DNA from: Alphaproteobacteria bacterium
GTDB lineage: Bacteria > Pseudomonadota > Alphaproteobacteria > Rhodobacterales > Rhodobacteraceae
DNA length: 64,000 nt
Direction of reading: 5' to 3'
Assembly: GCA_030429495.1 (NCBI GenBank)
Contig: JAUIFH010000001.1
Span: forward strand, 310,001 to 374,000
Both the position numbers and the translations under genes were made by a program. Of this stretch, positions 1-64,000 are shown one piece after another. The notes under the pieces are model-generated. The model was not told where the DNA came from and did not search any database. It saw only the letters and a program-made list of their open reading frames with translations. The first letter of the stretch is position 1. Each line of letters begins with the position of its first letter.

Positions 1-2122
1 GCCGGTCGGCGCGCATCGCGACCTTCTGGCCTATCTGGTCCGCCGCCTGCTGGAGAACGGCGCCAACTCCTCCTTCGTCAACCAGATCGTGGATGAGGAC
101 GTGGCCCCCGAAGAGGTCGCGTCCTGCCCGCTGAACGCGGTCGAGGCGATGCTGCCGGGTCTTACAAATCGCAGCGTCCGCAAAGGGCCGGAGATCTTCG
201 CGCCGGAGCGGAGAAACTCGGAAGGGTTCGACCTGACCGACGCGCCGACGCTGGCCCGGATCGACGCCGCGCGCGACGAGTTCGCGAAGACGGAGTTCTC
301 CGCCGCCCCGCTCCTTGCCTGCAAGGTCGAAGGGCTGAAGCCGCGCCGCGTGGTCAACCCGGCCACCGGTCAGCTTGTCGGCCGCGTCACCGATGCCTCG
401 GCCGCCGACGTGGACTGCGCGCTGGGCGCGGCCAAGCCGTGGAAGGCCGATGCCGCTGAGCGCGCCGCAGCCCTGAACCGCGCCGCCGACCTCTACGAGG
501 AACATTTCGGCCCGATCTTCGCGCTCCTCGCGCGTGAGGCCGGCAAGACGCTGGCCGATGCCGTGGCTGAACTGCGCGAGGCAGTGGACTTCCTGCGCTA
601 CTACGCCGCGCGCGGTCAGACGCTGACCCGGCCGGCACTCGGCACGTTCACCTGCATCTCGCCGTGGAACTTCCCGCTCGCGATCTTCACCGGTCAGATC
701 GCGGCCGCGCTTGCTGCCGGCAACGCGGTTCTGGCGAAGCCCGCCGAACAGACGCCGCTGATCGCCGCCCATGCGGTCGCACTGCTCCACAAGGCCGGCG
801 TGCCGACCTCCGCGCTGCAGCTCCTGCCGGGCGACGGGGCGACCGTCGGCGCGAAACTCACCTCCGACCCGCGTGTGAACGGTGTCTGCTTCACCGGCTC
901 GACCGAGACCGCGATGCTGATCCGCAAGGCGATGGCGAAGCACCTCGTCCCCGGCGCGCCGCTGATCGCGGAAACCGGCGGCCTGAACGCGATGATCGTC
1001 GATTCGACCGCTCTGCCGGAACAGGCGGTCCGCGACATCGTCGCCTCTTCCTTCCAGTCGGCGGGTCAGCGCTGCTCCGCGCTCCGCTGCCTCTACGTGC
1101 AGGAGGACATCGCCGCCCATTTCACCGACATGCTGTTCGGCGCGATGGAGGAGCTGTCGGTCGGCGATCCGTGGCACCTCGCGACCGATGTCGGTCCGGT
1201 GATCGACGAAGAGGCCGAAGGTGGCATCCGCGCCCATGTTGAGAAGGCCCGCAAGGAAGGCCGCCTGCTGCGTCAGCTTTCGACCCCGAAAGGCGGGCAT
1301 TTCATCGCGCCCTCGGTGATCCGGGTGAAGGGCATCGCCGACATGAAGCGCGAGATATTCGGGCCTGTCCTGCATGTCGCGACCTTCGATGCCGAGGATC
1401 TGCCGAAGATCATCGACGACATCAACGCGACCGGCTACGGCCTGACCTTCGGCCTCCATACGCGGATCGACAACCGCGTGCAGGAAGTGACCGAGGCGCT
1501 CCATGTCGGCAACATCTACGTCAACCGCAACCAGATCGGTGCGGTCGTCGGGTCGCAGCCCTTCGGCGGCGAGGGGCTGTCGGGCACCGGCCCCAAGGCG
1601 GGCGGCCCGGAATACCTCGCCCGCTTCACCGCGCCTGAACGGGCCAATGCCACGGGTGCCGCCACGGGCAAGGCCGATCCGGCAAAGGTGCAGGCCGCGC
1701 TCAATGCAGCACCACTGCCCGCGACGCTGACGCGGATCGACCTCCCCGGCCCGACCGGTGAGTCGAACCGCCTCACGCTTCTTGCCCGCGCGCCGTTCCT
1801 CTGCCTTGGCCCCGGACCGGAGGCGACCGAGTCGCAGGCGAAGGCGGTCGAGGCGCTGGGCGGTCAGGCGATCGCCGTCGCCGGAACCCTCGCGCCAGAG
1901 GCGCTGACGGCGCTGACCGGCTTCTCCGGCGTCCTGTTCTGGGGCGCGGAGGCCGAGGCGCGTGCCTATGGCGCCGCGCTGGCCACGCGGAAAGGCCCGA
2001 TCTTGCCGCTGATCACGGCGATGCCGGACCTTGGCCATGTCGCGCTCGAACGCCATGTCTGTGTCGACACGACGGCGTCGGGTGGCAACGCCCAGCTTCT
2101 GGCCGAGGCCGGTAACGCTTGA
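1..2122 (+). CDS. putA: Bifunctional proline dehydrogenase / delta-1-pyrroline-5-carboxylate dehydrogenase PutA, 3' part
   Basis: The gene enters from the left edge; its frame is open from base 2, so about 706 C-terminal residues are present. PutA oxidises proline to P5C with FAD and then P5C to glutamate with NAD. The first residues (LVRRLLENGANSSFVN) are the end of the proline dehydrogenase barrel. The aldehyde dehydrogenase domain follows, with the catalytic-loop sequence LIAETGGLNAMIV and the nucleophile Cys in SAGQRCSALR near base 1075. PFGGEGLSGTGPKAGGPEYL near base 1560 closes the ALDH fold, and a further domain of about 170 residues, as in long PutA proteins, ends the chain. The N-terminal DNA-binding and dehydrogenase parts lie outside the window, so whether this PutA is also a repressor cannot be judged. 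Confidence 0.95.
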   Translation, partial: PVGAHRDLLAYLVRRLLENGANSSFVNQIVDEDVAPEEVASCPLNAVEAMLPGLTNRSVRKGPEIFAPERRNSEGFDLTDAPTLARIDAARDEFAKTEFSAAPLLACKVEGLKPRRVVNPATGQLVGRVTDASAADVDCALGAAKPWKADAAERAAALNRAADLYEEHFGPIFALLAREAGKTLADAVAELREAVDFLRYYAARGQTLTRPALGTFTCISPWNFPLAIFTGQIAAALAAGNAVLAKPAEQTPLIAAHAVALLHKAGVPTSALQLLPGDGATVGAKLTSDPRVNGVCFTGSTETAMLIRKAMAKHLVPGAPLIAETGGLNAMIVDSTALPEQAVRDIVASSFQSAGQRCSALRCLYVQEDIAAHFTDMLFGAMEELSVGDPWHLATDVGPVIDEEAEGGIRAHVEKARKEGRLLRQLSTPKGGHFIAPSVIRVKGIADMKREIFGPVLHVATFDAEDLPKIIDDINATGYGLTFGLHTRIDNRVQEVTEALHVGNIYVNRNQIGAVVGSQPFGGEGLSGTGPKAGGPEYLARFTAPERANATGAATGKADPAKVQAALNAAPLPATLTRIDLPGPTGESNRLTLLARAPFLCLGPGPEATESQAKAVEALGGQAIAVAGTLAPEALTALTGFSGVLFWGAEAEARAYGAALATRKGPILPLITAMPDLGHVALERHVCVDTTASGGNAQLLAEAGNA

Positions 2123-2153
2123 CGCCCCTTCGCGGATCGGAAAACGTGGCGCC

Positions 2154-2897
2154 ATGTTTCCGATCCGCGACCACAACCCTTCCGAACGGACGCCCTATGT
2201 CGTCTATGCGCTGATCGCGGCGAACGTGATCGCGTTCTTGCTCGAACTGCCCTACATGGAGAGCGAACGCGCCATTGCGGGGTTCTTCCGCGACTGGGCC
2301 ATGATCCCGGCCGCCGTCACCCAGGGCGGCGAGGTCCACGGCATCTTCACCTCGATGTTCCTGCACGCGGGCTTCCTGCACCTTGCCGGCAACATGCTCT
2401 TTCTCTGGATCTTCGGCGACAACCTCGAGGACCAGCTCGGCCATATGGGCTTTCTCGCCTTCTACATCGCCTGCGGCGTCGCGGCCGCTCTCGCCCATAT
2501 CCTCGCCGACCCGGGATCCATCATCCCGACCGTGGGCGCTTCGGGCGCGATCGGCGGGGTCATGGGCGGATATCTTCTGCTGTTCCCCCGCGCGCGGGTC
2601 GATATCCTTCTCATCTTCATCATCTTCTTCCGGGTCTTCACGATCCCGGCCTTCGTCATGCTCGGCCTGTGGTTCGCGATGCAGATATTTTCCGGCCTTT
2701 CCACGCCCGCCGACGGTGGCGGCGTTGCCTACTGGGCCCATGCAGGCGGCTTCCTCGCGGGCATCGTTCTTGTTCTGCCGACATGGCTGAAGCGCGGCGC
2801 GAAGGAATACTGGCAGCGGACCGACGGCCATCCGCCCCATCCAGAGATCGACTATTCGCCCTCGAATATCCCGATCGTCCGCCGGAGGCGCAAATGA
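2154..2897 (+). CDS. Rhomboid family intramembrane serine protease
   Basis: This 247-residue polytopic membrane protein has the rhomboid features: the L1-loop-like stretch with FTSMFLHAGFLHLAGNM, the catalytic serine in GASGAIGGVMGGY (near base 2545) and the catalytic histidine in YWAHAGGFLAG (near base 2740). About six hydrophobic segments are visible. Rhomboids cut transmembrane helices of substrates within the membrane; the substrate here is unknown. The frame is also open further upstream inside putA, but ATG 2154 gives the usual N-terminus (MFPIRDHNP, common in alphaproteobacterial homologues). The stop overlaps the next start by 4 bases (ATGA), so translation is probably coupled to the GFA-family gene. 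Confidence 0.9.
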   Translation: MFPIRDHNPSERTPYVVYALIAANVIAFLLELPYMESERAIAGFFRDWAMIPAAVTQGGEVHGIFTSMFLHAGFLHLAGNMLFLWIFGDNLEDQLGHMGFLAFYIACGVAAALAHILADPGSIIPTVGASGAIGGVMGGYLLLFPRARVDILLIFIIFFRVFTIPAFVMLGLWFAMQIFSGLSTPADGGGVAYWAHAGGFLAGIVLVLPTWLKRGAKEYWQRTDGHPPHPEIDYSPSNIPIVRRRRK

Positions 2898-3283
2898 CCC
2901 TGCCGAAGCTTGGCACGCCGCACCGCGCCACCTGCCATTGCGGGGCCGTGGAACTCGCGGTGACGCTGGTGCCCGAAGGCTTCGCCTCGGCCCGGCGCTG
3001 CGATTGCTCGTTCTGCGCCCGGCGCGGGGCCATCGCGGTCAGCGCGCCGCTCGATGGCGTGAAGGTGGTCAAGGGCGAGGATAACCTCACCCTCTACACG
3101 TGGAATACCGGCACGGCGAAGCACTACTTCTGCAAGACCTGCGGCATCTATACCCACCACCGACGCCGTTCGAATCCGAACGAATACGGCGTGAATGTCG
3201 CCTGCCTGGAAGGGGTGAACCCTCGCGATCTGGTCAACGTTCTGTGGACGGACGGAGTCAACCATCCGTCCGACCGGTCCTGA
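2894..3283 (+). CDS. GFA (glutathione-dependent formaldehyde-activating) family zinc protein
   Basis: A 129-residue protein with the GFA cysteine pattern: CHCGAVEL near the N-terminus, CDCSFCARRG about 20 residues later, and YFCKTCGIYTHH in the second half. These cysteines bind zinc in the Mss4-like beta fold. The family is named for Gfa of Paracoccus, proposed to speed up S-hydroxymethylglutathione formation, but most members have no tested function and this one is much shorter than true Gfa. It starts inside the stop codon of the rhomboid gene and is followed at once by a hairpin repeat, suggesting the end of a two-gene operon. Confidence 0.85.
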   Translation: MTLPKLGTPHRATCHCGAVELAVTLVPEGFASARRCDCSFCARRGAIAVSAPLDGVKVVKGEDNLTLYTWNTGTAKHYFCKTCGIYTHHRRRSNPNEYGVNVACLEGVNPRDLVNVLWTDGVNHPSDRS

Positions 3284-3338
3284 TCTTCCACTTGGTGCAA
3301 ATATCCCCGGGGGTGCGGGGGCAGGCAGCCCCCGCCCT
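3284..3338 (+). repeat. 3'-end hairpin repeat, copy A
   Basis: Directly after the GFA stop codon lies GCAAATATCCCCGGGGGT followed by a GC hairpin (GGGGGC, 5-base loop, GCCCCC). It resembles three other copies in the window, which share CTTCTTCTGTTC, AAATACTC and a GGGGG/CCCCC hairpin. All four copies follow plus-strand genes in the same orientation. This copy is the most divergent in its upstream half. It may act in transcript termination or 3'-end protection, although no U-tract follows. Confidence 0.6.
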
Positions 3339-3340
3339 TG

Positions 3341-4132
3341 TCACTCCGGCGCGCGCAGAAGCTTGGCGACCGGCGCGAAGATCTCGGCATTCGCGGCCAG
3401 AACGCTGCCGCTTTCGAAGATGTCGCGGCCCTCGCGCACGGCTTCGGCAAAGCCGCCGGCCTCGCGCACGATGATCAGCCCCGCCGCCATGTCCCAGGCC
3501 GAAAGCTCGCGTTCCCAGTAACCGTCAAGCCGCCCCGCCGCGACATAGGCGAGGTCGAGCGATGCCGCACCCCAGCGCCGGACGCCGGCCGTCGCCGGCA
3601 TCAGCCGGGCGAGGTCGCGCATCGTGGCGGGCAGGGTCTTCTTCGTGCCGAACGGCACGCCGGTGGCCAGCACCGCCTCGTCCAACGAACGGCGGCCCGA
3701 GACGCGTATACGGCTTTCGTTGCGCCATGCGCCGGCGCCCTTCTCGGCCCAGAACAGCTCGTCCTTGGCCGGGTCGAAGACGATGCCCGCGACAATCTCG
3801 CCCTTGTGCTCCAGCGCGATGGAGACGGCCCAGTGCGGCAGGCCGTGCAGGAAGTTCGTCGTCCCGTCCAGCGGATCGACGATCCAGCGCCGCGTCGGGT
3901 CGGCGCCGTCGGCGGCCCCGGTTTCCTCGCCCAGCCAGCCATAGGTCGGCCGGGCTGCCATCAGCTCGTCGCGGATGATCTTCTCGGCGGCGATATCGGC
4001 GCGGCTGACGAAATCGCCCGCGCCCTTGACCGAGACCTGCAGGTTCTCGACCTCGCGGAAATCCTTCACGAGGCTGCGGCCGGCCTTGCGCGCCGCCTTG
4101 ATCATCAGGTTGAGGTTCGCACTGCCCTGCAT
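3341..4132 (-). CDS. suhB: Inositol monophosphatase family protein (SuhB-like)
   Basis: 263 residues with all the metal-dependent phosphomonoesterase motifs: GEETG (metal-binding glutamate), WIVDPLDGTTNFLHGLP (motif A) and LSAWDMAAGLIIVREAGG (motif B). The family hydrolyses inositol-1-phosphate and related substrates; SuhB also binds RNA polymerase and ribosome-assembly factors in E. coli. The start at 4132 (MQGSANLNLMIKAARKAG) matches the usual SuhB N-terminus; the frame stays open well upstream, but that part lies antisense to the MFS gene region and looks like noise. It converges on the GFA gene. Confidence 0.9.
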   Translation of the reverse strand: MQGSANLNLMIKAARKAGRSLVKDFREVENLQVSVKGAGDFVSRADIAAEKIIRDELMAARPTYGWLGEETGAADGADPTRRWIVDPLDGTTNFLHGLPHWAVSIALEHKGEIVAGIVFDPAKDELFWAEKGAGAWRNESRIRVSGRRSLDEAVLATGVPFGTKKTLPATMRDLARLMPATAGVRRWGAASLDLAYVAAGRLDGYWERELSAWDMAAGLIIVREAGGFAEAVREGRDIFESGSVLAANAEIFAPVAKLLRAPE

Positions 4133-4239
4133 CGGCCCCGGCTCCTTCGTTTCAAGCCCGTGCCTATACGCCGCGACTTCAGGCTTGTGAAGGGCGCAGC
4201 GCCGGGAAAAGTCGCAGGGTAACGGATTTCGCCACGCCT

Positions 4240-5655
4240 CTAGCGGCGTGCCGTGACGAAGCGCAACGTGAAGGCGAAGCTGAGCGCGGCGATCGGCAGG
4301 CTGCCGAGGAAGATCATCCGCGCGACATGCTGCGCCTCCTCCGCCGTTGCACCGCCGTCGAATCCGGCACGGTTGGCGAAGATGCCCACCGCCGACGCGC
4401 CCAGAGCGTAACCCAGACGTGCCACGACCGGCAGTGCCGCCGTCAGGCGCTCCACTTCTCCTTCCGCCGCGAAGCGCGTTCCGCGCCGCAGGATGAAGGT
4501 CCAGGCCATGCCGAAGCCGAGACCCTCGAAGGCCGCGAAAAGCGCGATCAGGCCGACCGGCCCCGCCGGCACCGCGACGACCGCCCCGGCGACGCTGAGA
4601 AGGACAAGGCCCATCCCGACCCCGATCACCAGCGGGTCGAACCGCTCCTGCGCGCCGGAAACCGCGACCGCGGCGAACGTCCAGGCGATCGAGATGACCG
4701 CCACGACATAGCCCGCGACGATGGCCGGCGTGTCGTGGATCAGCGCCATCAGCAGCGGGCCATAGGCCGGCAGCCCCATCGTCGCCACGCTCATCGCGAG
4801 AACCGCCATCAGCGCCGCGCCGACCGGGCGGCGTGGATCGAAGGCATCGCGCGGCAGCAGCCGGTCCTCGCCGCTGGCTGCATCGAGCCGCGCGAAGACG
4901 GCGAGCGCCGTCAACCCTCCGCCAAGCGACAGCGCCATCAGCGGGACGCTTGCGGCAATCCCGGCATAGGCGACGCCCATCACGGCCAGGCAAAGGAGTG
5001 CGAGGCGCCGCATCGGCAACCTGCCGGCCTCCGTCGCGTTTTCGCCCGGTGCCTCGCCGCCGCCGCGCAACCCGAACCCAATCCAGACCGCGAGCACTGC
5101 CGCCTGAAGCCCGAAGAACGCGAAGCCCCAGCGCCAGGTCGCGTAGGTCACGAACAGCCCGCCGACCAGCGGGCCGAGAAAGGCCGACGCGCCCCAGAGC
5201 ATCGACATCACCGCCATCACCCGTGGCATCAGTGGTTCGGGAAAGAGTCGTGCGACCGAGACGAAGGCGAGCGAGACGAGCCCGCCGCCGCCCAGACCCT
5301 GCGCGACCCGCCCAAGCAGCAGCACCTCCATCGTCGGTGCGACGGCGCTGAGAAAGCAGCCCGCCGCGAAGGCCACCGCGGCCACGATCATCGGTAACCG
5401 GATGCCGACACGAAGCGCGATCAGCCCGCTTGCCGCGCCCGCAACGATAGAGCCGGTTTCGTAAAGCGCGAAGTTCCACGCCACCAACCGCTCACCGCCG
5501 ACGCCCTCGACGATGGCGGGCATCATCGTCGCCACGATCAGGCTGTCGGCCGCATGCAGCCAGACACCCAGCGAGACGAGCGCCAGAGATGCCGCATAGC
5601 GCGCATTCAGCACGTCGCGCCAGCGTGCGCCCTCGCTCTCCGTCATCGCGGTCAT
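4240..5655 (-). CDS. Major facilitator superfamily transporter
   Basis: 471 residues, strongly hydrophobic, with roughly 12-14 membrane segments. The N-terminal half carries an MFS pattern: an acidic residue in the first helix (HAADSLIVATMMPAIV), a glycine-rich GRVAQGLGGGGLVS segment like drug:H+ antiporter motif B, and WGASAFLGPLVGG like motif C (gxxxGPxxGG) of exporters. This points to an efflux-type carrier of the DHA group, but the substrate cannot be read from sequence. It stands about 100 bases upstream of suhB on the same strand and may be cotranscribed with it. Confidence 0.8.
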   Translation of the reverse strand: MTAMTESEGARWRDVLNARYAASLALVSLGVWLHAADSLIVATMMPAIVEGVGGERLVAWNFALYETGSIVAGAASGLIALRVGIRLPMIVAAVAFAAGCFLSAVAPTMEVLLLGRVAQGLGGGGLVSLAFVSVARLFPEPLMPRVMAVMSMLWGASAFLGPLVGGLFVTYATWRWGFAFFGLQAAVLAVWIGFGLRGGGEAPGENATEAGRLPMRRLALLCLAVMGVAYAGIAASVPLMALSLGGGLTALAVFARLDAASGEDRLLPRDAFDPRRPVGAALMAVLAMSVATMGLPAYGPLLMALIHDTPAIVAGYVVAVISIAWTFAAVAVSGAQERFDPLVIGVGMGLVLLSVAGAVVAVPAGPVGLIALFAAFEGLGFGMAWTFILRRGTRFAAEGEVERLTAALPVVARLGYALGASAVGIFANRAGFDGGATAEEAQHVARMIFLGSLPIAALSFAFTLRFVTARR

Positions 5656-5713
5656 GGCCGATCCTTCGTTCTTGCCTAGCCGGCCTCTGGTAATTCCTCA
5701 AGCGCGCTTTAGG

Positions 5714-6478
5714 TCAAGCGGTAATTTGCCGACCCCGCCACCGCTCGATCACCGACTTGAGCAGTGTCGGCCGGTCCGACATCAGCCCGTCCACCCCTAG
5801 GTCGAGCAGCACTTCCATCTCAGCCTCGTCATCGACCGTCCAGACATGGACCTGCACACCGTGCCGGTGCGCGGCACGCACGAAGGCGCGCGTGACAAGC
5901 GGGATGCCACGGTGACGCACCGGCACTTGAACAGCGGGAAAGTCGGGCCGCCGCCCCGGCAGCCCCCACCCCCGGAGCCAGAGGCCGAACACCCCGGCAT
6001 GGGCTGGCGACCAGCAAAGATCGGGGCCGAGCAGGGCACGCAGGCGCGCGGTCCGCCCGGCCTCGAACGACCCGACGCAGACCCGAGGCAGGGCATCCGC
6101 ACGCCGGATCGCCTCAGCCATCGGCTCCACGGCCGCGTCCGCCTTGGCCTCCAGATTGACGTTCAGACCGGGCCATGCGGCGAGCAGTTCATCCAGCCTC
6201 GGGATCGGTTCCCCGCCGCGCGTGCGCCGCGCGGACAGGTCCGCCCATGTCAGGTCGGCGATGGCCACCGCCTCTCCGGTCATCCGCTCCAGCGTGTCGT
6301 CGTGGAAGATCACCGCGACGCCATCGCGGGTCGCCTGCACGTCGGTCTCGATATGGCTGTAGCCAAGCCCGACCGCATGGGCGAAGGCGGCCATCGTGTT
6401 CTCCTCAACCTCCAGCGAGCCGCCGCGATGCGCGAAGGCGATGGGGGTGGGATGGTCGAGGAAAGGGTGCGGTGTCAT
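5714..6478 (-). CDS. ugpQ: Glycerophosphodiester phosphodiesterase (GDPD)
   Basis: 254 residues forming a typical GDPD barrel. The N-terminus has the catalytic AHRGG with a nearby EENT; IETDVQATRDG and VIFHDDTLERMTG supply further metal and catalytic residues; VWTVDD and GVDGLMSDRP close the barrel. It hydrolyses glycerophosphodiesters released from phospholipids to glycerol-3-phosphate plus an alcohol. There is no clear signal peptide, so it is probably cytoplasmic like UgpQ. Its start overlaps the metR stop by 4 bases, so it may be translated from the metR transcript. The symbol is given by resemblance only. Confidence 0.85.
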   Translation of the reverse strand: MTPHPFLDHPTPIAFAHRGGSLEVEENTMAAFAHAVGLGYSHIETDVQATRDGVAVIFHDDTLERMTGEAVAIADLTWADLSARRTRGGEPIPRLDELLAAWPGLNVNLEAKADAAVEPMAEAIRRADALPRVCVGSFEAGRTARLRALLGPDLCWSPAHAGVFGLWLRGWGLPGRRPDFPAVQVPVRHRGIPLVTRAFVRAAHRHGVQVHVWTVDDEAEMEVLLDLGVDGLMSDRPTLLKSVIERWRGRQITA

Positions 6479-7380
6479 GCGCGCTGGAGCTTAACAGGTT
6501 CGCTCCGTGCGAGCTTCAGGAAATGCGCGACGAAGGGGCGGGTCGCGTCGTCCTCGCGGGTCGCGGCATACATCCGCTTGGTCAGGCCCTTTTCGGTCAC
6601 CGGGCGGGTCACGTAGTCCGGCTGATACTTCACTTCGCGCAGCACCCAGTCCGGCAGCACCGACACCCCCCGGTTGGACGCGACGAGCATCAGGATCACG
6701 GCCGTCAGTTCCACCTGCCGGACGGCGCGTGGTTCGATCCGCGCCGGGGTCAGCAGTTCCGAGAAGATGTCGAGCCGTCCGCGTTCCACCGGATAGGTGA
6801 TCAGCACCTGATCGCGGAAATCCTCGGGCTCGACGAACGGCTTTTCGGCCAGCGGGTTCTGCCGCGCTGCGACGAAGGTCGGCGCGTAGTCGAAGAGCGG
6901 GTGGAAAACCACGCCGCGCAGATCTTCCGGGTCGGAAGACAGCACGAGGTCCACCTCCTCGCGGAGCAGCGCCGGCAGCCCCTCGAAGGCGAGGCCGGGG
7001 CGGATATCGACATCGACCTCGGGCCATGCGCGGCGGAAGCGTTCCAGCACGGGGAACAGCCAGTCGAAACAGGCATGGCACTCGATCGCGATATGAAGCC
7101 GCCCGGAACGCCCCGAACGCAGCGCGCGGAATTCTTCCGACAGTGCTTCGATCTCCGGCAGCACCCGCTCCGCCGTCCGAAGTAGACGCATCCCCGCCGC
7201 CGACAGCTTCATCGGCTTCGACCGGCGCACGAACAGCTCCATCCCGGCCTGATCCTCCAGCCCCTTCACCTGATGCGACAGCGCCGACTGGGTGATGTTG
7301 AGCTGGTCGGCCGCGCGGGCAAGACCGCCGGCATCATGGATCGCCTTGATCGTCCTGAGATGCCGCAACTCCAGGTGCAT
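6475..7380 (-). CDS. metR: LysR-family transcriptional regulator, MetR-like
   Basis: 301 residues: an N-terminal winged helix (LARAADQLNITQSALSHQVKGLE) and a LysR substrate-binding domain. The stretch AIECHACFDWLFPVLERF is characteristic of MetR, the homocysteine-responsive activator of methionine genes. It is divergent from metF, the classic MetR-controlled arrangement, with about 100 bases between them that contain inverted repeats. Its stop overlaps the GDPD start, a neighbour with no obvious link to methionine. Confidence 0.9.
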   Translation of the reverse strand: MHLELRHLRTIKAIHDAGGLARAADQLNITQSALSHQVKGLEDQAGMELFVRRSKPMKLSAAGMRLLRTAERVLPEIEALSEEFRALRSGRSGRLHIAIECHACFDWLFPVLERFRRAWPEVDVDIRPGLAFEGLPALLREEVDLVLSSDPEDLRGVVFHPLFDYAPTFVAARQNPLAEKPFVEPEDFRDQVLITYPVERGRLDIFSELLTPARIEPRAVRQVELTAVILMLVASNRGVSVLPDWVLREVKYQPDYVTRPVTEKGLTKRMYAATREDDATRPFVAHFLKLARSEPVKLQRA

Positions 7381-7415
7381 GATCCGATTTCCTCAAACGT
7401 ACTTCATATTGATCT

Positions 7416-7456
7416 TGAGAATTATGAATTTGTCTCACGTCGTCTGCCATGAGACA
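7416..7456. promoter_or_regulatory. Candidate MetR operator in the metR-metF intergenic region
   Basis: Three regularly spaced half-sites are visible: TGAGA at 7416-7420, TGTCTCA at 7431-7437 and TGAGACA at 7450-7456. The last two form a perfect inverted repeat with 7-base arms and a 12-base spacer; the first pairs with the second as TGAGA/TCTCA over 22 bases. Sites of this kind between a LysR gene and its target usually bind the regulator. It is not the enterobacterial TGAA-N5-TTCA box, so the assignment to MetR comes from position. Confidence 0.5.
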
Positions 7457-7484
7457 AGAGGGCAAGTTCAAGAAGGACAGACCC

Positions 7485-8351
7485 ATGCCCGCGCCCCGGA
7501 TTTCGCTCGAATTCTTCCCGCCCCAGACGCTCGACGCTTCGTTCCGTCTGTGGGAGACGGTGCAGATTCTCGCGCCGCTCAAGCCGAACTTCGTCTCCGT
7601 CACCTACGGCGCCGGCGGCACAACGCGGAAGCTTACGCATGAGGCCGTCACGACCATCGGGTCGCATTACGGGCTGAACGTCGCCGCGCATCTGACCTGC
7701 GTGGAGGCGACCCGCGCCGAGACGCTGGAGATTGCCGAAAGCTACGCCAAGGCCGGCGTGACCGAGATCGTCGCCTTGCGCGGCGATGCGCCGAAAGGCG
7801 CGGACCGCTTTACCGCCCATGATGACGGCTTCGCTTCCTCCGTCGAGCTGATCGAGGCGCTGGCCGAGACGGGCAAGTTCAAACTCCGTGTCGGCGCCTA
7901 TCCCGAGGCGCATCCCGATGCACCGGACATGAAGGCCAATGTCGACTGGCTCAAGCGCAAGATCGACGCCGGCGCCTCCTCTGCCGTCACCCAGTTCTTC
8001 TTCGAGGCCGAAAGCTTCTTCCGCTTCCGCGACGCCTGCGAAAAAGCCGGGATCGACGCGCCGATCATCCCCGGCATCCTGCCGATCATCTCATGGTCCG
8101 GCGCGAAACGCTTCGCGCAGCGCTGCGGCACCTCGGTGCCGGCATGGCTCGACGGCGCGTTCGAGAAGGCCGCACGCGACGGACGCGAGGATCTGCTCGC
8201 CACCGCGCTCGCGACCGAGCTTTGCGACAATCTCATCCAGGGTGGCGTAGAGGACCTGCACTTCTACACGCTCAACCGGCCGCACCTGACGCGCGACATC
8301 TGCTTCGCACTCGGCATCGTTCCGGAGGTCTCCCTGCAGAACGTGGCGTGA
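7485..8351 (+). CDS. metF: Methylenetetrahydrofolate reductase
   Basis: 288 residues. MetF reduces 5,10-methylene-THF to 5-methyl-THF, the methyl donor for methionine synthesis, using FAD. The TIM-barrel family signatures are present: ISLEFFPPQ with the catalytic Glu, FVSVTYGAGG, HLTCV, ALRGDAPKG, AAYPEAHPD-like VGAYPEAHPD, and TQFFFEAESFFRF. The ATG at 7485 is chosen because AAGGA lies 7 bases upstream; an in-frame ATG at 7449 would sit inside the right arm of the inverted repeat and is less likely. Expression is probably controlled by the divergent MetR. Confidence 0.95.
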   Translation: MPAPRISLEFFPPQTLDASFRLWETVQILAPLKPNFVSVTYGAGGTTRKLTHEAVTTIGSHYGLNVAAHLTCVEATRAETLEIAESYAKAGVTEIVALRGDAPKGADRFTAHDDGFASSVELIEALAETGKFKLRVGAYPEAHPDAPDMKANVDWLKRKIDAGASSAVTQFFFEAESFFRFRDACEKAGIDAPIIPGILPIISWSGAKRFAQRCGTSVPAWLDGAFEKAARDGREDLLATALATELCDNLIQGGVEDLHFYTLNRPHLTRDICFALGIVPEVSLQNVA

Positions 8352-8440
8352 CGCAACGTTTTGCACTCCGGTCCCGGACGGGTCATTGTCCGGGGCCGGC
8401 TCTTTCGTCAGGCTGACCGTGACCAGCGGAGATGCCTGAC

Positions 8441-8929
8441 ATGTCGACGCCCTTCGTCGCGGAAAACCCGACCGATCTCGCCAGCCGTGAGACGCTGCTC
8501 TCGATGTCCGGCCTCGATTTCATGCACGCGATGCTGGAGGGGCGGATTGCCGGGCCGCCGATCTTCCGAACGATGGGCTACCGGCTGCACGAGGTCGGCC
8601 CGGGGCGCGTCGTCTTTCGCGGCGTGCCGAGTTTCGCGCATACCAACCCGATGGGTGCCGTCCACGGCGGCTGGTATGGCACGCTGCTTGACAGCTGCAT
8701 GGCCTGCGCGGTGATGACGACGGTGCCCAAGGGGCGCTTCTACACGACGCTGGATTATGCGGTGAACATCGTGCGCGCCCTGCCGAAGGGAACGGAGATC
8801 GGGGCCGAAGGGTCCGTGCAGCATGCAGGCCGGTCGACCGGCGTCGCGCGGGGCGAGATACGCGGTGTGGAAGATGGCAGGCTCTACGCGACCGGCACGA
8901 CGACCTGCCTGATCATGTCCGGCGACTGA
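8441..8929 (+). CDS. PaaI-family (hotdog) thioesterase
   Basis: 162 residues forming a single hotdog domain. NPMGAVHGGWYGTLLDSCMACAV is the long central helix with the PaaI-type HGG motif and the Asp equivalent to the catalytic residue; FYTTLDYAVNIVRAL and an RGEI strand complete the fold. The family hydrolyses acyl- or aryl-CoA thioesters, and the physiological substrate is not predictable. GGAG at 8428-8431 lies 9 bases before ATG 8441 and directly abuts an alternative ATG at 8432, so 8441 is preferred. The 3' end overlaps the convergent DUF2235 gene by 17 bases. Confidence 0.8.
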   Translation: MSTPFVAENPTDLASRETLLSMSGLDFMHAMLEGRIAGPPIFRTMGYRLHEVGPGRVVFRGVPSFAHTNPMGAVHGGWYGTLLDSCMACAVMTTVPKGRFYTTLDYAVNIVRALPKGTEIGAEGSVQHAGRSTGVARGEIRGVEDGRLYATGTTTCLIMSGD

Positions 8930-10001
8930 GCAGCACCCCCGGCACCGGCCAACGCCGACGTGGCCGGCTGGCGCTTTCAACACTGGGATGAACGCTCTCC
9001 GACGGATCGCGGCCGATCTTGCGGCGCGCGCGCAGTATGAATGCCTTGCCCCAGCCCCGCACCGTGCCGACCGAAGGCGCGCTGGCATCGGCCTCGATCC
9101 CGTCGCGCCAGCCGTCCGGAAGCGGCAGCCCATGCCGTTCCACCCGCTCCAGCATCCAGGTAAGCGACACGTTCGCAAGCGGACGCGCCGCGTTGAACCC
9201 GCCCAGTTGCCCGCCGACATCGCCATGCGAGCCGCGGAACCAGACCTGTTCGATCCGGCCCTCCCAGTCGCCGTCCGCCGTGTCCCAAAGGATCGGATCG
9301 AAGGCGGCGCGCCTCTCGTCCATCGCCAGCGCGTGATAGCCATGCTTCACGACCGGGCCGAGTGCGTGGTTATGGAATTCATGCTGCGGCTCGGTCCACA
9401 TCCACAGGAACGGCAGCCGCACGCCCAGCGCCTTAACCGTGTCGAAGACGCCGATCATCTCGACCTCGACCTTCTCGTGGCAGAACCGCTTGCGGAACGC
9501 GGCCTCGAACTTGCTCTCGCTTTCCCGCTGATAGTAGCGGTAGGCGAATTTCACATTGCGCTCGGTGGCACAATCGGTGCGCAGAAGCCCGACCTGGTCG
9601 ATGATCCCGGCGAGCGAGCGCACCGCATAGGCGCCGCGCGAATAGCCAAACAGGAACACCCGATCACCCGGCCGGTAGCGCGAGGCGAGCCAGCCATAGG
9701 CGCGCCTGATCTGCCGGTTGATACCGCGCCCCATCGCCACGTCCGGCGTATGACGCCACATGTGCCACTGCACCCCGGCTTCGTAGTAAAGCGACATCTG
9801 CGCCGACTGGCGAGCCTGGAGAAGCCGGTAGATACGGCCGACATTCGTCTCATGGCCAGGGGCCAGAGAGGACAGCGTACCGTCGAGCAGGATGACATGG
9901 TCGCAGGGGCCGCGCCCGCGCTTGGCGCTTTGCGTCTCGACCTGACGGCCGATGCGCAGAAGTTTCAACAGCTGTTCGGTCAGCCGCGTCACCCGAGCCA
10001 A
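8913..10001 (-). CDS. DUF2235 alpha/beta-hydrolase domain protein
   Basis: 362 residues. The N-terminal half has HVILLDGTLSSL, a GYSRGAYAVRSLAG nucleophile elbow (GxSxG) and, later, FRGSHGDVGGQ holding a candidate Asp/His pair, as in DUF2235 proteins. The domain is found in Tle1-type phospholipase effectors of type VI secretion and in many uncharacterised soluble hydrolases. No signal peptide and no T6SS genes (vgrG, hcp, immunity protein) are nearby, so a housekeeping hydrolase role is as likely as an effector role. The last 35 residues are basic and low-complexity. It faces the thioesterase gene convergently. Confidence 0.75.
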   Translation of the reverse strand: MARVTRLTEQLLKLLRIGRQVETQSAKRGRGPCDHVILLDGTLSSLAPGHETNVGRIYRLLQARQSAQMSLYYEAGVQWHMWRHTPDVAMGRGINRQIRRAYGWLASRYRPGDRVFLFGYSRGAYAVRSLAGIIDQVGLLRTDCATERNVKFAYRYYQRESESKFEAAFRKRFCHEKVEVEMIGVFDTVKALGVRLPFLWMWTEPQHEFHNHALGPVVKHGYHALAMDERRAAFDPILWDTADGDWEGRIEQVWFRGSHGDVGGQLGGFNAARPLANVSLTWMLERVERHGLPLPDGWRDGIEADASAPSVGTVRGWGKAFILRARRKIGRDPSESVHPSVESASRPRRRWPVPGVLLSRRT

Positions 10002-10352
10002 GCCTCCCGTTCCCTTACCCTGTCTCTCAGCATAGACCCGAAGACCGAGTCGCCCATAGTCGGGAAAACGTAACTTCCTGTTACCGCGTGTTTCCGTTTC
10101 CCCGCCGTCAACAGTGTCGCCGGGAACGGGCCTGTATCCGCATTCTGGTCTGGTCGCCGTGTCATCCCATGGCTCCGGTCAGTGCCGGCCGCCCCCGGGG
10201 AGTGTCGTCGAAGCCCGTCGGGGCGGCGCGTCGTCCTTCAAGATAATCCCGAAGGCGCGTCACCCCAGATTGTCGAAACAAGTTTGACGAAAGGTTGACC
10301 GCGCGCGAGGTCATTTCATGGCGTTTTGGTGCCGACCCGGTTTCCCCGTGTC
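10002..10352. other. Non-coding gap between the DUF2235 gene and ornithine decarboxylase
   Basis: About 350 bases with no convincing gene on either strand. It should hold the promoter of the leftward DUF2235 gene. I see no tRNA, known riboswitch or repeat in it. Confidence 0.4.
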
Positions 10353-10381
10353 AAAAAGGCCGGCGCCTTCCGGCACCGGCC
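10353..10381 (-). terminator. Intrinsic terminator of the ornithine decarboxylase gene
   Basis: Read on the minus strand, about 20 bases past the decarboxylase stop codon, a strong GC stem (GGGCCGG/CCGGCC core with GGAA in the loop) is followed by five T residues. Confidence 0.75.
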
Positions 10382-10402
10382 CTCAAAAGCCGCAAGCCCG
10401 GA

Positions 10403-11548
10403 TCAAAGGCCGAGGCGCATCACCGTGGCGATGACCATCGCACCGAAACCGTTGAACCGGGTGTTGGTCGCGGTCGAATAGGCGCCCATCCCGGAAAAGA
10501 TCAGGTAATCGCCCTCGGCGATATCCTCCGGCAGGTCGACCTCACCCGGCAGCCGGTCGACGCTGTCGCAGGTCGGGCCGAAGATCACGCGCGCCCGCGC
10601 CTCGCCTTCACGGCGCGCGCCCTCGGGCGACACCGCCGCGATGCGGTCGATGATGCCGGTGATCGGCAGTTCGTCCATGCAGCCGTAGGTGCCGTCGTTC
10701 AGGAACACGTGCTCGCCGTCACGCAGGCCCTTGATCCGGGCGGCGTGGCTGAAGCTTTCCGCGACAAGGCCGCGGCCCGGCTCGCAGACCAGCGCCGGCG
10801 GCTCGCCCGCGAAGGCCTCGTCTGCGACCCGCGCGATCAGTGCGAAGATCGCGTCAAGCTGCGGGATCTCGGTCGACAGGCGGTGCGACGGGAAGCCGCC
10901 GCCCACGTTCAGCCGCCGCGCCTTCACCCCGGCATTGGTGCAGATCTCGGCGGCGGCGCGCAGATAGGCGTCCCATGCCATCGGATCGGTGCACTGCGTT
11001 CCCGGGTGGAAGGTCAGCGAGGGGATGAAGCCATAGTCGGCCACTTCGCGCAGAAGCTCGGTCGCGAGTTCCACGGTCGCGCCGAACTTGGCGCCGAAAT
11101 TGTAGGCCGCGCCGGCGACCGGCAGCTTGAAGCGCACCGAAATCTCGGCGTCGCCCACCGGCACGATCTCGGCCAGTTTCTTCAGTTCCGACCGGCTGTC
11201 GACCGAATAGGACTTCACGCCCATCTCGACGGCATAGGCGATCTCGTGACGCCCGCGCACGGGGTTGTTGTAGTGCAGCGCCGCGGACGGCGCGAGGCGA
11301 CGCACCATCTCGATCTCGGCGGGAGAGGCGACATCGAAGCCCTGGATGCCGGCGGCGACGAGGTTCTGGATCACCATCTCCTCGGGGTTCGACTTCACCG
11401 CGTAGGTCACAAGCCCCGGGAATCCATCGATGAACTGCCGCGCGGTCGCCTGAAGAACGGCCGGGGCGAAGAACATGACCGGGTTGTCCGGCTGCTCGAT
11501 CCGCAGAAATTCGGACGGATTCGTCCAGATCGTTTTAGAGAGCCCCAT
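10403..11548 (-). CDS. Type III PLP-dependent decarboxylase (ornithine/lysine decarboxylase)
   Basis: 381 residues of the alanine-racemase-fold decarboxylase family. It makes putrescine (or cadaverine) from ornithine (or lysine), feeding polyamine synthesis. Visible motifs: the PLP lysine in TYAVKSNP near the N-terminus, FDVASPAEI, a SLTFHPGTQC stretch, NVGGGFPS, CEPGRG, and GPTCDSVD with the cysteine of the second active-site half. ATG 11548 is supported by AGGAG 8 bases upstream. It is divergent from an Lrp/AsnC regulator, a plausible controller. Ornithine versus lysine preference cannot be read from the sequence. Confidence 0.9.
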   Translation of the reverse strand: MGLSKTIWTNPSEFLRIEQPDNPVMFFAPAVLQATARQFIDGFPGLVTYAVKSNPEEMVIQNLVAAGIQGFDVASPAEIEMVRRLAPSAALHYNNPVRGRHEIAYAVEMGVKSYSVDSRSELKKLAEIVPVGDAEISVRFKLPVAGAAYNFGAKFGATVELATELLREVADYGFIPSLTFHPGTQCTDPMAWDAYLRAAAEICTNAGVKARRLNVGGGFPSHRLSTEIPQLDAIFALIARVADEAFAGEPPALVCEPGRGLVAESFSHAARIKGLRDGEHVFLNDGTYGCMDELPITGIIDRIAAVSPEGARREGEARARVIFGPTCDSVDRLPGEVDLPEDIAEGDYLIFSGMGAYSTATNTRFNGFGAMVIATVMRLGL

Positions 11549-11770
11549 CGGCGTCACTCCTGCCAACAAGGCGCAGCCACCTTTGCCCCGGACCACCGGT
11601 TGGAAAGCGCTTACGCATTTCACCAAACCAGGCCAGGTACGTATGAGCCGCCCTGCTCCTGCAACGAGTCCGCCGGATATGATGCACATTTTCACCGATC
11701 AAAAGAGTAGATTTGTGGTGCGACTCCGTTAGAATGACGAAATCAGCAATCAAAATGCCGGTGTTGCCAA
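11549..11770. promoter_or_regulatory. Divergent promoter region / decarboxylase 5' leader
   Basis: A 222-base region between the leftward decarboxylase gene and the rightward Lrp gene. The side nearest the Lrp gene (about 11690-11765) is AT-rich and probably holds both promoters. That leaves up to about 150 bases of leader before the decarboxylase start. Alphaproteobacterial ornithine decarboxylase genes often have a structured speF leader RNA; I cannot confirm one here by eye. Confidence 0.4.
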
Positions 11771-12202
11771 ATGGACGATCTGGACCGCTCAATCCTTGGG
11801 TTTCTCGGGTCGGACGCACGGGTTTCCGTGGCGACGCTCGCCCGGCGCCTGAAGGTCGCGCGCTCCACGATCCAGGCCCGGCTGGAACGGCTGGAGACCA
11901 CCGGCGTGATCGCCGGTTACACCGTCAAGCTGGGCGAGGCGGCGCGGCAGAACCGGATTCGCGCAACCGTCCTCCTGACGATCGAGCCGCGCGCCCAGGC
12001 CAATGTGCTGACCCGCCTCAAGGCCATCGCCGAGGTCGAGCGCGTGCACACCACGTCGGGCCGGGTCGATTTCCTCCTTCAGGTCGCCGCGCCCTCGACG
12101 GCGGTACTTGACGATGTCCTCGACCAGATCGGCGAGATGACCGGCGTGAAATCGTCCGAAAGCCTCATCCACCTCTCGACAAAGCTCGATCGCGCGGTCT
12201 GA
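11771..12202 (+). CDS. Lrp/AsnC family transcriptional regulator
   Basis: 143 residues: an N-terminal AsnC helix-turn-helix (ARVSVATLARRLKVARSTIQARLERLE), GVIAGYTVKLG at the linker, and a C-terminal RAM (ligand-binding) domain. These proteins form dimers to octamers and respond to amino acids. Its position head-to-head with the decarboxylase gene suggests that it controls that gene and itself, perhaps in response to ornithine, lysine or arginine. This is inferred from gene order only. Confidence 0.85.
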   Translation: MDDLDRSILGFLGSDARVSVATLARRLKVARSTIQARLERLETTGVIAGYTVKLGEAARQNRIRATVLLTIEPRAQANVLTRLKAIAEVERVHTTSGRVDFLLQVAAPSTAVLDDVLDQIGEMTGVKSSESLIHLSTKLDRAV

Positions 12203-12291
12203 TCCGGCGCTTGCTTTCACAGGGGCGGCGGCGCAGGCTGTCCTTGCCCCGGCCGCACCGGACGACCGGCGGCGATAACGGGAGGACGACA

Positions 12292-13050
12292 ATGGCCAAG
12301 CCGAAAAAGGGCAAGCCGTGCTGGTACGAGCTTTGCACAACCGACCCCGACGGGGCCGCCATGTTCTACAACGCCGTGCTAGGCTGGAGCTTCGCCAGCG
12401 CCGGGATGGCCGATTTCGACTACCGCCTCGCACGGTCGGGTGAGGACCTCGTCGCCGGCGTCATGCCGGGAGAGGCCGCACCTTTCTGGCTGATCTATGT
12501 GACCGTCCTTGATTGCGACAAGGCCGCGAAGGCCTTCGCCAAGGCGGGCGGCTCGATCCAGCAGGCGCCCGACGACATTCCCGGCACCGGCCGTTTCGCC
12601 ATCGTCGCCGACCCGCAGGGCGCGCCGCTCGGCCTGCTCCAGCCGCTTTCCGATGACAGCCGCGCCTTCGCGATGGACGAGGCGGGCCACGGCCGCTGGC
12701 ACGAGCTGATGACGACCGACCCGGCGGCGTCGCTTGAATTCTACGGCAAGCAGTTCGGCTGGAAACCGGGCGAGGCGATCGACATGGGGCCGATGGGCAC
12801 CTACCAGCTCTTCCGCCACGCCAAGACTGATATCGGCGGCATGATGAAACAGGCTCCCGGAATGCCCGGCCCCGACCATCCCTTCTGGCTCCCCTATTTC
12901 GGCGTCGACGGGGTAGAGGCCGCGATCGCCCGCGTCGCCGCCGCCGGCGGGCAGGCGCTGCACGGGCCGATGGAGGTGCCGGGCGGCAGCTTCATCATGG
13001 TCGGGCGCGACCCGCAGGGCGCGCTTTTCGCGCTGGTCGGGCCGAAATAG
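12292..13050 (+). CDS. VOC (glyoxalase/bleomycin-resistance) family protein with two tandem domains
   Basis: 252 residues made of two similar halves, each beginning with a W-[YH]-E-L-x-TTDP motif (CWYELCTTDPDGAAMFY and RWHELMTTDPAASLEFY) and ending in a DPQGA segment. This is the two-domain vicinal-oxygen-chelate architecture. Members include dioxygenases, isomerases, hydroxyproline-type epimerases and drug-binding proteins; the substrate is unknown. ATG 12292 has GGAGG 6 bases upstream, so an upstream in-frame start at 12211 is rejected. It converges on the next LysR gene with a 3-base gap. Confidence 0.8.
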   Translation: MAKPKKGKPCWYELCTTDPDGAAMFYNAVLGWSFASAGMADFDYRLARSGEDLVAGVMPGEAAPFWLIYVTVLDCDKAAKAFAKAGGSIQQAPDDIPGTGRFAIVADPQGAPLGLLQPLSDDSRAFAMDEAGHGRWHELMTTDPAASLEFYGKQFGWKPGEAIDMGPMGTYQLFRHAKTDIGGMMKQAPGMPGPDHPFWLPYFGVDGVEAAIARVAAAGGQALHGPMEVPGGSFIMVGRDPQGALFALVGPK

Positions 13051-13053
13051 CTA

Positions 13054-13953
13054 TCACGGCATCCGGCGTTCGATCTCCGTGCTTCGCGCGATCAGCCAGT
13101 CGCGGAACGCCCGCGCCGGGCGGCGGAGTGACGCGCTGCCGGGATAGACGAGGTGGTAGTATTCCAGCCCGGCGACCGCGACGCCGGGCAGACAGGAAAC
13201 GAGTCCCTGCGCCCGCATCACCGGATCGCTCGCCGGCGCACGGGCCAGCGCGATGCCGGTGCCATGGCCGGCCAGCGCCGCCGCCATGATCGTGGAATCG
13301 ACCATCACGAAGCGCGCGCCCGCGCCGAGGATCTTCAGCGCCTCGAAGACATGCGGCCAGCCCGCGCGATGCGTCGCCACCTCCAGAAGCGGGTGCGCCA
13401 GTAGATCGGCCGGGGTCCGGATGCTGGCCGCGATCTCCGGCGTCGCGACCGGATAGAGCACCTCGCCGAACAGCCGGTCATGCGCCGACCCATAGGCCGA
13501 GGGCGCGCCGAAGACGATCTTCAGGTCGCTGAAGGCGTGGGCGAAATCCTCGACCGCGTTGCCCGTCGTCAGGTTCAGCGCGATACCGGGATGCCGCTCG
13601 GTGAAATCGCTGTAGAGCGGCGCGAGGATACCTTGCGCGAAGATTAAGACCGCCTGCACGTAAAGCCGCTCTTCCCGCGCCCGGCCGAAGAGCCCCTGGG
13701 TCGAGCTTTCGAGCGAGACGAGCGACATCTGCACCGAGGGCAGATAGGCCCGCCCGGCCTCGGTCAGCGTCACCGCATGGGCATGCCGCGCGAAAAGCGC
13801 CCGGCCCAGATGACCTTCCAGCGCCTTGATCTGCTGGCTGACCGCGGGGGGCGACATGTTCAGCTCCGCCGCCGCGCGGGCGAAGCTCTCGGTCCGCGCC
13901 GCCGCCTCGAAGACGCGGAGCCAGTTGAGCGAGGGGATGCGGGTCGGCTCCAT
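13054..13953 (-). CDS. LysR-family regulator (GcvA-like), likely regulator of the PhyH/HD oxygenase pair
   Basis: 299 residues. The N-terminus (PSLNWLRVFEAAARTESFARAAAELNMSPPAVSQQIKALE) is the GcvA-type HTH in which the LysR domain begins with a LxxLRxFEAAAR motif, and a LysR substrate-binding domain follows. It is divergent from the PhyH gene. A perfect 23-bp palindrome starts 6 bases upstream of its ATG, so it probably represses itself and controls the dioxygenase operon. LysR regulators are also reported beside phosphonate phnY/phnZ-type genes. Confidence 0.85.
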   Translation of the reverse strand: MEPTRIPSLNWLRVFEAAARTESFARAAAELNMSPPAVSQQIKALEGHLGRALFARHAHAVTLTEAGRAYLPSVQMSLVSLESSTQGLFGRAREERLYVQAVLIFAQGILAPLYSDFTERHPGIALNLTTGNAVEDFAHAFSDLKIVFGAPSAYGSAHDRLFGEVLYPVATPEIAASIRTPADLLAHPLLEVATHRAGWPHVFEALKILGAGARFVMVDSTIMAAALAGHGTGIALARAPASDPVMRAQGLVSCLPGVAVAGLEYYHLVYPGSASLRRPARAFRDWLIARSTEIERRMP

Positions 13954-13958
13954 GAGTA

Positions 13959-13981
13959 GAGGATAAGCTCAGCTTATCCTC
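13959..13981. promoter_or_regulatory. Perfect 23-bp palindrome, candidate LysR operator
   Basis: Two 11-base arms, GAGGATAAGCT and AGCTTATCCTC, flank a single central C. The site lies 6 bases before the lysR start and 77 bases before the PhyH start. A palindrome this long and exact is unlikely by chance. Position and symmetry suggest the regulator's binding site, and binding there would also block lysR transcription or translation start. Confidence 0.7.
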
Positions 13982-14058
13982 AGCGGCAAGAGATACCGTT
14001 TTGAACCGCGCCCTCCCCGCGCTAGCGTCACCATCAAGCGACGGACAGGAGACAGCCC

Positions 14059-14940
14059 ATGTGTGTGCCCTTGATCGACGGCCGCCTCTCGGAGGCCGAG
14101 AAGGCGCGGTACTGGGAAGACGGCTACCTCTTCCCGATCCAGGCGATCCCGGCCGAAAAGGCCCGCGCCTGGCGCTCGGAGCTTGAAGCGATCGAACATG
14201 ACTGGCTCGACGCCGGCCTGCCGCTGCCCTTGAACACCTACAAGCGCGTCAACGCCCATTGCGTGCTGCCGTTCGCCCACCGGATCGGCACCGACCCCGC
14301 GATCCTCGACATCGTCGAAGGCATCCTCGGCCCCGATCTCCTGATCTACGGGGTGGAGTTCTTCATCAAGGAGCCGCGCACGAAGCACAAGGTTTCCATG
14401 CATCAGGACCTGACCTACTGGGGCCTCGGCGCGATCGACGGCATGGTGACGATGTGGCTGGCGCTCTCGCCCTCGACCCGCGCCTCTGGCTGCATGAATT
14501 TCGTCCGCGCTAGCCACCTCAACCCGATCCTGCCGCACGAGGACACTTTCGCCGAGGACAACCTTCTCAGCCGCGGGCAGGAAGTGAAGGTCGATGTCGC
14601 GCCGGAAGACCGCGTGCCGATCGAGCTGATGCCGGGCCAGATCAGCCTCCATCACGGTCTGACGATCCACGGCTCCGGCCCCAACACCACCGACGACCGC
14701 CGCATTGGCGCTGTCGTGCGCTACGTCACGCCCGAGATCGCCCAACTCGTCGGCGACAAGGACTACGCGATGATTGCCCGCGGCGCTGACCGCATTGGCA
14801 ATTTCATCAACTACGCCCCGCCCACGGCGAATTTCACGCCCGCAAGCCTTGCGCTTTACGACGAAATCCGCTCGGCTCAGGCCACGTTCCTGATGAAGGG
14901 CACGACGAACGCCAAGGGGCTCTACGCGGAGGCATGCTGA
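14059..14940 (+). CDS. PhyH-family Fe(II)/2-oxoglutarate dioxygenase (PhnY-like)
   Basis: 293 residues of the phytanoyl-CoA dioxygenase family. The iron-binding facial triad is visible as His115 and Asp117 in MHQDLTYW and the distal His204 in LTIHGSGPN, with a downstream Arg for 2-oxoglutarate. MTMWLALSPSTRASGCMNFV is the usual strand before the distal His. PhnY of the PhnY/PhnZ phosphonate pathway belongs to this family and hydroxylates 2-aminoethylphosphonate at C1. The next gene overlaps by one base and encodes an HD-domain protein like the PhnZ partner. The pair therefore looks like a hydroxylase plus oxygenative C-P (or similar) cleavage system. The substrate is inferred, not shown. Confidence 0.8.
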   Translation: MCVPLIDGRLSEAEKARYWEDGYLFPIQAIPAEKARAWRSELEAIEHDWLDAGLPLPLNTYKRVNAHCVLPFAHRIGTDPAILDIVEGILGPDLLIYGVEFFIKEPRTKHKVSMHQDLTYWGLGAIDGMVTMWLALSPSTRASGCMNFVRASHLNPILPHEDTFAEDNLLSRGQEVKVDVAPEDRVPIELMPGQISLHHGLTIHGSGPNTTDDRRIGAVVRYVTPEIAQLVGDKDYAMIARGADRIGNFINYAPPTANFTPASLALYDEIRSAQATFLMKGTTNAKGLYAEAC

Positions 14941-15554
14941 TGGACAAGGTCAGCTTCACCCGGATGAAGGACGGCACGCGGGAGGAATACGAATTCCTCA
15001 CCGCCCACGAGATCGACCATACGAAACACACCGCCGACCGACTCCTGACAGCGCTCGTCGACCTCGACAAATCGCTCTCCGGCTACCAGATCACCCGGCT
15101 TGGCCATTCGATCCAGTCGGCCACGCGGGCATGGCGCGACGGCGCGGATACCGACTGGGTGGTCTCGGCGCTCCTCCACGACATCGGCGACATCTACGCG
15201 CCCTACAATCACGACGAATACGCGGCCACCATCCTCAAGCCCTTCGTGCGCGAGCAATGCACCTGGGTCGTCCAGACCCATGGCGATTTCCAGATGCTCT
15301 ACTACGGCCATCATGTCGGCGGCGACCAGCACAAGCGCGACCGCCACCGGGGCAACCCCTATTTCGACGACTGCGCCGAGTTCTGCGAACGCTGGGACCA
15401 GGCGAGCTTCGACCCCGACTACGACACCCTTCCCCTCGACTTCTTCGCGCCCATGGTACGCGCGGTCTTCGCCCGCAAACCCTATGACCCGACGGTCATC
15501 CGCGCGGGCGAACGGGTGCCCCTGACAGACGCGACGGTGGCCGCCTCACGCTGA
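14940..15554 (+). CDS. HD-domain protein, candidate mixed-valent di-iron oxygenase (PhnZ/TmpB-like)
   Basis: 204 residues. GHSIQSATRAWRDGAD and ALLHDIGD give His56, His80 and Asp81. The 24-residue His-to-HD spacing equals that recalled for PhnZ (His34 to His58). Further candidate ligands are His91 or His114, His124 and Asp153 (in ERWDQ). HD oxygenases of this type (PhnZ, TmpB, MIOX) cleave C-P or C-C bonds with O2, while most other HD proteins are phosphohydrolases. The preceding PhyH dioxygenase favours the oxygenase reading. ATG 14940 is chosen because GGAGG lies 7 bases upstream and the PhyH stop overlaps it (TGATG); ATG 14934 is the alternative. A hairpin repeat follows. Confidence 0.7.
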   Translation: MDKVSFTRMKDGTREEYEFLTAHEIDHTKHTADRLLTALVDLDKSLSGYQITRLGHSIQSATRAWRDGADTDWVVSALLHDIGDIYAPYNHDEYAATILKPFVREQCTWVVQTHGDFQMLYYGHHVGGDQHKRDRHRGNPYFDDCAEFCERWDQASFDPDYDTLPLDFFAPMVRAVFARKPYDPTVIRAGERVPLTDATVAASR

Positions 15555-15557
15555 TCC

Positions 15558-15612
15558 GGCTTCTTCTGTTCGCAAATACTCCCGCCGGAGGCTTGCCGCC
15601 CGGTCACGGGCG
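15558..15612 (+). repeat. 3'-end hairpin repeat, copy B
   Basis: Just after the HD-domain gene: CTTCTTCTGTTC, then GCAAATACTCCCGCCGG and a weaker GC hairpin (CCGCC/GGCGG type). It shares the CTTCTTCTGTTC and AAATACTC boxes with the copies after valS and mtaB. Confidence 0.6.
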
Positions 15613-15682
15613 GCGACACCCGCCCTTCCCCTTGCCCCGCCCATTCGCTAAGGGAAACGCAAGCAAGAACGGAACGTGACCC

Positions 15683-18600
15683 ATGCCGATGGAAAAGACC
15701 TTCAACGCCGCCGAGGCGGAAACCCGCCTTTATGCGAAGTGGGAGCAATCCGGCGCCTTCCGCGCCGGGGCCAATGCCTCGCGGCCCGAGACGTTCTCGA
15801 TCATGATCCCGCCGCCGAACGTGACGGGCTCGCTCCACATGGGCCATGCGTTCAACAACACGCTGCAGGACATCCTCACCCGCTGGCACCGGATGCGCGG
15901 CTTCGACACGCTCTGGCAGCCGGGGCAGGACCATGCGGGCATCGCGACCCAGATGGTCGTCGAGCGTGAACTGGCCAAAACCAACCGCCGCCGCACCGAT
16001 ATGAGCCGCGATGAGTTCACCGCCCTTGTCTGGGAACAGAAGCAGAAATCCGGCAACACGATCATCGACCAGCTCAAGCGCCTCGGCGCCTCCTGCGACT
16101 GGTCGCGCAACGCCTTCACCATGTCCGGCGCCCCGAACGCGCCGAAGGGCGAAGAGGGCAACTTCCACGATGCCGTGATCAAGGTCTTCGTGGACATGTA
16201 CAACAAGGGGCTGATCTATCGCGGCAAGCGCCTCGTCAACTGGGACCCGCATTTTGAGACCGCAATCTCCGACCTTGAGGTCGAGCAGATCGAGGTCGCG
16301 GGCCAGATGTGGCACTTCAAATACCCGCTGGCGGGTGGCGAGACCTATGAATATGTCGAGAAGGACGAAGACGGCAACGTCACCCTCCGCGAGACCCGCG
16401 ACTACATCTCCATCGCCACCACCCGGCCCGAGACGATGCTCGGCGACGGCGCGGTCGCGGTTCATCCGTCGGACGAACGCTACGCGCCGATCGTCGGCAA
16501 GCTCTGCGAAATTCCGGTGGGGCCCAGGGAACACCGCCGCCTGATCCCGATCATCACCGACGAATATCCCGACCCGACCTTCGGCTCGGGTGCCGTGAAG
16601 ATCACCGGCGCGCATGACTTCAACGACTACGCGGTCGCCAAGCGCGGCAACATCCCCTGCTACCGGCTGATGGACACCAGGGCCCATATGCGGGCCGACG
16701 GCGCACCTTACGCCGAGGCCGCCGCCATCGCCATGGCCGTCGCCAAGGGCGAAAAGACCCTGACCGAGGCCGAGACGGATGCGCTCAACCTCGTCCCTGA
16801 CGACCTGCGCGGGCTGGATCGGTATGAGGCCCGGAAACGTGTGATCGAGCAGATCACGGCGGAAGGGCTGGCCGTTACCGTGCTTGAGAAAAGCATCGAC
16901 AAGGAAACCGGCGCCGAGCACCTCGAACGCATTCCCTTGGTCGAGCAGAACAAGATGATGCAGCCGCATGGCGACCGGTCGAAGGTGGTCATCGAGCCGA
17001 TGCTCACCGACCAATGGTTCGTCGACACCGCGAAGATCGTCGACCCCGCGCTGCAAGCCGTCCGCGACGGCATGGTGGCGCAAGAGGCCGGAACCTTCGA
17101 CGAAAAGGCCGGCTACACCCGCATCCTGCCCGAACGCGACGCCAAGACCTATTTCCACTGGCTGGAAAACATCGAGCCCTGGTGCATCTCCCGCCAGCTC
17201 TGGTGGGGGCACCAGATTCCGGTGTGGTATGGCATTCACGTCGCATCGGATGCGAACGGCAAATTTGGTGGTATCAACCTGACTTTCGACCAGTCAGGGC
17301 CGTCGTATGGTGCAGGCAAGAGTCTTCCAAAGATTTTCTGCGCGGCTTCGGAAGCTGACATGGCTACGCAAGTGCGTGACTACCTCAGAGAGATATTGCC
17401 CGGCGAGCAGAACATCGTCGTTCAAGTTGTTGAGCCAGGGAAGTTTGGCGAGCTTGTCAAAGTTTCCCATAACAAAGATGGCGCTCTTGTTTACCGGGTA
17501 GAGCGCGACCCCGACGTCCTCGACACCTGGTTCTCCTCCGGCCTCTGGCCCATCGGCACGCTCGGCTGGCCCGAAGAGACGGAGGAGCTGAAGAAATACT
17601 TCCCGACCGACGTCCTCGTCACCGGCTTCGACATCATCTTCTTCTGGGTCGCCCGGATGATGATGATGCAATTGGCCGTCGTTGATCAGGTCCCCTTCCA
17701 CACCGTCTATGTCCACGCCCTCGTCCGCGACGAGAAGGGCAAGAAGATGTCGAAGTCGCTCGGCAATGTCCTCGACCCCCTCGACCTCATCGCCGACTTC
17801 GGCGCCGACGCGGTGCGCTTCACGCTGACCGCCATGGCCGCGATGGGGCGCGACCTCAAGCTCTCGAAAGACCGCATCGCGGGCTACCGGAACTTCACCA
17901 CGAAGCTCTGGAACGCCACCCGTTTCGCCGAGATGAACGGCGCACTGCGTCGTGACGTTGTAGCTACGGAAGAACTACGGAAACCCGACGCGAACCATAC
18001 GGTAAACCGCTGGATCATCGGCGAAACCGCCCGCGCCCGCATCGCGGTGGATGAGGCGCTGACTGCCTACCGCTTCAACGACGCCGCCAACACACTCTAT
18101 GCCTTCGTCTGGGGCAAGGTCTGCGACTGGTATGTCGAATTCGCCAAACCGCTGATGGACGGCGACCACGCCGCCGAAACCCGCGCCACGATGGCCTGGG
18201 TGCTCGACCAGTGCTACACCCTCCTCCACCCGATCATGCCCTTTATTACCGAGGAATTATGGGCACTTACGGGCGACCGCGCCAAGATGCTGGTGCATGC
18301 CGACTGGCCGGATTACGGCCTTGAGCTCATTGACGAAAACGCCGACCGCGAGATGAACTGGGTGATCACGCTGATCGAGGAAATCCGCTCCGCCCGCGCC
18401 CAGATGCACGTGCCGGCCGGCCTGAAACTCCCCGTCGTCATGACCGCGATGGACGACAGGGGCCGTGCCGCCTGGGCGAATAACGAACCTATGATCACCC
18501 GCCTTGCCAGGCTCGACGACATGACCGAAGGCAAGGCCCCGAAAGGCGCGATCACGGTGGCCGTCGAAGGTGGCGCCTTCGCCATCCCACTCGAAGGCGT

Positions 18601-18814
18601 CATCGACATTGCCGAGGAAAAAGCACGCCTTTCCAAGACCCTGGAGAAGCTTGAAAAGGACATCGGGGGCCTCAGGGGCCGTCTTAACAACCCCAAATTC
18701 GTCGAAAGCGCGCCCGAGGAAATCGTCGAGGAAACCCGCGAAAAGCTGGCCTTGGCCGAAGAAGAGGCGGATAAGCTGAAGGCCGCGCTGAAACGCCTTT
18801 CCGACATCGGATAG
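15683..18814 (+). CDS. valS: Valyl-tRNA synthetase
   Basis: 1043 residues. ValS charges tRNA-Val and edits mischarged threonine. [18 protein letters not shown] contains the HIGH motif and [17 protein letters not shown] the KMSKS motif. The ATP-fold residues around [12 protein letters not shown] and [13 protein letters not shown] are intact, and the C-terminal coiled coil ([16 protein letters not shown]) is present. Between [10 protein letters not shown] and DVLDTWFSS there are about 90 residues, versus about 30 in E. coli ValS, and this stretch (bases ~17240-17505) is visibly less GC-rich than the rest. ATG 15683 is used; ATG 15689 is possible. Confidence 0.97.
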
Positions 18815-18865
18815 GCTTCTTCTGTTCGGAAATACTCCGGGGGTCCGGGGGCAGCGCCCCCGGCC
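18815..18865 (+). repeat. 3'-end hairpin repeat, copy C
   Basis: The clearest copy, immediately after the valS stop codon: GCTTCTTCTGTTCGG, AAATACTCC, then GGGGGTCC and the hairpin GGGGGC-AGC-GCCCCC. Confidence 0.7.
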
Positions 18866-18889
18866 TCTCCGCCAGAGCCAGAGGCCAGA

Positions 18890-20002
18890 ATGACCGGACC
18901 CCGCTACACCCCCCTCGTCGCCAGCCTCCCGGCCACCGTCCCCTTCGTCGGCCCCGAAACCCAGGAGCGGGTCAGAGGCCGCTCCTTCGCCGCCCGCCTT
19001 GGCGCCAATGAAAGCGTCTTCGGCCCCTCGCCAAAGGCCATCGAGGCGATGGCGAAAGCGGCTGCCGATGTCTGGATGTATGGCGACCCGGAAAACCACG
19101 ACCTGCGCGCGGCACTCGCCGCGCATCACGGGGCCGGGGTAGAGAATATCGTTGTGGGCGAAGGGATTGATGGCCTACTCGGCTACCTCATCCGCATGCT
19201 CGTCGGCCCCGGCGATGCGGTCGTGACCTCGGACGGCGCCTATCCCACCTTCAACTTCCACGTCGCGGGCTATGGCGGCACGCTCCACAAGGTGCCCTAC
19301 AACGGCGATCACGAGGACCCCACGGCGCTCATATCCCGCGCGGCGGAAACCGGCGCGAAACTCATCTACCTCGCGAACCCCGACAACCCGATGGGGTCGT
19401 GGCACGGCGCCGAAACCATCGCCCGGATGATCGACGCGGTTCCCGACGGCGCGCTCCTCGTCCTCGACGAAGCCTATATCGACCTCGCCCCCGACGGCAC
19501 CGCGCCTGTGGTCGACCCGGCGGACCCGCGCGTGGTCCGGATGCGGACCTTCTCCAAGGGCTACGGCATGGCGGGCGCGCGGGTCGGCTATGCCATTGGG
19601 GCCGCGTCGCTGATCACCGCCTTCAACAAGATCCGCAATCATTTCGGCATGTGCCGTATCAGCCAGGCTGGCGCGCTCGCCGCGCTGGCGGACCAGCCCT
19701 ATCTCGAAACAGTGCGCAGCGCGGTGGCCACGGCCCGCGCCGAGCTTGACCGGATTGCACGGGCGAACGGCTTGTCCGGGCTGCCATCCGCCACGAACTT
19801 CGTCACGATCGACTGCGGGTCCGAGGGGGGCTTCGCACGCAAGGTTCTGGCCGCGCTGATCGAGCACGACATCTTCGTGCGGATGCCCTTCGTCGCCCCC
19901 CATGACCGCTGCATCCGCGTCAGCTGCGGCAGGCCGGAGGATCTCGCGCGGTTGGAAGCGGCCCTGCCGGGTGCGCTTGCGACGGCCCGGGCGGGCGGCT
20001 GA
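18890..20002 (+). CDS. PLP-dependent aminotransferase, HisC-like (class I/II)
   Basis: 370 residues of fold-type I. The PLP lysine lies in MRTFSKGYGMAGARVGYAIG, the pyridine-binding Asp in LLVLDEAYIDLA, the Asn in ANPDNPMGSW, and the phosphate-binding Arg near RCIRVSCGRPEDLARLE. It resembles histidinol-phosphate aminotransferases, but no his genes are nearby and this subgroup also includes broad-range aminotransferases for aromatic or other amino acids. It follows valS across a hairpin repeat and probably has its own promoter. Confidence 0.85.
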   Translation: MTGPRYTPLVASLPATVPFVGPETQERVRGRSFAARLGANESVFGPSPKAIEAMAKAAADVWMYGDPENHDLRAALAAHHGAGVENIVVGEGIDGLLGYLIRMLVGPGDAVVTSDGAYPTFNFHVAGYGGTLHKVPYNGDHEDPTALISRAAETGAKLIYLANPDNPMGSWHGAETIARMIDAVPDGALLVLDEAYIDLAPDGTAPVVDPADPRVVRMRTFSKGYGMAGARVGYAIGAASLITAFNKIRNHFGMCRISQAGALAALADQPYLETVRSAVATARAELDRIARANGLSGLPSATNFVTIDCGSEGGFARKVLAALIEHDIFVRMPFVAPHDRCIRVSCGRPEDLARLEAALPGALATARAGG

Positions 20003-20110
20003 TTGCCTGCTTCACAGCGCGCCGTCGCCTTGTCAGCACCCGCGCTTTCAGGCTAGATCGCGCGACTTGCGGCCCCGCGATGCCGCGTTGAACGAAGGTC
20101 CGATCGCCCG

Positions 20111-21883
20111 GTGACAGAAGCCATCGCCACGACCGCAGACTCGAGCGACGCCTACACGTCGCGCCGTCTGTTCGCCCGCCTGTGGCGCGGCTACCTGGCA
20201 CGTCACAAATGGACGATGCTCGTGGCCTTCGTGTTCATGGTGATCGAGGGGTCCACACTAGCAGCCCTCTCCTGGATGCTGAAACCGCTTTTCGACCGGG
20301 TGTTCGTCGGAGGCGATGCCGCGGCGATCTGGTGGGTCGGCGGTGTGATCCTTGCGCTGTTCGTGATCCGCGCGGTGACGCTGATCATCAACCGCTCGCT
20401 GCTCACCCGCGTCGCCATGAAGACGTCCACAGCGATGCAGACCGACCTGCTGGCCCATGTGCTGACACTTGACGGGCCATTCTTTCAGGCCAACCCGCCG
20501 GGCGCGCTGATCGAGCGTGTGCAGGGCGACACGGCGGCCGTGCAAAGCGTCTGGTCAGTGCTGATCACCGGGGTCGGGCGCGACCTCGTGGCGCTTGTGA
20601 CGCTTTTCGGCGTCGCTATCGCGATCGACCCGCGCTGGACGCTGACCGCGCTTGTCGGCGCGCCGCTCCTGATCCTGCCGACGCTCGCGGTGCAGCGCTA
20701 TATCCGGCGCAAGACCGATCACGTCCGCACCCAGGCAGCACAACGTGCCACGCGGCTCGACGAGGTGTTCCACGGCATCACCGCGATCAAGCTGAACCGG
20801 ATGGAGGGCTATCAGCTCGGGCGGTTCCGCAGCATCGTCGCAGGCATCGTGCGGGCCGAGGTCAAGACGGCGGCCAGCCGCGCCACGATCCCGGCGCTGA
20901 TCGACATCGTGACAGGTCTCGGCTTCTTCGGCGTGCTGCTGCTCGCCGGGCGGGAGATCACGTCGGGCGAGCGCAGCGTGGGTGAGTTCATGTCGTTCTT
21001 CACCGCGATGGCGCTGGCGTTCCAGCCGGTGCGCCGGCTGGGCGACATGGCGGGCACATGGCAGGTCGCGGCGGCGAGCCTGACGCGGCTTTACCGGCTG
21101 TTCGACACGAAGCCGGCGATCCGCCGCGCCGCCGCGCCGGTGCAACCGGACCCGACGCGGACCGGCATCGTGCTTGACGATGTGCGCCTGTCCTACGGCG
21201 ACCACGCCGTTCTGAACGGTCTCAGCTTCGAGGCTGAGGCCGGGAAGACCACGGCACTGGTCGGGCCTTCCGGTGCCGGCAAGTCGACCGTTTTCAACCT
21301 GCTGACCCGCATGGTCGACCCGGCGTCGGGGCAGGTGGCGATCGGCGGCCAGCCTGTCGGAGACATCGAGCTGGGCGCCTTGCGCGACCTGTTTTCTGTC
21401 GTGACACAGGATGCAACGCTATTCGACGAGACGATCCGCGAGAACGTGCTGCTGGGTCGGACCGATGTTGCAGAGGCAGCCCTTGCGACCGCGCTTGACG
21501 CGGCCCATGTCAGCGACTTCACCGCCGCGCTGCCCGAGGGGCTCGACACCCATGCCGGGCCGCGCGGTTCTGCCCTGTCCGGCGGGCAGCGTCAGCGCGT
21601 CGCGATCGCACGAGCATTGTTGCGGAACGCCCCGATCCTGCTTCTGGACGAGGCGACATCGGCGCTGGACGCCGCGTCCGAGGCGCTGGTGCAGCAGGCG
21701 CTCGACCGTCTCAGCAAAGGACGCACGACATTGGTGATCGCGCACCGTCTGGCGACGGTGCGGGGCGCCGACAAGATCGTCGTGATGGATCGCGGCCGGG
21801 TCGTGGAGCAGGGCACGCACCCAACGCTGCTGGCCCAGAACGGGCTTTACGCCGGCCTCTGTCGGTTGCAGTTTTCCGAGTGA
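20111..21883 (+). CDS. ABC exporter, MsbA/lipid-flippase-like half-transporter
   Basis: 590 residues: an N-terminal six-helix exporter domain (about residues 20-320) and a C-terminal ATPase domain with Walker A GPSGAGKST, signature LSGGQRQR, Walker B ILLLDEATSALD and the H-loop AHRLATVRGAD. This is a homodimerising type IV exporter; MsbA-like members flip lipid A or other lipids, but multidrug and peptide exporters share the layout. It begins with GTG at 20111 and is followed 31 bases later by ygfZ. Confidence 0.85.
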   Translation: MTEAIATTADSSDAYTSRRLFARLWRGYLARHKWTMLVAFVFMVIEGSTLAALSWMLKPLFDRVFVGGDAAAIWWVGGVILALFVIRAVTLIINRSLLTRVAMKTSTAMQTDLLAHVLTLDGPFFQANPPGALIERVQGDTAAVQSVWSVLITGVGRDLVALVTLFGVAIAIDPRWTLTALVGAPLLILPTLAVQRYIRRKTDHVRTQAAQRATRLDEVFHGITAIKLNRMEGYQLGRFRSIVAGIVRAEVKTAASRATIPALIDIVTGLGFFGVLLLAGREITSGERSVGEFMSFFTAMALAFQPVRRLGDMAGTWQVAAASLTRLYRLFDTKPAIRRAAAPVQPDPTRTGIVLDDVRLSYGDHAVLNGLSFEAEAGKTTALVGPSGAGKSTVFNLLTRMVDPASGQVAIGGQPVGDIELGALRDLFSVVTQDATLFDETIRENVLLGRTDVAEAALATALDAAHVSDFTAALPEGLDTHAGPRGSALSGGQRQRVAIARALLRNAPILLLDEATSALDAASEALVQQALDRLSKGRTTLVIAHRLATVRGADKIVVMDRGRVVEQGTHPTLLAQNGLYAGLCRLQFSE

Positions 21884-21914
21884 CCGGAAACCCGTTCCCA
21901 TGGGAGAGATGACG

Positions 21915-22676
21915 ATGATCGGCGAGGCCGCACCCGACCGCCGCGTGCTGGAAGTCTCTGGCGGGGACCGGGTCGATTTTCTCCAGGGGCTGGTTTCAAA
22001 CGATCTGCGCAAGCTGGAAGGTGGACTGGTCTATGCCGCGCTTCTGACACCGCAGGGCAAGTATCTTGCAGACTTCTTCCTCGTGCCCGGCGACGGTCGC
22101 ATCCTGATCGACGTCCACGTGGATCAGGCGGAGGGCCTGCTGCGCCGGCTGTCGATGTACAAGCTTCGCGCCGACGTCACGATTGCCGTGACCGGGATGC
22201 GCGTGACCCGCGGTCTTGGTCCCGCACCAGCAGGCGCCTTCGACGACCCGCGCCACCCCTCGCTTGGCTGGCGTCACTACGGGGCGGAGGAAGGCACAGC
22301 GCCGGAAATCGACTGGGACGCGATCCGTGTCGCCGCCTGTATCCCCGAGGCCGGAATCGAACTGATCCCGGACGACACCTACATCCTCGAGGCCGGGTTC
22401 GAGCGGCTGAACGGCGTCGATTTCCGCAAGGGCTGCTATGTCGGTCAGGAAGTGACCGCGCGGATGAAGCACAAGACGGAACTCCGCAAGGGCTTCGCGA
22501 CCGTCACCGTGGAAGGCGCCGCGCCGGTCGGAACCGAGATCCTGTCGGCCGGAAAACCCGCCGGCCGGCTTTTCACGCAGGCGGGTGGTCGAGGCATCGC
22601 GTGGCTGCGCTTCGACCGGGCCGACGGTGAGATGACCGCCGGGGCGGCAACGGTAACGCTGGTGCGCGTGCCCTAA
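21915..22676 (+). CDS. ygfZ: Folate-binding protein YgfZ/GcvT family
   Basis: 253 residues. KGCYVGQEVTARMKHKTELRKG contains the YgfZ signature KGCYxGQE with its conserved cysteine; FLQGLVSNDL and ALLTPQGKYLADFF are the N-terminal folate-fold motifs. YgfZ assists assembly or repair of some Fe-S enzymes such as MiaB in E. coli and depends on folate. Three in-frame ATGs occur (21900, 21909, 21915); GGGAGAG at 21902-21908 best serves ATG 21915. It ends 18 bases before the convergent efp gene. Confidence 0.85.
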   Translation: MIGEAAPDRRVLEVSGGDRVDFLQGLVSNDLRKLEGGLVYAALLTPQGKYLADFFLVPGDGRILIDVHVDQAEGLLRRLSMYKLRADVTIAVTGMRVTRGLGPAPAGAFDDPRHPSLGWRHYGAEEGTAPEIDWDAIRVAACIPEAGIELIPDDTYILEAGFERLNGVDFRKGCYVGQEVTARMKHKTELRKGFATVTVEGAAPVGTEILSAGKPAGRLFTQAGGRGIAWLRFDRADGEMTAGAATVTLVRVP

Positions 22677-22694
22677 CGCCGCCCCGAACCGGGG

Positions 22695-23258
22695 TCACGC
22701 GCGTTCGCTGTATTCCATGAATTCGGTGTGGACGACGATGTCCTCGTCCTGGCCGATGAACGGCGGCACCATGATCCGAACGCCGTTGTCGAGAATCGCC
22801 GGCTTGTAGCTGTTCGCGGCGGTCTGGCCCTTCACGACGGGCTCGGTCTCTACCACCTTGCAAACGACCTTTTGGGGAAGCTGCACCGACAGCGCTTCCT
22901 CGCCGTAGTATTCGACCGTTGCGATCATGCCGTCCTGCAGGAAGGGGCGGCGTTCGCCAAGAAGGTCGGCCGCCAGTTCGATCTGCTCGAATGTCTCGTT
23001 GTCCATGAAGACAAGCATTCCGTCGTTTTCGTAGAGGAATTGCTGGTCCTTCTGGTCAAGGCGCACGCGCTCAACCTTGTCTTCAGAGCGGAACCGCTCA
23101 TTCAGCTTGCGCCCATCGCGCAGGTTCTTCAGCTCGACCTGGGCAAATGCGCCGCCCTTTCCGGGCTTCACATGGTTGACTTTCACGGCAGCCCACAGGC
23201 CCCCGTCATGTTCGAGGATATTGCCGGGGCGGATTTCGTTGCCATTGATCTTGGGCAT
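22695..23258 (-). CDS. efp: Translation elongation factor P
   Basis: 187 residues, the standard EF-P length. It has the three beta-barrel domains and starts [13 protein letters not shown]. The residue at the tip of the domain I loop ([14 protein letters not shown]) is lysine, as expected for EF-P modified at Lys. EF-P relieves ribosome stalling at polyproline. The frame is open about 20 codons further upstream, but ATG 23258 gives the conserved start. Confidence 0.95.
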
Positions 23259-23476
23259 TGGACAGAACCTTGATAAAAGGTTGAAAGGATTTGGCCGGCA
23301 CCTATATATGCCGGGTTGCATTCAGGCAAGCCAACTAGATACGGTGTGAATTTCGGGCGACCCATGCATAAGACGCATGACAGTCATGCCGAATGGGGAA
23401 TACCGAATCGGGTGTAAAACGCCATACACAGCAGGACGCCGGAAAACGCAAGAGCAAGAAGAACGGAAGTAAAGAA

Positions 23477-23797
23477 ATGCGCGATTTCGTGGACGGCACC
23501 GCATTCAACTACGAGCAAGGCCAGCGGTCGCGCAAGCTGTTCGCCGCTGTCGTGCTCGCTGCACTCGACGATGCGATTGCCGATGATAAAAAGTATGGGA
23601 ACGGGCCGGATCAGATCGCCCGGTGGGCGCGCTCGCGCGATGGGCGCGAAGTTCTGTCCTGTGCCGGGATCGACCCGAACGAACGGGTCGTGAAGGGCCT
23701 CATGGAGTTCGTGGAGAAGGGTGTTCGCACCTCTGTTGCGCTGTCGCGCGAGGAAAGCGAGCGTCGCCACGCAGCCCAGGAAGCTGAAGCGGCCTGA
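23477..23797 (+). CDS. Small conserved Rhodobacterales protein of unknown function (DUF6280-like)
   Basis: About 106 residues starting MRDFVDGTAFNYEQGQRSRKLF. The core has the segments FAAVVLAALDDAIADDKKYGNGP and WARSRDGREVLSCAGIDP, and an acidic, alanine-rich tail (REESERRHAAQEAEAA). No catalytic motif or signal peptide is visible. I recall similar proteins annotated as DUF6280 in Rhodobacterales, without function. ATG 23477 has GGAAG 7 bases upstream; an upstream in-frame ATG at 23393 would add a basic, poorly conserved-looking extension. An intrinsic terminator follows. Confidence 0.7.
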   Translation: MRDFVDGTAFNYEQGQRSRKLFAAVVLAALDDAIADDKKYGNGPDQIARWARSRDGREVLSCAGIDPNERVVKGLMEFVEKGVRTSVALSREESERRHAAQEAEAA

Positions 23798-23824
23798 CAG
23801 GTCGGCAAGCCGGCAAATGCAAAG

Positions 23825-23847
23825 CGCGCCCAGCCGGGCGCGTTTTT
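23825..23847 (+). terminator. Intrinsic terminator
   Basis: CGCGCCC, the 4-base loop AGCC, GGGCGCG, then five T residues. It terminates the small conserved gene just upstream. Confidence 0.85.
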
Positions 23848-23873
23848 GCTTTTGGGGGACCGGGTCGGTGCCG

Positions 23874-24791
23874 CTAGTCGAGATTGCGGCTTTCAAGCGC
23901 CCGGTTGATTTCCCGTCGGACAAGCATGCGAACGTTGCGAGTGATCTTCTCGCCCAGCTGCCCCTGAAGCTCTCTGCGGATGATGTCGACGACGATGTCG
24001 TGCAGGATGTCCTCATCGACGCCCTGCGCTTCCTCGTGATTGGTTGCAGCAGCCGGCGCTTCCTCATCGACTTGCCGGGCGGTTGTCGCCTCGCGCGAGA
24101 ACACCGGGGGCGCCGGGTCGGGGTCCGTTGCGTCTGACCTGTCCCAGGGGGCGCCCTGGTCGACCATTTCGCTCGCCGTCAGATGCAGCCGACGGGTGCG
24201 CTCCGCTGCAGGGGCCGCCATGACCGGAGCAGGTCCGTCTTCAGGGGCCTCCTCCGGGACGGTAACATCGGCGGATACCTCTTTACCGGTATGGCCGGCA
24301 GCGCCATTCTCGGCTTCGCCGTCGGCCTCCGCCCCTGCGGCGGGCGGGGCGATGTCGGCACCGACATCGACGTCGAAACCGCCCGCGAATGCTTCCTCAA
24401 GCGCACTGTCCGGAGCGTCGTCGGCAATCACTTCGCTGCCATCCGGCTCGAACTCCTCGCCGATACCGGCGACCGCCGCTTCAAGCTCCGCAATCGTGTC
24501 TTCCAGCGTTCCGGCGGAACGTGCCGTGTCAGGCAGGTCGACGACAGCCGCTGGCGCGTCGTCATAGACGCCGTCGCCGGTGATGTTCTGGCGCAGCGTA
24601 TCTTCGTCTTCTTCCTCGGGGCCAGGAACGCGTAGCGCGTCGGTCAGGACGAGCTTGCCACCGCCAGTGTTCGCCGCGGGGCTGTCGTCACGCTCTTCAA
24701 CCTTGGTGGCCGCCCGCTTGTCTTGCGACACCAGGCGACGAATCGAGGACAGCACGTCCTGGATTTCCAGATTCGCCGAGGGATCAGACAT
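23874..24791 (-). CDS. Acidic, largely disordered protein with PopZ-like (DUF2497-type) architecture
   Basis: 305 residues. The N-terminus (NLEIQDVLSSIRRLVSQDK) resembles the short PopZ helix EEILASIRRIISED. A long acidic, Pro/Ala-rich region without predicted fold (about residues 40-250) follows, and the chain ends in a helical, charged segment (ILHDIVVDIIRRELQGQLGEKI, then RNVRMLVRREINRALES). PopZ self-assembles at cell poles through its C-terminal helices and recruits partners through its N-terminus. The likeness here is in layout and short motifs, so the role as a polar scaffold is a guess. It lies upstream of the TolC-like gene on the same strand. Confidence 0.55.
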   Translation of the reverse strand: MSDPSANLEIQDVLSSIRRLVSQDKRAATKVEERDDSPAANTGGGKLVLTDALRVPGPEEEDEDTLRQNITGDGVYDDAPAAVVDLPDTARSAGTLEDTIAELEAAVAGIGEEFEPDGSEVIADDAPDSALEEAFAGGFDVDVGADIAPPAAGAEADGEAENGAAGHTGKEVSADVTVPEEAPEDGPAPVMAAPAAERTRRLHLTASEMVDQGAPWDRSDATDPDPAPPVFSREATTARQVDEEAPAAATNHEEAQGVDEDILHDIVVDIIRRELQGQLGEKITRNVRMLVRREINRALESRNLD

Positions 24792-24861
24792 GGTGCATCC
24801 TCATGCTTGCGCGTCGGACAGTTTAGGCCGGCCACGGCGGGCCGGCAACCGTCACGGTCCC

Positions 24862-26232
24862 TCAGTTCTTCCCGATCGCCTGCAGAACCCGGTCCAGGCT
24901 TTTGCCCTGCAGGGAGGTTGAGGGCGCGGTCTTTACCGCATTGTAGTAGGCTTCGGGGTCGTAGATCGGGACGCGGAGGTTGAGGTAGTCCGCCGTCAGC
25001 AGACCCATAGACGACAAAAGCGAATAAAACGCTACCTGAAGATCTGCCTCGGCGGTGATCTTGCTGGCGCGAGCGTCAAGCAGCGACTGTTCGGCATCCA
25101 GCACGTCGAGCGTCGTGCGCGCACCGAGCTTCGCCTCTTCCTGAACGCCCTGATAGGCGATGGTCGCAGCCGAAATCTGGCGTTCCGTAGCGACAATCTG
25201 GGCGCGCGCGGCCTCAATGTCCGCCCAGGCGCTGCCGACGCCGCGTGTCACCACGACGCTCGTCTGCAACAGCGCCGAGCGCGCGGCGTCCCGGTCGGCA
25301 ATTGCGCCGCGATGCGCGGCCGACAACGCCCCGCCGGCATAGATCGTTTGCTTCAGTTCGATACCGACCACCGGTGTGTCAGGGCCACCGTCATTGAACG
25401 TAAGCCCGGCGCGACCATTCAGCTCGGGCATCCGTTCGGCCGCAGCACGCTTGATCTGGAGGTCGGCGGCGCTGGCCTGGTGCTGGGCCTGCCGAATCGC
25501 CGGATGGCCGCGCTGCGCGATCGCGCGGGCGTCGTCGAGCGTGCGCGGCAGTTGCGGTGCGGGCGGCGCAACCGAGAGATTGGTCGGATAGTGGCCGACC
25601 GCCGCGCGGTAGAATTCGCGTGCGGCGACCAGATCGCCCTGAGCGGCGGCCAGGCCCGCACGTGCCTGCGCAAGGCGCGCTTCGGCCAGTGCGACGTCGG
25701 TCCGCGTAACCTCGCCCACGTCGAACTGGTCCTGAGTCGCGCGCAGCGTTTCCTCGAGCAGGCGCACGGAATTTTCGTTGATCGAGACGCTTTCGGTCGC
25801 GCTGCGGACGCCAAAATAGGCGGATACCGCGTCGAAGAGGACTTGCTGCTCGATCCGGACCAGCGCCTGCCGCGTGGCCAGAACCGCTTCCTCGGCGATC
25901 TCGACGCCAAGCTGCGAGCGGCCGAAATCGTAGAGCATCGTGCTGCCCTGAAGTGTCAGGGCGAGCGAGATATCGTCCCCTTGCGCGGAATCGGTGAGGG
26001 TGGAGTTCAGGACCCACTGGATCACAGGGCGCAGGGCTGCAACGGCGGACGCGACATCCTCGTCGGCCGCGCGGAGCACGGCGCGGTTTTGTTCGATGAG
26101 GTTCGATTCCTTGTAGGCAGAGACCAATGCGTCGGCGAGGGTCTCTGACCGTGCCGGCGCCGCGGCAATGCCGAAGGCACAGAAACCGGCGATGAGAGCG
26201 AGCCTGATCCTGCGATGCTTGATTGTCGTCAT
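24862..26232 (-). CDS. tolC: TolC-family outer membrane efflux protein
   Basis: 456 residues with an N-terminal signal peptide (basic start, then LALIAGFCAFGIAAAPARSE) and two repeated alpha-helical/beta-barrel halves typical of outer membrane efflux proteins (ETLADALVSAYKESN at the start; KLGARTTLDVLDAEQSLLDARA is the highly conserved second-half motif). It forms the trimeric outer-membrane duct of type I secretion or efflux pumps. No matching inner-membrane pump is adjacent. ATG 26232 is used because it precedes the signal peptide directly. It lies 35 bases downstream of pcm, probably in the same operon. Confidence 0.9.
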   Translation of the reverse strand: MTTIKHRRIRLALIAGFCAFGIAAAPARSETLADALVSAYKESNLIEQNRAVLRAADEDVASAVAALRPVIQWVLNSTLTDSAQGDDISLALTLQGSTMLYDFGRSQLGVEIAEEAVLATRQALVRIEQQVLFDAVSAYFGVRSATESVSINENSVRLLEETLRATQDQFDVGEVTRTDVALAEARLAQARAGLAAAQGDLVAAREFYRAAVGHYPTNLSVAPPAPQLPRTLDDARAIAQRGHPAIRQAQHQASAADLQIKRAAAERMPELNGRAGLTFNDGGPDTPVVGIELKQTIYAGGALSAAHRGAIADRDAARSALLQTSVVVTRGVGSAWADIEAARAQIVATERQISAATIAYQGVQEEAKLGARTTLDVLDAEQSLLDARASKITAEADLQVAFYSLLSSMGLLTADYLNLRVPIYDPEAYYNAVKTAPSTSLQGKSLDRVLQAIGKN

Positions 26233-26267
26233 CTCTTGATCCTCTGAGGCTGGCGCCCGTTGGTCCT

Positions 26268-26921
26268 TCAAAGCCGGAAGGGCCGCTGAGCCTCGAACCC
26301 GGTCAGCACCGGTGCCGATGCGTTGAACGCGAAGCGCCATGTCATGCGGCCATCGCTCTTGTGTCCGATCCGGCACATGCCGAGCGCGCCGTCCATGAAC
26401 AGGCATGCGATGCGGCCGCCTTCCTTGAGTTGATCGAGGATCGCGTCGGGAATGGTTTCCGCCGCGCCCTGAACCGCGATCACGTCATAGGGTCCGTGCT
26501 TGGGCGCACCTGCCGCCAGCGGCCCTTCGATGACGGCGGCATTGTCGGCCCCGGCCTGGGCCAGCCGCTCTTCGGCCTGCTGGGCAAGGCCGGCATCCTC
26601 CTCGACCGCGACGACGGCTTCGGCCATGCGCGCGATGATGGCGGTCGAATATCCGAGCCCACAGCCGAGATCGAGAACGAGATCGTGCGGCTGGATGTCG
26701 AGCGTGTCGAGCATCTTCGCGAGGGTCCGCGCCTCCAGCATCACACGACCGCCGCCGATATCGATATTGCCGCCGACATAGGCCGCTTCGCGCTTGCTGC
26801 TGGGCACGAACGCCTCGCGCGGCACGCTCAGCATGGCCTCGATGATAGGGAACTTCGTCACGTCGTTCGGCCGCACCTGAGTGTCGACCATCATCGTACG
26901 GCGGACGGCAAAATCAATCAT
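26268..26921 (-). CDS. pcm: Protein-L-isoaspartate O-methyltransferase family protein
   Basis: 217 residues. The SAM-binding core is clear: [19 protein letters not shown] (motif I), [18 protein letters not shown], and [28 protein letters not shown]. The front part [18 protein letters not shown] and [19 protein letters not shown] fits the PCMT family branch common in Rhodobacterales next to tolC. It would repair isoaspartyl residues, but this branch has an altered substrate loop, so the activity is uncertain. ATG 26921 is chosen; GTG 26930 would add three residues. Confidence 0.85.
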
Positions 26922-27037
26922 GTGCGGCACTCATGGATGGGGTATCGGGCTTTATGACGTCTTGCCATATTCCGGTGGGGGGGGCAACGGGTCAGGACGC
27001 CGCGCCGGCACCGGCGTCAGGCCCGAAGCCGCTCTGG

Positions 27038-27799
27038 TCAGAGGTATCCGTCAGCCCGGAAACTCAGGTGCTGGGACTTCCCGATGATCAGGTGGTCGTG
27101 CAGTACGATACCCATGACAGAAGCGGCATCCTGAACCTGCCCGGTCATGGTGATGTCCTGCTGCGAGGGGGTGGGATCGCCGGACGGGTGGTTGTGGACG
27201 AGGATGATCGCGCTGGCGTTCAGCTCAAGCGCCCGCTTGACCACCTCGCGCGGATAGACCGGGACGTGGTCGACCGTGCCGCGCGCCTGCTCCTCGTCGG
27301 CGACAAGCACGTTCTTGCGGTCGAGATAGAGGACGCGGAACTGTTCGGTCTCGCGGTGGGCCATGGCGGTCTGGCAATAGTCCAGCAACGTTTGCCACGA
27401 CGACAGCACGGTTCGGTTCATCACCTTCGCCCGTGCCAGCCGGTGCGCGGCTGCCTCGACGATCTTCAGTTCCTGGATGACGGCGTCGCCTGCGCCGTGA
27501 ACCTCGGCAAGACGCGCGGGCGGGGCTGACAGTACACGATTGAAATCGCCGAACACCTCAAGCAGCCGTGCCACGAGCGGTTTCACGTCCTGGCGGGGGA
27601 TTGCCCGGAAGAGGACAAGCTCCAGCAGTTCGTAATCCGGCATCGCCGTTGCGCCGCCTTCCATGAAGCGGGCGCGAAGCCGCTTCCTGTGGTCCCGGAT
27701 ATAGGAGGGAAGGCGGCCGGAAGGCAAAGCTGCCTCAACCGCCTCATCGTCCTGGAAGAGCGGCATCGGGGCTTCGTGGAGGGCGGGAGCGGGACGCAT
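27038..27799 (-). CDS. radC: RadC/JAB-domain protein
   Basis: About 253 residues. The C-terminal MPN/JAB domain has the metal site with a catalytic Glu upstream (VVKRALELNASAIILVHNHPSG) and HNHPSGDPTPSQQD (JAMM: H-x-H-x7-S-x2-D). A UPF0758-type helix-hairpin-helix region precedes it (LLELVLFRAIPRQDVKPLARL-like, and LAEVHGAGDAVIQELKI). RadC proteins were once linked to repair, and in Rhodobacterales radC is grouped with CtrA-controlled DNA-uptake genes. The start is uncertain (27820, 27799 or 27766); 27799 is used. A CtrA-type TTAACCAT lies just upstream. Confidence 0.85.
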   Translation of the reverse strand: MRPAPALHEAPMPLFQDDEAVEAALPSGRLPSYIRDHRKRLRARFMEGGATAMPDYELLELVLFRAIPRQDVKPLVARLLEVFGDFNRVLSAPPARLAEVHGAGDAVIQELKIVEAAAHRLARAKVMNRTVLSSWQTLLDYCQTAMAHRETEQFRVLYLDRKNVLVADEEQARGTVDHVPVYPREVVKRALELNASAIILVHNHPSGDPTPSQQDITMTGQVQDAASVMGIVLHDHLIIGKSQHLSFRADGYL

Positions 27800-27829
27800 G
27801 CGCGAAGCATCGCGCGGCATGGTGAAGGA

Positions 27830-27837
27830 ATGGTTAA
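27830..27837 (-). promoter_or_regulatory. CtrA half-site TTAACCAT upstream of radC
   Basis: The octamer TTAACCAT, read on the minus strand toward radC, lies 30 bases before the 27799 start. TTAACCAT is the CtrA half-site reported upstream of competence-related genes, including radC, in Rhodobacterales. It is a single 8-base match, so chance cannot be excluded. Confidence 0.5.
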
Positions 27838-27944
27838 CCGGTGCGCCTTCACCGGCCCGCGGGGAGTGTCCGCCCCAAACGCAGAAGGCGCGGCCTGAAC
27901 GGCCGCGCCTTCCCGGTTTCACGGAGCACCAGTCGGCCGGCGGG

Positions 27945-29099
27945 TCAACTCTTCATGCCGTCCCAGAAATTCTTGACCTTCGAGAAGAACGTCGACCCTT
28001 CGGGGTTGTTGTCCTTGCTGAGTTGTTCAAACTCGCGCAGCAGTTCCTTTTGCCGACTGGTCAGGTTAACCGGCGTTTCCACCGCGACCTCGATCAGCAT
28101 GTCGCCCGTTCCGCCGCCGCGCAGTGCCGGCATACCCTTGCCGCGCAGCCGCATCTGTTTGCCGGTCTGGGTTCCGGATGGAACTTTGACTTTGGACCGC
28201 CCACCGTCGATCGTCGGCACTTCGACATCGCCGCCGAGAACCGCCGCCGTCATCGCCACCGGCACGCGACAATAGAGGTTGACGCCGTCACGCTGGAACA
28301 GTGCGTGTTCCCGGACCTCGATGAAGATATAGAGGTCGCCTGAAGGCCCGCCGCGCATCCCGGCCTCGCCCTCCCCGGCAAGCCGGATGCGGGTGCCGGT
28401 CTCCACCCCGGCAGGGATGTTGACCGAAAGCTGGCGTTCCTTCTCCGTCCGTCCGGCGCCGTGGCAGGACTTGCAGGGGTTCTTGATCCGCTGGCCGAGT
28501 CCGCCGCAGGTCGGGCAGGTGCGCTCGACCGTGAAGAAGCCCTGCTGCGCCCGAACCTTGCCCATGCCGGAACAGGTCGGACAGGTTTCGGGCTCCGCCC
28601 CGCCTTCGGCCCCGGTGCCGTTGCAGGCGCCGCAGGCGATGGAGGTCGGGACGGTGATCGACTTCTGCACGCCGGAAAAGGCCTCTTCCAGCGTCACGCG
28701 CAGGTTGTAGCGCAGATCCGAGCCGCGCTGCGCACGTTGCCGTCCGCCGGCACCGCCGCGCCCGCCCATGAAGTCGCCGAACAGATCCTCGAACACGTCC
28801 GAAAACGCGCTCGCGAAGTCGCCCTGCTGACCGTAGCCGTGCGCCCCTCCGCGCGGTCCGCCACCCATTCCGCCCTCGAAGGCGGCATGGCCGAAGCGAT
28901 CGTAGGCGGCCTTGCGGGTGTCGTCCTTCAGGACGTCGTAGGCCTCGTTCGCTTCCTTGAACTGGGATTCCGCGTCGGGATTGTCCTTGTTGCGGTCGGG
29001 ATGAAGTTCCTTGGCCTTCTTGCGATAGGCCTTCTTGATCTCTTCGGCGGACGCGCCGCGCGATACGCCGAGGACATCGTAATAGTCGCGTTTCGCCAT
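27945..29099 (-). CDS. dnaJ: Chaperone DnaJ (Hsp40)
   Basis: 384 residues with the full type I layout: J-domain with HPDRN ([18 protein letters not shown]), a Gly/Phe-rich region, four zinc-binding CxxCxGxG motifs ([32 protein letters not shown]) and the two C-terminal substrate-binding beta domains. It delivers unfolded clients to DnaK and stimulates its ATPase. ATG 29099 gives the standard start [11 protein letters not shown]. It lies 71 bases downstream of dnaK, in the same transcript. Confidence 0.98.
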
Positions 29100-29123
29100 T
29101 CCTGGTCCTCTCGGGGAACGCAC

Positions 29124-29153
29124 TGGCCGGCCCGACCAGGGTCAGGCCGGCCA
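29124..29153. other. Inverted repeat between dnaK and dnaJ
   Basis: TGGCCGGCC and GGCCGGCCA form perfect 9-base arms around a 12-base loop in the dnaK-dnaJ spacer. No T-tract follows on the minus strand. It may be a partial terminator or RNA-stability hairpin that lowers dnaJ expression relative to dnaK. Confidence 0.5.
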
Positions 29154-29170
29154 CGGAGTTCCCGGTCGCG

Positions 29171-31084
<1,914 letters not shown>

Positions 31085-31196
31085 ATGTTGTACCTTTCCT
31101 TCGGCGATGATGTGGCGCCAGATCCGATTGCGGCCTCTGGCCCCGATCCCAAGATTTCGGCCGGGACGCGAAACATCCCAAACCGGCTTCGAGGGG

Positions 31197-31226
31197 TATA
31201 TAAGGAGGGGAAATCTGCGCTGCAAG
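31197..31226 (-). promoter_or_regulatory. Heat-shock (RpoH/sigma-32) promoter of dnaKJ
   Basis: On the minus strand CTTG (31223-31226) is followed by exactly 17 bases and then CCTTATATA (31205-31197). This fits the alphaproteobacterial RpoH consensus CTTG-N17/18-CYTATNT. The transcript would start near 31190, giving a leader of about 100 bases before dnaK. Confidence 0.85.
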
Positions 31227-31258
31227 CGCTCTGAGAGCATTAAAAACAGGGACAATCC

Positions 31259-31903
31259 TTGGAAAACCGCCCCGCTCCTTCCGTATCGTCAGACCGTGTC
31301 CGGCCGACGACGGTGATCGGCGGCGCAGAGTTGTTCGCGGGCCTGTTCGACATGGACGCGCAGGCGGCAATCGTCAGCGATCTGCGCGCGGTCGTGGCGG
31401 CGGCGCCGCTCTTCTCACCTTTGACGCCATGGGGCAAACCGATGTCCGTGCGGATGACTTCGGCGGGAAAATATGGCTGGTTTTCCGATCGCAATGGCTA
31501 CCGCTATTCGGAGCACCATCCCGATGGACAAAGCTGGCCGCCGATCCCTGCTCGGATTCTGGCGCTGTGGCACCGGCTCGTGTCGGACGAGCGCGATCCG
31601 GATTGCTGCCTGGTGAACTTCTACGGGGAAGGCGCGAGGATGGGGTTGCATCAGGATCGCGACGAGGCGGATTTTCGCTGGCCGGTCCTGTCGGTCAGCC
31701 TCGGCGACGACGCACGTTTCCGCATCGGCGGAACGGTGCGCGGTGGAAAGACCGAGAGTGTCTGGCTCCGGTCGGGGGATGTGCTAGTCCTCGGTGGCGC
31801 GGCGCGGCTTGCCTATCACGGGATCGACCGGATCGCGCCGGGGACGTCCACGCTTCTGCCGAAGGGCGGGCGGATCAACCTGACGCTGCGCGTCGTAGAC
31901 TAA
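31259..31903 (+). CDS. alkB: AlkB-type Fe(II)/2OG DNA/RNA demethylase
   Basis: About 214 residues. Motifs line up with E. coli Alk[14 protein letters not shown] (substrate loop), [21 protein letters not shown] with the HxD iron ligands, [32 protein letters not shown] with the distal His, and RINLTLR with the 2OG arginine. AlkB removes alkyl groups such as 1-methyladenine and 3-methylcytosine. A TTG start at 31259 is used because AGGGA lies 6 bases upstream; GTG 31313 would start directly at the fold and is the alternative. It is divergent from dnaK, and the RpoH promoter lies just outside it. Confidence 0.9.
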
Positions 31904-31943
31904 AGCGCTTCTGGTTCATGGTTCTAGCGAAACCGGAAACGCC

Positions 31944-32765
31944 CTAGCGCCCGGCCCCCCAGCTGATCGAGACGCGCCGACGGGTAAAGAACTCTCCCAT
32001 CAGGCCGAGCATGAGAAGCACGATCGTCACGTAGAGGGCATAGGAGATGGAGCTTTTCTGCGGGTAGTAGTTTATGAACGCATATCCCCGTGCCTGATCG
32101 ATGATGTGGAACAGCGGGTTCCAGTCGAACATCTGAAGCATCTTGTAGGTCAGCGTATTCGCTACGAACATCTTGCCGGACGCGAACATGTTGACCCTGA
32201 GGTAGAACTTGCTCGCCAGTCCGACAAATCCCGGCCACCAGGGCTTGAGCGCGAGCACGACCATCCCCACGCCGATGCCGTTCAGCCAGGCAAGCAGAAG
32301 CATCCCCAATGCGCCGATCGGGTCATAGATTTCAACCCTGCCGAACGCCATCTGGTATACGCCGAGGACGACGGTGATCGACAGTATCTGCGTGTATAGG
32401 GAGGCGAGCGCGGACGAGCAGATCGCGATGGCAGTGTTCATCGGCGCGTGCTGCATCATCGCCGATGTCGGTCCTTCCGCGCCGGCGACTGCGCCCATGG
32501 TCTTGGCGTTCGTCATGAACATAAAGACGCCCGACATGAGGTAGACGACGAAATCGCCGCGTATGGCGGTGGATCGCATCCCCAGTACCATCGACATGAT
32601 GTAGAAGACGCCGATGAAAAGGACCGTCTGGAAAATGTTCATCAGCAGCCCGATCATCGCGTTGCGATAACCCTTGCGGATCGAGCGCACAGTATTGTGG
32701 TAGATCAGCTCAAGGATCGTGAGGGCTGAGTTCAGCCCGGTTTTCCGCACCTCGACCTTGAACAT
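31944..32765 (-). CDS. ABC-2 type permease, capsule/polysaccharide exporter (KpsM-like)
   Basis: 273 residues with about six membrane segments and the ABC-2 layout: an amphipathic N-terminal part (ELIYHNTVRSIRKGYRNAMIG), hydrophobic helices, and the short NPLFHIIDQARGYAF loop before the last helix that is typical of polysaccharide exporters. KpsM pairs with the ATPase KpsT to export capsule. No KpsT-like gene is adjacent: alkB is on one side and cysQ, divergent, on the other. An ATPase must be encoded elsewhere if it works as an exporter. Confidence 0.75.
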   Translation of the reverse strand: MFKVEVRKTGLNSALTILELIYHNTVRSIRKGYRNAMIGLLMNIFQTVLFIGVFYIMSMVLGMRSTAIRGDFVVYLMSGVFMFMTNAKTMGAVAGAEGPTSAMMQHAPMNTAIAICSSALASLYTQILSITVVLGVYQMAFGRVEIYDPIGALGMLLLAWLNGIGVGMVVLALKPWWPGFVGLASKFYLRVNMFASGKMFVANTLTYKMLQMFDWNPLFHIIDQARGYAFINYYPQKSSISYALYVTIVLLMLGLMGEFFTRRRVSISWGAGR

Positions 32766-32813
32766 GCTGCCTGCCGTTGTCGCTGCGACCTGGTGGTTTG
32801 TTGCACGGAAACC

Positions 32814-32842
32814 TTGCCGTTCCTTTAGCGCGCAATCATAAG
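32814..32842 (+). promoter_or_regulatory. Possible sigma-70 promoter of cysQ
   Basis: TTGCCG, a 17-base spacer and CATAAG lie 46 bases before the cysQ start, in the divergent space to the export permease. Each hexamer is an imperfect match, so the call is tentative. Confidence 0.3.
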
Positions 32843-32887
32843 GTTATCGGCCCCGCCGATCAACCGGACGACTGCGAGGAGAGAAAA

Positions 32888-33685
32888 GTGGACTTTGAAC
32901 GCCTGACGATGGTGATGCGGCGCCTTGCGCTTGAGGCGGGCGACCGGATCATGGAGATCTACGAGGCCGACGATTTCGACGTGCGGTCGAAGTCCGATGA
33001 AAGCCCGGTGACGGAAGCGGACGAGGCCGCGGACGCGCTGATCTCGGAAGGCCTCGCCGAGGCGTTCCCGTCGGTGCCGCTCGTGACCGAAGAACAGGCC
33101 GGAAGTCACGGGCAGTCGGTGTCCACGTTCCTGATCGTCGATCCGCTTGACGGCACCAAGGAATTCATCAAAAGGCGCGGCGATTTCACCGTGAACATCG
33201 CCTATGTCGAGAACGGCGCGCCGCTGCGCGGCGTCGTCTACGCGCCGGCGAAGGGCCGGCTCTTCTACACGCTTTCCGACGGGCGGTCGGTCGAGGAAAC
33301 CGGCCCGTTCGACAAAGACGCGGCCGGTGAACAGGTGCCGATAGCAGTGTCGATGCCTGACAATCGCGGGTTGGTGGTTGTCGCGTCGAAATCGCACCGG
33401 GATCAGGCAACCGACGATTATATCGCCCGCTATGCGGTCCGCGACATGACCAGCGCCGGGTCGAGCCTGAAATTCTGCCTTGTCGCGACGGGCGAGGCGG
33501 ACCTCTATCCGCGTCTGGGCCGAACGATGGAATGGGACACGGCGGCCGGGGACGCTGTGCTGCGGGGCGCGGGGGGCGAGGTTGTCCGCTTCGACGATCA
33601 CACGGCGTTCACCTACGGAAAGCCGGGTTTCGAGAATCCCTTCTTCATCGCCTATTCGCCCGGCGTGCTTCTGGTGAAGGAATGA
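32888..33685 (+). CDS. cysQ: 3'(2'),5'-bisphosphate nucleotidase CysQ
   Basis: 265 residues of the inositol-phosphatase superfamily with the CysQ variants: VTEEQ, LIVDPLDGTKEFIKRRGDFTVNIA (the DPLDGTKEF form marks CysQ rather than SuhB) and MEWDTAAGDAVLRGAGG. It hydrolyses 3'-phosphoadenosine-5'-phosphate, the by-product of sulfotransferases and PAPS reductase. A GTG start at 32888 has GAGGAGA about 5 bases upstream. It overlaps kdsB by 4 bases, and a PAPS-type sulfotransferase lies 6 kb downstream on the same strand, which suggests a link to glycan sulfation. Confidence 0.92.
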   Translation: MDFERLTMVMRRLALEAGDRIMEIYEADDFDVRSKSDESPVTEADEAADALISEGLAEAFPSVPLVTEEQAGSHGQSVSTFLIVDPLDGTKEFIKRRGDFTVNIAYVENGAPLRGVVYAPAKGRLFYTLSDGRSVEETGPFDKDAAGEQVPIAVSMPDNRGLVVVASKSHRDQATDDYIARYAVRDMTSAGSSLKFCLVATGEADLYPRLGRTMEWDTAAGDAVLRGAGGEVVRFDDHTAFTYGKPGFENPFFIAYSPGVLLVKE

Positions 33686-34482
33686 GCGTTCTCATCGTCA
33701 TTCCCGCCCGCTACGCGTCCAGCCGTTATCCGGGAAAGCCGCTGGTCACGCTGAAAGGTGCCGACGGTCAGGTCCGGTCCCTGATCCAGCGCAGCTGGGA
33801 AGCCGCGATGCAGGTGAGGGGTGTCGACCGTGTCGTTGTGGCGACGGATGACGAGCGGATCCGGGCTGCGGCGCAAGGCTTCGGTGCCGAGGTCGTCATG
33901 ACATCGGAGACGTGCCGGAACGGAACCGAACGCTGCGCGGAAGCCCATGCGGCGCTCGGGGGCGGATACGACATCGTCGTCAACCTTCAGGGCGACGCGC
34001 CGCTGACGCCACACTGGTTTGTCGAGGCCTTGATCGAGGGGCTGCACGCGGACCCGGAGGCGGATATCGCAACCCCGGTTCTGCGCTGCGATGGTCGCGC
34101 GCTGAACGGGTTTCTCGACGATCGCCGGGCCGACCGCGTCGGCGGCACGACCGCCGTCTTCGGTGGGGGGCAGCGTGCGCTTTATTTCTCAAAGGAAGTG
34201 ATCCCCTATACCGGCCGTCAGTACGGCGCGGACGACCTGACGCCGGTCTTTCACCATGTGGGCGTCTATGCCTACAGGCCGGTAGCGCTGGCCGCCTATC
34301 CGGGCTGGCCGCTCGGACCTCTGGAGACGCTCGAAGGGCTGGAGCAGCTGCGGTTCCTCGAACAGGGGCGCCCGGTCCTCTGCGTCGAGGTGGAGGCCCG
34401 CGGGCGCCAGTTCTGGGAGCTGAACAACCCCGAGGACGTTCCGCGAATCGAAGCGATGCTTTCCGAGATGGGAATGGCCTGA
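33682..34482 (+). CDS. kdsB: 3-deoxy-manno-octulosonate (Kdo) cytidylyltransferase family protein
   Basis: 266 residues. IVIPARYASSRYPGKPL is the CTP-binding loop of KdsB; RVVVATDDERI, VVNLQGDAP and the late HHVGVYAYR and PLETLEGLEQLRFLEQG motifs also match. KdsB couples CTP to Kdo for lipopolysaccharide or Kdo-containing capsule. It starts within the cysQ stop (ATGA). Capsule loci often carry their own KdsB (KpsU), so this may be a second copy beside a core lipopolysaccharide kdsB. Confidence 0.9.
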   Translation: MSVLIVIPARYASSRYPGKPLVTLKGADGQVRSLIQRSWEAAMQVRGVDRVVVATDDERIRAAAQGFGAEVVMTSETCRNGTERCAEAHAALGGGYDIVVNLQGDAPLTPHWFVEALIEGLHADPEADIATPVLRCDGRALNGFLDDRRADRVGGTTAVFGGGQRALYFSKEVIPYTGRQYGADDLTPVFHHVGVYAYRPVALAAYPGWPLGPLETLEGLEQLRFLEQGRPVLCVEVEARGRQFWELNNPEDVPRIEAMLSEMGMA

Positions 34483-34504
34483 CAGGTGCGCGCGGGCGCC
34501 TGTC
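34481..34504 (+). other. GC hairpin at the end of kdsB
   Basis: GACAGGTGC and GCGCCTGTC form a 9-base stem (one G-T wobble) starting at the kdsB stop codon. There is no clear T-tract, so it may be a weak terminator before the 235-base leader of galU. Confidence 0.4.
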
Positions 34505-34717
34505 CGTTCTGCGAGCGTGTCGGGAAAACCTGACTACAATCCATGACCTGTCGGGGATACCGTTGCCAAATCGGACCATATCCCGTCAGAAGTTAAGTCG
34601 AGGAAGCAAATATTCGGCATAAGCTTGTCCTCGTCGGTCGGGGTGGTCTTTAATGCCTGCCGTGGGCGTCGGGGGGCGACGGGGCGTGGCGGCCCCAGTT
34701 AGATTGATGGTGGTGGA

Positions 34718-35611
34718 ATGAAACGACGGGTCACAAAGGCGATCTTTCCTGTTGCCGGCCTGGGGACGCGGTTCCTGCCGGCAACCAAGTCGATCCCGAA
34801 AGAGATCATGACGCTCGTCGACCGGCCGTTGATCCAGTACGCGATCGACGAGGCCCGCGCTGCTGGCATCAAGGAATTCATCTTCGTGACCTCGCGCGGC
34901 AAGGGCGCGCTTGAAGACTACTTCGACCATGCCAACGAGCTTGAGGCGCATCTGAAGAAGTCCGGCAAGGAAGAGCTTCTGGAAACACTGCGGTCGACGA
35001 ACATGGAATCGGGCGCGATCGCTTATATCCGCCAGCACAAGGCGCTGGGCCTTGGTCACGCGGTGTGGTGCGCGCGCCGGCTGGTCGGCAACGAACCTTT
35101 CGCCGTGATCCTTCCCGATGACGTGATCGCTGCGGAAAAGCCGTGCCTTCAGCAGATGGTGGAAGCATACGCCGAAGTCGGCGGCAACATGGTTGCGGCC
35201 ATGGAAGTGCCGATGGACAAAGCGTCGTCCTACGGTGTTCTCGATATCAGCGATGACATGGGCGCCATGGTCTCGGTCAAGGGCATGGTGGAGAAACCGA
35301 AGGCGGAAGACGCACCTTCGAACCTTGCCGTGATCGGTCGCTATATCCTGTCGCCGCGGATCATGCAGACGCTCAACCGGATGAAATCGGGTGCGGGCGG
35401 GGAAATCCAGCTTACCGATGCCATTGCTGAAGAGATCCACAAAGGCGACAAGGTCTACGGGCTGCGGTTTCGCGGTCAGCGTTTCGATTGCGGCTCCAAG
35501 GCCGGTTTCCTTCAGGCGACGGTTGCGTTCGGTCTTGCCCGGGACGAGCTGCGCGATGAGTTCCAACAATTCCTCGCCAGCATGCTGGCGATCCGGAAGG
35601 CGGCCGAGTAA
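34718..35611 (+). CDS. galU: UTP--glucose-1-phosphate uridylyltransferase
   Basis: 297 residues. VFPVAGLGTRFLPATKSIPKE (here starting AIFPVAGLG) is the UTP-binding loop; KEIMTLVDRPLIQYAIDEA, ILPDDVI, GRYILSP, GAGGEIQLTDAI and FDCGSKAGFL are all GalU signatures. It makes UDP-glucose for exopolysaccharide, lipopolysaccharide and trehalose. It begins after a 235-base gap, so it probably has its own promoter, and lies 6 bases before galE. Confidence 0.97.
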   Translation: MKRRVTKAIFPVAGLGTRFLPATKSIPKEIMTLVDRPLIQYAIDEARAAGIKEFIFVTSRGKGALEDYFDHANELEAHLKKSGKEELLETLRSTNMESGAIAYIRQHKALGLGHAVWCARRLVGNEPFAVILPDDVIAAEKPCLQQMVEAYAEVGGNMVAAMEVPMDKASSYGVLDISDDMGAMVSVKGMVEKPKAEDAPSNLAVIGRYILSPRIMQTLNRMKSGAGGEIQLTDAIAEEIHKGDKVYGLRFRGQRFDCGSKAGFLQATVAFGLARDELRDEFQQFLASMLAIRKAAE

Positions 35612-35617
35612 GCCTGA

Positions 35618-36604
35618 ATGACACGACATGTTCTGGTCACTGGGGGCGCCGGCTATGTCGGCTCCCATGCCTGCAAGGCGTTGAAATCGGCCGGATATGT
35701 TCCCGTCACCTTCGATAACCTGGCGACCGGCTGGCGCGATGCCGTAAAGTTCGGCCCCTTCGAGGAGGGGGATCTGGCCGACCGCGCGCGTCTTGACGAG
35801 GTCTTCGCGCGCTGGCAGCCGGTCGCCGTGATGCACTTCGCCGCGATCAGCCTTGTCGGCGACGCGATGCGGGACCCGGGAACCTATTGGCGCGTCAACG
35901 TGCTCGGTGCGCTGAATCTGATCGAGGCGGCGCTGGCGGCGGAATGCCGCGACTTCGTCTTCTCCTCAACCTGCGCGACCTATGGCGATCAGGACGGCGT
36001 GGTCCTTGATGAGGATACACCACAGATGCCGCTCAACGCCTACGGCAAGTCGAAGCTCGCAATCGAGCAGATGCTGGGCGATTTCGGCGCGAGCCATGGC
36101 CTGAACTCGGTGATCTTCCGCTACTTCAACGTCGCGGGCGCCGACCCTGACGGGGAGGTCGGCGAATGGCACCGGCCCGAGACCCATCTGATCCCGCTGA
36201 TGCTTGACGCGATCGCCGGGGAGCGGCCGGCACTGACCGTCTTCGGGACCGACTATCCGACCCGCGACGGTACCTGCATCCGCGACTACGTGCATGTGAT
36301 GGACTTGGTGGACGCACATGTCGCGGGGTTGAAATGGCTTGAGGCGGGACAGGGGTCGCGCGCGTTCTGCCTTGGCACCGGAAACGGGTTTTCGGTCCGC
36401 GAGGTCATCGAACATTCTCGCGCGGTAACAAACCGGGACGTGCCGATCATCTATGGTCCGCGCCGTCCGGGCGATGCCGTCAGCCTCGTCTGCGGCAGCG
36501 AACGCGCGGTGTGCGAACTCGGCTGGCGCCCGGGCCGGTCAGAGCTTGCGACGATGATCGCGGATGCGTGGCGCTGGCACCAATCCGGCGGGTATGTGGC
36601 CTGA
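35618..36604 (+). CDS. galE: UDP-glucose 4-epimerase
   Basis: 328 residues. The Rossmann motif VTGGAGYVGSHACKAL, the S-x-CATYG stretch (SSTCATYGDQ), the catalytic Tyr-x3-Lys in NAYGKSKLAIEQML, RYFNVAGADPDG and RDYVHVMDL identify GalE. It interconverts UDP-glucose and UDP-galactose. It is tightly coupled to galU and upstream of two glycosyltransferases, so together they would supply UDP-hexoses to polysaccharide synthesis. Confidence 0.95.
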   Translation: MTRHVLVTGGAGYVGSHACKALKSAGYVPVTFDNLATGWRDAVKFGPFEEGDLADRARLDEVFARWQPVAVMHFAAISLVGDAMRDPGTYWRVNVLGALNLIEAALAAECRDFVFSSTCATYGDQDGVVLDEDTPQMPLNAYGKSKLAIEQMLGDFGASHGLNSVIFRYFNVAGADPDGEVGEWHRPETHLIPLMLDAIAGERPALTVFGTDYPTRDGTCIRDYVHVMDLVDAHVAGLKWLEAGQGSRAFCLGTGNGFSVREVIEHSRAVTNRDVPIIYGPRRPGDAVSLVCGSERAVCELGWRPGRSELATMIADAWRWHQSGGYVA

Positions 36605-36817
36605 CCCCGAGGACAGTTGCCTAACCTGTCGCAATAGAACGGGTTTCCCCGGCAGGGCGCGATTTCTAGGCGGTTTACCAAAGGCGGTCCGCCCTGTATC
36701 CTCGCCGCGATGTGGCGTCCGGCCGGGCGATCGCGTTGGGGATATCGCAACTTGGGCTTACTACCGTCGCGATAAACGGAAACCTGCCGGCGTGGGCCCG
36801 GCGGCGAAAGGATCGGA

Positions 36818-37828
36818 TTGGGCGTCTGGGAACGATACCGGCTGCGGGTCAGACGCAAGCGGCTCCGGTTCCGGGCCTTCCGGAAACGGCGGGAACTGAC
36901 GCCCGTCGCGGACCGGACCGCGCGATTGAAGGGCGACACGATCATCGTCGCCGCTGTCCTGCGGAACGAGCGGGTGCGCCTGCCCTATTTCCTGCGCTAC
37001 TACCGCGACCTCGGCATTCGCCACTTCCTGATGGTCGACAACGGCTCTGACGACGGATCGCGCGAATATCTCGAAGCGCAGGACGACGTTTCGCTCTGGT
37101 CCACGCGGGCGAGCTACAAGGATGCGCGCTACGGGGCCGACTGGCTCAACTGGCTCCTGTTCCGCCATGCGCGGGGACGGTGGGTGCTTGCCGTGGATGT
37201 AGATGAGTTCTTCATCTACCCGTTTTGCGATACCCGCCCGATCCGGGCGCTGACAGACTGGCTCGACACCTACAATCTCCGGAGCTTCCCGGCGATGGTT
37301 GTGGACATGTATCCCAAGGGGGCGATCGGGGCCGAACCCTACCGCGAAGGCCAGAACCCGTTCGAGATTGCCAGTTATTTCGACAGCGGCAACTACACGA
37401 TCGCCAAGAATCCCACCATGCGGAACCTCTGGATTCAGGGCGGGCCGCGCGCGCGAACGATGTTTGCCGACACGCCCGAACTGGCGCCGTCGCTGAACAA
37501 GATCCCGCTGGTGAAGTGGCATTGGTCGTGTTGCTTCGCCAGTTCGACCCACATGCTGCTTCCACGCGGCCTGAACCTTACCTACGACGAATGGGGTGGA
37601 GAAAAGATTTCCGGCTGCCTGCTGCACGCCAAGTTTCTTTCTACCTTTCATGCAAAAGTTGAGGAGGAACTGGAGCGGCGGGAGCATTTTGCGGGAAGCC
37701 GCGAATACCTCGCCTACGCGGAAACGTTGAAAGGCGACGCCGATCTGTGGTGCAAGTGGTCGGAGAAATACATCAACTGGCGTCAGCTTGAAATTCTCGG
37801 GCTGATGTCGAAGGGGAACTGGGCGTGA
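36818..37828 (+). CDS. Glycosyltransferase, family 2 / GT92-like
   Basis: 336 residues of the GT-A fold: VAAVLRNERVRLPYFLRYYRDLGI, FLMVDNGSDDGSREYL (nucleotide-sugar loop) and VLAVDVDEFFIYP with the metal-binding DxD. The C-terminal half has paired cysteines (WSCCFASS). It resembles proteins annotated as glycosyltransferase family 2 or 92 in Rhodobacterales. No signal or membrane segment is visible, so it acts in the cytoplasm. The likely start is TTG 36818, with AAAGGA just upstream; its stop overlaps the next gene by 4 bases (GTGA). Donor and acceptor are unknown. Confidence 0.75.
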   Translation: MGVWERYRLRVRRKRLRFRAFRKRRELTPVADRTARLKGDTIIVAAVLRNERVRLPYFLRYYRDLGIRHFLMVDNGSDDGSREYLEAQDDVSLWSTRASYKDARYGADWLNWLLFRHARGRWVLAVDVDEFFIYPFCDTRPIRALTDWLDTYNLRSFPAMVVDMYPKGAIGAEPYREGQNPFEIASYFDSGNYTIAKNPTMRNLWIQGGPRARTMFADTPELAPSLNKIPLVKWHWSCCFASSTHMLLPRGLNLTYDEWGGEKISGCLLHAKFLSTFHAKVEEELERREHFAGSREYLAYAETLKGDADLWCKWSEKYINWRQLEILGLMSKGNWA

Positions 37829-39528
37829 CGGCGACGGTCGGCTTCATCATGATGTGCCACACCGCCTTCGACCGGGCGGCGCAGGTCGCCCGGTTCTGGG
37901 CGGATGCCGGCTGTCCGGTCGTGATCCATGTCGACCGCCGCGCGGACCGGACCGAATTCGACCGCCTTGTGGAGTCGCTGTCCGACATCGACATCATCAG
38001 CTTCTCGCAGCGCTTCGCTTGCGAATGGGGAACCTGGTCGCTTGTCGCGGCGACACAAGCGGCGGCAGAGCAGATGCTGGCCCGGCACGCTGATGTACGC
38101 CATGTCTATCTTGCCTCTGGCTCCTGCCTGCCGCTGCGGCCGGTCGAGGAACTGGTCGAATACCTCGACGCGCGGCCGACGACCGATTTCATCGAAAGCG
38201 TGACCACGACCGATGTGGGGTGGACGGTCGGCGGGCTGAATATCGAGCGGTTCACTCTGCGCTTCCCGTTTTCTTGGCGGACGCAGCGGCGGCTTTTCGA
38301 CGGATATGTCCGACTGCAGCGCCGCTTCGGGTTCCGGCGCCGTGTGCCCGGCGGGATCGTTCCGCATCTTGGTTCGCAATGGTGGTGTCTGACCCGCCAG
38401 ACGCTGTCGGCGATCCTCGAAGGGCCGGACCGCCCGGCCTACGACCGCTACTTCCGCCGAGTCTGGATCCCTGACGAGAGCTATTTCCAGACCCTCGCGC
38501 GGCAGTTCTCGACCCGGATCGAAAGCCGCTCCCTGACGCTGTCCAAGTTCGACTATCAGGGCAAGCCGCATGTCTTCTACGACGACCATCTGCAGCTTCT
38601 GCGCCGGTCTGACTGCTTCGTCGCGCGCAAGGTCTGGCCCCATGCCGACCGCCTCTACCGCAACTTCCTCGTGCCGGCGTCGGAGCGCGGCGCGCGGGCA
38701 GAGCCCAATCCCGGTAAGATCGACCGCCTGTTTTCCAAGGCGGTGGAGCGCCGGACACGGGGCCGCGCCGGGCTATACATGCAAAGCCGCTATCCCCTGC
38801 GCGACCGCGAAAACGGCAAGACCTGCGCGCCCTATTCGGTATTTCACGGATTCTCCGACCTGTTCGAAAACTTTGACATCTGGCTGTCCAAGGCGATCGG
38901 CGGTCGCGTCCATGGCCACATCTTCGGCCCGGACCGCGCCGAATTCGCCGGTGGCGAGACGGTCTATAACGGCGCGCTGTCGGACAGCGCCGCCCTGCGC
39001 GACTACAATCCGAAATCCTTTCTGACGAACCTGATCTGGAACACACGCGGCGAGCATCAGTGTTTCCAGTTCGGCCCGCGCGACACGCAGGACTGTAACT
39101 GGTTCATGGCGACCGATCCGAACGCCCAGATTTCCGTGATCTCCGGCAGCTGGGCAGTGCCGCTGATGCGGTCGAACCAGAACTTCTCCGAAATCCGGAA
39201 GGAGGCGGCGCGCCTTCAGAAGATCGAGACCGAGCATCTGGATATCCTTCGGACCATGTATGTGAAGGCACGGGTCCGGATCTGGACCATGGCCGAGTTC
39301 GTGGAAAACCCGATGGAGCCGCTTCAAGCCATCATCGACGAAATCCGGCCCCGTGCGACCTGGCGCCTTGCCGAGGCGCCGCGCATGGTCGACCTCGCCG
39401 GGTTCGGTCAGTTCCTGCAGAACCTCAAGAACCAGGGGATGCAGCCGACGCTGATGGGCGACTTCGCCGCCGGCAGCGAACCCAATCCGCCGCATCAGGA
39501 TCGCGGCCGCCCCTATCTCGTGCGCTGA
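37825..39528 (+). CDS. GT14-like (beta-1,6-N-acetylglucosaminyltransferase / xylosyltransferase family) glycosyltransferase with C-terminal extension
   Basis: 567 residues. The first 280 or so look like the GT14 Branch family: GFIMMCHTAFDRAAQVARFW, VIHVDRRAD, the EWGTWSLVAAT stretch, HVYLASGSCLPLRP, and a later FRRVWIPDESYFQTL with the acidic catalytic-type residues. The remaining 280 residues (DUF5928-like as I recall) have no recognised motif. It begins with GTG inside the previous stop codon and ends 6 bases before the sulfotransferase gene, so the three are one translational unit. It probably adds a branching sugar that the next gene's product sulfates; this is an inference from order. 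Confidence 0.75.
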   Translation: MTATVGFIMMCHTAFDRAAQVARFWADAGCPVVIHVDRRADRTEFDRLVESLSDIDIISFSQRFACEWGTWSLVAATQAAAEQMLARHADVRHVYLASGSCLPLRPVEELVEYLDARPTTDFIESVTTTDVGWTVGGLNIERFTLRFPFSWRTQRRLFDGYVRLQRRFGFRRRVPGGIVPHLGSQWWCLTRQTLSAILEGPDRPAYDRYFRRVWIPDESYFQTLARQFSTRIESRSLTLSKFDYQGKPHVFYDDHLQLLRRSDCFVARKVWPHADRLYRNFLVPASERGARAEPNPGKIDRLFSKAVERRTRGRAGLYMQSRYPLRDRENGKTCAPYSVFHGFSDLFENFDIWLSKAIGGRVHGHIFGPDRAEFAGGETVYNGALSDSAALRDYNPKSFLTNLIWNTRGEHQCFQFGPRDTQDCNWFMATDPNAQISVISGSWAVPLMRSNQNFSEIRKEAARLQKIETEHLDILRTMYVKARVRIWTMAEFVENPMEPLQAIIDEIRPRATWRLAEAPRMVDLAGFGQFLQNLKNQGMQPTLMGDFAAGSEPNPPHQDRGRPYLVR

Positions 39529-39534
39529 GGCGGA

Positions 39535-40953
39535 ATGGTGGCGCGCCGCTTCGACTATTTCGTGATCCTGGCCGAGATGCGGACCGGATCGAACCTGCTT
39601 GAGGCTACGCTCTCGCAAGTGCCGGTCATCCACTGTCACGGCGAGGCATTTAATCCCGACTATGTCGGCGGCCCGAAGGTGAAGGCGCTGATGGGGATGA
39701 CCATGGCGGACCGGCTTCGTGATCCTGGTGCGCTTCTGGATCGGATCCGCGCGGCCGAGGGATTCAACGGTTTTCGCTTTTTCTTCGATCACGAGCCGCG
39801 TGTGGTGGATGCGATCCTCAACGATCCGCGCTGCGCCAAGATCGTGCTGACCCGCAATCCGGTCGATTGCTACGTCAGCCTGAAGATTGCCTACAACACG
39901 AAGCGTTGGCGGCTGACCGACGTGAAGGACAAGATCGCCTGGAAACCACCCTTCAAGCCCGAAGAGTTCGAGGCTTTCCTGCACGACCGCCAGCAGTTCC
40001 AGATCCGCATTCAGAACGCGCTACAGGTGACGGGGCAGACGGCCTTCTACCTTGACTACGAGGATTCTTTGCGCGTCGACGTGGTGAACGGCCTTCTCGA
40101 TCATCTCGGCCTTTCCGAGAGGATCGAAAGGATCGCAGATACGATCATCCGTCAGAACCCCGAAGAAATGGCCAACAAGGTGCGCAACTTTCCCGAGATG
40201 GAAGCGGCGCTGCAGCGGATCGACTGGGCCAACCTTTCCCGGACGCCGAATTTCGAACCGCGCCGGGGCCCCGGCGTTCCGCGTTTCGTGGCCGCCGCCG
40301 GTGCGCCGCTTCTCTACATGCCGCTTCAGCCGGCGCCGGACGCAGCGCTGCGCGACTGGCTGGCGCGGCTCGGATCGGGCGGCCTGGTGGAGGACTTTAG
40401 GCAAAAGACGCTGCGGGCATGGATGCGCCGGAATCCGGGACATCGCAGCTTCGCCGTTGTCCGGCATCCGCTGGCGCGGGCGAATGACATCTTCGCCGCC
40501 GTGCTCGACCGCGACGGATTCGCCGATGTCCGGCGCGTCTTGCGGGATCACCATGGCGTCGGCCTACCAGCAGACGACGAAATTGCCGGAATGGACGCAA
40601 CGGCCTATCGCGCCGGCTTCCTCGGCTTCCTCGCCTTCCTGAAGGTGAACCTGAATGGGCAGACGACGCTTCGGCAGGATGTCCTCTGGGCCAGCCAGGG
40701 GGCGATCATTCAGGGGTTCGGAAACTTCGCGTCGCCCGATCTTCTTTGCCGCGAGGACCGGCTGGCGACCGATCTCGGCTATCTCGCACGGACGGTCGGT
40801 GCGGAACCCGGCACGCCGCCCGGCGCGGTGGCGGGGATGGCGCCGGTGCCGTTGGAGGCGATCCACGGCAACGATCTCGAGGCGGCCGCTCGCGACGCCT
40901 ATCCGCGTGACTACGTGACGTTCGGCTTCGGACGGTGGAAACCGCAACGCTAG
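39535..40953 (+). CDS. Two-part sulfotransferase (NodH/Stf0-like N-half, sulfotransferase-like C-half)
   Basis: 472 residues. The N-half has the PAPS phosphosulfate loop in VILAEMRTGSNLLEATLSQ and the 3'-phosphate-binding segment CAKIVLTRNPVDCYVSLKIA, both typical of Stf0/NodH sulfotransferases. The C-half (about residues 250-472) has a second RHPLAR motif (SFAVVRHPLARANDIF) like the 3'-phosphate loop of carbohydrate sulfotransferases, but I see no clear first loop before it. It would transfer sulfate from PAPS to a glycan. CysQ upstream would clear the PAP produced. It converges on ptsN with a 7-base gap. Confidence 0.75.
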   Translation: MVARRFDYFVILAEMRTGSNLLEATLSQVPVIHCHGEAFNPDYVGGPKVKALMGMTMADRLRDPGALLDRIRAAEGFNGFRFFFDHEPRVVDAILNDPRCAKIVLTRNPVDCYVSLKIAYNTKRWRLTDVKDKIAWKPPFKPEEFEAFLHDRQQFQIRIQNALQVTGQTAFYLDYEDSLRVDVVNGLLDHLGLSERIERIADTIIRQNPEEMANKVRNFPEMEAALQRIDWANLSRTPNFEPRRGPGVPRFVAAAGAPLLYMPLQPAPDAALRDWLARLGSGGLVEDFRQKTLRAWMRRNPGHRSFAVVRHPLARANDIFAAVLDRDGFADVRRVLRDHHGVGLPADDEIAGMDATAYRAGFLGFLAFLKVNLNGQTTLRQDVLWASQGAIIQGFGNFASPDLLCREDRLATDLGYLARTVGAEPGTPPGAVAGMAPVPLEAIHGNDLEAAARDAYPRDYVTFGFGRWKPQR

Positions 40954-40960
40954 AGCGTGG

Positions 40961-41425
40961 TCAGGCCGCCTGGGTCGAGCGTGCCTCGGTCAGGACGGCA
41001 TGGAGCGTCGCCGGGTCGTTGTTCGCACGCAGTTTCGCGCAAGTGGTTGCGTCGCGCATCGTCCGGGAGACGAGCGCGAGCGCCTTGAGGTGGTCCACGC
41101 CGGAATCCTTCGGCGCGAAGAGCGCGAAGATCAGGTCGACGGGCTGCCGGTCCACTGCGTCGAAGTCCAGCGGCTTTTCAAGCCGCAGGAACACGCCGAC
41201 GACGCTTTCAAGGCCGTGAAGCCGGGCATGGGGCAGGGCGACCCCGTGGCCCACACCCGTCGGCCCCAGGCTCTCGCGTTCCTGCAGGGCGTCCACGGTG
41301 TCGGTCGAATTCAGGCCATAGATCGACTGGGCGATCTCTGCCAGGTCCTGAAACAGCCGCTTCTTGCTGGTTACATGACCAACGACCCGGACTGCCGCCG
41401 GCTTCAAGAGGCTTGAAAGTTCCAT
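40961..41425 (-). CDS. ptsN: PTS IIA-like nitrogen-regulatory protein EIIA(Ntr)
   Basis: 154 residues. GHGVALPHARLHGLESVVG carries the phosphorylated histidine. It is the terminal acceptor of the nitrogen phosphotransfer chain and regulates potassium uptake, nitrogen and carbon metabolism. ATG 41425 (MELSSLLKPAAVRVVG) matches the usual start. It is downstream of hpf and rpoN, the classic alphaproteobacterial order. Confidence 0.95.
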   Translation of the reverse strand: MELSSLLKPAAVRVVGHVTSKKRLFQDLAEIAQSIYGLNSTDTVDALQERESLGPTGVGHGVALPHARLHGLESVVGVFLRLEKPLDFDAVDRQPVDLIFALFAPKDSGVDHLKALALVSRTMRDATTCAKLRANNDPATLHAVLTEARSTQAA

Positions 41426-41462
41426 ATTGTCCTTACCGTCTCCGAACCGGCTTGCCGGCATC

Positions 41463-42038
41463 CTATCCGCCGGCCGATGTGTCGATCCAGCCCACATTCC
41501 CATCGTCGCGGCGGTGGACGACACTGACTCCGCCATTCTTCTCGTTGCGAAACACAAGAAGCGGCGCACCGGCAAGTTCCATCTGCATAACCGCTTCACC
41601 GACCGAGAGGGAGGGGATCTGGGTCTCCAACTCGGCGATGATTATCGGCTGCAGGCCATCAGGCTCGGTTTCGCCGGTTTCACCATTCGCGGCGAGCACA
41701 TACATGGGTGCGCCTGCGAATTCAACAGGCTCGGTCCGTTCGCGGTGGTGGTCTTTCAGGCGGCGTTTGTAGCGTCGCAACTGCTTGTCCATCTCCTCGC
41801 GGCAGGCTTCGAAGGCGGCATAGATTTCCGTCGCCTGCCCCTTCGCAGCCGCCGTCAGGCCGGTGGAAAGATGGACAGTTGCCTCGCAAGAATATTCGTG
41901 GGCGTCGCGGGCGAAGATCACGGTCGCGTCTGTCGGCCGCTGCGAATATTTCTCGACCGTCTCGGCGAGATCGGTCTTCACATGGGTCTGAAGGGCCTCA
42001 CCCACATCGATCTGTCTGCCACTAATTCTGTACCGCAT
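41463..42038 (-). CDS. hpf: Long ribosome hibernation-promoting factor
   Basis: 191 residues. The N-terminal domain binds the 30S subunit (RYRISGRQIDVGEALQTHV and RYKRRLKDHH); the C-terminal part (EAVMQMELAGAPLLVFRNEKNGG) is the dimerisation domain of long HPF, which joins two ribosomes into 100S dimers in stationary phase. It lies between rpoN and ptsN, where RpoN or stress control is common. Confidence 0.95.
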   Translation of the reverse strand: MRYRISGRQIDVGEALQTHVKTDLAETVEKYSQRPTDATVIFARDAHEYSCEATVHLSTGLTAAAKGQATEIYAAFEACREEMDKQLRRYKRRLKDHHRERTEPVEFAGAPMYVLAANGETGETEPDGLQPIIIAELETQIPSLSVGEAVMQMELAGAPLLVFRNEKNGGVSVVHRRDDGNVGWIDTSAGG

Positions 42039-42113
42039 GACGCCTCCTTCTTCTTCGGGTGAGAAAGACTTCCCGCGAAGCGACAGCCCCGGCAGAAGCC
42101 CATGATTTTTGGA

Positions 42114-43406
42114 TTATTTTGCCTTGAGCGTGCCCCGCGGCTGGTCCTGCTCCGAACCCTTCCGGTGCCTTCGCCCAAACGATGACGGTATGCGCATGCA
42201 TTTGCGATATTTGGCGACAGTTCGGCGTGCGATGTCAACGCCTTCCTTATAAAGTTGGGTGCGGATCTCTTCGTCCGCAAGCGGTGCCTCGGCGGCTTCG
42301 ACGCCGATCATCTCACGGATTCGCCGCTGGATGTCGAACGGAGAGATCGCGCCGTCCGGGCCGGGCAGGGCGCGCGTGAAAAAAAGCGACAAGGGGTACA
42401 GCCGCTTGTCGGCCAGCACCGCCTTGCCGGCGAGCGCCCGGCCGAGCGTCGAGGGGTGCATCGCCAGTGCCGACGCAGCGTCAGCGCGTGTCACCGGCGC
42501 GATGCTGGAATGGCCGCCGAGGAAAAACTGCGCCTGCTCCGTCGCGATGTAGAGGCCGATTCGCATCAGCGTCTCTGCGCGGGCGGCAAGACCGGTGGTG
42601 AACCGCTGCGCACGGTCGAACATGTCGCGCAGCTCCGCCGTGGCAAGCGTGTCGCGACCGACATCCATCGCGGAGATGCCCGGAACCGCCGATTGCAAGA
42701 GCGATACGTCAAGCCCGCCCTGTGGTGTCTGTTCGATCAGGAGTTCCGGGGTCGTTACCTGAACCCATTCGTCCTCGTCGCTGACCGGCGAGGAGCGCAG
42801 GCGCGGCAGCAGCGCGGCGACCCGTTCGACCGCCGATGGGTCCGCCCCGAGCCGCTCGACGAGGCGTTCCCATCGTCCTTGTGCAAAGTCTTCAAGATGT
42901 CGGACGGCAGCATCGGCCAGATCGCGTCCGACGCCCGCGTCGACAAGTTGCAGCGCGAGGCATTCCCCCAGCGACCGCGCCGCGATCCCAGCCGGTTCGC
43001 AGCACTGGAGCGCGGCGAGACCATCGGCAAGAACGCCTTCGGGCAGGCCGGTCCGCCCGGCGATCGCGTCGAGGGGTTCGTCGAGATAGCCGTCCTCGCG
43101 CAGCTCGCCAATCAGGAACTGGGCGGCCGCCTTCGTAACCGGCGCAACCTTCTGCATCGCGACCTGAGCGGCCAGCCGCTCCGACAGGCTTTCGCGGGCG
43201 GCGACGGTGGCGAGGGCAACGTCGTAGGCAGAGGCCTTGTCGCGTGCGGGGGCGACGATCAGAAAGGGGTTCTCGTCGGCCTCTTGCGCGATGGCTTCCG
43301 ACAGCGCCTGGGTGGAAAGCTGGAGAATTCCGATCGACTGACGCATATGCGGCGACAACGCAAGGCGCTGCCGCTGCCGTGCCCCGATCTGCGTTTTCAG
43401 CGCCAT
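42114..43406 (-). CDS. rpoN: RNA polymerase sigma-54 factor
   Basis: 430 residues. Region I (LSPHMRQSIGILQLSTQAL) has the Q/L-rich enhancer-responsive part. The core-binding region, the C-terminal DNA-binding HTH and the RpoN box ARRTVAKYR (consensus ARRTVxKYR) are intact. It directs transcription of nitrogen and other genes through enhancer-binding proteins. It sits between lptB and hpf. Confidence 0.96.
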   Translation of the reverse strand: MALKTQIGARQRQRLALSPHMRQSIGILQLSTQALSEAIAQEADENPFLIVAPARDKASAYDVALATVAARESLSERLAAQVAMQKVAPVTKAAAQFLIGELREDGYLDEPLDAIAGRTGLPEGVLADGLAALQCCEPAGIAARSLGECLALQLVDAGVGRDLADAAVRHLEDFAQGRWERLVERLGADPSAVERVAALLPRLRSSPVSDEDEWVQVTTPELLIEQTPQGGLDVSLLQSAVPGISAMDVGRDTLATAELRDMFDRAQRFTTGLAARAETLMRIGLYIATEQAQFFLGGHSSIAPVTRADAASALAMHPSTLGRALAGKAVLADKRLYPLSLFFTRALPGPDGAISPFDIQRRIREMIGVEAAEAPLADEEIRTQLYKEGVDIARRTVAKYRKCMRIPSSFGRRHRKGSEQDQPRGTLKAK

Positions 43407-43421
43407 TCCGCGCCCACCCGG

Positions 43422-44183
43422 TCAGGAGATGCGGAAGCTTTGGCCCAGATAGACCCGGCGAACGTTCTCATCGCGCACGACCTCGTCTGCGGTGCCGCTC
43501 ATCAGCACCGTGCCATCATGCAGGATATAGGCCCGATCGACGATTTCCAGCGTCTCGCGGACGTTGTGATCCGTGATGAGGACCCCGATCCCGCGCGACT
43601 TGAGGTCATGGACAAGCCCGCGGATGTCACCAACCGAGATCGGGTCGACCCCAGCGAAAGGTTCGTCGAGGAGCAGGTATTTCGGGTTGGCGGCAAGGCA
43701 GCGCGCAATCTCGACCCGCCGCCGTTCCCCGCCGGACAGGGCCAGGGCGGGTGCGCGGCGGAGATGGGTGATCGAGAATTCCGACAACAGATCCTCAAGC
43801 TGCTCGCGCCGCTTGTGGATGTCCGACTCGGTGATTTCCAGCACGGCGAGGATGTTGTCCTCGACCGACAGGCCGCGAAAGATCGACACTTCCTGCGGCA
43901 GGTAGCCGATGCCCAGCCGGGCCCGGCGGTACATCGGCAGGCCGGTCACGTCGCGGCCGTCGATCAGGACCTGCCCGCTATCGGGCGCGATCAGTCCCGC
44001 GATGTTGTAAAAGCACGTCGTCTTCCCCGACCCGTTCGGCCCGAGAAGCGCCACGACCTCGCCCCGGGCCAGTTCCAGCGACACGTCGCGGATCACCGGC
44101 CGGCGGCGATAGCTCTTGCGCAGATGCATGACGCGCAGGCCGGCACTGCCTTCGGCAACGGTCAGTTCGGGGCTTGGGGCCAT
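43422..44183 (-). CDS. lptB: Lipopolysaccharide export ABC ATPase LptB
   Basis: 253 residues. Walker [12 protein letters not shown], the LptB-specific [19 protein letters not shown]-loop region, signature [15 protein letters not shown], Walker [14 protein letters not shown], and the H-loop TDHNV are present. LptB powers LptFG extraction of lipopolysaccharide and its passage along the LptC-LptA bridge. Its start overlaps the lptA stop by one base. Confidence 0.97.
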
Positions 44184-44683
44184 CAGTTGCCCCCCGGTTG
44201 CAGGACGGTCTTTACCCGGCCCTCCATCAGGCCGGTGCCGGTATCAAGATCGACGACCAGCCGTTCGCCTGCCAGCGTGTTGCCACCTTGTGTCAGAAGG
44301 ACGCTGCCGGTCATGACGACCTCTCCCGTCGCGACTGAATAGACCGCCTCGGCGGCTTCCGCGGCTTCCGCTCCGTTGGCAAGTGTCACTCCACCGCGTG
44401 CGTGGAGCCGCTTGATGCTTGTTCGGTCCTCATTTCCATATTCGACCAGAACCTCGGCAGCGGAAAGCCGCATCGCGCCTTGACCGATCAGGACGTTGCC
44501 GACGAAGATCGCCGTGCCGTCGGTCTGGCTAACGGTCAACTGATCTGCCGTGACCTCGACCGGAAGGGAAGTATCCGCCCGGATACCGCCGAATGTCACC
44601 GGCGCGCCCTGTCCCAAGGCCGAAAGCGGCAGGAACGCGGCCAAGGCCACCAAGGCCGTCAGGGCGCGAAGATCGGTCGGCAT
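44183..44683 (-). CDS. lptA: Lipopolysaccharide transport periplasmic protein LptA
   Basis: 166 residues. A signal peptide ([20 protein letters not shown]) is followed by an OstA/LptA beta-jellyroll ([38 protein letters not shown]). It bridges inner and outer membrane for lipopolysaccharide transit. The N-terminal start is a few residues uncertain. It sits between lptC and lptB in the conserved operon. Confidence 0.93.
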
Positions 44684-44693
44684 GTGTGATCCT

Positions 44694-45299
44694 TCAGTTC
44701 ACCGGCTCGTATATCAGTTTCACGCCCTTGTTGAAAACCAGAACATAGCCATCAACTTCGGCATCACTATGGCTGATTTCCATACCCCCTGCGTCGATCG
44801 TGCCGTAGGGCGCCTCGGCACGGATCGCGCCGTCGGAGACAAGTTCAGTCCGGTCCAATGCGCTGTCAAGCCCGGTAGTCGTCACGCGGTAGCCCGAGGA
44901 GGTCACGATCTCGACACCGCCGGTCAAGACCATCCGGCCCCCCGTGCGGTCCAGGACGCCCTGCGCCGCGGAAAGGTCGATCCGCAAACCTCCAGGTACG
45001 TCGTAAGCGGCGACTAGGTCTTCGGCACTCGCCACGCCTTCATCTGTCCCGGGGCGCGCGGTCGTAGCCCTGACGCTGATCGCGGCGCCGTCTTCGGTCA
45101 GGCCGGAGAATTCCGGCGCGGTAAGACGCTGATCGCGGGCGAGGTCCTCGACGTCGACTTCGGCGAAAGGCAGCGTTCCCTCGGTCGCGATCTGGCGCGA
45201 GAACAAGAAAAGTGTGGACAGGATCGCCAGCGCCGTCAGCGGCAGTATGATCTTCAGCCAGAAGATGATGCGGGAATGGACGTTGTCCGGCGCGGCCAT
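44694..45299 (-). CDS. lptC: Lipopolysaccharide export protein LptC
   Basis: 201 residues with a single N-terminal membrane anchor (RIIFWLKIILPLTALAILST) and a periplasmic jellyroll (LTAPEFSGLTEDGAAISVRA). LptC joins the LptBFG complex to LptA. ATG 45299 (MAAPDNVHSR) is chosen because it lies 4 bases after kdsD and gives the usual short cytosolic tail. The order kdsD-lptC-lptA-lptB fixes the assignment, as LptC is weakly conserved. Confidence 0.92.
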   Translation of the reverse strand: MAAPDNVHSRIIFWLKIILPLTALAILSTLFLFSRQIATEGTLPFAEVDVEDLARDQRLTAPEFSGLTEDGAAISVRATTARPGTDEGVASAEDLVAAYDVPGGLRIDLSAAQGVLDRTGGRMVLTGGVEIVTSSGYRVTTTGLDSALDRTELVSDGAIRAEAPYGTIDAGGMEISHSDAEVDGYVLVFNKGVKLIYEPVN

Positions 45300-45303
45300 C
45301 GTT

Positions 45304-46272
45304 TCAGACCACGCCCGCACGCAGGCAGTCGTGAATGTGGATCAGGCCGGTCGCCGCACCACCATCGGCAGGGTCCGCAACGAATAGGCATGTAATTTTC
45401 CTGTCCCGCATCATCGCAACCGCCTTTTCTGCGATTGCGCCCGGCTCGACGGTCAGCGGGCTTCGCGTCATCACCTCACCGGCCGTCCGGTCAAGAAGGC
45501 CGGTCATATGGCGGCGCAGGTCGCCGTCGGTGACGATACCGGCAAGCCGTCCGTCGGCATCGGTGACACCGACGACTCCGAAGCCCTTCTGGCTCATGAT
45601 AAGAAGCGCTTCGCTCATCGGCGTGTTGCCGGAAGTAAGGGGCAGGGCATCGCCGGAATGCATCAGGTCTGCCACCTTCAGCAGCCGTGCGCCAAGCTTG
45701 CCGCCGGGGTGGAAGGTGCGGAAATGGTCCGGCGTGAAGTGCCGATGTTCCATCAAGGCGACGGCCAGCGCATCGCCAAGGGCAAGCGTCATCGTGGTGG
45801 ACGTTGTGGGGACGACGCCGGTGCCGCAGGCCTCTTCGGCCGCTGGCAGTACGATGGCAACATCCGCCTGCCTCAGCAGTGTCGAGTCTTCGCGGCTGGC
45901 GACGCCGATCAGCGGAATGTCGAAGCGTCGGGTGTGGGCGATGATGTCGCTGAGTTCCGGGGTTTCGCCCGAGTTCGAAAGGACAAGGGCAACATCACCC
46001 TTCGTCACCATACCAAGGTCGCCGTGGCTTGCCTCGGCGGGGTGGACGAACTGCGCCGGTGTACCGGTAGAAGCAAGCGTGGCCGCGATCTTGCGCCCGA
46101 CATGGCCGGACTTTCCCATGCCGGAGACAATCACCCGGCCCTTGGCCTTCAGGATCAGATCGACGGCTTCCGAGAAGCTGCCGCCGAGCGCCGCGGAAAG
46201 CGCATCAAGGCCCCGCGCCTCGATCTCGATCACGCGGCGGGCTGCGGCCAGAAAGGTTTCGGCGTCTGTCAT
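45304..46272 (-). CDS. kdsD: Arabinose-5-phosphate isomerase (KdsD/KpsF/GutQ family)
   Basis: 322 residues: a SIS domain (RVIVSGMGKSGHVGRKIAATLASTG and LVLSNSGETPEL), followed by two CBS domains (TPMSEALLIMSQKGFGVVGV and GAIAEKAVAMMRDRKITCLFV). It converts ribulose-5-phosphate to arabinose-5-phosphate, the first step to Kdo. ATG 46272 (MTDAETFLAAARRVIE) is used; upstream open frame is inside rnd. The kdsB-type gene 12 kb away serves the same pathway. Confidence 0.95.
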   Translation of the reverse strand: MTDAETFLAAARRVIEIEARGLDALSAALGGSFSEAVDLILKAKGRVIVSGMGKSGHVGRKIAATLASTGTPAQFVHPAEASHGDLGMVTKGDVALVLSNSGETPELSDIIAHTRRFDIPLIGVASREDSTLLRQADVAIVLPAAEEACGTGVVPTTSTTMTLALGDALAVALMEHRHFTPDHFRTFHPGGKLGARLLKVADLMHSGDALPLTSGNTPMSEALLIMSQKGFGVVGVTDADGRLAGIVTDGDLRRHMTGLLDRTAGEVMTRSPLTVEPGAIAEKAVAMMRDRKITCLFVADPADGGAATGLIHIHDCLRAGVV

Positions 46273-46276
46273 CGGA

Positions 46277-46891
46277 TCAATGCGTGAAAATGTCGGCGGA
46301 ATCGTCCCAGCCCAGAAGATCGAGCGTGGCGCGGGTCGGCAGGAAGTCGAAACAGGCCTGGGCGAGTGCGCCGCGCCCCTCACGGGCAAGGCGCGCGTCC
46401 AGTTGCTCTTTCAGGCGGTGCAGGTAGAGCACGTCCGACGCGGCATAGTCCTGCTGCGCCTCGCTCAGCGTCTCGGCGCCCCAGTCGGAGGTTTGCTGCT
46501 GCTTCGAGATGTCGATGCCAAGCAGATCCTGAAGCAGGATCTTCAGCCCGTGACGGTCGGTGAAGGTCCGCACCATCTTCGACGCGATCTTGGTGCAGTA
46601 GACCGGGGCCGTGGTCACCCCGAACGCCTTCTTCAGTGCGGCGATATCGAAGCGCCCGAAATGGAACAGTTTGAGCACCGCCGGATCAGTCAGCAACCGT
46701 TCCAGATTGGGCGCATTGGTCTGCCCCTTCGCGATCTGCACCAGATGCGCGTCGCCGTCGCCGGAGGAAAGCTGGACGACGCAAAGCCGGTCGCGGCGCG
46801 GATCAAGGCCCATCGTCTCTGTATCAATCGCGACGATCGTCCCAAGATCGAGCCCGTCCGGAAGATCGCGCCGATGAAGATGAAATGCCAT
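46277..46891 (-). CDS. rnd: Ribonuclease D-like 3'-5' exonuclease (short form)
   Basis: 204 residues, a single DEDDy exonuclease domain: VAIDTETMGLD (ExoI), LFHFGRFDIAALKK (ExoII) and QQDYAASDVLYLHRL (ExoIII with the Tyr). E. coli RNase D is almost twice as long because of HRDC domains that are missing here, the normal form in Rhodobacterales upstream of kdsD. It would trim 3' ends of structured RNAs. It heads the kdsD-lpt-rpoN run. Confidence 0.85.
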   Translation of the reverse strand: MAFHLHRRDLPDGLDLGTIVAIDTETMGLDPRRDRLCVVQLSSGDGDAHLVQIAKGQTNAPNLERLLTDPAVLKLFHFGRFDIAALKKAFGVTTAPVYCTKIASKMVRTFTDRHGLKILLQDLLGIDISKQQQTSDWGAETLSEAQQDYAASDVLYLHRLKEQLDARLAREGRGALAQACFDFLPTRATLDLLGWDDSADIFTH

Positions 46892-47003
46892 GGGCAGGCC
46901 CCCGTTATGCTCCGAACGGCAATAATGCCTGCCGCCCGCGGGCGCAACATGGCTGGTATCGTGCCGCTACGGAGCAGGCGTGTTTCTGCGGGCGAAAGCC
47001 CGT

Positions 47004-47783
47004 TCAGTGACCCTTGACCGGCACCCGTTGTTCCAGCTTGCGGAACGCGAAGGCGAGGATGCCGGCGATCACCATATAGACCACCGCGAGCAGCAGAAGC
47101 GGTTCATAGACGATGAACGTATCCTGCCTGACCCGCGACGCGACCGCATAGCTTTCGACAATGGCGATGGTGGCGACCAGCGGGGTCGCCTTTAGCTGAA
47201 GGATGGTTTCGCCGCCGAGCGTGGGCAACGCGCTCTGAATGGCCTGCGGTAGCCAGATGCGGCGGAACATCGTGAAGCGAGGCATTCCGAACGCTTCCGC
47301 AGCCTCAATCTGGCCGCGCGCCACGCCGGCGAAGGCGCCGCGCATGACCTCGCCCTCATAGCCCGCATAGGAGAGGGTGAGAGCAAGGACGGCGTAAGGC
47401 CAGGCCTGCCGGAGATAGGGCCAGAGTTCGCTTTCCCTGATCCACGGGAATTGCGGGAAGAGCGAGCCGAGCCCGTAATAGAGCAGCCAGATTTGCAGAA
47501 GCAGCGGCGTGCCGCGGATGACCGTGCAGAAGGTGCGGGCCGGCGCAGCGAGATACCAGGGGCCGATGGCCTGAGCGAGGCCGAGGGGGATCGCCAGCAG
47601 GAAGCCCAGAACCGTCGTCACGGCGAGTATCCAGATCGTGCGCCAGATCCCCTCGGCGGCCAGCGGCGCGTATTTCGGAATCCAGTCCCAGCGGAGCGTG
47701 AAGGCGCACCACAGGACCAGCGCGGCGAAGACCACCATCATGGCGATCCTGTGCGGCAAGAGAAGGGAGCGGAGCGTGATCAT
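47004..47783 (-). CDS. Polar amino-acid ABC transporter permease (HisM-like)
   Basis: 259 residues of the His/Glu/Gln/Arg/opine permease family. EAAEAFGMPRFTMFRRIWLPQAIQSALP is the EAA loop that contacts the ATPase; about five hydrophobic helices are present. TLRWDWIPKYAPLAAEGIW is typical of the HisM branch. It is the second of the two inner-membrane subunits; its start overlaps the stop of the first by 4 bases. Confidence 0.9.
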   Translation of the reverse strand: MITLRSLLLPHRIAMMVVFAALVLWCAFTLRWDWIPKYAPLAAEGIWRTIWILAVTTVLGFLLAIPLGLAQAIGPWYLAAPARTFCTVIRGTPLLLQIWLLYYGLGSLFPQFPWIRESELWPYLRQAWPYAVLALTLSYAGYEGEVMRGAFAGVARGQIEAAEAFGMPRFTMFRRIWLPQAIQSALPTLGGETILQLKATPLVATIAIVESYAVASRVRQDTFIVYEPLLLLAVVYMVIAGILAFAFRKLEQRVPVKGH

Positions 47784-48505
47784 GCTTTCGCCCTCCTGTG
47801 GCTCGGCTGGCCCTTGCGCGCCCATTTCTCGATCCGGGCGAAAATCCGTCCCGACAAGAGCGTGACCATCAGGTAAAGCGCCCCGGCGGCGAGGAAGAAG
47901 GTGAAGTAGGCGCGGGTGGAGGCGGCCGCCTGCCGCGTCTCAAGCGTCAGTTCGTTGAAGCCGACGACGGCCAGAAGGGCGGTGTCCTTTGTCGCGATGA
48001 GCCAGAGATTGGCAAGGCCGGGAATCGCGAAGGACATCATCGCCGGGATCGTCACGCGGCGCAGCATCTTCAAGGGCGGCATGCCGAAGGCGCGCGCGGC
48101 CTCAAGCTGGCCGATCGGGATTGCCTTGATCGCGCCCCTCAGAATTTCGGTGGCGTAAGCGCCCTGAACGATGCCGAGCACCCAGATGCCTGCTGCGACG
48201 CCGCTGATCTCGACCCGGCCATAGCCCATCGCCTCGGACGCCTTGTTGATGAGGTCGGTGCCGACGTAATAGAGGATGAGGATCAGGACGAGTTCCGGCA
48301 CCGCGCGGACGACGGTCGTGTAGACCGCCAGCAGGTCGCGCAGCACCGGGCCGCCGTAGAGCTTGCCATAGGCGCCACCAAGGCCGATCAGCAGGCCGAA
48401 GCCGAAGGCGCCGAGCGCGATCTCGAGCGAATGGACGAGACCGCGCAGAAGGTTGCCCCCCCAACCCGGGGGGGACAACGAGAGCAGTTCGATGACCTGT
48501 TCCAC
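47780..48505 (-). CDS. Polar amino-acid ABC transporter permease (HisQ-like)
   Basis: 241 residues. The EAA loop EAARAFGMPPLKMLRRVTIPAMMSFAIPG and the LRGLVHSLEIALGAFGFGLLIG first helix place it in the HisQ branch. It pairs with the downstream HisM-like permease in a heterodimer. The substrate-binding gene is 9 bases upstream. Confidence 0.9.
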   Translation of the reverse strand: MEQVIELLSLSPPGWGGNLLRGLVHSLEIALGAFGFGLLIGLGGAYGKLYGGPVLRDLLAVYTTVVRAVPELVLILILYYVGTDLINKASEAMGYGRVEISGVAAGIWVLGIVQGAYATEILRGAIKAIPIGQLEAARAFGMPPLKMLRRVTIPAMMSFAIPGLANLWLIATKDTALLAVVGFNELTLETRQAAASTRAYFTFFLAAGALYLMVTLLSGRIFARIEKWARKGQPSHRRAKA

Positions 48506-48514
48506 GAGGCCCGA

Positions 48515-49285
48515 TCAGCCGCCGTAGATCGAGGACGAGAAGTAACCTTCGGTGATCTTGTCGTAGGTGCCGTCCTCGCGGACCTTCGCGATCCCGGCAT
48601 TCAGCTTCTGGCGCAGGTCGTCGTCACCCTTGCGTACGCCCGCGCCCACGCCAAGCCCGAGGATCGAGGTGTCGTTGGCGACCGCCCCCTTGATCTCGCA
48701 GCAGCCGCCCGCGTCGGAATTGACGAAGTCGTCCATCGCGATTGAGTCGGCCTGAGTCGCATCAATCCGGCCGGCGGCAAGGTCCTGGTTGATCTCGTCC
48801 TGGGTCTGGTAAACTCGGATCTCCGCGGCATCCGTGAAATACTGTTGCGCATAGGTCTGATGGATCGTCGATGCCTGAACACCGAGGATCTTGCCCGCCA
48901 GCCCTTCCGGTGTCGGCGCGATATCAGTAGACTTGTCAGCCACGATGACGGTCGGCGTGTCATAGTACTTGTCCGAGAAGTCGATGGTCTGCATCCGCTC
49001 CTCGGTGATTGACATCGACGCCATGATCGCGTCGATCTGCTTGCCGGTCAGCGACGGGATGATGCCGTCCCAAGCGACCGGCGTGATCACGCAGTCAAGT
49101 TCCGCGGCGGTGCACACGGCGTTGATGATCTCGATCTCCCAGCCTACCCAGTTGCCCGACGCGTCGAGCGACGAGAACGGCGGGTAGGGTTCGGCGGCGA
49201 TGCCGATCTTCACCTCTTCGGCGGCCGCGCCGGCGGCGAAGGTCAGCGCGGCAATGCCCGCCGCGAGGGCTACTTTGAGTTTCAT
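48515..49285 (-). CDS. Polar amino-acid ABC transporter substrate-binding protein
   Basis: 256 residues. A signal peptide (LKVALAAGIAALTFAAGAAAEE) is followed by the SBP_bac_3 fold: VKIGIAAEPYPPFSSLDASG, WVGWEIEIINAVC, and the D-F-S motif YRFSDxYY-like IDFSDKYYDTP. A CC pair (DAGGCCEIKG) and ETC-like loops are seen late in the protein. The family binds arginine, lysine, histidine or opines. The methylarginine hydrolase divergent from this operon makes arginine derivatives the likeliest ligands. Confidence 0.88.
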   Translation of the reverse strand: MKLKVALAAGIAALTFAAGAAAEEVKIGIAAEPYPPFSSLDASGNWVGWEIEIINAVCTAAELDCVITPVAWDGIIPSLTGKQIDAIMASMSITEERMQTIDFSDKYYDTPTVIVADKSTDIAPTPEGLAGKILGVQASTIHQTYAQQYFTDAAEIRVYQTQDEINQDLAAGRIDATQADSIAMDDFVNSDAGGCCEIKGAVANDTSILGLGVGAGVRKGDDDLRQKLNAGIAKVREDGTYDKITEGYFSSSIYGG

Positions 49286-49320
49286 GGTTGGTCACTCCCC
49301 GTGGTTTGGTTTTTCCGCCG

Positions 49321-50121
49321 TCAGGCGACGGATTTCAGAAACTGCTTGAGCCGGTCGGATTGCGGCGTGCCGAACACCTGTTCGGGCGGGCCCTCTTCCT
49401 CGATCCGCCCTTCGGACAGGTAGATCACATGGTTCGACACCTCACGCGCGAATTTCATCTCGTGCGTCACGAGAAGCATCGTCCGACCTTCGGCCGCGAG
49501 GTCCCGGATGACGCTCAGCACCTCGCCGACAAGTTCCGGGTCAAGCGCGCTGGTGGGTTCGTCGAACAGCATCACAGACGGGTCGATGGCCAGCGCGCGC
49601 GCGATCGCCGCGCGCTGCTGCTGCCCACCCGACAGAAAGGACGGATAGGTGTCCGCCTTGCCAGCCAACCCGACACGTTCCAGCAACGCCATCGCGCGGT
49701 CATGCGCCTCGTCCTTTGGCACGCCTAGGACGTGGATCGGCACCTCTGTCACGTTTTCCAGAAGCGTCCGGTGGGTCCAGAGGTTGAAGGCCTGAAAGAC
49801 CATGCCGAGGCGCGAGCGGATACGCTCGATCTGCTTGCGGCTGGCGGGGGTGCCGTCCGCGCGGATGGCGATCTCTTCGCCACCGATGACGATCCGGCCG
49901 GATGTCGGGTTTTCAAGGAAGTTGATGCAGCGCAGGCAGGTCGACTTGCCGGAACCGGACCCGCCGATAAGGGTCACGACATCGCCCTTGCTTGCCGTCA
50001 GCGACACGCCTTTGAGCACTTCCAGATTGCCGAAGGATTTGTGCAAATCCACGACCCGGATCGCTTCATCCGCCGGTTCGGCGGCGGGTCGAACACTGTC
50101 CGCGGCGGTTTTGGCCGTCAT
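49321..50121 (-). CDS. Polar amino-acid ABC transporter ATP-binding protein
   Basis: 266 residues. Walker A LIGGSGSGKSTCLRCINFLE, signature LSGGQQQRAAIARAL, Walker B VMLFDEPTSALDPE and the H-loop VTHEMKFAREVSNHVIYL all match HisP/GlnQ. ATG 50121 has AGGA 5 bases upstream; the frame is open 18 codons further. It is the first gene of the ABC operon and is divergent from tetR. Confidence 0.93.
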   Translation of the reverse strand: MTAKTAADSVRPAAEPADEAIRVVDLHKSFGNLEVLKGVSLTASKGDVVTLIGGSGSGKSTCLRCINFLENPTSGRIVIGGEEIAIRADGTPASRKQIERIRSRLGMVFQAFNLWTHRTLLENVTEVPIHVLGVPKDEAHDRAMALLERVGLAGKADTYPSFLSGGQQQRAAIARALAIDPSVMLFDEPTSALDPELVGEVLSVIRDLAAEGRTMLLVTHEMKFAREVSNHVIYLSEGRIEEEGPPEQVFGTPQSDRLKQFLKSVA

Positions 50122-50164
50122 GCGAATCCTCCGAGAATCGGGTTGTAGTAACGGCCAACTCCCG

Positions 50165-50186
50165 TAATTATGCAAGCGTATAGTTA
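50165..50186. promoter_or_regulatory. Candidate TetR operator in the ABC operon-tetR intergenic region
   Basis: TAATTAT and ATAGTTA form an inverted repeat (6 of 7 pairs) around an 8-base spacer. It lies 19 bases before the tetR start and 43 bases before the ABC-ATPase start, in an unusually AT-rich pocket, so one regulator could control both directions. The call rests on symmetry and position. Confidence 0.4.
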
Positions 50187-50204
50187 TTGGGATGCCCAGA
50201 CGCG

Positions 50205-50867
50205 ATGTCAGCGGAGCGCCGCAGTTTCAAAAGGGAAGGCGCCGACAGCCGTAAGGAGGCGCTGATTCGCGCTACGCTCGCGCTGATGGCGGATCGCGGC
50301 CCTTCGGCGGCGACGGTGCGTGCCATCGCGGAGAAGGCCGGCATCACCCAAGGTATGATCCGGCACTATTTTTCCAGCAAGGAAGACCTGATCAACGCCG
50401 CCTACCAAACGCACATGCATGGCCAGACCGATGCGGCCAAGCGGGCCGCGGGTGCTGGGGGAACGGCGCGAAACCGGCTGGCTCTGGTCGTGCGGGCGTC
50501 GGTCACGCCACCGGTTGCCGACCCGACGGCGCTTTCCCTATGGGCCGGGTTCATTCACATGGTCTGGCGCGATCCGTCGATGCGCGCGACGCATGAACAG
50601 ACCTACCTACGCTATCGCGACTTGTTGCAGTCCCTCATTGCCGAGGCGTTGGCCGAGGCGGGCAGGATTGTCGATGCCGACGAGGCGCGGCGCTTCGCCA
50701 TCGCCTGCAACGCGGTTGTAGATGGTCTCTGGCTTGAAGCCGGGGCGCTGCCCGATGCCTTCGAAGAAGACGAACTGGCCTATATTGCGCTGGACTCGGT
50801 CGCGGCGATTCTCGGTCTACCGCTGATTTTGGACGAACAATGCGAACCGGACAGGGAGAATACCTGA
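50205..50867 (+). CDS. TetR-family regulator (BetI-like)
   Basis: 220 residues. The N-terminal HTH (RATLALMADRGPSAATVRAIAEKAGITQGMIRHYFSSKEDL) resembles BetI-type TetR repressors; the C-terminal part (WAGFIHMVWRDPSM, and FAIACNAVVDGLWLEAGA) is the BetI-type ligand-binding bundle. ATG 50205 gives the usual start; TTG 50187 is an in-frame alternative. It lies one base from ddaH and is divergent from the ABC importer, so it probably controls both. Confidence 0.85.
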   Translation: MSAERRSFKREGADSRKEALIRATLALMADRGPSAATVRAIAEKAGITQGMIRHYFSSKEDLINAAYQTHMHGQTDAAKRAAGAGGTARNRLALVVRASVTPPVADPTALSLWAGFIHMVWRDPSMRATHEQTYLRYRDLLQSLIAEALAEAGRIVDADEARRFAIACNAVVDGLWLEAGALPDAFEEDELAYIALDSVAAILGLPLILDEQCEPDRENT

Positions 50868-50868
50868 G

Positions 50869-51660
50869 ATGAGTGGCAAGGACCCGTCGTGGCAATTTGG
50901 CCGGGCGATCACCCGGCGGCCGGGAAAGAGTATCACAGGCGGCCTTCGGGCGGTCGATACCGGGGCGCCCGACCTCTCCGTGATGCTTCGGCACCATGCC
51001 GATTACGTCGCCACCCTGAAGGAGGCGGGGGCGGAAGTGACCGAACTTCCCCCGCTTGAGAGCCATCCCGACGCGGTATTCGTCGAGGACACTGCGCTCT
51101 GCCTGCCCGAAGGCGCGATCCTGATGCGGCCCGGCGCGCCCTCGCGCCTTGGCGAGGTTGCGGAAATGGCACCGGTGATACGCAGCCTGTTCCCGGAAAT
51201 TAGGCAGATCGAGGGTCCCGGCACGATCGAGGGCGGCGACATCCTGACGACCAGCCGCGAGGTTCTGGTCGGCCAGTCCGCACGCACCAACCCCGAGGGC
51301 ATCGCCGAACTCGCCGCGATTCTCGACGGCTGGGGCCGGACCCTGCGCGAGGTGCGCGTGCCCGACGGGGTTCTGCATTTCAAAACGGATTGTTCGCTTC
51401 TCGACGGGGATACGATCCTCGCCACCGACCGGCTTGCGGCCTCAGGCTGCTTCGAGGGCTACCGTGTGATCCGCACAGCGCCGGGCGAGGAAGCGGCGGC
51501 GAATGCAATCCGCTTCAACGACCTGGTGCTGATGGCCGCAGGGTTTCCGGCGACCGCTCGCACGCTACGCGACGCTGGCTACGAGGTTCGGGAGATAGGC
51601 AACACCGAATGCGCCAAGCTGGACGGTGGAATGTCCTGCCTTTCCTTGCGGTTCCAGTAA
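50869..51660 (+). CDS. ddaH: NG,NG-dimethylarginine dimethylaminohydrolase (DDAH)
   Basis: 263 residues of the amidinotransferase fold. Active-site regions are visible: PDAVFVEDTALCLPEG with acidic substrate ligands, GTIEGGDIL, LHFKTDCSLLDGDTIL with the catalytic His, and a C-terminal LDGGMSCLSLRF with the nucleophilic Cys. DDAH hydrolyses asymmetric dimethylarginine or monomethylarginine to citrulline plus a methylamine. Coupling to TetR and the ABC importer suggests uptake and breakdown of methylated arginine as a nitrogen source. Arginine deiminase is the main alternative but is normally much longer. Confidence 0.9.
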   Translation: MSGKDPSWQFGRAITRRPGKSITGGLRAVDTGAPDLSVMLRHHADYVATLKEAGAEVTELPPLESHPDAVFVEDTALCLPEGAILMRPGAPSRLGEVAEMAPVIRSLFPEIRQIEGPGTIEGGDILTTSREVLVGQSARTNPEGIAELAAILDGWGRTLREVRVPDGVLHFKTDCSLLDGDTILATDRLAASGCFEGYRVIRTAPGEEAAANAIRFNDLVLMAAGFPATARTLRDAGYEVREIGNTECAKLDGGMSCLSLRFQ

Positions 51661-51727
51661 GCGCGCGATCAGTCGCACGCGCCCGGGCCGCGCTGTCGGC
51701 GGCCGTAGTGTCGCAGAAATTACAATG

Positions 51728-51777
51728 AAAGTGGTGAGCCCGACAGGATTCGAACCTGTGACCCACTGATTAAAAGT
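51728..51777. repeat. Distal attachment-site copy (truncated tRNA-Lys, direct repeat)
   Basis: Fifty bases identical to 54061-54110. They contain the T-arm, variable loop, 3' acceptor stem, CCA and anticodon loop of tRNA-Lys; identity stops at the anticodon stem, so this copy cannot make a tRNA. A few flanking bases (AATT-ACAATGAA against AATTGTAACGAA) are also similar outside the exact repeat. Confidence 0.9.
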
Positions 51778-51805
51778 TCGCCGCCAGTTTTACAGTGGCC
51801 ATTAT

Positions 51806-52258
51806 TTACTCCCAGTTGATGTAAGTTTCTGCGCCAATTGGAGATTTGCTCTCGTTATACCGAATGGATACGCTCAATGATCTCTCGTAAATATTCGCCG
51901 CAATATATCTCAAACCAGTTATTCGCATTGGGCAACTTTTTCCAAGCTTGCAAGTTGCGTGTACCGTGAACGCTAAGTCGGTCGGCCAATTTCCAAAACT
52001 GTCATGTAGTGCCACCGAAAAACCGTGTTCTTGAAGAAACGATTCCAGCTGTGTTGCAGAAGGAAGTGATTTTGCTATTCTCAGTACATGGCTTTTAAAC
52101 TTCTGTTCACTGGAATAGGTGCCCAAGAGCGCGATATCCTTTGGTGATCCCTCTTCAGCGTGACTGTTCATAGGAAGAAATGCTGTGATGACGCCAGAAA
52201 TTGCGGCAAAATATAGAATCCATTTTTTCATTTCGTTTCGCGTGAACTCTTTACACAT
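51806..52258 (-). CDS. Island-encoded small secreted protein, unknown function
   Basis: 150 residues from ATG 52258, supported by AAGGA 6 bases upstream. A 12-residue basic start and the hydrophobic stretch WILYFAAISGVITAFL, followed by NSHAEE, form a likely signal peptide. The mature part has a pair of cysteines (CKLGKSC) that could make a disulfide and no recognised domain. Codon use is AT-richer than in neighbours, in keeping with acquired DNA. A shorter start at 52231 is possible. Confidence 0.6.
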   Translation of the reverse strand: MCKEFTRNEMKKWILYFAAISGVITAFLPMNSHAEEGSPKDIALLGTYSSEQKFKSHVLRIAKSLPSATQLESFLQEHGFSVALHDSFGNWPTDLAFTVHATCKLGKSCPMRITGLRYIAANIYERSLSVSIRYNESKSPIGAETYINWE

Positions 52259-52408
52259 TATTTGTCCTTCGAGGGGGGCGTAGACTGTTTGCAACCAGAC
52301 GTTAAGCATTTTTACCCGGATTTCCCAAGTGAACTGCAGATTTCGCTCCGGTCATCGCCGTATTCCTGTTACCCTTCAGAGAGTTGGGCGGCATGCGGAC
52401 GAGGTTTC

Positions 52409-52798
52409 ATGGCTCACCCATCGGGTGCGGCGTCTCGGGACGATCTGAGGCTGGATTTCGACCGTCGTGTGCGTCGGGAGTTCCGGAGTTTGCAGCTCAG
52501 TTCGGACGGCGGCCTGTTGATCGTGCGGGAACTCGATGATGCGCTCGGTCTGTCCGATCTGGCGAGCAGAGCGCTGGTCGACACCCGGACCGAGGCGAAC
52601 CGCGTTCACCGGATGACCGGGCTTTTCCGGCAGCCCGAATACGGGAATATCCGGGGATTGCACCTCCATCTCCTCCCCATTGTAGACAAGCTGCAAATGG
52701 CCAAAATTCTGCGCGATGTACAGCGGCAGTCGGTTTCCCGCGAGATAGATTTGCGACAATTGAACCTCACTTTTCGAGCTTGCTATGACCTTGTATGA
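52409..52798 (+). pseudogene. IS1380-family transposase, 5' fragment
   Basis: From ATG 52409 the first 75 or so codons read like the N-terminus of IS1380 transposases: DRRVRREFRSLQLSSDGG, LLIVRELDDALGLSDLASRAL and VHRMTGLFRQ. The similarity ends near base 52635, after which the open frame continues to 52798 with unrelated sequence. A complete IS1380 transposase is over 400 residues, so the element is truncated and dead. It lies between the two secreted-protein genes of the island. Confidence 0.7.
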
Positions 52799-53474
52799 AC
52801 ACCCAGACTAACTTCCCGGACTTGTCGGTAAGACCAGTGACCGTGAAGTAGGCCGTGAACGCTTCCTGTTTTAGTTTGTTGAAGAAGCCCCCGTAGATGG
52901 GTCCAAGTTCGCGGATACTCCAGCTCGCCTCAAATTCGATCCCGGTCTTATTGCCGAGAAGGAATCCCCAAAAGGCATCTTCGCCCTCACGCAACCGAAA
53001 TTCGGTGAATCCGAGTTTGGCAAACCACGCAGAAATCATGTCTGTATTGCCGAGCCTGTCGAAAAGCCGAAACAGGCAGACCTCGGCTTCATACTGGGAC
53101 CTGAACTCCGGCCATCTGAGCTCGGCTCGACCGAGATCCTGAGTGATCATCTCTGGATTGCTCACGCAGGATGCCAGTGACGGATACTTCCGGACAGGTC
53201 CTTCGAGGAGATTGCGCATCTTGTCGGGAATATCCGCTCGAGGGTCGCCGACCGCCTTTCCCTGCCACAAAAACGGCCTTTCCTCATTCGCCACAAGGTG
53301 CAGACCGCACTCCAGCGCGCCGTCACACTGCCTATCCGACGTGCTGTCGGAAGTTCCTGCTGTAACCGCTCCTGGACCGAGCGCGATCACGATCAGCGTC
53401 ACTGCAGCCCACCAAATCTTGGGTAATGCTAGTATTGAAGGAAAAGAGCGTGAGCAGGAAACTAGCAATCTCAT
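52767..53474 (-). CDS. Island-encoded secreted protein, unknown function
   Basis: 235 residues. A signal-like region (IWWAAVTLIVIALGPGAVTAG) follows about 19 residues of basic, serine-rich start. The mature part has four cysteines (CDGALECG, SLASCV, EVCLFR) and a hydrophobic/aromatic C-terminal half (DAFWGFLLGNKTGIEF and YGGFFNKLKQEAFTAYFTVTG). No known domain is recognised. Its start overlaps no other gene, and its 3' end lies against the IS1380 fragment. Confidence 0.55.
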   Translation of the reverse strand: MRLLVSCSRSFPSILALPKIWWAAVTLIVIALGPGAVTAGTSDSTSDRQCDGALECGLHLVANEERPFLWQGKAVGDPRADIPDKMRNLLEGPVRKYPSLASCVSNPEMITQDLGRAELRWPEFRSQYEAEVCLFRLFDRLGNTDMISAWFAKLGFTEFRLREGEDAFWGFLLGNKTGIEFEASWSIRELGPIYGGFFNKLKQEAFTAYFTVTGLTDKSGKLVWVFIQGHSKLEK

Positions 53475-54060
53475 GACAAACCTTCTCGACTTCGTTCAAT
53501 CCTTGCGAGAGCAAGATACTTCAGGTTCGCGTGTGTCAACCTGCACTGTTCCAATACTTGGCGTTACGCCTAGCTGGCCTTCTTGTGCAAAAGGGGCTGA
53601 TGGTTGGGTTCCCTTTTTTCTCGGACGGACCTGTCCCACGGCCCCTGTGACAGCATTGCCGAGCGCAGTGTAGCCGTTGGGGGCAGCGATGCGGACTTGG
53701 AGTTGCGATGCGTCAAAAAACTACCGTTTGAACCGTGCTCGTGGGCTGGTGCCTTGTCCGCGCATCCGACATTCAGGTGCCGGCGGAACTGCACTTTGTA
53801 ACGAACGGCTGTTTCTAGGGCGCCGCTGCGCATGCGGTGCGGGACACCGGATGGCAGTTATGGGCTAGCGCACCTGGCAGAAGCCGGAGGGGGCCTAAGC
53901 TACGCACAGCGTGTCCAGTGTCGTATCGACCCCGGCGCGCGGTGTTGCGAACGCGCAACGCGAATCTTTCGTACCACCGTGCTTCCGTATTGCTTCCGGA
54001 AATCGCAACGGCGGCAACGGATCAGGAGGTGCGCCGTGCAACCTATTGTAATTGTAACGA
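53475..54060. other. Non-coding right part of the island
   Basis: About 590 bases between the secreted-protein gene and the tRNA. Several short open frames occur on both strands, but none has a ribosome-binding site plus a convincing protein. The part nearest the tRNA is where an integrase would be expected; none remains. Confidence 0.5.
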
Positions 54061-54110
54061 AAAGTGGTGAGCCCGACAGGATTCGAACCTGTGACCCACT
54101 GATTAAAAGT
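54061..54110. repeat. Proximal attachment-site copy within tRNA-Lys (direct repeat)
   Basis: Identical over 50 bases to 51728-51777. Here it is the 3' half of the intact tRNA-Lys gene plus 4 downstream bases, so it represents the reconstructed attachment core. Confidence 0.9.
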
Positions 54111-54140
54111 CAGTTGCTCTACCAACTGAGCTACGGGCCC
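54065..54140 (-). tRNA. tRNA-Lys (anticodon UUU)
   Basis: 76 bases on the minus strand with all four arms: acceptor GGGCCCG / CGGGCTC, D-stem GCTC / GAGC, anticodon stem ACTGA / TCAGT with loop CTTTTAA (anticodon TTT), T-arm ACAGG-TTCGAAT-CCTGT, and an encoded CCA. It is the integration target of the adjacent island and remains intact. Confidence 0.97.
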
Positions 54141-54237
54141 ATCACAGGGCGCCTCTTTATGAACGTCGCTCCGGGCGGTCAAGTGCAAAAGCAGGCGCCA
54201 CTGGCAAAATCCCGGTGCCGGGCGTATATCGCGGTCC

Positions 54238-55077
54238 ATGAAGGACGCGCGACCCTCTGCCGGCCTGCCGTTCATGAAGATGCACGGTGCGGGCAATGAC
54301 TTCGTAATCATCGATTCACGGGGGCGGAACCCCGTGACCAACGCCGCGCTCGCCGCCGCGCTCGGCGACCGGCACCGGGGCGTCGGGTTCGACCAGCTCG
54401 CCGAGATTCGCGATGCCGACGATGCGGACTACGCGCTCGACTTCTGGAATTCCGATGGCAGCCGGGCCGGTGCCTGCGGCAACGCCTCGCGTTGCGTCGC
54501 CGATCACGTGATGGCGAGTCTTGGACGGGACCGCGTCACCTTCACCACCGAGCGCGGCACGCTCGCCGCCCTCCGTCGCCCCGACGGTCTCATCAGCGTC
54601 AACATGGGCGCGCCGCTTCTCGACTGGGCGGAGGTCCCGCTCGCCCGCGAAGCCGACCTGCTGCACCTGCCGATTGCGGGCGATCCTGCCGCCGTCGGCA
54701 TGGGCAACCCGCATTGCGTCTTCTTTGTCGCCGATGCCGAGGCGGTGGACCTTCCCGCCGAAGGCGCCGCGATGGAGCATCACCCGCTTTTCCCGAAGGC
54801 GACCAATGTCGAATATGCGAGCCTCACCGGCCCCGACCGCCTGCGCATGCGGGTCTGGGAACGCGGCGCCGGTATCACGCTCGCCTGCGGTTCGGGCGCC
54901 TGCGCGACGGCTGTCGCCGCGCACCGGCGCGGGCTGACGGGCCGCAATGTGACGCTTGATCTCGACGGCGGCACGCTGGAAATCGACTGGCGCGAGGACG
55001 GGGTCTGGATGGCCGGGCCTACCGCCCATGTCTTCGACGGCGTCCTCACACCCGCCTTCCTCGCCCAATACGCATGA
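54238..55077 (+). CDS. dapF: Diaminopimelate epimerase
   Basis: 279 residues. The two catalytic cysteines are in GACGNASRC (near base 54478) and [13 protein letters not shown] (near base 54893); [15 protein letters not shown] is the family start and [11 protein letters not shown] is also conserved. DapF converts LL- to meso-diaminopimelate for lysine and peptidoglycan synthesis. ATG 54238 is used; ATG 54274 would begin at [10 protein letters not shown]. Its stop overlaps mtaB by 4 bases. Confidence 0.96.
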
Positions 55078-56327
55078 GCGCCCCGATCTTCTCCACCCTT
55101 GGCTGCCGCCTCAACGCCTACGAGACGGAGGCGATGAAGGAGCTGGCCGAGAGGGCCGGGATCGAGGGTGCCGTCGTCGTCAATACCTGCGCCGTCACGG
55201 CGGAAGCCGTGCGCAAGGCCAAGCAGGAAATCCGGCGCCTGCGCCGGGAAAATCCCCAAGCCGCCCTGATCGTCACCGGCTGTGCCGCGCAGACCGAGCC
55301 TGCGACCTTCGCCTCCATGCCCGAGGTCACCCGCGTCATCGGCAACACCGAGAAGATGCAGGCCGGGACCTGGGCGGCACTCAAGGCCCCCGATCTGATC
55401 GGCGAGACCGAGCGCGTCATGGTCGACGATATCATGAGCGTGACTGAGACCGCCGGCCACCTGATCGACGGTTTCGGCCGGCACCGGGCCTATGTGCAGG
55501 TCCAGAATGGCTGCGATCACCGCTGCACCTTCTGCATCATCCCCTACGGGCGCGGCAATTCGCGCTCGGTTCCGGCGGGCGTCGTCGTCGACCAGATCAA
55601 GCGACTGGTGGACAAGGGCTTCCTCGAAGTCGTCCTGACTGGCGTCGATCTGACCTCTTGGGGCGCCGACCTGCCCGGCCAGCCCCGCCTCGGCGATCTC
55701 GTCATGCGGATCCTCAGGCTAGTGCCCGGCCTTGCCCGGCTCCGCATCTCGTCCATCGACTCGATTGAGGCGGATGAGAACCTCATGCAGGCCATCGCGA
55801 CCGAACCGCGCCTGATGCCGCATCTCCATCTCAGCCTCCAGCATGGCGACGACCTGATCCTCAAGCGGATGAAGCGTCGGCACCTGCGCGACGACGCCAT
55901 CCGCTTCTGCGAGGAGGCGCGGCGCCTCCGCCCCGACATGGTCTTCGGCGCCGACATCATCGCCGGCTTCCCGACCGAGACGGAGGCGATGTTTGATAAC
56001 TCCGTGAAGCTTGTCGAGGATTGCGGCCTGACTTTCCTCCATGTCTTCCCCTATTCGCGGCGCGAGGGCACGCCCGCCGCGCGGATGCCGCAGGTCAGGG
56101 GACCCGCGATCAAGGATCGCGCGGCCCGCCTCCGCGCCGCCGGAGACACGGCCCTTGCCCGCCATCTCGACGCCCAGGCTGGCCGCAGCCACCGCATCCT
56201 CACGGAAGGCCCCCGCCTCGGCCGAACCGAACAATTCACAGAAGTGACCTTTGCAGGTGATCAGCCCGAAGGCACGCTCCTTACCGCCACGATCACCGGC
56301 CATGACGGCACCAGACTGGTCGCCTGA
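55074..56327 (+). CDS. mtaB: tRNA (N6-threonylcarbamoyladenosine(37)-C2)-methylthiotransferase MtaB
   Basis: 417 residues of the radical-SAM methylthiotransferase family. The N-terminal UPF0004 domain has [16 protein letters not shown] with the first auxiliary-cluster cysteine, VVNTCAVT and VTGCAAQT; the radical SAM cluster is [17 protein letters not shown] (CxxxCxxC). A short C-terminal TRAM-like region ends the protein. MtaB makes ms2t6A37 in tRNA-Lys(UUU), so it works on the very tRNA encoded 1 kb upstream. It is coupled to dapF (ATGA overlap), the common alphaproteobacterial pairing. Confidence 0.95.
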
Positions 56328-56329
56328 TC

Positions 56330-56385
56330 TTCTTCTGTTCCCAAATACTCTCGGGGGGTCCGGGGGGCAGAAGGCCCCCCGGCTC
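56330..56385 (+). repeat. 3'-end hairpin repeat, copy D
   Basis: Starts 3 bases after the mtaB stop: CTTCTTCTGTTCCC, AAATACTC, TCGGGGGGTCC, then the hairpin GGGGGGC-AGAA-GGCCCCCC. Best matched to the valS copy. Confidence 0.7.
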
Positions 56386-56389
56386 CGGC

Positions 56390-56824
56390 TCACGCAGCCA
56401 ACGCCGCGCGGGTCCGTCCGATCATTAGCGCAGCCTCCGCCGCTTCGCGCCCTTTCTGGACGAAATGAGAGCGGTAGATCGCGTTGTGATGTGCCGTTTC
56501 CTGATACTGATGCGGGGTCAGCGAGACCGACAGGACCGGCACCCCGGTATCCATCCCTGCCCGCATCAGCCCGTCCACGACCGCCTGAGCGACGAAATCG
56601 TGCCGGTAGATGCCACCATCGACGACGAAGGCGGCGCAGGCCACCGCTGCGTATCTGCCCGAAGCCGCAAGGTCGCGCGCGAGAAGCGGCATTTCGAAAG
56701 CGCCGGGAACATCGAAGACGTCGACCTGTTCCGGCGGAATCCGCTCCAGGAATCCGACCAGCGCCTGTTCGACGATATCGGCATGCCAGTTTGCCTTGAT
56801 GAAGGCATAGCGGGTGGGTGTCAT
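56390..56824 (-). CDS. ribH2: 6,7-dimethyl-8-ribityllumazine synthase, type II (RibH2)
   Basis: 144 residues. FDVPGAFEMPLLARDL, CAAFVVDGGIYRHDFVA and PVLSVSLTPHQYQE match the RibH2 branch of lumazine synthase known from Brucella and Mesorhizobium (type I enzymes have GVIRGxTxHFE instead of the DGGIYRHDF loop). It condenses a pyrimidinedione with a butanone phosphate in the penultimate step of riboflavin synthesis. An FMN riboswitch lies 80 bases upstream. A second, housekeeping RibH is expected elsewhere in the genome. Confidence 0.9.
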   Translation of the reverse strand: MTPTRYAFIKANWHADIVEQALVGFLERIPPEQVDVFDVPGAFEMPLLARDLAASGRYAAVACAAFVVDGGIYRHDFVAQAVVDGLMRAGMDTGVPVLSVSLTPHQYQETAHHNAIYRSHFVQKGREAAEAALMIGRTRAALAA

Positions 56825-56903
56825 GCGTGATCTCCTTTCCATCAGTGACACGTCACCCAAGGCGATCACGGACACCGGCCTGCCCGCCAGGCGTGCCGAT
56901 GCA

Positions 56904-57045
56904 CGTTCTCTTTCATCCGGACTGTAACCGTCGGCCCCGGCCTCGCACCGGGTCTGCTGACCCCCCGGACCGGCCGGAGGCGCTCGCGGGCTCGGGGCCT
57001 GAACCCCATACCGCCGGTGGGGAATTGCACCCCGCCCTGAGAACC
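56904..57045 (-). ncRNA. FMN riboswitch (RFN element)
   Basis: On the minus strand the conserved boxes appear in order: TTCTCAGGGCGGGGTGCAAT, CCCCACCGGCGGTA, AGCCCGCGAGCGCC, GGTCAGCAGACCCGGTG, then CCGACGGTTACAGTCCGGA and GATGAAAGAGAACG. These are the hallmark segments of the six-helix RFN aptamer. It precedes ribH2, so FMN should reduce ribH2 expression, most likely at translation initiation as no strong T-tract terminator is seen. Confidence 0.97.
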
Positions 57046-57166
57046 CGGCGAGAATGCCAGCACCGCTTGCGCCCGGCAAGCACCCCGAAGGAAAATGTTC
57101 CGGGAACAATCGCGGGGCTGACAGGCGCGGCCGCCTGCGCCAGAACGGGACCGAAAGGAGACGGCC

Positions 57167-57784
57167 ATGCATCCCAATCCCGCCTTCCGGCAGATCCCGC
57201 AGCAGACGATTCTCGATTTCGTCCGTGCCCGGGGTTTTGGAACGCTGACGGTCAATGGGCCCGATGGGCCGCTTGCCGCGCATGTCCCGTTCGTCCTGTC
57301 TGATGACGGGCAGATGGCGGAACTCCATCTGGTCCGCTCGAACCCGATTGCGCGCGCGCTGGGCGACGGGCAGGCAGCCCTTCTCGCGGTCACCGGGCCC
57401 GACGGCTACATCTCGCCCGATTGGTACTGTGTCGCCGACCAGGTGCCGACGTGGAACTACCTTGCCGCCCACCTTCGCGGAACGCTCCGCGCCCTGCCGG
57501 CCAACGAGATGCGCGGACAGCTTGACCGTTTGTCGGCGGAGTTCGAGAACCGGCTGCGGCCCAAGGCGCCGTGGACGACCGACAAGATGCCCGCCGATCT
57601 CCTGACTCGGCTGATGCGGTCGATCCTGCCATGCCGGTTCGATATCGCGCAGTTGGATGGCACATGGAAGCTGGGCCAGAACAAACCCGAACCTGCCCGC
57701 CACTCGGCGGCGGATGGCCTTTCGGAAGCCGGGATCGGCAGTGAAACCGCAACTCTCGCCGCGCTGATGCGCGTCTCGGGCTAG
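57167..57784 (+). CDS. PaiB-type FMN-binding negative transcriptional regulator family protein
   Basis: 205 residues of the split-barrel flavin-binding fold. MHPNPAFR is the invariant PaiB start; FGTLTV, AAHVPFVL, HLVRSNPIARAL, YISPDWY and VPTWNY-LAAHLRGTL are family motifs. B. subtilis PaiB acts with PaiA in sporulation and protease control, but most relatives are probably flavin-dependent reductases or regulators without tested function. It is divergent from the riboswitch-ribH2 unit, a sensible location for a flavin protein. Confidence 0.85.
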   Translation: MHPNPAFRQIPQQTILDFVRARGFGTLTVNGPDGPLAAHVPFVLSDDGQMAELHLVRSNPIARALGDGQAALLAVTGPDGYISPDWYCVADQVPTWNYLAAHLRGTLRALPANEMRGQLDRLSAEFENRLRPKAPWTTDKMPADLLTRLMRSILPCRFDIAQLDGTWKLGQNKPEPARHSAADGLSEAGIGSETATLAALMRVSG

Positions 57785-58422
57785 AGTGCATCCGCAGAAG
57801 GGCCGGCCCCGCCGGCGCGTGCGAGAATCGCGTCGGCGTCGACAATGCCGTCCAGATTCAGCCTCAAGGTCGCCGCCAGGCGGACCGGCCGGGCAAGTGC
57901 CGCACCGTCCAGCGCGAAGCGGCCCGACCCGGCGAGTTCCGCGATCCGTCCGCGCCCGACGCCGAGGCCGGCTGCGAGAATCCGATCGAGGCGTGGCGCG
58001 GTCCCTTCGGAAGGGCTGATCCGGATCGACAGCACGGGCACCGGTGAGCGGGATTTGCCGAGCGTTCGCCGCAGGAGGTTGACCGCGCCGCCATCGTCGA
58101 TATGCCGTGTGAACCGTGCAAGGCTGGCGCGGTCGCGTGCGATCCGCAAAAGCGGTTCCGGGTCGTTGCCGCTCAGCGCGTCTAGAAGGTCGCGCGGGAT
58201 CGCGGCCCTCGTGCACCGTTCCACGACAGGCCTGTTCCACACCGTGCCGCAGGTCGAGCACCGGTAGATCAGCCAGCCGTCCAGCCGTTTGCCGTTCGCG
58301 TTGAGACGGGCCTTTCCGGAAAAGGTGAAGGCCCGCGCATCGCCGCATGACCGGCAGTGAAGCCAAGGCTGCGGTGTGCCGCCCGCGGTCACGGTCCACT
58401 CGACCGCAAGATGAACTGTCAT
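57781..58422 (-). CDS. DUF1062 domain protein
   Basis: 213 residues. The N-terminus has a zinc-ribbon-like pair, LHCRSCGDARAF and YRCSTCGTVWNRPV, with FSGKARLNANGKRLDGWLIYR between them, which is the DUF1062 signature. The C-terminal half is helical and basic, with an S4-like RILAAGLGVGRGRIAELAGSG segment that could bind RNA. Function is unknown. It overlaps the convergent PaiB-like gene by 4 bases. Confidence 0.8.
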   Translation of the reverse strand: MTVHLAVEWTVTAGGTPQPWLHCRSCGDARAFTFSGKARLNANGKRLDGWLIYRCSTCGTVWNRPVVERCTRAAIPRDLLDALSGNDPEPLLRIARDRASLARFTRHIDDGGAVNLLRRTLGKSRSPVPVLSIRISPSEGTAPRLDRILAAGLGVGRGRIAELAGSGRFALDGAALARPVRLAATLRLNLDGIVDADAILARAGGAGPSADAL

Positions 58423-58802
58423 TGGTCGCCCGATCCTTATCGAAGATCGGCGGCCGGCTGCACGAAACCCCCAAGTGGGGCGGACGGTTTGGCTATGGAG
58501 TTGACGGGAAGAGAGATGACTGCATCCCCGGACGCTGTCGCGCCGGTGCGCTCAGAACCAGACCGGTCTCAAGCAGCCACCCGCCGCATATCAGCGTAAC
58601 CCCGCTGCGCGTGCGGCGGGGATGGGTGTGTCAGTCTGAGACCGGATTCACGACGGCAAGACGAAGCCTCGGGCGCTGATGCTCTGCGCGGTCGAGAATA
58701 GGGTGCGGGCGGGTCGACGCAACCCCCTTTGCTCACCCATTCTTTAATGGACAGTATCCAGACCCGGGCCTAGCATTCCGGGGAAGGTTCAAGGAGGGTT
58801 CC
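58423..58802. other. Intergenic region between DUF1062 and a small membrane-protein gene
   Basis: 380 bases with no supported gene. The DUF1062 promoter should lie at the left side. A CCCCGC / GCGGGG hairpin is visible near 58600-58625, and GGAGG directly precedes the next ATG. No known RNA element is seen. Confidence 0.4.
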
Positions 58803-59081
58803 ATGCCACTTCCGCTCGTTCCCATCGCAGGTGTCGCCATCCGCGTCGGTGTCGTCGCGCTGGTCGCCTATGGCGCACGGCGTGCATTGCGCAAGGGCCG
58901 AACCGACCAGCGTGCCGAGGATGCAATGGACGACATGGACGAGGGGATTGCCATGCACCGCCCCGCCGACCGCGGCCAGACCAACGCCGCGGCGCGGTTC
59001 CGGCGGGTGCTTCGCTGGGGCGATGGCGGGATCGAGATCGACGCGGCGGCACTTGGCCGCCTGCGCATCCGCCGCATCTGA
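58803..59081 (+). CDS. Small hypothetical protein with N-terminal membrane segment
   Basis: 92 residues. LPLVPIAGVAIRVGVVALVAYGA is a hydrophobic helix; the rest is highly charged (RRALRKGRTDQRAEDAMDDMD, then RFRRVLRWGD). GGAGG lies about 5 bases upstream of ATG 58803. No known domain. It is 8 bases upstream of the GST gene and probably cotranscribed. Confidence 0.6.
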   Translation: MPLPLVPIAGVAIRVGVVALVAYGARRALRKGRTDQRAEDAMDDMDEGIAMHRPADRGQTNAAARFRRVLRWGDGGIEIDAAALGRLRIRRI

Positions 59082-59089
59082 GGCAGGGC

Positions 59090-59698
59090 ATGCGTCTGTT
59101 CCATTCGCCGACGACTCCTTTCGGCCGCAAGGTGGTTCTGCTGCTGCTGGAGACTGGCCAGCAAGATGATGTGGAGATCGTTACGGCCGGCGGCTCACCC
59201 TTGGATTCGGGCAACATGCCACTTGCCCAAAATCCGCTTGGGAAGATCCCTGCACTTGAGCTTGACGACGGTACCGCGCTTTACGACAGCCGCGTGATTT
59301 GCCGTTACCTCGATGACCGCGCGGGTGGCCGGCTTTACCCCGAAAAGCCGCGCCTGTGGCGGACGCTGACGCTTGAGGCGACTGCTGACGGGATGCTCGA
59401 TGCCGCCGTCCTGATGCTCTACGAATCGCGGATTCGGCCGGAAGAGAAGCGGTTCGAATCGTGGGTAGAGGGGCAGTGGGCCAAGATCGCGCGCGCGCTC
59501 GACATGCTTGAGACGCAATGGCACGACCATCTGAACGGCCCGTTGGACATGGGGCAGCTCGCGGTGGCGTCGGCGTTGTCCTATCTCGATTTCCGCCACG
59601 GACAGAGGGCGTGGCGCATTGGGCGGCCCGCGCTCGCGGAATGGCATGCGACCTTTTCCCTCCGCGACAGCATGAAGGTGACCGAGCCGGTCGGCTGA
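59090..59698 (+). CDS. Glutathione S-transferase family protein
   Basis: 202 residues. The N-terminal thioredoxin-like domain begins MRLFHSPTTPFGRKVVLLLLETG, with LGKIPALELDDGTALYDSRVICRYLD as the glutathione-binding cis-Pro and SR segment; an all-helical C-terminal domain follows. It could conjugate or reduce with glutathione, but the substrate is unknown. It follows the small membrane-protein gene by 8 bases. Confidence 0.88.
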   Translation: MRLFHSPTTPFGRKVVLLLLETGQQDDVEIVTAGGSPLDSGNMPLAQNPLGKIPALELDDGTALYDSRVICRYLDDRAGGRLYPEKPRLWRTLTLEATADGMLDAAVLMLYESRIRPEEKRFESWVEGQWAKIARALDMLETQWHDHLNGPLDMGQLAVASALSYLDFRHGQRAWRIGRPALAEWHATFSLRDSMKVTEPVG

Positions 59699-59997
59699 AC
59701 CCTCCGCTTTCCGCCTTTCCCCGCGATCCGGGCATCGCGTCGGTTTGTCTGGCGGCGCTTGCGATCAGTGCCGGCGCAGAGCGTTCTTTGCCGGATTCGC
59801 AGTGAGGCTTGCATTCGGCGTTCCGGGGTGATGTCGTCTCCTCGATGACGCCGACGTGCCACATCCGCCGGAATGCGCCCGATTGTCCGCTGGACGGGCC
59901 GGATTTTGGCCGCTAATAACCGCGCGAGAAGGCTGCGGGCGACCGTGGCCCGTTCGACGCACGGCCGGGCTTCCGGTCCAGGAAGGGAGTGATATTC
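59699..59997. promoter_or_regulatory. Promoter region of the bc1 operon
   Basis: About 300 non-coding bases upstream of petA. The operon promoter must lie here, but I see no match good enough to mark. No tRNA or riboswitch was recognised. Confidence 0.4.
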
Positions 59998-60561
59998 GTG
60001 TCCCACGCAGAAGACCACGCTGGCACAAGGCGGGATTTCCTCTACTACGCCACGGCTGGCGCCGGGGCAGTCGCGGGCGGCGCCGCCGTCTGGACCCTTG
60101 TCGATCAGATGAACCCTTCGGCCGATGTTCAGGCGCTGTCGTCGATCTTCGTCGACATTTCGGGTGTCGAGACCGGCACCCAGCTCACAGTCAAATGGCG
60201 CGGCAAGCCGGTTTTCATCCGCCGCCGCACCCAGGAAGAGATCGACAATGCCCGTGCCGTCAGCATGAGCGACCTCGTCGACACTGACGCCCGCAACGCG
60301 AACGGCCAGCCGGGCGCCGAGGCGACCGACGAAAACCGCGCGATGGACGAAGCCGGCGAATGGCTGGTGATGATGGGCGTTTGCACTCATCTCGGCTGCG
60401 TGCCGCTCGGTGACGGTGCCGGCGATTTCGGCGGCTGGTTCTGCCCCTGCCACGGCTCGCATTACGACACGTCGGGCCGTATCCGCCGTGGCCCTGCGCC
60501 CGAGAACCTGCCGGTTCCGGTCGCGGCCTTCACCGACGACACCACGATCCAACTCGGCTGA
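59998..60561 (+). CDS. petA: Ubiquinol-cytochrome c reductase Rieske iron-sulfur subunit
   Basis: 187 residues. The start ([22 protein letters not shown]) is a twin-arginine signal-anchor (RRDF) as in Rhodobacter FbcF. Cluster-binding motifs CTHLGC and CPCHGSHYD hold the two Cys and two His ligands of the 2Fe-2S centre. It moves electrons from ubiquinol to cytochrome c1. The likely start is GTG 59998, 8 bases after GGAAGGGAG; GTG 59989 is too close to that site. First gene of the operon. Confidence 0.97.
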
Positions 60562-60573
60562 GGGGACTGACCG

Positions 60574-61896
60574 ATGGCTGGTATTCCGCACGACCATTAC
60601 GAACCGAAGACGGGTTTCGAGCAGTGGCTTCACCGCCGCCTGCCGATCGTGAGCCTCGCGTATGACACGCTGATGATCCCGACGCCCAAGAACCTGAACT
60701 GGTGGTGGATCTGGGGCATCGTTCTTGCCTTCTGCCTCGTTCTCCAGATCGCGACGGGCATCGTGCTGGCGATGCACTACACGCCGCATGTCGACAAGGC
60801 CTTCGCCTCGGTCGAGCATATCATGCGCGATGTTAACGGCGGCTACATGCTGCGCTACCTGCATGCGAACGGCGCGTCGCTGTTCTTCCTTGCCGTCTAT
60901 ATCCATATCTTCCGCGGCCTCTTCTACGGCTCGTACAAGTCCCCGCGCGAAATCACCTGGATCGTCGGCATCCTGATCTTCCTTGCGATGATGGGCACCG
61001 CCTTCATGGGCTACGTTCTTCCCTGGGGCCAGATGTCGTTCTGGGGCGCCACGGTCATTACCGGCCTCTTCGGCGCGATCCCGGGCATTGGCGAGCCGAT
61101 CCAGACCTGGCTTCTGGGCGGACCGGCGGTGGACAATGCCACGCTGAACCGCTTCTTCTCGCTCCACTACCTGCTGCCCTTCGTGATCGCGGCGCTGGTC
61201 GCGGTTCACATCTGGGCCTTCCACACCACGGGCAACAACAACCCGACCGGCGTGGAAGTTCGGCGCGGATCGAAGGCCGAGGCCGAGAAGGACACGCTGC
61301 CCTTCTGGCCCTACTTCGTGATGAAGGACCTTTTCGCGCTGTCGCTGATCCTCGTGATCTTCTTCGCGATCGTCGGCTTCATGCCGAACTACCTTGGCCA
61401 CCCCGACAACTACATCGAAGCGAACCCGCTGGCGACGCCTGCACATATCGTGCCGGAATGGTACTTCCTGCCGTTCTACGCGATCCTGCGCGCCTTCACC
61501 GGTGACGTCTGGCTGGTGCAGCTGGTGCAGTTCATCACCTTCGGCATCGTCGACGCGAAGTTCTTCGGCGTGATTGCCATGTTCGGTTCGATCGCGGTCA
61601 TGGCGATCGTGCCGTGGCTCGACACTTCGAACGTGCGTTCGGGTCAGTACCGGCCGATGTTTCGCTGGTGGTTCTACCTCCTCATCATCGACTTCGTCGT
61701 GCTGATGTGGGTGGGCGCGCAGCCGGCCGAGGGGATCTACACCTGGATCTCGCTCATCGCAGCGGCCTACTGGTTTGCCTATTTCCTCGTGATCCTGCCG
61801 CTTCTCGGCGTGATCGAGAAGCCGACGACCCCGCCGGCGACGATCGAGGACGACTTCAATGCGCACTACGGCGCCAAAGCCCACGCGGCCGAGTGA
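60574..61896 (+). CDS. petB: Cytochrome b subunit of the bc1 complex
   Basis: 440 residues with eight membrane helices. Heme-ligand histidines appear in the first half ([21 protein letters not shown] and nearby HANG) and in [21 protein letters not shown]; the Qo-site PEWY is in [16 protein letters not shown]. It oxidises ubiquinol and carries hemes bL and bH. It starts 12 bases after petA. Confidence 0.98.
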
Positions 61897-61914
61897 CGGA
61901 AAGGACCGATTGAG

Positions 61915-62703
61915 ATGCTGAGAAAAATCGCAATCACTGCCGCTTCCGTTCTGGCCCTGTCCGGTGTGGCATTCGCCGCCGGGGGCGGGGAGCAGCATAT
62001 CGAGGACGTCGCCTTCTCGTTCGAAGGCCCGTTCGGGAAATATGACGAGCACCAGCTGCAGCGTGGCCTTCAGGTCTATACCGAGGTCTGCTCGGCCTGC
62101 CACGGCATGAAATTCGTGCCGATCCGGTCGCTGTCCGACGAAGGCGGTCCGCACCTGCCGGAAGACCAGGTGCGCGCCTATGCCAAGCAGTTCACCGCCA
62201 TCGACAAGGAGACGGGCGAAGAGCGCGAGGCGACGCCGAACGACTTCTTCCCGAAATCCTCGCTTTCGAACGCACCCGACCTCAGCCTCATGGCGAAAGG
62301 GCGGGCCGGTTTCCACGGGCCGTATGGCACCGGGATCAACCAGTTCCTGCGCGGCATCGGCGGGCCGGAATACATCGTCTCGATCCTGACCGGCTATACC
62401 GGGCATGAAGTCGAACAGGCGGGCACAACGTTCTACGAGAACACGGCTTTCCCCGGCGGCCTTATCGCCATGAACCCGCCGCTGTCGGACGATCAGGTCG
62501 AATATGCCGACGGGCATGAGGCGACGGTCCATCACATGGCCGAAGACGTCGCGGCCTTCCTGATGTGGGCGGCGGAACCGAAGATGATGGCGCGCAAGCA
62601 GGTTGGCTTTGTCGCGGCCCTGTTCCTCGGTCTGCTGACGGTGCTTCTGTACCTGACCAACAAGCGGATCTGGGCGCCCTACAAGGGCAAGAAGCAGGCC
62701 TAA
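61915..62703 (+). CDS. petC: Cytochrome c1
   Basis: 262 residues. A cleavable signal ([19 protein letters not shown]) is followed by the heme-binding CSACHGMK and the axial Met in [13 protein letters not shown]. The C-terminal membrane anchor is [20 protein letters not shown] with a basic tail ([13 protein letters not shown]). It accepts electrons from the Rieske protein and passes them to cytochrome c2 or cy. It ends the operon, and a strong terminator follows. Confidence 0.97.
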
Positions 62704-62730
62704 AACCCTGGCGAGTTTTGGCTACGGAAA

Positions 62731-62755
62731 GGCCCCGCGAAGGCGGGGCCTTTTT
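62731..62755 (+). terminator. Intrinsic terminator of the bc1 operon
   Basis: GGCCCCGC, the 4-base loop GAAG, GCGGGGCC, then five T residues, 28 bases after the petC stop. Confidence 0.92.
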
Positions 62756-62772
62756 GCATGGGTCTGGCAGGA

Positions 62773-63207
62773 TCAGCCGAGTTCGATCCGCTCGCAGGCA
62801 ATAACAAGCGTTTCGATTGCCACTTCGTTGCCCGTCGCGGCCAGCATCGGTCCCGCGTAGCGCGCCGGCCACGCCTCGAACAGGTTCCAGCGCGCGACTT
62901 CCTCACGCGCCTCGTCAAGCAGCACGATCGACATGCTGCGCCGTTCGATCTGTCCGTCCACCACCTGCTTGTGCCACAGCCAGATGTCGTTCGACGACGT
63001 CACGCCGCGTTTCAGCGTGACATCGCCCACCTTGTGCAGCCCCGGCAACTTGCGCACCGTCAGGTCGCGCGCGCTTCCGGTGCGATATTCGATGATCTCG
63101 GTCTGCGAATCGAGACCCGATACCTCGGAAAAGGCACCGTTCCCGACGCCGTCGATCTCGACGATAAAGTTGTAGTTGCCAACGGGATCGTCTGCGCGGC
63201 GCGGCAT
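62773..63207 (-). CDS. Phage tail-tube protein (T4 gp19 / contractile injection system tube family)
   Basis: 144 residues. NYNFIVEIDGVGNGAFSEVSGLDSQ and IEYRTG (after EIIE), KLPGLHKVGDVTLKRGVTSS and WHKQVVDGQIERRSM are signatures of the gp19/Afp1-like tube protein that stacks into the inner tube of contractile tails. GGGAGG lies 7 bases before ATG 63207. No sheath, baseplate, spike or ATPase gene is nearby, so the protein is an orphan within this window. It may belong to a dispersed tailocin/CIS, or be a domesticated remnant. Confidence 0.8.
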   Translation of the reverse strand: MPRRADDPVGNYNFIVEIDGVGNGAFSEVSGLDSQTEIIEYRTGSARDLTVRKLPGLHKVGDVTLKRGVTSSNDIWLWHKQVVDGQIERRSMSIVLLDEAREEVARWNLFEAWPARYAGPMLAATGNEVAIETLVIACERIELG

Positions 63208-63315
63208 GTCCGGTCCTCCCTGTCTAGGCAGACAGTCTACCCGTTTTTGCGAAGGTTCGCGAGCGCGCTGCCGAATCCCGTGCCGCGACGGGCGGTATTT
63301 GCTAGACTGCCCGTC

Positions 63316-63708
63316 ATGGCGCGCGCCCCGAAATCGCCGATCCGGACCACCGATCCCGCGGTCATCCTCGACGTGGAACTGCGTGACCGCGTGCTCTACC
63401 TCCGGCTCATCAACCGCTCCGACCGGCCTGTGCTCGATGTGCAGGTCTCGTTCGGGCGGAAACTCTTTGGCCTTGACGGTGCGGTCGATATCTCGGCACT
63501 GCCGCTCTGGAGCAGGCTTGCCTTCATGGCTCCGGGCAAGGTGATCGAGGTGCCGCTCGACCGGGCGGAGGTTTTCTTCGCCAAGGATCGGGGCACGCCG
63601 CTCAAGGTTTCGATCCGCTACAATGATGCCGATGGTGCGGCCCTTGCCGCCACGATCACGCATGACCTTGGCGCCTATCGCGACCTGCCCGGGATCAGCG
63701 TCCGCTAG
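63316..63708 (+). CDS. Hypothetical protein, probably a beta-sandwich
   Basis: 130 residues from ATG 63316. It begins with a basic stretch ([12 protein letters not shown]) and then consists largely of alternating hydrophobic strands ([33 protein letters not shown]). No signal peptide or known motif is visible. Divergent from the tube-protein gene, and its last 14 bases overlap the convergent thiQ. It may be related to the tube gene by position only. Confidence 0.55.
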
Positions 63709-64000
63709 GCGGCGTCACGTCGAGATAGGCGGCCAGTGCGGGCGGCGGGTTGTCGAGCAGCGCGCCGGTCGGCTGCGGCGGATGCGCAATCCCGTCCGCC
63801 ACGACGATGGTGTCGGGCGCAAAGCGCAGCGCGTCGCCGGGATCGTGGCTGACCATCAGGACCGTCGCGCGCGTCTCTTCCGCAATCTCGGCGACAAGGT
63901 CGAGCATCTCGGCCTTGAGCGCGGGTCCGAGCGCCGCGAAGGGTTCATCCAGCAGCATCAGCGGACGCGAACGCAACAACACGCGGGCAAGCGCGACGCG
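63695..64000 (-). CDS. thiQ: Thiamine ABC transporter ATP-binding protein ThiQ, C-terminal part
   Basis: The gene runs off the right edge; about 101 C-terminal codons are visible. [22 protein letters not shown] (Walker B), [15 protein letters not shown] (H-loop) and IVVADG match ThiQ, which powers thiamine uptake with ThiB and ThiP. Walker A and the start of the signature motif lie outside the window. Its 3' end overlaps the hypothetical gene by 14 bases. Confidence 0.75.

Follow-up and report, generated by a model that had tools for sequence, protein, structure and literature searches.

In a 64,000-nucleotide stretch of Rhodobacteraceae DNA (the window), we found a LysR-type regulator, a PhyH-family hydroxylase and an HD-domain protein side by side. 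Our tentative reading is that they form a LysR-switched two-enzyme oxidation cassette that acts most probably on a trimethylammonium acid and less probably on a phosphonate; the reaction itself is a prediction. The sequence-only reading had proposed a two-enzyme oxygenase-type cassette with its own LysR regulator, a candidate for oxidation of a phosphonate or related compound: the cassette stands, the phosphonate is not supported. The coordinates, frames and families of the three genes were borne out on re-examination. The features are:

13054-13953, minus strand: LysR-type regulator, GcvA-like, 299 aa (PF00126, 5.4e-23; PF03466, 1.3e-20)
13958-13982, no strand assigned: operator-like palindrome, core TAAGCTCAGCTTA at 13964-13976 (core match and locus comparison)
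14059-14940, plus strand: PhyH-family Fe(II)/2-oxoglutarate-type hydroxylase, 293 aa (PF05721, 2.9e-26)
14940-15554, plus strand: HD-domain oxygenase-type protein of a putative new subfamily, 204 aa, ORF opening at 14934 (model, Foldseek, ligands)

Layout and regulation of the cassette

For the HD protein, the start at 14940 is favoured over 14934 because of the GGAGG at 14928-14932. With that ATG, the one-base overlap with PhyH (TGATG) described earlier is correct. HD residues are numbered here from the ATG at 14934, so each number falls by 2 if translation begins at the favoured start. The cassette is surrounded in the window by housekeeping-type genes only, e.g. valS, and a promoter and terminator scan returned 0 promoters and 0 terminators.

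The best NCBIfam model for the regulator was GcvA (207.6 bits, under the cut-off of 288). In the 3.83-Mb genome that contains the window, the operator core occurs exactly at one site, between the LysR and PhyH genes, and with one mismatch at one further site; a control with the reversed pattern found 0 sites in the same genome. The single exact site therefore supports, at the level of sequence, dedicated LysR regulation of the cassette, and bears out the earlier claim of a regulator of its own. Exact operators were present in six of 187 loci, each time between LysR and PhyH and 95-99 bases ahead of the PhyH start. The LysR-PhyH loci L121, L129 and L131 have no operator within one mismatch.

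The two enzymes and the phosphonate signature

The PhyH protein scored 93.5 bits against PF05721 (cut-off 22). Its iron triad, H115/D117/H204, is present as previously noted and is kept in 23/23 aligned HD-adjacent PhyH proteins, as is R215, presumably the 2-oxoglutarate arginine. The nearest solved chain is 6zyk (1.9e-38), which is named just 'Monooxygenase' and which we take to be ThoJ. In the PhyH tree, which left out L041 (a 129-aa PhyH piece), 22 of the 23 HD-adjacent proteins cluster together, apart from paralogues (support 90/92), and the PhyH of L147 lies outside the group. Fe/2OG halogenases have lost the Asp of the triad; this identity was rejected for the PhyH protein, in which D117 is present and TIGR01762 scored 47.7 bits against a cut-off of 226.3.

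The AF2 model of the HD protein has a mean pLDDT of 95.2. When it was searched against PDB by Foldseek, all 10 matches with E≤0.001 were PhnZ or TmpB chains, the best being PhnZ 4n6w (E 2.0e-6, TM 0.63/0.71, identity 21-22%), and the following match had E 0.079. The structure search thus places the protein with PhnZ/TmpB and not with HD phosphohydrolases, a grouping that would have refuted the earlier reading. The His-24-HisAsp spacing was confirmed (H58, H82-D83), and sequence alignment indicates all six metal-ligand residues: H58, H82, D83, H93, H116 and D155 are kept in 142/142 relatives and align with the Phn-HD ligands. An HxxQ motif is found in 142/142 relatives, in Phn-HD (27/27 full-length rows) and in MIOX (2/2), and is absent from 5/5 other PF01966 HD domains of the same genome, taken as a group. 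Membership of MIOX was rejected at 21.6 bits against PF05153, below the gathering score of 25. The model and ligands support the prediction of an HD-domain diiron-type oxygenase, its iron state being presumed, and the protein would represent a new HD-oxygenase subfamily.

The earlier reading had tentatively placed the substrate among the phosphonates or related compounds. In the excerpted text of PMC8177086, YxxE is the substrate-gating loop of PhnZ and TmpB, and the alignment together with that text puts PhnZ Tyr24/Glu27 at His-10/His-7 relative to His34. The matching residues of the HD protein are L48 and Y51. YxxE is indeed missing, as had been claimed, but the residues named for it (Y51 and T54, at His-7 and His-4) were off by three. 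Of the 142 relatives, 6 have Tyr at position 48 and 2 have Glu at position 51, against gate Tyr in 27/27 and Glu in 23/27 full-length Phn-HD rows. These rows comprise 26 loci and the TmpB of the same genome; of 71 Phn-HD matches, 30 fetched loci were used, of which 4 were mis-extracted fragments. PhnZ His62 binds the substrate hydroxyl, according to an excerpt of PMC7916636. Its position is D86 here, with Asp in 140/142 relatives. PhnZ Lys108 is a phosphonate contact; its position is Q120, with Gln in 141/142 relatives. The full-length Phn-HD rows have His in 27/27 and Lys in 27/27 at these two positions. At a third basic position, Lys in 26/27 Phn-HD rows (one row lacks the position) is replaced by Phe in 142/142 relatives, and Arg and aromatic residues have been gained relative to the phosphonate enzymes.

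Profile searches agree: TIGR03276, NF049941 and NF052439 gave the HD protein 33.4, 28 and 23.9 bits, all far under their cut-offs of 214.6, 300 and 300. The genome has a separate TmpA-TmpB pair, above cut-off, elsewhere. Nine scans of ten sampled neighbour proteins found no phosphonate model apart from TauD partners, one of which (L278) reached 423 bits with the TmpA model (cut-off 400). Phosphonate was rejected as first-choice substrate on the gate, the basic residues, the HMM scores and the genome's own TmpAB; the informative neighbour contexts described below are carnitine, choline and methylamine genes.

Relatives of the HD protein and their neighbours

HD relatives occur in 82/289 genomes of the class at E 4.1e-25 or better and in 83/289 at E 1e-5, the last one (8.2e-6) being doubtful; canonical Phn-HD occurs in 61/289 at E 1e-20. 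The relatives include marine ones. The public names of subfamily members are uninformative: the labels of 15 plasmid relatives were HD domain (3), inositol oxygenase family (1), phosphohydrolase (1) and hypothetical (1), and 9 were unnamed.

Genes in the loci were taken from a home-made codon-usage caller, so gene starts and small genes are uncertain. It missed HD in L180 and in L035, where the gene was entered by hand, and L008 was left out of one alignment since its match crosses a stop. Neighbour families were assigned by scanning one or a few members per type and labelling the others by BLAST to those. Among 186 HD loci, a count that includes duplicates, the gene run with HD holds PhyH in 22, a carnitine-type operon in 16, TauD in 8, a GbcA-like Rieske protein in 5, a small Rieske protein in 4, FA hydroxylase in 3, DIOX_N in 2, FA hydroxylase plus PhyH in 1, PhyH plus Rieske in 1 and divergent TauD in 2 (one contig twice); in the other 122 the gene run holds no labelled partner. 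PhyH, TauD and DIOX_N are 2-oxoglutarate enzymes; the Rieske and FA-hydroxylase partners are not. PhyH adjoins HD in 24/186 loci, which together with the spread of HD relatives in the class speaks against a chance arrangement, and the pair is retained across different chromosomal contexts.

The HD relatives in the 16 carnitine-type operons are 70-75% identical. Several carnitine-type neighbours score under their curated cut-offs. At L060 the HD gene lies between a keto-acid cleavage enzyme, presumably BKACE, and carnitine 3-dehydrogenase (596.6 bits, cut-off 592). The TauD-HD pair of L278 adjoins genes for a keto-acid cleavage enzyme, a choline-binding-like protein and a carnitine-dehydrogenase-like protein (the last at 413.8 bits, cut-off 414), and that of L036 stands with an annotated choline-binding protein, choline dehydrogenase and aldehyde dehydrogenase. 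HD-Rieske is followed at L090 by a GbdR-like/acyl-CoA dehydrogenase/ligase set, and HD at L066 by an MTTB-family gene. Other contexts are a urate/allantoin operon (L125, and L124 by neighbour homology), EutB (L095), a position after purF in SAR11, and a position upstream of valS with no adjacent PhyH in roseobacter-type loci (L044, L045, L046, L052, L065 and L086). The carnitine operon of the genome studied here is on another contig and has no HD, so HD is dispensable for that route. Carnitine dehydrogenase (at least 367 bits) was found in 12/37 HD genomes and 4/105 others, a count that assumes its 142 genomes to be G000-G141, of which 44 are listed. Since the Phn-HD control gave a matching enrichment (11/30 and 5/112), this co-occurrence was dropped as a lifestyle effect and carries no weight.

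The HD tree was built by a quick method, its support values are SH-aLRT alone, and long branches come together at the outgroup; its 184 input rows became 159 after same-label rows at least 92% identical were dropped. In the clade of the window HD (53 rows, SH-aLRT 99), PhyH, carnitine, Rieske, FA hydroxylase and TauD partners are intermingled, and 21 rows have no partner. The HDs of carnitine operons form one clade, so a single origin is possible. Of the 14 TauD rows labelled as next to a window-type HD, 10 group together (100/99) as the sister clade of TmpA; the exceptions are L302, the fragment L306, and the divergent L107/L126, which are a single contig counted twice.

Proposed chemistry, alternatives and known systems

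In the proposed mechanism PhyH would hydroxylate a small substrate at a C-H bond with the help of 2-oxoglutarate and O2, and the HD protein, of the mixed-valent-diiron-type MIOX/PhnZ/TmpB fold, would cleave the bond beside the new hydroxyl with O2, in a C-C rather than a C-P cleavage. R-CH2-CH2-N(CH3)3+ might thus become R-CH(OH)-CH2-N(CH3)3+ and then, perhaps, glycine betaine and the R fragment. The substrate would most likely be of the class of gamma-butyrobetaine, carnitine or beta-alanine betaine. A wider generalization, which we regard as doubtful, is that widespread HD-domain diiron oxygenases release glycine betaine from hydroxylated trimethylammonium acids by O2-dependent C-C cleavage, the hydroxylating partner being exchanged among five oxygenase families, with the LysR-PhyH-HD cassette as the roseobacter form. 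If true, the subfamily would be the non-phosphonate counterpart of TmpB. Counted against the trimethylammonium reading are the partnerless loci, the purine-catabolism, EutB and SAR11 contexts, the genome's own carnitine operon without HD, the housekeeping-type neighbours in the window, the possible single origin of the carnitine-operon HDs, the sub-cut-off carnitine neighbours and the doubtful electron balance of a direct C-C cut in a carnitine-like molecule.

That an HD phosphohydrolase merely lies beside PhyH by chance seems very improbable. The match to PF01966 is borderline (21.2 bits, and 22.4 in the genome search, against 22) and one of the 15 plasmid relatives is so annotated, but no hydrolase is among the structure matches with E≤0.001, HxxQ is shared with oxygenases and not with the five other HD domains, and the HD-adjacent PhyH proteins group apart from paralogues. 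Two separate functions under a shared regulator would account for the valS loci and for L183, where PhyH occurs with no HD beside it; the one-base overlap and the retention of the pair in differing contexts make this improbable.

A phosphonate pathway, in which PhyH would yield a 1-hydroxyphosphonate and the HD protein would cleave C-P to release phosphate, has in its favour the fold and ligand set of PhnZ/TmpB, the hydroxylase partner and the TmpA score at L278; we hold it unlikely given the replacement of YxxE and of His/Lys/Lys by Asp/Gln/Phe, the low profile scores, the separate TmpAB and the sampled neighbours. More plausible, though still rather unlikely, is that the pair carries out the same two oxygenase steps on a compound that is not a trimethylammonium acid, such as an alpha-hydroxy acid from alpha-oxidation, a DMSP-like sulfonium or a purine-derived compound. 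PhyH enzymes are classical alpha-hydroxylases, and the marine relatives, the urate/allantoin operon and the purF context would suit such a substrate; the recurrence of carnitine, choline and methylamine-family contexts with several different hydroxylases, and the position of most TauD partners next to TmpA in the tree, argue instead for a trimethylammonium acid.

It would be wrong to class the HD subfamily under phosphonate metabolism, and assignment of its substrate could reveal an oxidative route by which quaternary amines are cycled in the sea and in soil. No description of the subfamily or the cassette was found in the literature listings searched. Excerpts of a 2020 review name three HD-domain oxygenases, MIOX, PhnZ and TmpB (PMC8177086), to which those of a 2023 review add further PhnY/PhnZ versions (PMC10574752).

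The cassette resembles TmpA-TmpB (trimethylaminoethylphosphonate to glycine betaine) in its 2-oxoglutarate hydroxylase and HD oxygenase, fold and six ligands, and TmpA is sister to the main clade of TauD partners; it differs in its distinct HD subfamily (28 bits, cut-off 300), the missing YxxE, the changed His62 and Lys108 positions, the PhyH hydroxylase and the above-cut-off TmpAB pair elsewhere in the genome. PhnY-PhnZ (2-aminoethylphosphonate) likewise pairs a 2-oxoglutarate hydroxylase with an HD oxygenase, and PhnZ is the best structure match, but at 21-22% identity the HD protein lacks its gate and basic residues. The carnitine dehydrogenase/keto-acid cleavage operon includes HD relatives in other loci, not in the operon of this genome, and was not seen at the window locus. 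MIOX shares the six ligands and HxxQ (2/2 class MIOX rows aligned), and its C-C cleavage is the reaction type predicted for the HD protein; the HD protein lacks the insert by which MIOX separates HD from the following His, and reads HDxGD where MIOX has HDxGK.

The PhyH-HD cassette and its regulator

The window corresponds to G000:C6:310001-374000, in a genome of 3.83 Mb. The relevant features are listed below, by window position or, for two loci elsewhere in the genome, by contig position.

13054-13953, minus strand: LysR regulator
13958-13982: palindrome AGAGGATAAGCTCAGCTTATCCTCA, in the gap between LysR and PhyH
14059-14940, plus strand: PhyH protein
14934-15554, plus strand: HD protein, frame opening at ATG 14934
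15683 (start), after the HD gene: 1043-aa ORF, presumably valS by sequence type
G000:C13:about 25951-27600: TmpA-TmpB pair (L005), both above curated cut-offs
G000:C17:about 87400-94800: carnitine operon (L313), HD absent

ATG 14940 is favored as the HD start by a GGAGG at 14928-14932 and by the starts of several homologues; with this start the proposed one-base overlap with the PhyH stop holds. HD residues are numbered here from ATG 14934. The palindrome core TAAGCTSARCTTA has one exact site in the genome and one more at one mismatch, and a reversed control of the core gave zero matches there. Exact cores were found in 6/187 loci, including that of Kiloniella (L116), in every case inside the LysR-PhyH gap, 95-99 bases 5' of the PhyH start; three other LysR-PhyH loci are without it. 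At the sequence level these findings support a LysR dedicated to the cassette. The PhyH-HD pair occupies dissimilar chromosomal places across genomes, suggesting that the two genes move together.

Fold and active site of the HD protein

An AlphaFold model of the HD protein (42 family rows as input) had a mean pLDDT of 95.2. In a PDB structure search with this model, all 10 matches at E ≤0.001 were PhnZ or TmpB chains (TM-scores 0.54-0.71) and the next was already at E 0.079; the protein does not group with phosphohydrolases. We aligned 142 window-type HDs (relatives of this protein, not deduplicated) with 30 canonical PhnZ/TmpB-type oxygenases (Phn-HD), the genome's own TmpB, two myo-inositol oxygenases (MIOX) and five other HD domains of the genome, not individually identified. 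All six metal ligands are present in the alignment: H58, H82, D83, H93, H116, and D155 are kept in 142/142 window-type HDs and align with the Phn-HD ligands, given for PhnZ as His34, His58, Asp59, His80, His104, and Asp161 in PMC7916636. The H...HD...H...H...D set by itself would also be compatible with a dinuclear hydrolase. The HxxQ motif (Q61) of the window HD recurs in both MIOX rows and in all 27 full-length Phn-HD rows, and in none of the five other HD domains aligned. Taken together, fold match, ligands, and HxxQ distribution support the HD protein as a predicted oxygenase, which in all likelihood it is.

The proposed phosphonate substrate fared less well. Lys108 of PhnZ, a phosphonate contact, is replaced by Gln in 141/142 window-type HDs, and a further Lys position (26/27 Phn-HD rows, the position missing from one) by Phe in 142/142. 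The YxxE loop, described in PMC8177086 as gating the active site of PhnZ and TmpB and binding the amino group, is absent: its positions are L48 and Y51 here, vs. Tyr in 27/27 and Glu in 23/27 full-length Phn-HD rows. His62, which contacts the substrate hydroxyl in PhnZ (PMC7916636), is Asp in 140/142. Curated phosphonate models gave 33.4, 28, and 23.9 bits (cut-offs 214.6, 300, and 300), and a separate TmpB (352 bits, cut-off 300) adjoins TmpA (564.8 bits, cut-off 400) on contig C13. Typical of window-type HDs (n = 142) are Arg55 (139), Arg135 (140), Trp111 (138), Phe119 (142), and Tyr123 (135); a pocket with Asp, aromatics, and Arg in place of basic residues would suit a zwitterion.

Among the matches listed in a literature search, for which most subscription papers including the primary PhnZ/TmpB reports were beyond reach, no publication dealt with the window-type subfamily or reported an HD protein from carnitine operons; this does not establish that the subfamily is absent from print.

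Partner genes and genomic contexts

Window-type HD was found in 82/289 class genomes at E 4.1e-25 or better (83 at 1e-5) and in 59/398 phylum genomes (E 1e-20); canonical Phn-HD occurs in 61/289 class genomes (E 1e-20). The gene run containing HD was surveyed in 186 loci. PhyH shares it in 22, a carnitine-type operon holds HD in 16, and other partners are TauD (8), a GbcA-like Rieske protein (5), a small Rieske protein (4), FA hydroxylase (3), a DIOX_N 2-oxoglutarate oxygenase (2; L170 scanned, L168 by homology), FA hydroxylase with PhyH (1), and PhyH with Rieske (1); a divergent TauD lies beside HD in two (one contig counted twice), and 122 runs have no labelled partner. The window's clade in the HD tree (53 rows, SH-aLRT 99) comprises PhyH (16), carnitine (8), Rieske (3), FA hydroxylase (2), single cases of FA hydroxylase with PhyH, small Rieske, and TauD, and 21 without partner; a deep clade of 40 rows is devoid of any labelled partner. 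Such an exchange of hydroxylating neighbors beside one HD enzyme would be expected if the second step is shared.

PhyH is a large family (89/289 genomes at E 1e-10). Among HD-adjacent PhyH proteins, 22/23 cluster (support 90/92) together with a single non-adjacent protein and separately from paralogues; H115, D117, H204, and R215 are kept in 23/23, which bears out the intact triad noted earlier. Of 14 TauD rows adjoining window-type HDs, ten fall into a single clade (100/99) whose sister is the TmpA group (together 95/97). There are 73 such TauD genes in 46/289 genomes: 22 adjoin canonical Phn-HD, eight lie ≤1.5 kb from window-type HD, and 43 do neither. Six scanned TauD partners scored 334-353 bits with the TmpA model, 423 in L278 (cut-off 400), and 250-266 bits with the gamma-butyrobetaine dioxygenase model (cut-off 414.75). 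At two loci (L147 and L148) tandem HD genes adjoin a Rieske protein, L147 also having a PhyH of divergent sequence; on a Phaeobacter plasmid (L035) the genes after HD encode a sterol-desaturase/FA-hydroxylase protein and a PanB-family protein.

An HD gene (product 70-75% identical to the window HD) is flanked by genes for a keto-acid cleavage enzyme and carnitine 3-dehydrogenase in Mesorhizobium, Hoeflea, and Tabrizicola-type loci; next in these operons come acyl-CoA dehydrogenase, CoA ligase, and a crotonobetainyl-CoA-hydratase-like protein. One such operon (L060) was scanned by family and the other 15 were assigned by BLAST; in L060 carnitine 3-dehydrogenase is above cut-off (596.6 vs. 592), and the keto-acid cleavage enzyme (230.8 vs. 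382), hydratase (317.1 vs. 500), and acyl-CoA dehydrogenase are below. The dehydrogenase has 362-379 aa in Mesorhizobium operons vs. 485-502 aa in Tabrizicola-type operons, and that of L060 matches the fused model (495 positions) over positions 1-339 only. Neighbors of a TauD-HD pair in another class (L278) are a GbdR-like regulator, a keto-acid cleavage enzyme, a carnitine-dehydrogenase-like protein (413.8, cut-off 414), and a choline-binding-like protein (257.1, cut-off 379), along with a protein that matches the fused enzyme in its thioesterase part. An HD-Rieske pair (L090) has a GbdR-like regulator, acyl-CoA dehydrogenase, and ligase ∼4 kb further. A plasmid TauD-HD pair (L036) occurs with an annotated choline-binding protein, choline dehydrogenase, and aldehyde dehydrogenase, and a CoA-transferase III gene upstream; elsewhere HD precedes an FMN oxidoreductase and an MTTB-family gene (L066) or lies near a keto-acid cleavage enzyme and a carnitine-dehydrogenase-like protein (L138; 343.6 vs. 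414).

Other contexts do not fit. An HD in L125 (62-63% identical, L125/L124) lies within a urate/allantoin operon of urate oxidase, a polysaccharide-deacetylase-family protein, allantoicase, and ureidoglycolate lyase, with homologous neighbors in L124; L095 has HD with EutB; and in SAR11-type loci (within L094-L119, plus L128) HD follows purF in 19 and precedes gshA in 14 of these or related loci. The genome's own carnitine operon on contig C17 (keto-acid cleavage enzyme, carnitine dehydrogenase at 783.6 bits, a 253-aa protein judged SDR-like by eye, acyl-CoA dehydrogenase, ligase, and a CaiD-like protein) has no HD. Co-occurrence of HD and carnitine dehydrogenase was dropped as evidence, not being specific.

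Proposed chemistry and comparison with known systems

HD very probably follows PhyH within one pathway. Hydroxylation by TmpA, like that by gamma-butyrobetaine dioxygenase, falls on the second carbon from the ammonium; after such a hydroxylation, cleavage beside that carbon would therefore release glycine betaine, whatever the remaining molecule. PhyH would add a hydroxyl group to the substrate, HD would coordinate it at a predicted diiron site, and a superoxo species would abstract the carbinol hydrogen, as reported for PhnZ and MIOX in PMC8177086 and PMC7916636, with the adjacent bond then broken. This bond is probably C-C rather than C-P, and a trimethylammonium compound as substrate of the cassette has an even chance. 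With MIOX the HD protein shares HxxQ (both rows). With PhnZ and TmpB it shares the fold match, the six aligned ligands, and HxxQ, whereas YxxE, His62, Lys108, and the further Lys are features of Phn-HD and not of the window HD.
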